32,085 bases of DNA from positions 1-32,085 of the forward strand of contig SLPW01000486.1 in NCBI GenBank assembly GCA_007131755.1, written 5' to 3'. Below the pieces are notes generated by a model. That model did not search any database and was not told where the DNA came from. It was given only the letters and a program-made list of their open reading frames with translations. Each line of letters opens with the position of its first letter. The stretch's first letter is position 1. The DNA is from Myxococcales bacterium (GTDB taxonomy: Bacteria > Myxococcota_A > Bradymonadia > Bradymonadales > Bradymonadaceae). Below are positions 1 to 32,085 of the stretch, piece by piece. Position numbers and translations under genes: made by a program.

Positions 1-32
1 ATGAACCACAGAGAGCGAGCCGGGGGTGGGTC

Positions 33-413
33 TTGGCGTCGGTGGTGTGGGGGACTGTTGTGGCGGTACCGAAGGTGGGGGAGGCAGCGCAATTTGGTGA
101 AGCCCCGTCGGTGGCCACCTATACGGCGATTGCGCTGGGATTGGTCGTGGTCAGTGCCGTGCTGGCGATGTTGGCGCTGAATCTGGTCCATCATTTTCGC
201 TTCGTCGGTGAAGAAGTGCATATGCGCATACGCCGACATTTTCAGGTAATCTTCGGAAGCGCTTTCTTATTGGCGCTGGTGACTCCCTATGTGGCGCTGA
301 ATTTCTCGCCCATGGCATTGCTCCCCTTTTTGGCAGCAGCAGGGCTCGTGGTCTCCGCCTGGGCGTGGGCCGCCGGCGGGAGCGACGGGGACCTGGTGGT
401 GGGTGACGGGTGA
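33..413 (+). CDS. Hypothetical membrane protein (about 3 hydrophobic segments); may extend 5' beyond the window
   Basis: ORF ends at TGA 411-413. The frame is open to the window edge and the track start is a TTG. Hydrophobic stretches TYTAIALGLVVVSAVLAMLAL, VIFGSAFLLALVTPYVAL and LLPFLAAAGLVVSAWAW. Confidence 0.5.
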   Translation: MASVVWGTVVAVPKVGEAAQFGEAPSVATYTAIALGLVVVSAVLAMLALNLVHHFRFVGEEVHMRIRRHFQVIFGSAFLLALVTPYVALNFSPMALLPFLAAAGLVVSAWAWAAGGSDGDLVVGDG

Positions 414-452
414 ATTGACCGATGGGGTCCGGCGTCGTATCGTGGAGAGGAC

Positions 453-2297
453 GTGCAGTCGACCTTTTCCGGTTCATCGCCGGACACTTCTTCACCATCG
501 GGGTCCATGCAGCACTTCTTCTGGCTCGTCAACAAATACTGGGGAATGATCCTGGCCGCAGTCATCGCCCTGAGCGTGATCTTGTGTGCCGGCAAGTGGG
601 CCTGTCCGGGCGACGAGGTGGTCGCCGACGGGGAGACCTTCGTGGTGTTGCTGGACTCCTCTCCGGCAGGGCTGGATCCGCGGTTTTCCACCACCCATGC
701 CAGCGCGCAACTGGTGGGATTGCTCCACGAGGGGCTCATCTCGACGGACACACCGGATGGGACGATGGAGCACCGGCTGGCCGAAGAGATCGAGCAGACG
801 AGCCCGACCCGATACGAGGTGAGACTTCGCGGCGACGCCCTGTTCCACGACGGGGTGCCTGTGACGTCGGATGACGTGGAATATACGTATATGACTCTGC
901 CGGAGGTCCGATCGCCGCTGGCGGGGACGGCGGCACATATCAAGCGCTTCGACATCATCGACGAGTACAATTTCGTCATCACCCTTCACGATGTGCACGC
1001 CCCTTTTATGAACGATCTTAGCATGGGGATTTTGCCACGCCATCGCTGCGAGGAGGAGCCGGTGGTGACGCCCTTTCCCCAGATCTTTCCCTTCTACGTA
1101 TCGAGCGGCCTTTGTTTCGAGCCCGTCATGTCGCCCGTGGAGCGAGGAGCGGGAATCGTGCCCGTAGAGGGCGACGCGCCATATCAGGGGCGCTGGGCGG
1201 GGTATACGGATCGGCTGTGGGCGCCGGGATGTTCGGTGGTCTACAATATCCAGCGAAGCAATGTCTGTCCGGGCGATCCGGTGGGGGCGGGAGCCTTCGA
1301 ATTCGTAAGGCGCGAAGGCGGGTTGTACGTCGAGTTCAAGGCCTTCGACGACTACCTCGACGGCCGTCCCCATATCGACCGCCTGGCCTTTCGGGTGATC
1401 CGCGACGACAACGCCCGGATTCTGGCCCTTCTGGGAGGGACGGCCGATCTGGCACAAAACGCGGTGTCGCCGATGATGATGCCCGTCGTCGAGGATACGC
1501 CGGGTCTGCAGGTGGAGGGGGCGCCGTCGTTTAAATACACCTATCTGGCGTTCAACCTGGAGGACCCCCATCTAAAACACCAAAAAGTGCGTCAGGCCAT
1601 CGCCCACGCCATCGATCGAGAGCGGATCATCGAGTACAAATTCGCGGGCACGGCGAGGCTATCGACAGGGATCTTCGTGCCCGAGCATTGGGCCTATGAG
1701 GGGGACGTGGCCACCTACGACTACGATCCGGAGAGGGCGCGACAATTATTGGACGACGCCGGGTTCCTGGCCCAGGAAGGCGAACCACGCTTTGAGTTGG
1801 AATTTAAGGTCTCGGCCAATAATTTTCGTCGCTCCCTGGCATTGTTGATCGCTCAACAGCTTGGCGAGGTGGGCATCGACGTGCGGGTGCGGGCCTATGA
1901 GTGGGGGACGTTCTTCGACGATATCCGAAGCCGAAATTTCCAGCTCACCACCTTGCAGTGGCCCTCCGTGCAGGAGCCGAATCTCTTGCGATGGATCTTT
2001 CACTCCGACAATATCCCCACTGCCGATGCTCGGGCCGCCGGGGCAAATCGGGGCGCCTATCGAAATGATCGGGTCGACGAATTGTTGGACAGGGGGAAGC
2101 GCGAGCCCGATCGGGAGCGTCGAAAAGAAATTTATGCCGAGGTCCAGCAGATCCTCGCCGAGGAACTTCCCTATATTTCACTGTGGCATGAGGACAACGT
2201 GGCCGTGTTGCGCGAAGGGGTGGAGGGATATTATACGACGCCCAACGCCTATTTCGACGCCCTTCGCACGGTGAGACCGGCTCCAACGGATCGTTGA
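453..2297 (+). CDS. ABC-type peptide/nickel substrate-binding protein (SBP_bac_5-like), membrane anchored
   Basis: Motifs LLDSSPAGLDPRFSTTHASAQLVGLLHEGL, RYEVRLRGDALFHDGVPVTSDDVEYTY, VRQAIAHAIDRERIIEYKFAGTA and AEELPYISLWHEDNVAV are typical of family 5 solute-binding proteins. N-terminal TM segment. GTG start; ATG at 507 is an alternative. Confidence 0.85.
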   Translation: MQSTFSGSSPDTSSPSGSMQHFFWLVNKYWGMILAAVIALSVILCAGKWACPGDEVVADGETFVVLLDSSPAGLDPRFSTTHASAQLVGLLHEGLISTDTPDGTMEHRLAEEIEQTSPTRYEVRLRGDALFHDGVPVTSDDVEYTYMTLPEVRSPLAGTAAHIKRFDIIDEYNFVITLHDVHAPFMNDLSMGILPRHRCEEEPVVTPFPQIFPFYVSSGLCFEPVMSPVERGAGIVPVEGDAPYQGRWAGYTDRLWAPGCSVVYNIQRSNVCPGDPVGAGAFEFVRREGGLYVEFKAFDDYLDGRPHIDRLAFRVIRDDNARILALLGGTADLAQNAVSPMMMPVVEDTPGLQVEGAPSFKYTYLAFNLEDPHLKHQKVRQAIAHAIDRERIIEYKFAGTARLSTGIFVPEHWAYEGDVATYDYDPERARQLLDDAGFLAQEGEPRFELEFKVSANNFRRSLALLIAQQLGEVGIDVRVRAYEWGTFFDDIRSRNFQLTTLQWPSVQEPNLLRWIFHSDNIPTADARAAGANRGAYRNDRVDELLDRGKREPDRERRKEIYAEVQQILAEELPYISLWHEDNVAVLREGVEGYYTTPNAYFDALRTVRPAPTDR

Positions 2298-2321
2298 CGC
2301 TACTCTGGAGGAATACAGCGC

Positions 2322-2909
2322 ATGGATGGCGAAGACAGTGCTCAACAGCCAGAGGAGATGGCGAGTCCGCGCCCCGGGTCGATGAGTCGCGATGTGATGA
2401 CCGTTGCCATCGTCTCCATCGTGGCTTTGATGCTGGGGTTGAATCTATTCTTATTTTTCGATGATGGCGAAGGGGTAGAAGGTGAAGAAGCGCCGAATTT
2501 CGTACTCCCCGTGCTGGACAGCGAGGAGTCGAAGGAGTTGGCGCAGTACCGAGGTCAGGTGGTGTTGATGGATTTCTGGGCCACCTGGTGTCCTCCTTGC
2601 TACGATCAGGTGCCGGCGCTGGATGAGGTGGCCCGGGACCCGCAGTTCAAGGATCGGGTGGAGATTTTTTCCATCAACGTCGATCCCCCGGCGGAGGAGC
2701 GCGAGGAGTTGATACGCAGCTTTATGGACGAAGTGGAGGCGACGTTGCCACCACTTATCGACGACGGAGAGGTCCAGCGATTGTACGGCGCGACGACGAT
2801 TCCCACCCTTGTCGTGGTGGATCCGACGGGACGGGTGGTGCACGTCAGTCAGGGAGTGCACGACGCGCAGCGCCTGGGCGAGCTCATAGGCGAAGCGGAG
2901 AGCCCATGA
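2322..2909 (+). CDS. TlpA/ResA-like thioredoxin-fold protein, N-terminally membrane anchored
   Basis: WCPPC active site in VVLMDFWATWCPPCYDQVPAL; cis-Pro region TTIPTLVVVDPTGRVV; N-terminal TM VAIVSIVALMLGLNLFLFF. Starts 24 bp after the preceding gene. Confidence 0.88.
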   Translation: MDGEDSAQQPEEMASPRPGSMSRDVMTVAIVSIVALMLGLNLFLFFDDGEGVEGEEAPNFVLPVLDSEESKELAQYRGQVVLMDFWATWCPPCYDQVPALDEVARDPQFKDRVEIFSINVDPPAEEREELIRSFMDEVEATLPPLIDDGEVQRLYGATTIPTLVVVDPTGRVVHVSQGVHDAQRLGELIGEAESP

Positions 2910-3036
2910 GAAGTCGTGATTTCACTGCCGAGGAGCGGAGGTGCGTAAATTATGGTGACGAGCTTGGCCTGATGGCGCATCGTGGAGTAAGCTGGAGTCC
3001 CTCGACCGCAAAATATGCACCCGTGGAGTAGAGCGA

Positions 3037-4974
3037 ATGGGCGAACAAGAAGTAAAGGGTAAGGTCGACGGCGAAGAGCTTCGCCATTTTATGCGAAAGC
3101 TTCTTCGCGACGTCCACGCCCTGGAGAAGATGCTCGATGAGGGGATGATCGAGTCCGATGTTCGTCGCATCGGGGCGGAGCAGGAGATGTTCCTGTTGGA
3201 CTCAAGCTTTCATCCGGCGCCGCTGGCGTTGAAGTTGTTGGAGCACGTCGACGACGAGCGGCTGACGACGGAGCTGGCGATCTTCAATCTGGAGTTCAAC
3301 CTCGAGCCCCTTCCCTACGGAGGAGACTGCCTGAGAAAGATGGAAGAGTCCATCGACGAGGTGCTGCAGTCGGTGCGCCAGGCGGCACACAAGGAGAACG
3401 GGCATGTGGTGCTGACCGGGATTTTGCCCAGTCTTCGCAAGTCCGATTTGAGCCTGGACAGCATGACGCCCATGCCCAGGTACCGGGCCTTGAACGACGC
3501 TCTGACTCGATTGAGGGGAGGGGATTACGAATTTTATATCAAGGGGGCCGACGAGTTCATCGTCAAGCACGATTCGGTGATGCTCGAGGCCTGCAATACG
3601 TCGTTTCAGGTTCATTTTCAGGTGGGGCCCGACGAATTCTCGAAGCTATATAATATCGCCCAGGCCGTGGCCGGTCCGGTGATGGCCGTGGCCTGCAACA
3701 GCCCCCTCTTATTCGGAAAGAGGTTGTGGCACGAAACGCGGATCGCTCTGTTTCAGCAATCCATCGACACCCGGCCCACCCGTCATCATCTGAGGGAAAA
3801 CAACCCGAGGGTGACCTTCGGAAACGAATGGATCAACGACTCGGTGTTGGAGATCTTTCGAGAGGATGTCGCCCGTTTTCGCCTCCTCTTCGCCATGGAT
3901 ATCGAAGAGGATCCCATCGATGTGATCGAGGCCGGGGGAGTTCCGGCGCTGAAGGCGCTGTGTCTGCACAATAGCACCGTCTACCGCTGGAATCGGCCCT
4001 GTTACGGAATTCTGGACGGAAAGCCCCATCTTCGTATCGAGAACAGAGTGCTTCCTTCGGGGCCGACGCCGGCCGACGAGGTGGCCAACGCGGCGTTCTG
4101 GTTCGGTCTGATGGCGGGGACGGCCGGGGCCTATCCAGATATCCGCGAACATCTGGCCTTCGACGAGGCCAAGAATAATTTTTTCACCGCCGCTCGCCAC
4201 GGTCTGGACGCCCCCATGACCTGGATAGGTGGCGAGAGCGGAACGGCCCGCGAGGTCATTCAATCCACGCTGATTCCCCTGGCGAGAGAGGGGTTGGAGT
4301 CCAGCGGGATCGACAGTGGGGATATCGATCGCTACCTGGGGATGATCGAAGAGCGCGCCAAGCGGCGGCGTACCGGGGCGAGCTGGCTTCTGGAGTCGTT
4401 CAACGAGTTGAGCGACAGTCTTCCCATGAGCGAAAAGCTCAGCGCCCTGACGTCGGCGATGGTCAAGCGCCAGACCGACGGGCAGCCCGTTCACGACTGG
4501 GCCCCGGCGTCGGTAGAGGAGCGAACCACCTGGCGCGACAATTATCTTCGCGTCGAGCAATATATGTCCACCGATCTGATCACCGTCAACGAGGACGAGC
4601 TCATCGACCTGGTGGCCAGCGTGATGGACTGGCAGCACCTGCGCCATGTTCCGGTGGAGGACAACGAACAGCGGCTGGTGGGTCTGGTGACGCGGCGCAC
4701 GATGATGCGCACCCTGGCGAGCGGAAAGTTCCGAGAAGACGAACCGGTGCCGGTGTCGTCGATCATGTTGGAGGACGTCATCACGGTGACCCCCGAAACC
4801 CGCAGTCTGGAGGCCATCAAGCTCATGGCGGAAGAGCAGATCTCCTGTCTGCCCGTGGTCCAGGACGATCGGCTGGTGGGAATCGTCACCGAAAGAGACT
4901 TTATGGACATCGCCCGCGATCTGCTGGAGGAGAAGCTTCGGGGCAATGATCCGAAGGAAGACGGGGATGAATAA
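3037..4974 (+). CDS. Glutamate-cysteine ligase family 2 (GCS2)-like protein with C-terminal tandem CBS domains
   Basis: N-terminal GAEQEMFLLD...ELAIFNLEFNLEPLPYGGD...CNTSFQVHFQV...RIENRVLPSGPTPADEVANAAFWFGLM resembles GCS2. C-terminal YMSTDLITVNEDELIDLVASVM...VGLVTRRTMM and SSIMLEDVITVTPETRSLEAIKLM...LVGIVTERDFM are CBS repeats. Confidence 0.85.
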   Translation: MGEQEVKGKVDGEELRHFMRKLLRDVHALEKMLDEGMIESDVRRIGAEQEMFLLDSSFHPAPLALKLLEHVDDERLTTELAIFNLEFNLEPLPYGGDCLRKMEESIDEVLQSVRQAAHKENGHVVLTGILPSLRKSDLSLDSMTPMPRYRALNDALTRLRGGDYEFYIKGADEFIVKHDSVMLEACNTSFQVHFQVGPDEFSKLYNIAQAVAGPVMAVACNSPLLFGKRLWHETRIALFQQSIDTRPTRHHLRENNPRVTFGNEWINDSVLEIFREDVARFRLLFAMDIEEDPIDVIEAGGVPALKALCLHNSTVYRWNRPCYGILDGKPHLRIENRVLPSGPTPADEVANAAFWFGLMAGTAGAYPDIREHLAFDEAKNNFFTAARHGLDAPMTWIGGESGTAREVIQSTLIPLAREGLESSGIDSGDIDRYLGMIEERAKRRRTGASWLLESFNELSDSLPMSEKLSALTSAMVKRQTDGQPVHDWAPASVEERTTWRDNYLRVEQYMSTDLITVNEDELIDLVASVMDWQHLRHVPVEDNEQRLVGLVTRRTMMRTLASGKFREDEPVPVSSIMLEDVITVTPETRSLEAIKLMAEEQISCLPVVQDDRLVGIVTERDFMDIARDLLEEKLRGNDPKEDGDE

Positions 4975-4980
4975 ATAAGA

Positions 4981-7900
4981 TTAGCCAGAGGCTCGATCTT
5001 TTTTGGCGAAGTGGCCAATCAAGAGGCGGCGGGCGTCTTCGAAGATCAGGAATGTACAGGGGACGAAGAAGAGGCAGATGACGGCTCCGAAGAGGATGCC
5101 GAAGCCGAGGCTGATGGCCATGGGAATTAGAAATTCGGCCTGAACACTCCGCTCGAAGATCATGGGGGTCAGCCCGATGAAGGTGGTGGCAGCGGTGAGG
5201 ACGATGGGGCGAAATCGGCGGCAGGCGCCATCGATGATCGCCTCCTCGGGGCCGGCTCCTTGCTCGGAGAGCTGGTTGGCCTTGGAGAGCAAGATAAGTG
5301 AGGCGTTGACCACTACACCGGCGAGGGCGATCATTCCCATAACGCTCATAAAGCTCAGTCCGTAGCCCATCAAGATGTGGCCCACCACGGCGCCGATGCA
5401 GCTAAAGGGGATGACCACCATCACCACCAGGGGCTGGAGATAGGAGCGGAAGGCAAAGCTCAGCAGGATATAGATGGCAAAGAGAGCCAGGAACATGGCA
5501 AAGAGCAGTTGGCTCATCGCCTGTTCCTGTTCGCGTTGCTCTCCGCTGACCGACCATTGCAGGCCGGGATATCGCTCGGTGATCTCGTCGATGGGGCCGG
5601 CGCCAAGGGTTTGCATTACCTCGTTGCCCGTGGTCACTCCGTCTTCGAGAGAGGCGGTGACGTTGACGATACGCCGACCCTCGAAGCGCTGGATACTCAC
5701 CGGCCCGCGCCCGCGATGAATTTCGGCGGCCTGCGATAGGGGGACCTCGCCGCCGCTGTCGGTGCGCAAGATCATATTTTCGATGGAGTGCTCCGATTGA
5801 CGCTCTTCGGCGGGCCGGCGTACGTAGACACGGATTTCGTCGCGGTCGCGCTGAAGTCGAAGGGCCTCGACGCCGAAGAAGGCCGCACGAAGCTGGCGCC
5901 CCATCGACGCCTCGGTCAGTCCCAGATGGCGGGCCTCGGGTCGTAGCTTGAGGTCGAGCTGCTCTTTGCCCTCGCTGACGCCACTGTCGACATCGGTGAC
6001 TCCCTGTAAGGAGTACAGATGGGAAGCCAACTCTTCGGCGGCCAATTCCAGAGCATGGGTATCGCTATGATGCAGGTCGATGCTGATCGGCGGCCCCGTG
6101 TCCAGGCCGGAGGAGTATTCGAAGATCAGCGCCTCGACGCCGGGGATTTCGCCCACCTTTTCGCGCCAGACCTCGGTGAATTCGGTGGTGGTGAAGTCGC
6201 GCTGGTCGCTGGAGACGAGATCGACGGACATGCGCGCCAGGTGGCTGCGGGCGCCGGGGGCGTTTCCGGTGGGCCCGGATCCGGGGAGGCCGCGGCCATG
6301 TTCGATGAGGATGCCATGGTGGATGGTCTCGTCGTCGCCCATCTCCTCAATGGCGGCCAGCGCCGCCTGATGGACCCGATGGGCGACCTGGTGGGTCTGT
6401 TCGGCGTCGGTGCCAAAGGGCATTCGGATGTTGGCGGCCGCCGTATCGCCCTCGACGGGGGGAAAGAATTGAAAGGCGATGCGTCCGCTGAAGACCACGG
6501 CGGCGATGAGCATCAACACCGCAATGCCCGTGGCCATGGTGAAATATCTCAGGGAAAGAGCTCGGTGCAGGGCGGGACGAAAGCGGTGGACGATAAAGGA
6601 GTCCAGGCCATCTCCAAAGCGGCTCTGTGCCTTCATGACAGTCGCCAAAAAACCCTTCCACTCCCCGGGCTTCGATCGAGCCAGGTGGGCAGGCAGGATC
6701 ACCAGCGCCTCCACCAAGGACAGCACCAATACGAGGATGACCACCACGGGGAGTACGGCGAAGAGGTTGCCCGTGGTGCCGGGGATGGCGAGCAGGGGGA
6801 GGAAGGCGACGGCAGTGGTCATCAGGGAAATGCACAGCGGCCCGGCCACCTCACCGACGCCGGCGATGGATGCCGAAAGGGGCTCCATGCCCTCCTGACG
6901 TTTGCTGTAGATCGATTCGCCGACGACGATGGCGTAGTCGACGACGATCCCCAGGGTGAGGATGAAGGCGAAGAGGCTGATCATATTAAAGGACACGCCG
7001 AATAAGGGCATGAAGATCAGCGATCCCAAAAAGGCGATGGGGATTCCCAGGGTGACCCAGAAGGCGAGTTTAATTTTGAGGAAGAGTCCGAGGACGATGA
7101 GGACCAGAATGAGCCCGAGGTAGCCATTCTTCAGCAGAAGGTCGATGCGCTCGGCGAATTCCTGAGACTCGTCCTCGCGGATCTGAAAATAGACTCCCGG
7201 CGGCAGATCGTCCTGGTGGGCATCGACATACTCCTGGACGGCCCGGGAGACGTCGAGCGGACTCTGGTCGCCGACGCGGGCGACGATGAGACGGGCGGCG
7301 CGATTGTCGTCGTAGAAGGTGTGGCGGTTGAGTTCGCGAAAGTCGTCTTTGATATCGGCGATATCGCCGAGATAGACGGTAGAGCCGTCGGCGTCGGCGA
7401 TGATGGGGATATCTTCGAAGTCCTGGACGGAGTCCTTTCGTTCGTCCGTGCGAATCAGGATTTCACCGCCCGGGGTGCGAAGGCCGCCGCCGGGCATCTC
7501 GACGGCGGCATCTCCGATGGCGTTGGCCACCTGGTGGAGGGTGAGGTCGTAGGCCTGCAGGGCGGACTCGGAGATCTCGACGGAGATCTCGGGAGGGCGC
7601 ATGCCGGCCAGGGCGATGCGGGTGATGTCGGGGTGGTCGAGGAGTCCTTCGCGGGTCTGGGCGGCGATCTCGCGAATGGTGCGTTCGTCGGCGTCTCCGT
7701 GGACGACGAGGGTCAAGACGTTGGCCCGGGCGGTGCGCAACATGATGTTGGGGCGGTCCACGTCGTCGGGGAATGTGGAGATGCCGTCGACGGCGGTCTG
7801 GATCTCGCTCATGACCATCTCCTCGTTGGCACCTGCGACCACTTCCACGGTCACACGGCCGCCGCCTTCGCGGCTGATGGAGGAGAGGTTGTCGACGCCG

Positions 7901-8178
7901 GCGATATTCTGGACGGCGTCTTCCACGGGGCGGATCACCGCCTGCTCCACGTCCTCGGGACTGGAGCCGGAATAGCTCATATTGATGCGGATTTCGTGGA
8001 GCTGGTAGTCGGGGAAGACCTTCTGACGGATCTCCTGGGTCATGACGACGCCGCCGACCAGGAAGATGACCATCAACAGGTTGGCCGCCACGGGATGGGC
8101 GGCCATGAAGGTCAGAAAGCGATTCGTGTTGTGACCGTCACCCCCGGAAGGATAGGTGTCGCCGGTGCTGCTGTTCAC
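4981..8178 (-). CDS. RND-family efflux transporter permease (AcrB/HAE1-like)
   Basis: 1065 aa; MAAHPVAANLLMVIFLVGGVVMTQEIRQKVFPDY, ILTLGIVVDYAIVVGESIYSKRQEG, LLFAMFLALFAIYILLSFAFRSYLQPLVVM, VVVNASLILLSKANQL; operon with MFP and OMF genes. Confidence 0.95.
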   Translation of the reverse strand: MNSSTGDTYPSGGDGHNTNRFLTFMAAHPVAANLLMVIFLVGGVVMTQEIRQKVFPDYQLHEIRINMSYSGSSPEDVEQAVIRPVEDAVQNIAGVDNLSSISREGGGRVTVEVVAGANEEMVMSEIQTAVDGISTFPDDVDRPNIMLRTARANVLTLVVHGDADERTIREIAAQTREGLLDHPDITRIALAGMRPPEISVEISESALQAYDLTLHQVANAIGDAAVEMPGGGLRTPGGEILIRTDERKDSVQDFEDIPIIADADGSTVYLGDIADIKDDFRELNRHTFYDDNRAARLIVARVGDQSPLDVSRAVQEYVDAHQDDLPPGVYFQIREDESQEFAERIDLLLKNGYLGLILVLIVLGLFLKIKLAFWVTLGIPIAFLGSLIFMPLFGVSFNMISLFAFILTLGIVVDYAIVVGESIYSKRQEGMEPLSASIAGVGEVAGPLCISLMTTAVAFLPLLAIPGTTGNLFAVLPVVVILVLVLSLVEALVILPAHLARSKPGEWKGFLATVMKAQSRFGDGLDSFIVHRFRPALHRALSLRYFTMATGIAVLMLIAAVVFSGRIAFQFFPPVEGDTAAANIRMPFGTDAEQTHQVAHRVHQAALAAIEEMGDDETIHHGILIEHGRGLPGSGPTGNAPGARSHLARMSVDLVSSDQRDFTTTEFTEVWREKVGEIPGVEALIFEYSSGLDTGPPISIDLHHSDTHALELAAEELASHLYSLQGVTDVDSGVSEGKEQLDLKLRPEARHLGLTEASMGRQLRAAFFGVEALRLQRDRDEIRVYVRRPAEERQSEHSIENMILRTDSGGEVPLSQAAEIHRGRGPVSIQRFEGRRIVNVTASLEDGVTTGNEVMQTLGAGPIDEITERYPGLQWSVSGEQREQEQAMSQLLFAMFLALFAIYILLSFAFRSYLQPLVVMVVIPFSCIGAVVGHILMGYGLSFMSVMGMIALAGVVVNASLILLSKANQLSEQGAGPEEAIIDGACRRFRPIVLTAATTFIGLTPMIFERSVQAEFLIPMAISLGFGILFGAVICLFFVPCTFLIFEDARRLLIGHFAKKDRASG

Positions 8179-9716
8179 GGCGGATCCCCTTGCGCGTCGT
8201 CGCTGTCATCGTCGTCGCCATAGCTGCCATCGTCGTCGTCATCGTCGTCATCATCGTCGTCGTCGCTGTCGCCGTCGCCGTCGCCGTCGATTCGACTATC
8301 GTCGTCGTATTGCTCCTGGTCGTCGTCTTCGGGGTCGGCGACGTCCAGGGCCTCGTCGTCGTCGACGGGAGCCAGCTCAACGGGCTCGGCAGGGTCATCG
8401 GCGGCGACGACGGCCCCTTCGAGTTCGTCGTCGGCGTCGTATTCCGCGGCGAGGAGTTCGTCCTTCGGTTTCTCAGGGATGTCCATGAAATGTTCGAGCG
8501 GCGCGGCCTCTACGTTCAGGGGCATGCCCTCGACGGGGGCCGCGAGGCCGCTGACGATGACGCGCTCGCCATCTTCGAGGCCGCCTTCGATGGCCACCGT
8601 ATCGGACTGACGCCAGGCGATGTCGACGTCGCGGATCTCCAGCTCGTCTTCGTCGGTGGCGACGAAGATCTGGTCGCCGTTTCGAATGGCCAGGCGTGGA
8701 AGTTTGATGACCGACCGGGATTCATCGCCGAAGAGGTGGACGGTGACGAAGGAGCCGAGCAGAAGGGGAGCGTCGCGAAGTACGGGAGTGTCGGGAGCGG
8801 GTTCATCGATCTCAGCGATTTCGACGATCTCTTCTTCGGAGATCGAGAATGGATCGGAGACGCTGACCAGAAGTTGAGCGGTGCGGCCGGCGGCGTCCAG
8901 ATCACCGAGCAGTCGGATGATGTGCCCGTGGTGCTCCACGGCTTCGGCTCCCGATCGATAGTGGATGAAGGCGGCAGATCCCAGGTCGCCGTCGCGTCCC
9001 GGGATGGCCAGACGGCCCAGAGCGTCGACGGGTACGGAGACTCGGACCCAGAATTCGTCGAGCGCCACCAGGGTCGCCGCCGCCGTGGAGGGAGAGACCA
9101 ACTCTCCGGGCTCGATCTCGGCCTGTTGGACAAGGGCCGTAAAGGGAGCCCGGATGCGCGTTCGCTCCAGGTCGAGACGGGCCTGGCGCAGTTTTTGGCT
9201 GGCTCGTTCAATCTCGAGCTTGGCCTGTTGTTGTTGCGGTTTGCGAAGGGCCAGGGGAGCCGGTTCTCCATCGGGATTGCCGAAGCGCTGCCACTCCTGT
9301 TCGGCCACGACCTGACGGCCCTGCTCCATCTCCAGGTCGGCCCTGGCGAGTTCGACCTCCGTCTCGGCCATCTGCAGGGCGATCTGGTAGTCGCGGGGGT
9401 CGATCTGGAGGAGTTCTTCGCCCTCCTGGACCACGCCGCCTGTGACCAGGCCGGGATGGCGTCGGGTCACCCGTCCCGAGACCTGGGGTTGGACGGTGAT
9501 TTTTCGGGCAGGGACGACGGTGCCCGAGGCCTCGATGAGGGGGCTTGCGGTGACGGTCTGGGCCTCTACGGCGGTGACGACCTGGGCGACCCGGGCGTCC
9601 TCGTCGCGATCGGTCTCCACGCCGGACATCAGCAGCAGGGTGCCGATGATGATGCCGATGGCGAGCACGGCGGTGGCGATGAGTCCGTTATAGAGTTTGA
9701 GCTGGGCGCTTTTCAT
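8175..9716 (-). CDS. RND efflux periplasmic adaptor (membrane fusion protein) with Asp-rich C-terminal tail
   Basis: ASGTVVPARKITVQPQVSGRV barrel-sandwich motif, coiled coil QKLRQARLDLERTRIRAPFTALV; stop overlaps permease start by 4 nt; C-terminal poly-Asp extension. Confidence 0.93.
   Translation of the reverse strand: MKSAQLKLYNGLIATAVLAIGIIIGTLLLMSGVETDRDEDARVAQVVTAVEAQTVTASPLIEASGTVVPARKITVQPQVSGRVTRRHPGLVTGGVVQEGEELLQIDPRDYQIALQMAETEVELARADLEMEQGRQVVAEQEWQRFGNPDGEPAPLALRKPQQQQAKLEIERASQKLRQARLDLERTRIRAPFTALVQQAEIEPGELVSPSTAAATLVALDEFWVRVSVPVDALGRLAIPGRDGDLGSAAFIHYRSGAEAVEHHGHIIRLLGDLDAAGRTAQLLVSVSDPFSISEEEIVEIAEIDEPAPDTPVLRDAPLLLGSFVTVHLFGDESRSVIKLPRLAIRNGDQIFVATDEDELEIRDVDIAWRQSDTVAIEGGLEDGERVIVSGLAAPVEGMPLNVEAAPLEHFMDIPEKPKDELLAAEYDADDELEGAVVAADDPAEPVELAPVDDDEALDVADPEDDDQEQYDDDSRIDGDGDGDSDDDDDDDDDDDDGSYGDDDDSDDAQGDPP
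8190..8290. repeat. GAC/GAT-type trinucleotide microsatellite encoding the MFP poly-Asp tail
   Basis: Plus strand reads (GTC/ATC/GCC)n such as gtcgtcgtcatcgtcgtcatcatcgtcgtcgtcgctgtcgccgtcgccgtcgcc; encodes DGDGDGDSDDDDDDDDDDDDGSYGDDDDSDD on the minus strand. Confidence 0.85.
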
Positions 9717-11176
9717 CGATCTTCTTTTTCCTGCTGGTCGTCGTCGCTATCATCGCCTCGGGCGGGCCAGTCGCCACCGGCGACGCGACAAAGCTGAATG
9801 CGCTGGGACAGAAGGGCGCGGCGGCTGTCCAACTCGGCCGATTGAAGTTGTTGAATACTCTGCAGGGCTGTCAAAACGCGCAGATAATCGAGCATTCCCG
9901 CCCGGTAGTGGTCCTGGGCGAGTTCCAGAGCTTCCTCGGCGGCTTCGAGTTGGCGGCGCTGGATCTCGAGGATCTCGTAGATGGCCTGACCTCGAGCCAA
10001 TGTGTCCTCCACTTCTCGGATCGCCGTGAGCAATACCGACGAGAACTCCAACAGATGGCGTTGCATCACCGCTGCTTCCTCGTCGACGCGGCCCTGAACG
10101 CGTCCACCGTCCCACAAAGGTTGGATAATGGTACCGACCACGGAGGCGAAGAGAAAGTCCAGCAGTTCCCCGGGGCTCGTGGCCCGCAGGGCGAGCTCGG
10201 AGCCGATGATGAGGCGGGGCAGTTGTTCCTTTAATGCTGCGTCGAGGCGGTGGTTGGCGGCGGTGACGCGCATGCGTGAGGCGGCGACGTCGGGGCGGCG
10301 CTCGAGAAGGTCGGCGGGGATGAAGTCAGCGACGGGAGGTGGCTTCTCGGGAAGGCGCCGGGCAAAGGGGGCTTGTGTGAAGCCCGGAGGCTGGCCCATG
10401 AGAGTCGCCAGAGCGTGAAGCGTAAGTTCCTCGGCCAGTTCAGCGCTTCGGCGCGATTCGTGAAGCTCCTCGATCTGCTGCTCTTGCTGGACGACGTCGA
10501 TGGCGCTGGCGATGCCCTGAGCGTGGCGGACCTTGGTCAGTTCGAGGAACGTCTCGGCCACCTCGAGCTGGTCGTCCAATAGACGCAATTCGGTTCGAAT
10601 GCGGGCCAATTCGTAATATTGTTCCGCCGTCTCCGTGGCCAGGACCATCTTCAGAGCGAAGAGCTCGGCGCCCAGGGCCTCCAGATCGATCTCGTCGGCC
10701 GAAAGCTCGGAGCTGATTCGACCCCACAGATCGACCTCGTAGGCAGCGGGAGCGGAGATCTCGAAGCTCGGCTCCCAGCCATCCGGGCTTCGCTCGACCT
10801 CCGCTTCGGCCTGAAGATCGATGCTGGGGTAGCGTCGGGAGCGGTTCTGGGCCAACAGCGCCCGCGCCTCGTCGATGCGGCTACGAGCGATGCGAATGTC
10901 CAGATTGTGGGTATAGACGATCTCTAGGATCTCTCCCAACCTGGGATCGCCGAAGTCGGTGCACCAGTTGTGGTCGAACTCTTCTCCCTCTTCGACCTCG
11001 TGGTGCCAGTCTTCGGGAAGTTCGAAGGTTGGCTCCACTTCCTGGGGCTCATAAGTAGGGGTGGAGCAGGCCGCGACAGACGTGACAAATATTGCGGTGA
11101 GAAGCCATGCCAGCGGATTCGCTCGATGTCTCCATCTTTCGCAGCGGCGGGTCGTTTCGGGATACGGCGAATTCAT
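9713..11176 (-). CDS. NodT/TolC-family outer membrane efflux lipoprotein
   Basis: Signal/lipobox VTSVAACSTPTYEPQ; RIARSRIDEARALLAQNRSRRYPSIDLQAEAE and PADLLERRPDVAASRMRVTAANHRLDAALKEQLPRL are typical OEP repeats; overlaps the MFP start by 4 nt. Confidence 0.93.
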   Translation of the reverse strand: MNSPYPETTRRCERWRHRANPLAWLLTAIFVTSVAACSTPTYEPQEVEPTFELPEDWHHEVEEGEEFDHNWCTDFGDPRLGEILEIVYTHNLDIRIARSRIDEARALLAQNRSRRYPSIDLQAEAEVERSPDGWEPSFEISAPAAYEVDLWGRISSELSADEIDLEALGAELFALKMVLATETAEQYYELARIRTELRLLDDQLEVAETFLELTKVRHAQGIASAIDVVQQEQQIEELHESRRSAELAEELTLHALATLMGQPPGFTQAPFARRLPEKPPPVADFIPADLLERRPDVAASRMRVTAANHRLDAALKEQLPRLIIGSELALRATSPGELLDFLFASVVGTIIQPLWDGGRVQGRVDEEAAVMQRHLLEFSSVLLTAIREVEDTLARGQAIYEILEIQRRQLEAAEEALELAQDHYRAGMLDYLRVLTALQSIQQLQSAELDSRRALLSQRIQLCRVAGGDWPARGDDSDDDQQEKEDR

Positions 11177-11312
11177 GACTGCGCTGGCGTGGAGACGGTA
11201 AAAGCAGGGGGGCAGGTTTAGCTGCGTACCTTCGAGATGTCCAACTACTACCGCACCGGGGCCGGCTTCATCAAGAAAACTAGAGTTTACGGCGGTGGGA
11301 TCGGCGAACTAT

Positions 11313-11340
11313 CATCGCCGCGTTCGGCGATGGATAATTT
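11313..11340 (+). terminator. Intrinsic-terminator-like hairpin in the dnaE 5' leader
   Basis: CATCGCCG-cgtt-CGGCGATG (perfect 8-bp stem, 4-nt loop) followed by gataattttta; ends about 24 nt before the dnaE ATG. Confidence 0.5.
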
Positions 11341-11363
11341 TTACTGTCAGCGGTTGATCATCG

Positions 11364-14300
11364 ATGAAAGACTTCGTCCACCTCCACGTACATACTCATT
11401 ACAGTCTTCTGGACGGCGCGATCCGGATCCCCGATTTGATGCAGCGGCTCGACGAGCTGGGGATGAAGGCCGTGGCCATGACCGATCACGGCAATATGTA
11501 CGGAGCGGTCAATTTTCAAAAGGCGGCCGAGAAAGCGGGGATAAAGTCCATCATCGGCTGCGAGATATACCTCAATGACGACGCCTTCGACGAGGAGGCG
11601 ATCCTGTCGGAGAATTATCACCTGACCTTATTGGCGAAGAATCTTCAGGGCTATAAAAACCTGATGTACCTCAACAGCATGGGGTGGCTTCGGGGCCACG
11701 ATCGGCGCCGGGGCGTCCCGAGTATCGACTTCGAGATCTTGAAGGACAATTGCGAGGGGATCATCTGCCTGTCCGGCGATCTGGGCGGGGAGATAAATCA
11801 GGCAATCCTGCGCGGCGATCGGGAGCAGGCAGTACAGATCGCCCGCCGATATAAAGAACTCTTCGGGCCGCAGCACTACTATCTGGAGGTGATGGACAAC
11901 GCCCTTCCGGAGCAGCAGAAGTGTAACGAGGCGTTGGTGGAATTGGGCGCGCAGTTGGATATCGAATTGGTGGCCACCAACGACTGCCACTATCTGCGCC
12001 GCGAGGACGCCCGTGCCCACGGGGTGCTGATGTCCATTCAGCTCGGAAAGACGGTGGATCTAGACAGGATCACCGATCACGGCGTCGATCAGCTCTATGT
12101 GCGCAGCGCAGAGGAGATGTGGGAGGCTTTCAGTCATCTGCCACAGGCCTGCGAGAATACGGTGAAGATCGCCGAGATGTGCGACGTGGAGATCCCCCTT
12201 GGGGAGATCTACCTTCCTCAATACGACGTGCCCCAACAGTTCGCCGCCCAACACGATATCGACGATCCCAAACAGGGGATTCACCTGTATTTCGAGCATG
12301 TGGCTCGGCAGGGATTGGAGGAGCGGTTTCGTGAGCTCGACGAATTGGGCGAAGACTACGATCGCAAGGTCTATGAGGAGAGGCTGCAAGAAGAGATCGA
12401 TATCATCTGCCAGATGGACTTTCCGGGCTATTTCCTCATCGTTTGGGATTTTATTGACTGGTCCCATCAACAGGGGATCCCCGTCGGGCCCGGACGGGGT
12501 TCGGGAGCGGGCAGCCTGGTGGCCTATTCGATGCGGATCACCGACATCGATCCCATGCCCTACGATCTCCTCTTTGAGCGCTTCTTGAATCCGGAGCGGG
12601 TGTCGATGCCGGACTTCGATATCGACTTTTGCATGAACCGCCGTGGGGAGGTGATCGACTACGTCACCGAAAAATACGGAGAGGACAATACGGGGCAGAT
12701 CATCACCTACGGTCAGATGAAGGCCCGGGCATGCATCAAAGACGTAGGAAGGGCCCTGAATTTCAGCTTCGGAGAGACCAATCGCATCGCCAAGCTGGTG
12801 CCCGACGAGTTGGGGATAAAACTCGATGAGGCCCTGGAGAAGGAAAAGCGGCTTCGCCAGTTGTGCGACGAAGACGAGCAGGTCGATGCCTTATTTGACA
12901 TCGCACTGGCGCTGGAGAATTTGAACCGCCAGGCGGGCATCCACGCCGCCGGCTTGGTGATCTCCGAAGATCCCCTGTGGGAGTACGTCCCGGTCTGCCG
13001 GGGAGCCAACGGGGAGTACGTCACCCAATACGCCAAGAATGAGGTGGAGGAGGCGGGGCTCGTCAAATTCGACTTTTTGGGCCTGAAGACCTTGACCGTC
13101 ATCGACGACGCGGTGCGTCTGGTCAATCAACAGCGGGCCGACCGTGGCGAGGAGGCCTTCGAACTCAAGGCCATTCCCCTCGACGACCCGAAGGTCTTCG
13201 AACTCATCAGCGCCGGCGACACCACCGGGGTCTTCCAGCTCGAATCGTCGGGATTCCAGGAGCTGTTGAAGAAGCTCAAGCCCTCGACCTTCGAGGATAT
13301 CGTGGCCGCCGTCGCCCTGTATCGACCCGGCCCCCTGGGGAGTGGCATGGTGGACGATTTCATCGACCGCAAGCACGGCCGAAAGGAGGTGGAATATCCC
13401 CATCCCTGGTTGGAGGAGGTTCTGGAACCCACCTACGGAGTCATGGTCTATCAGGAACAGGTCATGAAGACCGCCCAGATCATGGCCGGGTATACCCTGG
13501 GGGGCGCCGATCTTCTGCGACGGGCGATGGGCAAGAAGAAGAAGTCCGTCATGGACCAGCAAAAGAAGATCTTCGTCGACGGCGCCGTCGACAAGGGGGT
13601 CGATGAGGGTACGGCCAAAGAGGTCTTCGATTTGATGGCCTATTTTGCGGGCTACGGCTTCAATAAATCCCACTCCGCGGCCTATGGGCTCATCACCTAT
13701 CAGACGGGATATTTGAAGGCCCACTTTCCGGTGGAGTTCATGGCGGCGCTGATGACGAGCGACCGGGACAATACGGACAAGATCGTCCGCTTCATCAACG
13801 AAGCCAAGCAGATGGGCATCGAGGTGTTGCCGCCGGACGTCAACGAATCCCTTCTGGACTTCAGCGTCGTCGACGAAAAGATCCGCTTCGGTCTGGCCGC
13901 CATCAAGGGCGTCGGCGCCGGGGTGATCGAGGTGATCCTCGAGGAGCGCCGGAAGGGAGGTCCCTTCGAAAGTATTTTCGATTTTTGCGGGCGAGTAGAT
14001 CTGGATCGCATAAATAAGCGGGCCATCGAGGCCATGGTCAAGTCCGGAGCCTTCGACTCCATCGGCCCCCAAATGCAGGAGCAGCACGTGGCGGCGATCT
14101 GTGAGGCCCGGGCCTCTCTATTCGAAGCCATCGAGGCCGCCGTCGAACGGGGTCAGCGCGCACAGCATGACGCCGCCGTAGGGCAGTCGAGTCTATTCGG
14201 CATGATGAGCCAGGAAGCCCGCGAGGTCGTGCTCGATGACACCTATCCCGAGGCCAGGCCCTGGCCGGAGCGCACCCTTCTCGGGTTTGAGAAGGAATTG

Positions 14301-14933
14301 CTGGGCTTTTACGTCACCGGCCATCCCCTTGACCGCTTCGAAAGCGAGCTCGGCATGTATGGGGTCACCGATACCAATGAGCTGTCCAAGGGGAGCGGCC
14401 TCGGTCAGTACGAGACGGTGGTGGCCGCCGGTGTGGTCAGCGCCATGCGAGAGATCAGCCTGAAGAGTGGCAACGGGCGCATGGCTTTCGTCACCCTGGA
14501 GGACAAGACCGGAGAGGTGGAGATCATCGTCTTCAGCTCGGCTTTCGAGGAGTACGAAGAGGTGCTCAAGAGCGGCGATCCACTCCTTGTGCGGGGGATG
14601 GTACAGGAGGAGGGACCTCCGGAGAATAAGACGCGGCGTATCAAATGTGACGAAGTCACCACCTTGATGGCCCAGCGAGAAGAGAAGATAAGTCGGGTGG
14701 AGATCGAGGTCGAGGCCGACGAGGTGGAAGACAGCCAGTTGAGCAGTCTACGAAAGGTGTTGCAGAGCTTTCCCGGAGATTGTCATACGGAGCTGGTATT
14801 TCGAGTCAAGAATGAACAGGGGAGCGGGCGGGCCGTGGTGCGCCTGCCCGAGGACTACTCGGCCTATCCGGGAGACGAGTTGCTGACCTCCATCGAGCGG
14901 ATCTTTGGGCGCGATGCGGTTCGGCTGAGGTAG
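11364..14933 (+). CDS. dnaE: DNA polymerase III subunit alpha
   Basis: 1189 aa; PHP domain MKDFVHLHVHTHYSLLDGAI; GPGRGSGAGSLVAYSMRITDIDP; PDFDIDFCMNRRGEVIDYV; FVEFMAALMTSD region; C-terminal OB fold. Confidence 0.97.
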   Translation: MKDFVHLHVHTHYSLLDGAIRIPDLMQRLDELGMKAVAMTDHGNMYGAVNFQKAAEKAGIKSIIGCEIYLNDDAFDEEAILSENYHLTLLAKNLQGYKNLMYLNSMGWLRGHDRRRGVPSIDFEILKDNCEGIICLSGDLGGEINQAILRGDREQAVQIARRYKELFGPQHYYLEVMDNALPEQQKCNEALVELGAQLDIELVATNDCHYLRREDARAHGVLMSIQLGKTVDLDRITDHGVDQLYVRSAEEMWEAFSHLPQACENTVKIAEMCDVEIPLGEIYLPQYDVPQQFAAQHDIDDPKQGIHLYFEHVARQGLEERFRELDELGEDYDRKVYEERLQEEIDIICQMDFPGYFLIVWDFIDWSHQQGIPVGPGRGSGAGSLVAYSMRITDIDPMPYDLLFERFLNPERVSMPDFDIDFCMNRRGEVIDYVTEKYGEDNTGQIITYGQMKARACIKDVGRALNFSFGETNRIAKLVPDELGIKLDEALEKEKRLRQLCDEDEQVDALFDIALALENLNRQAGIHAAGLVISEDPLWEYVPVCRGANGEYVTQYAKNEVEEAGLVKFDFLGLKTLTVIDDAVRLVNQQRADRGEEAFELKAIPLDDPKVFELISAGDTTGVFQLESSGFQELLKKLKPSTFEDIVAAVALYRPGPLGSGMVDDFIDRKHGRKEVEYPHPWLEEVLEPTYGVMVYQEQVMKTAQIMAGYTLGGADLLRRAMGKKKKSVMDQQKKIFVDGAVDKGVDEGTAKEVFDLMAYFAGYGFNKSHSAAYGLITYQTGYLKAHFPVEFMAALMTSDRDNTDKIVRFINEAKQMGIEVLPPDVNESLLDFSVVDEKIRFGLAAIKGVGAGVIEVILEERRKGGPFESIFDFCGRVDLDRINKRAIEAMVKSGAFDSIGPQMQEQHVAAICEARASLFEAIEAAVERGQRAQHDAAVGQSSLFGMMSQEAREVVLDDTYPEARPWPERTLLGFEKELLGFYVTGHPLDRFESELGMYGVTDTNELSKGSGLGQYETVVAAGVVSAMREISLKSGNGRMAFVTLEDKTGEVEIIVFSSAFEEYEEVLKSGDPLLVRGMVQEEGPPENKTRRIKCDEVTTLMAQREEKISRVEIEVEADEVEDSQLSSLRKVLQSFPGDCHTELVFRVKNEQGSGRAVVRLPEDYSAYPGDELLTSIERIFGRDAVRLR

Positions 14934-15103
14934 GTGGGAGGTGTGCGACGGGCCCCCTCCGCCTCACAGTCGTTCGGCACCTCCCCACTGCGCACAGCTT
15001 GTGGACAGGAACATCGTGGCTCTACCAACGGCAAATGCCTTAGGACGTAAAGCACTTCTGGTGGATCAACGCTCGAATCCTTCCCCGTGAGGTGTACCGA
15101 CAA

Positions 15104-15140
15104 GGGCGATCTTGACAATTTATTACGCAAAGGATCGCCC
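15104..15140. promoter_or_regulatory. Inverted repeat GGGCGATC-N21-GATCGCCC flanking a TTGACA hexamer
   Basis: 15104-15111 GGGCGATC and 15133-15140 GATCGCCC are exact reverse complements; spacer TTGACAATTTATTACGCAAAG. Confidence 0.4.
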
Positions 15141-15239
15141 CCAACTTTCGACAACAAAATAGTGGGGCGGCACCGGGGACTTTATCGCGAAGAGCGGTGG
15201 TTTTCGGGAATCTGATCGTATGGCGAGGATGGTCACCGG

Positions 15240-15268
15240 TTGACGACCCTCGAATCGTGCATTATACG
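15240..15268 (+). promoter_or_regulatory. Candidate recA promoter: -35 TTGACG, 17-bp spacer, -10 TATACG
   Basis: TTGACG 15240-15245, TATACG 15263-15268, exact 17-bp spacing, upstream of recA. Confidence 0.6.
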
Positions 15269-15278
15269 TTTGTTCAGT
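15262..15278 (+). promoter_or_regulatory. Candidate Myxococcus-type LexA (SOS) box overlapping the recA -10
   Basis: ttatacgtttGTTCAGt matches 15 of 17 positions of the M. xanthus LexA consensus as I recall it (CTRHAMRYBYGTTCAGS). Confidence 0.6.
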
Positions 15279-15378
15279 AGTCGCCGCTGGTATTGGTTTA
15301 TTGGGAAGTGCGATCTGAACTGCACACAAGCTACGCCCGGTCGCCGAGTTGCCGGGCCACAACGACAAAGGGGAAGCG

Positions 15379-16431
15379 ATGGGAAAGAAGAATCTGCAGA
15401 ATAAGGAAAAAGCTCTCGACATGACCGTCAAGGCCATCGAGAAACAATTTGGAAAGGGTGCGATCATGCGCCTGGGAGAGGATGATTCGCTGATCGAGGT
15501 CACCGATCCCATTCCGTCCGGTTCGATTGCTCTGGATATAGCCCTGGGGATCGGAGGCTATCCGCGAGGCCGAATCGTCGAGATCTACGGTCCAGAATCG
15601 TCGGGAAAGACGACGCTGGCCCTGCATGCGCTGGCCAACGCCCAGAAGGCGGGAGGAGTGGTGGCGTTCGTCGATGCCGAACACGCCCTTGACGTCAGTT
15701 ACGCCCGGAATCTGGGAGTCAATATCGATGAGCTCCTCATCAGCCAGCCCGATACGGGAGAGCAGGCCCTGGAGATTGTGGACATGTTGGTGCGGTCGAA
15801 CGCCATTGATCTGCTGGTGGTGGATTCGGTGGCAGCCTTGACGCCACGGGCCGAGATCGAAGGTGAGATGGGTGATTCCCACATGGGATTGCAGGCCCGG
15901 TTGATGAGCCAGGCCCTGCGCAAATTGACGGGAACGATCAGCAAGTCCGACACCTGCGTGATCTTCATCAATCAGATTCGGATGAAGATCGGAGTGATGT
16001 TCGGAAATCCGGAGACCACCTCCGGAGGAAGAGCGTTGAAGTTCTACAGCTCCGTACGTCTGGACATCCGGCGCATCGGTGCCATCAAGGACGGTTCGGA
16101 CATCAACGGAAACCGCACCCGTGTCAAGGTGGTCAAGAACAAGGTGGCGCCCCCCTTTAAGCAGGCGGAGTTCGACATCATGTATGGAGAGGGGATCAGC
16201 CTGCAGAGCGATCTGGTGGAGTTGGGTTCGGAGTTGGGGATCGTAGACAAGGCCGGCTCCTGGTACAGCTATGGCGACGATATACGCCTGGGACAGGGAC
16301 GGCAGAACGCCAAGGATTTTCTGAAGGACAATCCGGAGATCCAGAGCGAGATCGAGGCCAAGATTCGCGAGCACTACGGGCTGAAGGTGGCGGCAAAGGC
16401 AGAACAGAAGGAGGAGCAGGCGGCGGATTGA
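15379..16431 (+). CDS. recA: Recombinase RecA
   Basis: [23 protein letters not shown] Walker [81 protein letters not shown] at 15379 follows aaaggggaag SD; the ORF-track start 15349 (TTG) is less likely. Confidence 0.98.
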
Positions 16432-16595
16432 GGGGGCGTGCAGTGGGTTGAGTTTGTGGGGCGGCCATGCGACAATCTGGCGAGTTGACTTGCGTTTTGT
16501 AACATTAGGCGCAGTGCGGCGCGCCGTGACCGGAGAGGTCGGGGGATCCGGAGGAGGCCGCCGACCGCATCTCCACCACAGACCGGGACTCGCCG

Positions 16596-17810
16596 ATGAG
16601 TTCGAAGAGCCATTCCGCAAGAGACGCCAAGAGGGGGCTGAACAAGATCTTGAAGGTCGCCGTCAAAGGGGGGGCAAGTGATATCCATATCAAGGCGGGG
16701 TTGCCGCCGGTATTTCGGGTCGACGGCTCGCTGATGCCGTTGCGGGACTCCAAGCGCCTGAGTCCGGAGGAGATCGGACAGATGGCGGCGGCGATCATGA
16801 CCAAATATCAGCGCGAGCAGTTCGAGCGCGATCTCGATCTGGACCTTTCCTACGGGGTGCCAGGGGTGGGCCGATTTCGAGTCAACGTCTTTCAGCAGCG
16901 AGGCTCGATCGGGCTGGTCTTTCGGATCATCCCCTTCAAGGTGGGAAGTATCGAGGAGCTATTATTGCCGGAGGTGATCTCGGAGTTGGCGGAGTCGCGG
17001 CGGGGGCTGATTCTGGTCACGGGAGCGACGGGAAGCGGCAAGTCGACGACTCTGGCGTCGATGGTGGACTATATCAACCAGACGCGCACTGCCCATATCA
17101 TCACCATTGAAGATCCCATCGAATTCTTGATCCGCGACAAGCGCAGCATCATCAACCAGCGGGAGGTGGGAAACGATACCGGTGATTTTTCGCGAGCTCT
17201 CAAGGCGGCGCTGCGTCAGGATCCGGACGTGATCATGCTCGGGGAGATGCGCGATCTGGAGACGATCGAGATTGCCATGACGGCAGCGGAGACGGGGCAC
17301 CTGGTGATGTCGACGCTGCACACGGTGGACGCCGCGGAGTCGGTCAACCGGATCGTCACCGCCTTTCCTCCCCATATGCGCGACCACGCGCGCTACCAAT
17401 TCGCCAATCTGTTCAAGGGGGTCGTCGCCCAGCGCCTGGTGCCGAGAGCCGACGGCAAGGGAAGGGTGCCTGCAGTGGAGGTGATGATGGGCACAGCGCG
17501 AATTCAGGAGATGATTCTGGAGGAAGAGTCGGCGCGCAGTCTGACGGAGCAGATCGCTCAGGGGTTCGACAATTACGGGATGCAGACCTTCGATCAGTCT
17601 CTGATGTGGCTGCTGCAAAACGGCTATATCACCTATGAGGAGGCGTTGGTTCAGTCAACGAATCCCGACGACTTTGCGTTGCGGGTCAGCGGTGTGGCGT
17701 CGTCGACGAATGACGGACAGTGGGACGATTTCGAGGGGCCCGGCGATTCGAGTTTCGACGATGACGATGATGATTTTAATCTCGACGAGTTTGAGATCGA
17801 CCGGTTCTGA
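16596..17810 (+). CDS. pilT: Type IV pilus retraction ATPase PilT, with acidic C-terminal extension
   Basis: ASDIHIKAGLPPVFRVDG; GATGSGKSTTLASMVDYIN Walker A; LRQDPDVIMLGEMRDLETIEIAMTAAETGHLVMSTLHTVDAAESVNRI; tail FEGPGDSSFDDDDDDFNLDEFEIDRF. Confidence 0.95.
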   Translation: MSSKSHSARDAKRGLNKILKVAVKGGASDIHIKAGLPPVFRVDGSLMPLRDSKRLSPEEIGQMAAAIMTKYQREQFERDLDLDLSYGVPGVGRFRVNVFQQRGSIGLVFRIIPFKVGSIEELLLPEVISELAESRRGLILVTGATGSGKSTTLASMVDYINQTRTAHIITIEDPIEFLIRDKRSIINQREVGNDTGDFSRALKAALRQDPDVIMLGEMRDLETIEIAMTAAETGHLVMSTLHTVDAAESVNRIVTAFPPHMRDHARYQFANLFKGVVAQRLVPRADGKGRVPAVEVMMGTARIQEMILEEESARSLTEQIAQGFDNYGMQTFDQSLMWLLQNGYITYEEALVQSTNPDDFALRVSGVASSTNDGQWDDFEGPGDSSFDDDDDDFNLDEFEIDRF

Positions 17811-17903
17811 AGCGGCGACGGGCACGATGAGTAGAGTCGAAAGCCGCGCCGACGGTGAACAGGAGATGAGGACAATGATCGTGATCTGGCATCTAGGATT
17901 GTC

Positions 17904-19271
17904 ATGACGACAGGCTTGTGGCGAGGATTGTTGGTGGGGTTGGCGGCCCTGGGGGCGGTGATGGTGTCCACTCCGGCTGTGGCGAGCGAGGAGGATGGAG
18001 AAAGTCTCCGGGTGGTGATCGCCAAGGTCTCCGACGGCAGTGACCAGGTCATCGAGCAGGCACTTCGCGATCTAGAGGGGCTCGAGTTTCGCTCCTACGA
18101 CTGGTTCGTCGACCAGGCTCGGTCTCGAGCCTTGAATCCGGAAGGAATACTGACGAATCCGTCGGATTTGATGTGGGCCATGGATGGCGGCGCGATCGGG
18201 CTGATCATCGATATCGTCGAAGAAGACGATCAGGATTACCGGGTGCGGTTCATCACCGATGAGGAGGCGGTGGCGGAGCACGAATTTCTGGCCGATCGTG
18301 GTCACGACGGAGCGATTCGCCGTGGGGGGGCGACGGTGATAAAGGTGGAATTGGAGCGGTTTTTGGGGCGCGACGCCGATCGGTGGACGGCGGCGATGGC
18401 GGCGGGACGAGAGGATTCGCAGCCCGCAGAGGAAGACGAAGAGAGCACGCAGGAGGTCGATCTCAGTGATCCACAGGCGATGCGGGATGCCGCTGCGGCC
18501 GATGATGAGGAGTTGCTTCAGATCTTGAGTCGGGACTGGCTGTGGTTGCGCGCTCATCTACGCATCTTTAACAAAGACGTGTCCGTGGCGGCGGAGAACG
18601 CCGTATTTACCCACAACTCCGGACAGTTTTTCGGCTACGAGTTGGACGTGGAGGCCTTTCCCTTCGGTCAATCGAATCCGGAGTTGATGGAGGCGGGCTT
18701 TTACGCCACCTTCAGTCATGGATTTTATGATATGACGGTCACCGATGTCTCCAATGGGGACGATCCGCAGTCCGTGGCGGTGTCGGTGACGAATTTGACC
18801 GTGGAAGGGGGAGCCCTCTATCGTCTCGACACGCCGCTGGAGGATAGTAACCGCCAGGTGCGGTTTAAGTTGGGCGGTCGATACGACAGCTACTCTTTGA
18901 CGGAGAATCCGGCGGTGCCAAATATGAGCATGATCTCGCTGGTGCTGGGAACACGGCTGGTGATGCCTGTAGCGACCGAGGAGTTTGCGGTGACGGCGGG
19001 ACTCGATATCTCGCCATTGGCCTTTTTTGGTGCCGGTTCGGACATCTTCGGGGCCGACTCGTTTAGCTTCGGATTCGGTTCGGAGTTGGGTGTGTTGGTG
19101 GAGGTGATGGACAACGGCTTTTTGTCAGCGGGCTATTCGTTTCGGCTCATGAGAAGCGACTTCAGTGACGCCGGGGAGCCGATTCACGAGGGAAGCGAGC
19201 TGGTGTTTAGCGATTCGGAGGTCTTCGATCTCAATCACGGGTTGCGCGCCGGGTTTGTGTACCAATACTAA
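17904..19271 (+). CDS. Hypothetical secreted/outer-membrane protein with probable C-terminal beta-barrel
   Basis: Signal peptide LLVGLAALGAVMVSTPAVASEE; C-terminal alternating amphipathic strands (VRFKLGGRYDSYSL, FLSAGYSFRLMRSDF) ending in GLRAGFVYQY. Confidence 0.7.
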   Translation: MTTGLWRGLLVGLAALGAVMVSTPAVASEEDGESLRVVIAKVSDGSDQVIEQALRDLEGLEFRSYDWFVDQARSRALNPEGILTNPSDLMWAMDGGAIGLIIDIVEEDDQDYRVRFITDEEAVAEHEFLADRGHDGAIRRGGATVIKVELERFLGRDADRWTAAMAAGREDSQPAEEDEESTQEVDLSDPQAMRDAAAADDEELLQILSRDWLWLRAHLRIFNKDVSVAAENAVFTHNSGQFFGYELDVEAFPFGQSNPELMEAGFYATFSHGFYDMTVTDVSNGDDPQSVAVSVTNLTVEGGALYRLDTPLEDSNRQVRFKLGGRYDSYSLTENPAVPNMSMISLVLGTRLVMPVATEEFAVTAGLDISPLAFFGAGSDIFGADSFSFGFGSELGVLVEVMDNGFLSAGYSFRLMRSDFSDAGEPIHEGSELVFSDSEVFDLNHGLRAGFVYQY

Positions 19272-19323
19272 TACGTCGCCCACCAGGGGCGGCGCATCAA
19301 TCAGTAACACGAGAGGACGTCAG

Positions 19324-21177
19324 GTGTCGGATCCAAACTACTCAGCAATACGGGCCCGCCTTCGGTACGAGAATGTCGAAGAGTTCGTCGACAGCTACGG
19401 CCGCTATATTTCGCGGCGCGGAATGTTCTTGCCGATGGCAGCGAGCAAATTGAAGCCGGTGGGCACAACGGTTCGCTTTCAGTTGCTGTTGGCCGACGGG
19501 ACATCGGCGATGCTCGGTGAAGGGGTGGTGCGCAAATTGAAGGGGTTGGACGACGCCTCCACGGACGGTCCGGTGGGGATGTTGGTGAAATTCTCCAAAC
19601 TCAGTCCGGACTCCAAGAAGCTTGTCGACCGGGTGGTCAAGGAGAAGGAGGAGGCGAAGAGAACGATTCGTCAAACGCAGCCTACACCGGGCGGGCAACC
19701 GGCGGTGACGGCCGAGGCTGCGAGCAGTGCGACCACGGGAGTCCTGGCAGCGGAACAAGCCGATCAGTTGGTCAGTGAGGCCGGTTCCGATTCTGAGGCA
19801 TCACTGGCAGAGACCAATCAACCCGATCATGGTCCGAGGACCCGCGAAGTGGAGCTTCCCGTTGATGACGAGTCAGACACCATGACCTCAGGCGATGAGG
19901 TCTTCGGCGGCGCGACGTCACAGGCCGCTGTCGACGGTGACCCGGCTGAGGCAGTAGCGGAGGCGCTGGACAGCGGTACCTACGAAGCGGCGGCGCAGTC
20001 GACTCCGTCCGTGAGCGCAGAGACACTGCAAGAAGAGAGCGATCCCTTTGCGGGATTGGCAGATGAAATGCTGGAGGGATTCAATCAATCTTCTCAGGAG
20101 CAAGAGTCGGACTACCTGGGTGGAAGTGCTGATGAACTGGAGGACGATGCAGATTTTTTCTCCGAGCCGCAGGAACCCGCCGGCGATGAAGGTGCTGCGT
20201 CTGAGGAGGACGTCGCCTCCGGTGGCGCCGATGGCGATCTTCAGCAGTCACAGGAAGAAGCAAAGGAGGCCCACGAACCGAAGGCGCTCGCGCAGTCTGA
20301 AGGTGGCCTGAAGGTGATGGCCTACGACGAGTCGGACTACGATGAAGCGGCCACCCGAGATTTCGAACAATTCGCCCTTGCTGGTGAAGAGGGCGAGGTG
20401 GACGAGATGTTCGACAATATCTTCGGCGGTGGAGGGGACGACGGTCTCTTCGGAGGCGGCGGGGGTGATGACGACGGGATAGACGATTTCTTCGGCGCTG
20501 AAAGTGACGGGGCAGCCGAAGAACCGGGATCTGAGGATGTCGAAGAGGAGAGCGAAGCAGGCCTGGAAGTGGACAGTGAATTTGTGGCCGAAGAAGAGGA
20601 GGTCGCGCAGGTGGGGCCACCGCCGGCTGCCGAAGCTCAGGAGGCATCTGACGAGGAAGGCCCGGATATTCCTGGCGATGAGGAAGCACAGAAGGACTCG
20701 GACCTCGATCTGGCCGATGACGATGGCGACGAGGAGTGGGGCTGGACTTCCGAAGAGGACGACGATGACGACGAGGTGGAGGATTCGATCTCGATTCGGG
20801 AGGTCGAAGGCGACTCCACTGACCATATCCAATCGCTATTGTCCATGGATGACGAGGATGACGATGAGGAGCCAGAGCTGACCCTGAATATCGGCGGAGG
20901 AACCCTTCAGGAAGAATCTTCGGAGGTAGAGGACGAGCCCGATCCAGACGACAGCATGGAGATGCTGTTGGCGACGGCGAAGCAGGACCTGGAGAGCAAG
21001 AAGGAAGCGGAGACGGAAGAGGATGACGACCGCGATATCCTCGATGAACTCCTCGGTGAGGACGATGACCTCCCGCCGCCGATAGCCGGTCCCGTGCCGC
21101 TGGATCTTCCCGATCCGGGCCAGTCCAAGAAGAAGAAAAAGGGCTTTATCTCCAAATTCTTCGGCGGAGATGACTGA
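19324..21177 (+). CDS. PilZ-like domain protein with a long acidic disordered region and basic C-terminal tail
   Basis: GTG start at 19324 with gagagga upstream. N-terminal YENVEEFVDSYGRYISRRGMFLPMAASKLKPVGTTVRFQLLLADGTSAMLGEGVVRKL...PVGMLVKFSKLSPDSKKLVDRVV resembles myxobacterial TIGR02266-type PilZ domains; about 480 aa D/E-rich region; tail QSKKKKKGFISKFFGGDD. Confidence 0.75.
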   Translation: MSDPNYSAIRARLRYENVEEFVDSYGRYISRRGMFLPMAASKLKPVGTTVRFQLLLADGTSAMLGEGVVRKLKGLDDASTDGPVGMLVKFSKLSPDSKKLVDRVVKEKEEAKRTIRQTQPTPGGQPAVTAEAASSATTGVLAAEQADQLVSEAGSDSEASLAETNQPDHGPRTREVELPVDDESDTMTSGDEVFGGATSQAAVDGDPAEAVAEALDSGTYEAAAQSTPSVSAETLQEESDPFAGLADEMLEGFNQSSQEQESDYLGGSADELEDDADFFSEPQEPAGDEGAASEEDVASGGADGDLQQSQEEAKEAHEPKALAQSEGGLKVMAYDESDYDEAATRDFEQFALAGEEGEVDEMFDNIFGGGGDDGLFGGGGGDDDGIDDFFGAESDGAAEEPGSEDVEEESEAGLEVDSEFVAEEEEVAQVGPPPAAEAQEASDEEGPDIPGDEEAQKDSDLDLADDDGDEEWGWTSEEDDDDDEVEDSISIREVEGDSTDHIQSLLSMDDEDDDEEPELTLNIGGGTLQEESSEVEDEPDPDDSMEMLLATAKQDLESKKEAETEEDDDRDILDELLGEDDDLPPPIAGPVPLDLPDPGQSKKKKKGFISKFFGGDD

Positions 21178-21198
21178 AGGAAGCGTTAGGTAGCCCCA

Positions 21199-21245
21199 GG
21201 AGCGCGGCGAGCTTGGCCGCATTGCGGGCTGGTAGCCCGCGCTCC
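21199..21245. repeat. 47-bp REP-like palindromic element forming a three-way junction
   Basis: GGAGC[GCGGC-gagcttg-GCCGC]att[GCGGGC-tggta-GCCCGC]GCTCC: outer 5-bp stem and two inner hairpins, all perfectly paired. Confidence 0.7.
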
Positions 21246-21316
21246 GATTGTAGGTGTCGATGCTCATGAGGGTCGGGGCTTCGTGTTTAGATTGGGGACC
21301 GACGAAGGAGGCATTC

Positions 21317-21472
21317 ATGCTGTACTCCATCGACGATCCCCGGAGAGACCCGCCGCGTCTGTCTGCCGGCATTCGGGCCGTCCTGGTGATCACCTTTTTA
21401 TTGGCGGTAATCGTGGCCGCTCTGTACTTCCTCGACCGCTTCGCAGGGGTGGCGATGGTGTTGGGGGGATAA
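21317..21472 (+). CDS. Small (51 aa) single-pass membrane protein
   Basis: ATG preceded by gaaggag SD; MLYSIDDPRRDPPRLSAGIRAVLVITFLLAVIVAALYFLDRFAGVAMVLGG. Confidence 0.55.
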   Translation: MLYSIDDPRRDPPRLSAGIRAVLVITFLLAVIVAALYFLDRFAGVAMVLGG

Positions 21473-21507
21473 GCGATATCCATACCCCGAGGTCGTGTAA
21501 AGCCAAT

Positions 21508-21621
21508 GATCGCGCCGTTTGAGAGGGATATCGATCGAGGATCGATCGATTAAGGGGGCTCAAATGGGTTGACAGCTTGACACCGATCGTGGGGAAGCTT
21601 AGCCTCGACTCGACCTTGATC
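21508..21621. promoter_or_regulatory. Cluster of six GATC sites upstream of the DpnA-like methyltransferase
   Basis: GATC at 21508, 21533, 21540, 21544, 21585 and 21618; includes tATCGATCGAggATCGATCGATt. Confidence 0.4.
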
Positions 21622-21868
21622 AGAGATACGGACCCGTCAAAAAAGCGAGGCAGTCCCCACGGATGGGGAAGCGAGACGACGGGAGCCATCGCTGAGAGGA
21701 TTTCCGTTGGAAGCGTCCTTACCGGCGCCGACGATGGATGCTGAGCAGCACCTGTCCGGGCGCTGTGACGGCGAAGACAGGGATGTATTTTCGCAACTGG
21801 CCACGGATGGCCCACTTCAGACTCCGCGCTTTGAGGAGTCATGAGGTGCGACACGACAGGGATGTCAT

Positions 21869-22684
21869 ATGGAAGCGACGAAGTTGGAAGCACGCACGTT
21901 CGACCGAAAACCCTATTATAAAGACCAGCGGGGATTTACCCTCTTTCAGGGGGATTCTCTCCAATTGTTGGCCGAGATGGAGTCGGAGCAATTCGACATG
22001 ATCTTTGCCGATCCTCCCTATTTTCTGTCCAACGACGGTGTCACCTGTAAGTCGGGCAGAATGGTATCGGTCAACAAAGGCCGATGGGACAAGTCGAAAG
22101 GGGTGGAGAATAATCACGCCTTCAACCTGCAGTGGCTCGAGCAATGTCAGCGTCTGTTGAAGCCCAATGGGACGATCTGGGTCAGCGGGACCTTCCACGT
22201 TGTCTTCTCGCTGGGCTTCGCGATGCAGCAGTTGGATTATAAGATCTTGAACGATATCTCTTGGTTCAAGGTCAATCCACCGCCGAATCTGTCGTGTCGC
22301 TACTTCACGCACAGCACGGAGACGGTGATCTGGGCGGCGAAGAACAAGGACAGCCGTTATACCTTCAATTATAAGAAGATGAAGGAGATGAACGGCGGCA
22401 AGCAGATGAAAAGCCTGTGGCATATCATGTCGCCGCGAAAGGCGGAGAAGAAGCACGGCAAGCACCCGACGCAAAAGCCCATCAAGCTGATGAACCGGAT
22501 CGTTTTGGCGGCCTCCGATCCAGGCGATCGCATCCTCGATCCCTTCTGCGGATCGTCGACGACGGGACTGGCGGCGGTGGATCAGGGACGGCAATTCGTG
22601 GGAATCGATCAGAGCGAGGAATATCTCGATCTGTCCATCAAGCGCTTTGAGGACCTGGTCGCCGAGGGAGCAGAACAGGAATGA
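21869..22684 (+). CDS. Site-specific DNA-methyltransferase (adenine-specific, DpnA/M2.DpnII-like; predicted GATC)
   Basis: MIFADPPYFLSNDGVTCKSGRMVSVNKGRWDKSKG, NPPPNLSCRYFTHSTETVIWAAKN, GKHPTQKPIKLMNRIVLAASDPGDRILDPFCGSSTTGLAA. DPPY precedes FCGSSTTG. Close to the DpnA pattern as I remember it. Confidence 0.85.
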   Translation: MEATKLEARTFDRKPYYKDQRGFTLFQGDSLQLLAEMESEQFDMIFADPPYFLSNDGVTCKSGRMVSVNKGRWDKSKGVENNHAFNLQWLEQCQRLLKPNGTIWVSGTFHVVFSLGFAMQQLDYKILNDISWFKVNPPPNLSCRYFTHSTETVIWAAKNKDSRYTFNYKKMKEMNGGKQMKSLWHIMSPRKAEKKHGKHPTQKPIKLMNRIVLAASDPGDRILDPFCGSSTTGLAAVDQGRQFVGIDQSEEYLDLSIKRFEDLVAEGAEQE

Positions 22685-22823
22685 TCCTCCGTTCTTCGCA
22701 GTTGGAAGCAGGGAAGCGGCCGTACTCGCCAGGAGGGCGAGTGCGGTCGTCGCCGTTGTGGCTTGTGGTTCAGAATGCGACAGTGGGCCGACGGCACCGA
22801 GAATCGAAGATCGAGGACATACC

Positions 22824-24980
22824 ATGGTATATCGCGGATTGAAGCTCGATCCTTTCCAGCGCCAGGCGATGGATTATATCGAGGAGGGAAAGAGCGTACT
22901 CGTGGCGGCGCCCACGGGGACGGGCAAGACACTGATCGCCGACTACCTCATCGAGGAGGTGCTCGAAGAAGGCGGGGAGGTGGTGTATACGGCGCCGGTC
23001 AAGGCGTTGTCCAATCAGAAGTATCGCGAATATTGCAGCTATTTCGGCCGCGACAAGGTGGGGCTTGTAACGGGGGACCTGGTGATCAACCGGGACGCGC
23101 CGATTCGAATCATGACCACCGAGATTTTGCGCAACATCCTGTTGGAGGGACCGCGGCTGATGGCCGAACAGGAACAGACGCCACAGGACGTCGATGAAAA
23201 GACCGGGCTAGATATCGATGTCTTTTCGCCTTCCGACGTGGTGCTTCCGGACCTGGAGGAGTTGGAGGCGGTGATCATCGACGAGATTCACTTTCTGGAC
23301 GATGAGGACCGGGGGACGGTGTGGGAGGAGTTGTTGATTTATCTTCCCTCGAGCATTCGGATCCTGGGGCTTTCGGCGACGCTGTCGAATCTGGAGGAAT
23401 TCGCGGACTGGTTGACTCAGATCCGGGAGGCGCAGGTGGAGGTGGTGCTGGAGACGGAGCGGGCGGTGCCGCTGGAGTTGAGGGTTGCCTGCAAAGAGAT
23501 CGGAAGCCTGGTGGACACCGGAACCTTCGAGAAGCAATACGGCCGCTGGAAGAGCGGGCAGCAGGGAAAAAAGAAGAAAAAGAACAACCGGCGAGGCGGG
23601 ATGACGCGTCACGTCGACATTCTGCGCATGATGAGCAGCGACCATTATCCGGCGCTGTACTTCATCTACAGTCGAAGGATGGTGGAGATGCTGGCCCGAA
23701 AGCTGGCCCGCCATCCCCTGGGGAGGAGGCTCAACGGGAAAAAGGACACCCGTCAGATCGACGATCATCTGCGTCGCTTCGAAGAGGAGTTTCCGGGGGT
23801 GCTGACGCGAGATCTGCGCAAGATGTATCGAAAGGGAATTGCCTTTCACCACGCCGGGCTTCACGTGGCGCTGAAGGCGCTGGTCGAGGAGTTATACGAG
23901 TCCAAATTGCTCAAGATCCTGTACTGCACCTCTACCTTTGCGCTGGGCATCAATATGCCGGCTCGAACGGTGATCTTCGACGCGTTGACGAAGTTCAATG
24001 GTACGGACTTCGTGCCACTTACCATTCGGGAATTCATGCAGATGGCCGGCCGCTCCGGGCGTCGAGGCATCGACGAGGTGGGGACGGTGGTGATTCGGCA
24101 GGACTTCGAGCACTTCCACGAGGTTCGCCCTCTTCTCCACAAATTGTTGACCGAGGAGAGCGAGCCGGTGACGTCGTCGTTCAATCTCTCCTACCACTCG
24201 GTGGTCAATCTGGTGGAGCGCTTCGATGAGGTGCAGATTCGCTACATGCTCGACCAGAGCTTCAGGGCCTATCAAGACGAGCAGATGGCCGGTGTGGTGG
24301 AAGATCGCATCGAGGAATTGATGGATAAAGGAGGCACAGACAACCGGGAGAAGCGAAGGAGGTTGGCTGCATTGCGCCGTGAGTTGGCTTATCTGGAGCG
24401 GCCACGGCTGTGGGAGGCCTTCTCGCGTAAGGTGGCTCTCTTGAAGCGCCATGGATATCTGGGCGACGATAATTGCCTCAACGCGCCGGCGAAGGTGTTG
24501 AGCCATATTAAGATCGAGGAGATCTTCGTCACGGAGTTGTTGATGAAAGGAGTGTTCGAAGATCGAACTCCAGAGGAGTTGTTCGGCATCATGGTGGGGC
24601 TTGTGCAGAGGTTGCCCAGGAAGGCGAAGGTCTTTTATCCGGAGGACGACAAATGGTTCGCCATCTTCGATCGAGTAGAGAAGGTCTATGAGAGCCAGAT
24701 CGTGCAGGAGGCCCAGGAGTTGGTAGACCAGGAGACGGTGTATACACCGGAGTTGATGCCCCTTGGCGAGCGGTGGGCGAAGGGAGAAGAGCTGGCTTCG
24801 ATACTACGAGACATCAAGAGTCGCACCGATCTGTCCGGCGATCTGGTGGGCGGTTTTCGCCGCGCCAAGGACCTGGTCAGCCAGATTCGACAGGTCCATC
24901 ACAGAGACGAGGCGCGATGGAAGGCGTTGACGACCCTGTTGCGCCAGGTCACTCGCGATGAAGTGCAGGTGCTGGATTGA
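22824..24980 (+). CDS. Ski2/Mtr4-like superfamily 2 DExH-box helicase
   Basis: AAPTGTGKTLIADYLIEEVL (motif I), TAPVKALSNQKYREY (Ia), VIIDEIHFLDDEDRGTVWEELLIYLP (DEIH), LGLSATLSNLEEFADWL (III), QMAGRSGRRGID (VI). ATG 22824 preferred over the 22647 track start. Confidence 0.88.
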   Translation: MVYRGLKLDPFQRQAMDYIEEGKSVLVAAPTGTGKTLIADYLIEEVLEEGGEVVYTAPVKALSNQKYREYCSYFGRDKVGLVTGDLVINRDAPIRIMTTEILRNILLEGPRLMAEQEQTPQDVDEKTGLDIDVFSPSDVVLPDLEELEAVIIDEIHFLDDEDRGTVWEELLIYLPSSIRILGLSATLSNLEEFADWLTQIREAQVEVVLETERAVPLELRVACKEIGSLVDTGTFEKQYGRWKSGQQGKKKKKNNRRGGMTRHVDILRMMSSDHYPALYFIYSRRMVEMLARKLARHPLGRRLNGKKDTRQIDDHLRRFEEEFPGVLTRDLRKMYRKGIAFHHAGLHVALKALVEELYESKLLKILYCTSTFALGINMPARTVIFDALTKFNGTDFVPLTIREFMQMAGRSGRRGIDEVGTVVIRQDFEHFHEVRPLLHKLLTEESEPVTSSFNLSYHSVVNLVERFDEVQIRYMLDQSFRAYQDEQMAGVVEDRIEELMDKGGTDNREKRRRLAALRRELAYLERPRLWEAFSRKVALLKRHGYLGDDNCLNAPAKVLSHIKIEEIFVTELLMKGVFEDRTPEELFGIMVGLVQRLPRKAKVFYPEDDKWFAIFDRVEKVYESQIVQEAQELVDQETVYTPELMPLGERWAKGEELASILRDIKSRTDLSGDLVGGFRRAKDLVSQIRQVHHRDEARWKALTTLLRQVTRDEVQVLD

Positions 24981-24984
24981 GGCG

Positions 24985-26385
24985 TTATTCAGATTCTGTG
25001 AGCAGGCGCACGGCGACGTAATGGGGTTCGCCATCGCGGTGGATGAGGATCCGGATCGGTTCATCTCGGGGTTGTTCGCGAAGTAGAGGGGGGACATCGG
25101 CGGGGGCGCGAACCTGGGTTTCGCCGATGCTCAGGACGATATCGCCCTGGCGCAACACGCCGGAGGCCGGGGAGCCGGCCTCGATGCGGTCGACGTAGAC
25201 GCCGACACCACGGGGGAGGTCGTAGCGCTCGGCCATATCGCGGGTCACGGAGCGCAGGACGACGCCGAGCCGTCCGGGCTCGATCGGTTCGGGCTGCAGA
25301 GTTTGTTCGACCTCCTGGCGAGCCGGATCGGGCCTTTCTCCGACCTCGATCTCGGTATGGCGACGTTCTCCGTCGCGCAGCAGATCGACGCGCACGGAAT
25401 CACCGGGTTGAAGGCGTGCCACCGAAGAGAGGAGTTCTACAGAGTTTCGGGTACGCTCGGTATTGATGTGGGTGATGACGTCGCCTTCGGCGAGGCCCGC
25501 CTCGTCGGCAGGACCGTCGGGCTCGATGGAGCGCAACAGGACGCCATCGCGGGGATCAAGGCCGAAGGTCTCGGCCAGATCGGGGCTCATATCCTGAATA
25601 CCGGCGCCGATATAACCACGCACGACGTGACCGTCGTCGCGAAGCTGAGGCAAGATGTCCTGAACGGTGTCCACGGGAACGGCGAAGCCGATCCCACCGC
25701 CGAAGGGAATGATGGCCGTATTTACGCCCACCACTTCGCCGTCGAGGTTATAGAGGGGGCCGCCGGAATTTCCGGGGTTGATGGAGGCGTCGGTTTGCAA
25801 GAAATCATCGTAGGGACCGAGTCCGATCTGTCGGCCTTTGGCACTGATGACGCCGACGGTGACCGATTGTTCGAGGCCGAAGGGACTGCCCACGGCGATG
25901 ACCCAGGTGCCCGGGTCGAGGTCTTCCGTGGAGCCCAGGCGGGCGACCTCCATGGGCTCGTCGGTGTCGACCTCGAGCAGAGCGATATCCGTGGAGGGAT
26001 CGGCGCCGATGAGGCGGGCCGGGTGACTCTGGCCGTCAGCGGTGGTGATCTGAATGGACTGAGCGCCGGCGACGACGTGCCAGTTGGTGACTACCAGCCC
26101 CTCTTCGTCGACGACAAATCCCGAGCCCTCGCCACGAACGGGCTCTCCGTCGGGCCCCTGAAAGAGCTCGCTCAGCGCTCCCGTCGGAGGAGCCATCTCG
26201 GTCTGCACGGAGACGACCTGATGGCGAAGGGTCTCGAAGAGTTCGTGGACCCCGAGCAGTTGGGCCGCTTCCTCGGCGGAGCGCACCTCCTGGCGAGGAG
26301 GTTCGTCGGCCTGCAGTGGAGTCAGGGCCAGGGAGGAGGTGGAGAGAAAGGCGACGGTGGACAATATCGCGAGAAGGCGTCTCAT
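24985..26385 (-). CDS. HtrA/DegP-type trypsin-like serine protease with PDZ domains
   Basis: GSGFVVDEEGLVVTNWHVVAGA (His), DIALLEVDTDEP (Asp), TDASINPGNSGGPLYNLDGEVVGVNTAI (Ser); two C-terminal PDZ-like regions; signal peptide. Confidence 0.93.
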   Translation of the reverse strand: MRRLLAILSTVAFLSTSSLALTPLQADEPPRQEVRSAEEAAQLLGVHELFETLRHQVVSVQTEMAPPTGALSELFQGPDGEPVRGEGSGFVVDEEGLVVTNWHVVAGAQSIQITTADGQSHPARLIGADPSTDIALLEVDTDEPMEVARLGSTEDLDPGTWVIAVGSPFGLEQSVTVGVISAKGRQIGLGPYDDFLQTDASINPGNSGGPLYNLDGEVVGVNTAIIPFGGGIGFAVPVDTVQDILPQLRDDGHVVRGYIGAGIQDMSPDLAETFGLDPRDGVLLRSIEPDGPADEAGLAEGDVITHINTERTRNSVELLSSVARLQPGDSVRVDLLRDGERRHTEIEVGERPDPARQEVEQTLQPEPIEPGRLGVVLRSVTRDMAERYDLPRGVGVYVDRIEAGSPASGVLRQGDIVLSIGETQVRAPADVPPLLREQPRDEPIRILIHRDGEPHYVAVRLLTESE

Positions 26386-26491
26386 CGAAATCCTTATTGC
26401 CGGAAGCTGTCACGGAGACCCGGCCGTCGAGTCTGTGCAGCATAATCTAAGCAATAGGTGGCATCAGGCATAATGGAGAGCCTCTTCGCGA

Positions 26492-26950
26492 TCACGGTTC
26501 CAACAACTTCATGGGGTCTTCGGCTGTGGCCTTATCGTCTTCCAGAAGTCCCTGGAAGACATAGACCATGGACCCGCTGTCGGAGACCCAGGTGTCGGCC
26601 GCCCCCTGTTGAACGAGATTGTCGAGCAGAAGTTTTGCCTGTTCGACGGAGAGATTGCATTCGACGGCGGCCTCCTCGGCGGTGAGGCGGCCGGCGCTGT
26701 GGTTGGCCAGGTTGAGGATGCGGCGCTGTTCCTGGCGTCCGACGCCGCTTCCCTCGAGACCGGTGCGCCCCTGGCGAAAACTCTTGAACAGAACCAACCC
26801 CGAAAAGAGGGTCAGGCCACCGAAGACGAGGGCAAAGAAGCTTCCCGCAAGGGGCGCCATCAACAGAGCCACCACCAGCATCGCCACCGTCATCAGGGCA
26901 AAGACGATGGTGGCGAAGAGGGCGGCAAATGTGCGCAAATTGTCCGGCAT
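26492..26950 (-). CDS. Hypothetical membrane protein with two N-terminal TM helices and a C-terminal winged-helix-like domain
   Basis: LFATIVFALMTVAMLVVALLMAPLAGSFFALVFGGLTLFSGLVLF; then RRILNLANHSAGRLTAEEAAVECNLSVEQAKLLLDNLVQQGAADTWVSDSGSMVYVF (wHTH pattern). Confidence 0.65.
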   Translation of the reverse strand: MPDNLRTFAALFATIVFALMTVAMLVVALLMAPLAGSFFALVFGGLTLFSGLVLFKSFRQGRTGLEGSGVGRQEQRRILNLANHSAGRLTAEEAAVECNLSVEQAKLLLDNLVQQGAADTWVSDSGSMVYVFQGLLEDDKATAEDPMKLLEP

Positions 26951-26956
26951 GAGGGC

Positions 26957-27670
26957 TCAGTCGTAGCTATGGGGTGCCCAATAAAGAGGGTCGGAGCGCG
27001 TGCCATTTTCGTCGAGTTGTTTGCGAATGCCCCATATCGTGGCCGGAAGGGTGTTGCGGGTGGCCCATCGAATGAGAAAGCTCGGGATCCAGCTTCCGAT
27101 ATCGACGTTGAGGACATGCTTGAGCATGGTGTGTTCTTCGTTTTCCCCATAGGGAAAGGCCACCCAGTAGCCGAACATATCGGCCAGGTTTCCGGTGTCT
27201 TCGATATATTGAAACGTAGAGACGAAGCTTCGCTGCCCATCGACCTCGGTGATGCGGTTGTGGACGCGGAAGTGTCCGTCGCGGTCGGAGGCTGGAAAGG
27301 GGGTCTCGGCGGTGCCGCTGCAGATGATGACGCCCGCTTCGTCGTTGAGGGGATCTACGAGGCGGGTGTTGGAGATATTGTCTCGCCAGGAGGCGTATTC
27401 CCAGCACTCGGCGATCAGAGGTACGACCTTGTCCAGCGGATCCTGGATGATGCCGACGACCACCCCGCGGTTGATATCGTCGCTCTGATCGACGTCGACG
27501 TAGATCTCACCCTGTTGGAGCTTACGGATCTCGGAATTTGGGAGCTCCGGCAGGGCCGGCTCCTCCTGGGCCAGGGCAGTAGATGTGGCCAGCACCAGCA
27601 AGCTGAGCACGATGAGAGCGGACAGTCCGCGTCGAATCGGGAGAGTAGCGAGAGTTGTCAAGCAGCGCAT
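26957..27670 (-). CDS. Secreted SRPBCC/START-like domain protein
   Basis: Signal peptide; ...VGIIQDPLDKVVPLIAECWEYASWRDNISNTRLVD...; C-terminal PSFLIRWATRNTLPATIWGIRKQLDE resembles START-domain ends. Confidence 0.6.
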   Translation of the reverse strand: MRCLTTLATLPIRRGLSALIVLSLLVLATSTALAQEEPALPELPNSEIRKLQQGEIYVDVDQSDDINRGVVVGIIQDPLDKVVPLIAECWEYASWRDNISNTRLVDPLNDEAGVIICSGTAETPFPASDRDGHFRVHNRITEVDGQRSFVSTFQYIEDTGNLADMFGYWVAFPYGENEEHTMLKHVLNVDIGSWIPSFLIRWATRNTLPATIWGIRKQLDENGTRSDPLYWAPHSYD

Positions 27671-27859
27671 TCTGGGACCTCATTTCGGTGACAAACGATT
27701 GGTCAGATGTAAGGAGTGTCGCAGCAGGTGGCGAAGATGAGCATCCGTTGTCGACCACTGCCGCAATCTGCCAGTTCGACGGGACATCCTACAAGATTAT
27801 TCGATGGTTTTTTAGTGTTGTTGTGTCAAGGACTGCGAAGAGGGTGCCGTTTTCGGCCC

Positions 27860-28615
27860 TCAAGGATCGGTGACGGTGACGGACTCGATATAGTCCAGAT
27901 TCTCGAATTGCTCGCGAAGATAGTCATTGCCCTGTTGCTGGATGCGGCCCTGGTCGGGACCTCGGCCCATGGGCGGTCCGTCGCCGTATCCGGAGTAAAG
28001 AGAGTCGACGACGTCCATCCCGTCGATGACCTCACCGATGGGCGCGAAGCCGTCACCGTCAAGCTGGCTGTTGTCACCGTAATTGATGAAGATCTGGGTG
28101 GTGCGGGTGTCGGGGCCCGCCATGGCGTAGGTGACTTTTCCACGGGTATTGGAGCGTTGGACTTCGTCATCGGGAATCTGAGCGGCTCTCCAGGCCTGAT
28201 TGACCTCCGGTTGTCCGTGAAGTCCAAATTGGACCATAAAGCCGTCGACGACGCGAAAGAAGGCGACGTCTTCGAAGTAGCCAATGCGAGCTAGATTGTA
28301 GAGACGGTCGGCGCCGTTGGGAGCCCACTCTCGATGGACGGCGATGGTGAATTCACCCTGGGTGGTCTGGAATTGGACGTGAAATTCCTCGGGCGCCCGG
28401 TCCTCAACGAGGGTGGGATCGGTCAGGGCCTGCTGGCGTGTCTCCTCATCGAGCTGTTCCACCGTAAGGCGTTGTTGTTGCTCGACCTCGGCCTGTTGGG
28501 CCTCGGCTTGTTCGCCTTCGTTTTCATCGCCGTTGGCTTCGGCCGGGGAGTCGCAGCCGGCGGTGAAGGCCAGGAGAGCGGTGAGGAGTGCAATATAGGA
28601 GGTGTATCGGTTCAT
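27860..28615 (-). CDS. Cyclophilin-type peptidyl-prolyl cis-trans isomerase, lipoprotein
   Basis: Lipobox LLAFTAGCDS; FQTTQGEFTIAVHREWAPNGADRLYNLARIGYFEDVAFFRVVDGFMVQFG...TQIFINYGDNSQLDGDGFAPIGEVIDGMDVVDSL. Start moved to internal Met (CAT 28613-28615). Confidence 0.88.
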   Translation of the reverse strand: MNRYTSYIALLTALLAFTAGCDSPAEANGDENEGEQAEAQQAEVEQQQRLTVEQLDEETRQQALTDPTLVEDRAPEEFHVQFQTTQGEFTIAVHREWAPNGADRLYNLARIGYFEDVAFFRVVDGFMVQFGLHGQPEVNQAWRAAQIPDDEVQRSNTRGKVTYAMAGPDTRTTQIFINYGDNSQLDGDGFAPIGEVIDGMDVVDSLYSGYGDGPPMGRGPDQGRIQQQGNDYLREQFENLDYIESVTVTDP

Positions 28616-28769
28616 GACGGCCTCGTGTCGAGTTGGTGACCTCTCGGTCACGGGATGGAGTTTGTGCGACCGACTTCGGCACCGTAAGCTATCGCGGATG
28701 AACAGAACGTCAAGAGGCACGATCATGGAATGGGTGTGACGAAACCTGCCGGAGGACGAGGACGGGACG

Positions 28770-30179
28770 ATGATTTCAGCCCTGGGAGAACGTCTTAGCC
28801 GATGGTCGGAGCGCTATGTGCCCGATCCCTTCGTATTGGTGTTGGTGCTGACGCTGATCACAGCGGTGGTGGCACTCTTTTTCGGAGCCGCCTTTCAGGC
28901 GCAGACCGTCGACGGGGTCGAGGTTGCCGCCGCGTCGTATCCGCAGCGGCTGACGGCGCTGGGATCGATGTGGTTTTCCGAATTCTACAATGTGGGGTTG
29001 ATGCGTTTTGCCCTGCAGATGGTGATCGTGCTCGTCACCGGTCATGCCTTGGCCATGGCCGCTCCGGTGAGGCGGGGGATCCGCAAGATGGCGCTGTGGG
29101 CCGGCTCACCGGGAGCGGCGGTGGTGCTGGTGGCGCTGGTGGCCTGTACGGCGAGCTTGTTGCAGTGGGGGCTGGGTGCGATCGCCGGAGCGTTTATGGC
29201 CCGCGAGGTCGGAAGGGTCTTTGCCGAAAAGGGAATCCCCGTACACTACCCGCTCTTGGGAGCGGCGGGGTATGCCGGGTTTCTGGTCTGGCACGGGGGA
29301 ATGTCGGGGACGGCACCTCTGGCCGTGGCACAGTCGGAGCATGATCTCGTGGATGTGCTGGGACAGGTGCCCGTGTCGGAGACTCTGTTCAGCAGTCTGA
29401 ACCTGGTGGTCACGGGTTCGCTTCTGGTGATCATCCCCCTGTTGTTCTGGTTGTTGATGCCAAAAGACCCGGAAAAGATGCGGGCTATCCCGCAAGATCA
29501 ACTCCTGGATGATGAGGACGCAATCGAGCTTCCAAAGCTCAGCGAGAAGGTCCACCCCATCATTCGAGTTCTGGAGGACAGCCGACTTCTCAATATGATC
29601 ATCGGTGTGGCGATGCTGGGCGTATGCGCCATGTATTTCTACGAGTACGGAAGCGACGGATGGCATCTGGACTCGCTGAATCTCGTCTTTCTCACTCTGG
29701 GCATCCTCGCCCACCCGTCGCCGCGCAGCTATGCAAATGCCATCATCGACGGCGTAAAGGGCGCAGGGGCGATCGTATTGCAATTTCCCTTTTATTTCGG
29801 GATCCTGGGCATTCTGCGCGAAAGTGGACTCATCGGTCAGATCTCGGAGATGTTTCTGGCGGTTTCTACGGAGACCACCTACCCGTTGTTTACGTTTTTG
29901 TCGGCAGGAGTGGTTAACTTCTTCGTGCCCAGCGGTGGGGGGCAGTGGGCGGTGCAGGGTCCGATCATGGTGGAGGCCATCGACGATCTGGGCGTGTCGG
30001 CAGAGCGGGTGATCATGGCGCTGAGCTACGGAGACGCCTGGACAAATATGCTCCAGCCCTTCTGGGCGCTTCCCCTGCTGGGAATCATGGGCCTGAAGGC
30101 CCGAGATATCATCGGCTATACGGGGTTCGTCTTCCTCGTCGTCGGGCCCTGGATCATGTTTTTGTTGCTTGTGTTGTGA
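28770..30179 (+). CDS. AtoE/TIGR00366-family short-chain fatty acid transporter
   Basis: SRWSERYVPDPFVLVLVLTLITAVVALFFG, LQWGLGAIAGAFMAREVGR, FLVWHGGMSGTAPLAVAQSEH, VVNFFVPSGGGQWAVQGPIMVEAI, YGDAWTNMLQPFWALPLLGIMGLKARDIIGY. Confidence 0.92.
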   Translation: MISALGERLSRWSERYVPDPFVLVLVLTLITAVVALFFGAAFQAQTVDGVEVAAASYPQRLTALGSMWFSEFYNVGLMRFALQMVIVLVTGHALAMAAPVRRGIRKMALWAGSPGAAVVLVALVACTASLLQWGLGAIAGAFMAREVGRVFAEKGIPVHYPLLGAAGYAGFLVWHGGMSGTAPLAVAQSEHDLVDVLGQVPVSETLFSSLNLVVTGSLLVIIPLLFWLLMPKDPEKMRAIPQDQLLDDEDAIELPKLSEKVHPIIRVLEDSRLLNMIIGVAMLGVCAMYFYEYGSDGWHLDSLNLVFLTLGILAHPSPRSYANAIIDGVKGAGAIVLQFPFYFGILGILRESGLIGQISEMFLAVSTETTYPLFTFLSAGVVNFFVPSGGGQWAVQGPIMVEAIDDLGVSAERVIMALSYGDAWTNMLQPFWALPLLGIMGLKARDIIGYTGFVFLVVGPWIMFLLLVL

Positions 30180-30294
30180 TTGGGGTGTTTGGTGTCCGGT
30201 AGCAGAAGGAGCGGGACAGGTGGACGGTTGGAACTGGCGAGGATTGAATCGGAGTGGTATTCGCGTGGGGGCGTCGGAAGTTGAGGTAAAGAAG

Positions 30295-31047
30295 ATGAAG
30301 AAGCGGTGGAAAATCCTGGGTGTGGCGTCGGTGGGGCTATTTTTCAGCCTTGCGGCGGGCTGTGACGAGGTATCGGAGCCCTCGGACCCACTGGCGGAGT
30401 TCGAACGTCCCGAAGCCCTGGTGGAGCCCGCGGCGGAGACTCCGGAGGAAGAGTTCGAGGAGTTTGATCCGGTGGTGGTAGAGTTTCCGGGGTGGCCGGG
30501 GCAAGACGAGCAGATGACCTTCGAGTTGATGTGGCTCGGAGGCAACGAGCAATTGGAGCTTCGTGAAGCTCCGAAGGTGGATGCTCAGGTGGCAGCCGGG
30601 GGAAGTTGGTTTGACGGAGATCATTTCGACTGGTTGCAATCCCTGGTCGTGGTGCAGACACCCAGGCCTCTGGTGGTGGTACAGGACTACGAGATGACGG
30701 TGACGCCCTTCGATACGGAGGAGGGTGAGTTGGAAGCTGCAGACGAGAGGATCAGGCTCGAACAGGGAGAGAGGATCTTTTTGTATCGCTATCAGGACGA
30801 GGGGAGTTGTTATCTGGGAATCCGGGACGGAGTGGTCCTGGGAAGTTGCCCGAGATCCAGACTCGAGCCTGAGGAAGAACCGCAGGAGTTGGACGATCCC
30901 TGGACATCCATCGACGAAAAGTGGTGGGTGAAGGTGGAGGGAGACGACGGCGTGGGATGGTTCGTCGTAAGCGAAGCACCGGTGGAGGTCCATCCTCGCG
31001 AGATCGAGGGATACGACGAGTTCGATGGCGCCGGCGGGCACTACTGA
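30295..31047 (+). CDS. Hypothetical lipoprotein (SH3-like repeats possible)
   Basis: MKKRWKILGVASVGLFFSLAAGCDEVSEPSD lipobox; WWVKVEGDDGVGWFVVSEAPVEV SH3-like. Start at ATG 30295. Confidence 0.65.
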   Translation: MKKRWKILGVASVGLFFSLAAGCDEVSEPSDPLAEFERPEALVEPAAETPEEEFEEFDPVVVEFPGWPGQDEQMTFELMWLGGNEQLELREAPKVDAQVAAGGSWFDGDHFDWLQSLVVVQTPRPLVVVQDYEMTVTPFDTEEGELEAADERIRLEQGERIFLYRYQDEGSCYLGIRDGVVLGSCPRSRLEPEEEPQELDDPWTSIDEKWWVKVEGDDGVGWFVVSEAPVEVHPREIEGYDEFDGAGGHY

Positions 31048-31067
31048 TTTGCCAGGCTGGATGTGTA

Positions 31068-31904
31068 TCAGAAGAAAAGCAGGGGCAGGGCGAAGATCCA
31101 GGGGATGCTGGAGAGCGCTGCGGCGGCGATGAAGAGCAGTGTCGCCGGAATGAGGGTTGCCCGACGGGTGCGGCGGGCGATGACTTCGATCCGTTCTCGC
31201 ATGAGGTCGAGGTGAGAGTCGGCCGTCGCAGTGAGCTCGGTGGACGGCGTGGCTTCGTCGGCAGTGGCGGCGTGCGCCGGGGCAGGTTCTTCGGTGACGT
31301 CCGGGAATTCGCCGGCAGCGCGGGTCTTGTCCTTGAGGTTTTTGGTCATCTTCTTTGCGCTTCGGTCGAGCAATTTGTTGAGCACGAAGCCGATGGGGGC
31401 TTTGAGAAGGCCCATCTTGACGGTGACGGCGCTTTTGACGGCGGGCATGATGGCGCCGTGGACGAGGGCGGCGATCAATTCGGCGCGCACGTCGGGATCG
31501 CCGATATTTTTGATGTCCGCAAAGGCCTGTTTGAGCGTCTGGAGGGTGATGTCCAGCACGGCCGTAAGTTGTTGGAAGATGCGAGCTATGACCAGCAGGG
31601 CGCCAGCCAATAATCCCAGAAATAGGCCCTGAGAGCCCATATATACGAAGGCCAGGACGGCGACGCCGGTGGGGGCCTGGGGCAGAAAGAGGACCGCCCA
31701 GGTGGTCAGAGTCATGACGACACATCCGCCCAGACCTGCCGCCGCCCAGGGCAGGAGGTGGACGACGCCGAAAAGTTGTTGGAAGCGCTCGGTCAACTCC
31801 TTTGTTTTGTATCGGGTTACGTCGACGTCTTCCACGTTCTGCAGGGTCGCCAGTGGGCCGTCGGCTTTTGGGGCCTGCGAGGAGTCTGGCGAGTGTTCAC
31901 TCAT
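31068..31904 (-). CDS. Hypothetical integral membrane protein
   Basis: TM segments LLPWAAAGLGGCVVMTLTTWAVLF, VAVLAFVYMGSQGLFLGLLAGALLVIA and LIPATLLFIAAAALSSIPWIFALPLLFF; start MSEHSPDS at CAT 31902-31904. Confidence 0.6.
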   Translation of the reverse strand: MSEHSPDSSQAPKADGPLATLQNVEDVDVTRYKTKELTERFQQLFGVVHLLPWAAAGLGGCVVMTLTTWAVLFLPQAPTGVAVLAFVYMGSQGLFLGLLAGALLVIARIFQQLTAVLDITLQTLKQAFADIKNIGDPDVRAELIAALVHGAIMPAVKSAVTVKMGLLKAPIGFVLNKLLDRSAKKMTKNLKDKTRAAGEFPDVTEEPAPAHAATADEATPSTELTATADSHLDLMRERIEVIARRTRRATLIPATLLFIAAAALSSIPWIFALPLLFF

Positions 31905-32010
31905 GGTGGTTGTCCGTGGTAGTTGGACGCTCGAGGACTTCGGGGATGCCCCGTTTGACGTCGGGCGCAACAAGGCGCCCCGAGGGCGATCAGTTTGACG
32001 AGAGAGTACC

Positions 32011-32085
32011 ATGAATTGCCGAAAACGTTGGACCCTATCGGGTGATGGCGCATCGCTGGCCTTCTGGGACGAGGGTCAGGGCCCG
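32011..32085 (+). CDS. Truncated N-terminus, probable alpha/beta hydrolase
   Basis: ATG 32011: MNCRKRWTLSGDGASLAFWDEGQGP..., like the typical 'LAYxDxGxGPPLLLLHG' start; runs off the window. Confidence 0.4.
   Translation, partial: MNCRKRWTLSGDGASLAFWDEGQGP

Follow-up and report, generated by a model that had tools for sequence, protein, structure and literature searches.

A PilZ-type protein with an acidic disordered linker and a MinD-like C-terminal tail is encoded close to pilT in many Bradymonadia

Within the 32,085-nucleotide stretch of DNA analyzed here (the window), recA, pilT2, a gene for an outer-membrane barrel protein, and a gene for a PilZ-type protein, from here on referred to as the scaffold, lie on the + strand in an operon-like arrangement with gaps of 52 to 164 bases. 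The scaffold ORF extends from a GTG start codon at 19324 to a TGA stop codon at 21175 to 21177, and its 617-aa product consists of three parts, i.e., a PilZ-type domain (residues 1 to 112), an acidic linker of ~480 aa, and a Lys-rich C-terminal tail. The features of the locus are as follows:

15349..16431, + strand: RecA, upstream neighbor (sequence by eye; conserved position, i.e., synteny)
16596..17810, + strand: PilT2, a PilT-family retraction ATPase with the acidic C-terminal tail DDDDDDFNLDEFEIDRF (TIGR01420, 464 bits at a cutoff of 319)
17904..19271, + strand: outer-membrane barrel protein with an apparent signal peptide, an N-terminal alpha/beta domain, and a 10-strand beta-barrel (AF2, Foldseek)
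19324..21177, + strand: scaffold gene, encoding PilZ-type domain, disordered linker, and tail (617 aa, GTG start; ORF and translation; orthologs with the same start and end)
19324..19659, + strand: PilZ-type (TIGR02266) domain, residues 1 to 112 (profiles, AF2, Foldseek; RxxxR absent, N/DxSxxG changed to YISRRG)
19660..21120, + strand: acidic linker, mostly disordered (composition, AF2 pLDDT)
20295..20336 (approximate), + strand: linker motif SEGGLKVMAYDE, TEGGLKVMAFD in orthologs (ortholog alignment, motif tally)
20392..20505 (approximate), + strand: FG cluster EVDEMFDNIFGGGGDDGLFGGGGGDDDGIDDFFGAE with the amphipathic core xDxMFDxIFGG (motif tally; predicted helix 359 to 367)
20944..21018, + strand: predicted linker helix 541 to 565, DSMEMLLATAKQDLESKK, with SLEALLASAKKEI in orthologs (AF2 pLDDT 65 to 72 over residues 541 to 560; alignment)
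21034..21081, + strand: conserved motif DILDELLGEDDDLPPP (alignment, tally)
21121..21174, + strand: Lys-rich, MinD-like C-terminal tail QSKKKKKGFISKFFGGDD (ortholog conservation; comparison with Escherichia coli MinD)

The translation contains each of the short motifs named in the original prediction (DNIFGGGG, GLFGGGG, DDFFGAE, DELLGED, and SKFFGGDD) as well as the end QSKKKKKGFISKFFGGDD. The GTG start and the N-terminus V[ST]D.NFSAIRARL are common to all eight of the eight named relatives, with NFSAIRATL as the one variant. The host genome is 5.6 Mb and 88% complete. The gene is complete in Lujinxingia vulgaris, and the other named close relatives are an assembly of the Lujinxingiaceae and ones labeled Myxococcales, which most likely places the host in the Bradymonadia; altogether, we identified ~30 orthologs in the same class, all of which share the PilZ-type domain.

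The N-terminus had been predicted to be PilZ-like. The domain alone matched TIGR02266 with an E-value of 1.3e-15 and 57.3 bits, which is below the curated cutoff of 68.7; among 30 orthologs, TIGR02266 matched all 30 and Pfam PilZ matched 21 (best E-value, 6e-7). The AF2 model, with pLDDT values mostly of 79 to 87 across residues 11 to 110, has strands at residues 8 to 15, 33 to 37, 49 to 56, 61 to 73, and 85 to 93 and a helix at residues 95 to 118. In Foldseek, the top matches were all PilZ proteins with target-normalized TM scores of 0.50 to 0.58, and the best were structures of the Xanthomonas type IV pilus PilZ protein (7lkm, a PilB-PilZ complex; 3dsg; and 4fou; probability 1.0). A PDB sequence search with the N-terminal domain gave nothing meaningful. 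By fold and profile, the N-terminal domain belongs to the PilZ superfamily.

PilZ effectors that bind c-di-GMP are recognized by RxxxR together with N/DxSxxG, and the scaffold domain has neither in intact form. Its chain starts beyond the site of the RxxxR loop in the alignment, so the loop is absent, and N/DxSxxG reads YISRRG, with the N/D residue replaced in 30 of 30 aligned orthologs. More distant TIGR02266 relatives still have NLSRGG-type motifs, and two PilZ paralogs of the same genome keep RxxxR, one of which (on C573) also keeps NxSxxG. The title of structure 3dsg refers to trivial c-di-GMP binding. Because both motifs are missing or degenerate and the fold is closest to the Xanthomonas pilus PilZ protein, which does not bind c-di-GMP, regulation of the scaffold by c-di-GMP appears unlikely from its sequence, and we do not retain this part of the original prediction.

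The type IV pilus PilZ proteins (Xanthomonas XAC1133/XC1028 and Pseudomonas PilZ) resemble the scaffold in having the same fold, no canonical c-di-GMP motifs, and linkage to pilus-motor genes. However, the known proteins comprise ~120 aa and act on PilB, whereas in the scaffold the domain is followed by an acidic chain of 480 aa and then by a membrane-type tail, and the scaffold gene is linked to that of a PilT paralog. Type IV pilus PilZ binds the N-terminal domain of PilB via its C-terminal residues (PMC8389850); because the C-terminus of the domain runs on into the linker in the scaffold, the same interface with PilB is unlikely here. The Myxococcus PilZ paralogs PlpA, PixA, and PixB have the same kind of domain as the scaffold, being putative TIGR02266 members. 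According to the sections of the Myxococcus survey drawn on here (PMC8316039), PlpA regulates reversals and does not bind c-di-GMP in vitro, and of 24 PilZ proteins, 14 consist of PilZ alone, while the rest have additional domains, e.g., signaling, acetyltransferase, or chaperone domains; these sections mention no acidic linker with a MinD-like tail.

Almost every complete ortholog of the class retains the Lys-rich tail (KKKGFxSKLFGKD), as do two genomes beyond the class, which supports the predicted basic end as a conserved element. The scaffold ends with KKKKKGFISKFFGGDD, and KKKGF[IML]SK[LFI]FGKD-type forms are present in nearly all complete orthologs of its family, in one genome each of families f2 (G023) and f6 (G031), and in most members of family f5. 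Variant tails are KKKGFFKRIFGK in G095, KKKGFLKKIFGK in G182, and KKKGFWSRLFGK in G027; the exceptions are G018, in which the tail has no lysines, and G040 and G030, which have variants. Searching with a degenerate nucleotide pattern of the tail, we obtained one match each in 7 of 19 relative genomes, in the scaffold gene wherever checked, while the reversed control pattern gave zero matches.

The tail closely resembles the membrane-targeting sequence of E. coli MinD, KKGFLKRLFGG. As read from the genome record, the C-terminus of MinD is EKKGFLKRLFGG, and the corresponding scaffold sequence is KKKGFISKFFGGDD, each located at the extreme C-terminus. In MinD, this segment is known to form an amphipathic helix that binds membranes (PMC8155659). 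MinD differs from the scaffold in being an ATPase whose membrane binding is gated by dimerization; because the scaffold has no ATPase, the likeness of the two tails likely reflects convergence. The tail had also been predicted to be amphipathic; its MinD-like sequence is in agreement with this idea, but the short tail, taken alone, has no significant hydrophobic moment as a helix (p about 0.25). The likeness to MinD is close and positional and provides a precedent for the predicted membrane tether; because this statistic is not significant on its own, the tail is best described as a putative inner-membrane anchor. In another Myxococcota family, proteins encoded at three loci (L161, L162, and L163 in genomes G212, G228, and G193, respectively) end with KKGFFKKLFG after a long low-complexity chain, which is acidic in L162 and L163, and have no evident PilZ domain; they thus share the scaffold's combination of chain and tail.

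The linker is strongly acidic, with 32% D+E, 4% K+R, and a net charge of about −140, and the lysines K602 to 606 form the one basic cluster. It is also predicted to be disordered, with AF2 pLDDT values below 50 across most of residues 119 to 333 and 389 to 540 and short helices predicted at residues 341 to 352, 359 to 367, 499 to 509, and 541 to 565. In agreement with the repeated motifs predicted for this region, [FLI]FG triplets occur four times in the scaffold versus 0.20 expected in composition-preserving shuffles (p=0.0002), and their copy number ranges from one to seven per ortholog. The core motif phi-[DE]-x-phi-[FL]-x-x-phi was present in 29 of 35 orthologs versus 0.04 expected per protein, using a pattern that is a loosened form of xDxMFDxIFGG written after viewing the alignment and a set of 35 sequences that includes truncated ones. 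It has the form EVDEMFDNIFGGGG in the scaffold, LDSLFSGI in family f5, and LDSIFDEIGGG in G027 (family f4). Alignment and tally show family-level conservation of three further linker motifs, SLEALLASAKKEI, DILDELLGDDLPPP, and TEGGLKVMAFD. The original prediction hinged on conservation of the motifs and the tail and on a PilZ-like N-terminus, and it survived the comparison of ~30 orthologs on these points.

The combination of PilZ domain, acidic linker, and MinD-like tail appears to be a new domain architecture in the PilZ superfamily. In the part of the open-access literature covered by our searches, we found no description of this architecture, and looking there for work on TIGR02266, on the tail sequence, or on acidic condensates at cell poles likewise gave no relevant publications.

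PilT2 of the window is the second PilT of this genome; the other is encoded after pilB on contig C95, and PilB-type ATPases are present in this genome and in those of relatives. In all 23 of the family- and order-level loci examined, pilT adjoins the scaffold gene or is separated from it by the barrel gene; in G013, there are extra genes between pilT and the scaffold gene. pilT is also located near the scaffold gene, together with recA, in G027 and G030 of family f4 in the same class, as well as in G095, which falls outside the class and in which a barrel gene and alaS intervene. Thus, the predicted linkage to pilT is borne out, and the order pilT2-barrel gene-scaffold gene is kept across two families and further out. 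The barrel protein (AF2 mean pLDDT 77.7) matched no Pfam or NCBIfam family and, in Foldseek, matched outer-membrane barrels only. The acidic PilT2 tail ends with xI[DE]RF, is absent from the main PilT of the genome, and is found phylum-wide; PilT2 with this tail is widespread in the phylum where the tailed scaffold is mostly not seen. A specific pairing of the PilT2 tail with the scaffold, which we considered as a candidate, was weakened because this tail is not tied to the scaffold. Elsewhere, positions 21869 to 22684 of the window encode an adenine DNA methylase (CcrM is the best NCBIfam match but, at 239.7 bits, falls well short of the cutoff of 830), with no restriction gene noticed alongside; the single ORF at 3037 to 4974 weakly matches glutamate-cysteine ligase and, after this region, has two CBS domains; and a bactofilin-like stretch was noticed by eye downstream of the G095 scaffold gene (L097, 9492 to 10487).

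Based on these data, we tentatively propose, with a probability of roughly 45%, that the scaffold is a multivalent adaptor, tethered to the inner membrane, for components of the type IV pilus motor. This is the simplest account that, besides the PilZ-type domain, covers the anchor-like tail, the conservation of linker motifs, and the linkage to pilT. The scaffold would reside in the cytoplasm, with its MinD-like tail attaching it to the inner membrane, and the PilZ-type domain, having lost c-di-GMP binding, would serve as a protein-binding module comparable to pilus PilZ with PilB in Xanthomonas. The acidic chain would display the conserved amphipathic motifs xDxMFDxIFGG, SLEALLASAKKEI, and DILDELLGDDLPPP for binding of partners, most likely parts of the type IV pilus motor, among them PilT2, whose gene lies two genes upstream. 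A weak membrane anchor combined with multivalency would then concentrate the motor ATPase at pilus bases. Counting against this proposal are the f5 loci described below, the occurrence of PilT2 and its acidic tail in much of the phylum where the tailed scaffold is mostly not seen, and the nonsignificant hydrophobic moment of the tail.

Alternatively, the scaffold may be a general membrane-tethered regulatory or chaperone-linked adaptor with an ancestral partner such as HSP70 or a broadly used membrane process, the linkage to pilT being inherited gene order of some branches. The f5 ortholog keeps the PilZ domain and the tail but adjoins an HSP70 gene (dnaK; checked in G042), away from pilT, which was not found near the f5 scaffold loci; this suggests that the role of the scaffold may not be purely pilus related and that its ancestral function may be broader. 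A close PilT2 homolog was not found in the two f5 genomes sampled, although f5 genomes do carry other PilT-family members and pilus-type ATPases. The G182 ortholog has neither pilT nor recA nearby, and PilZ proteins with DnaK or DnaJ domains exist in Myxococcus, as described in the sections of the survey mentioned above (PMC8316039). Nevertheless, the linkage to pilT extends over two families, is present in f4, and reaches beyond the class in G095, with the barrel gene retained in between in most f1 genomes, and we consider a general adaptor unlikely. An f5 ortholog adjoining an HSP70 gene is that of locus L056 (4769 to 6370), and locus L134 has two adjacent PilZ-type proteins with C-termini that look DnaK-like by eye.

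PopZ, SpmX, RomR, and FimV/HubP are acidic, disordered polar organizers in which a long chain displays short binding motifs; compared by description only, the scaffold is similarly long, acidic, and disordered with short motifs. The original prediction included a condensate-forming polarity or motility hub, in which the linker would phase-separate and organize front-rear polarity. Such a hub would be consistent with the long acidic disordered chain, the aromatic-Gly motifs repeated above chance, the anchor-like tail, and the pilus linkage. However, the uniformly high negative charge with few basic residues would be atypical of a self-condensing chain, and the conserved element is a single core motif rather than the FG repeats, which vary in number; we consider this explanation quite improbable. 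Finally, the basic tail, opposite in charge to both the linker and the PilT2 tail DDDDDDFNLDEFEIDRF, might be an electrostatic clamp that folds back on its own acidic chain or binds the PilT2 tail instead of a membrane, but this is highly improbable because the tail is equally conserved in f5, in which pilT is not nearby, its hydrophobic residues agree with those of an anchor known to bind membranes, and the PilT2 tail is phylum-wide without being tied to the scaffold.

Extending the proposed membrane-tethered adaptor for pilus motors, the PilZ domain may have been repurposed as a docking module in membrane-tethered disordered recruitment scaffolds that organize pilus motors in Bradymonadia and other Myxococcota, with the design of an acidic chain plus a MinD-like tail having arisen more than once in the phylum. 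These scaffolds would form a previously undescribed class; we regard this combined proposition as possible but doubtful.

For most bacteria, it is still an open question how the motors of pili are positioned and passed on at the pilus base. An adaptor that is conserved, is encoded by a single gene next to that of a retraction ATPase, and combines an anchor-like tail with defined candidate motifs for binding would make this question directly testable in a lineage that includes predatory species. The scaffold also extends the PilZ superfamily beyond c-di-GMP sensing.
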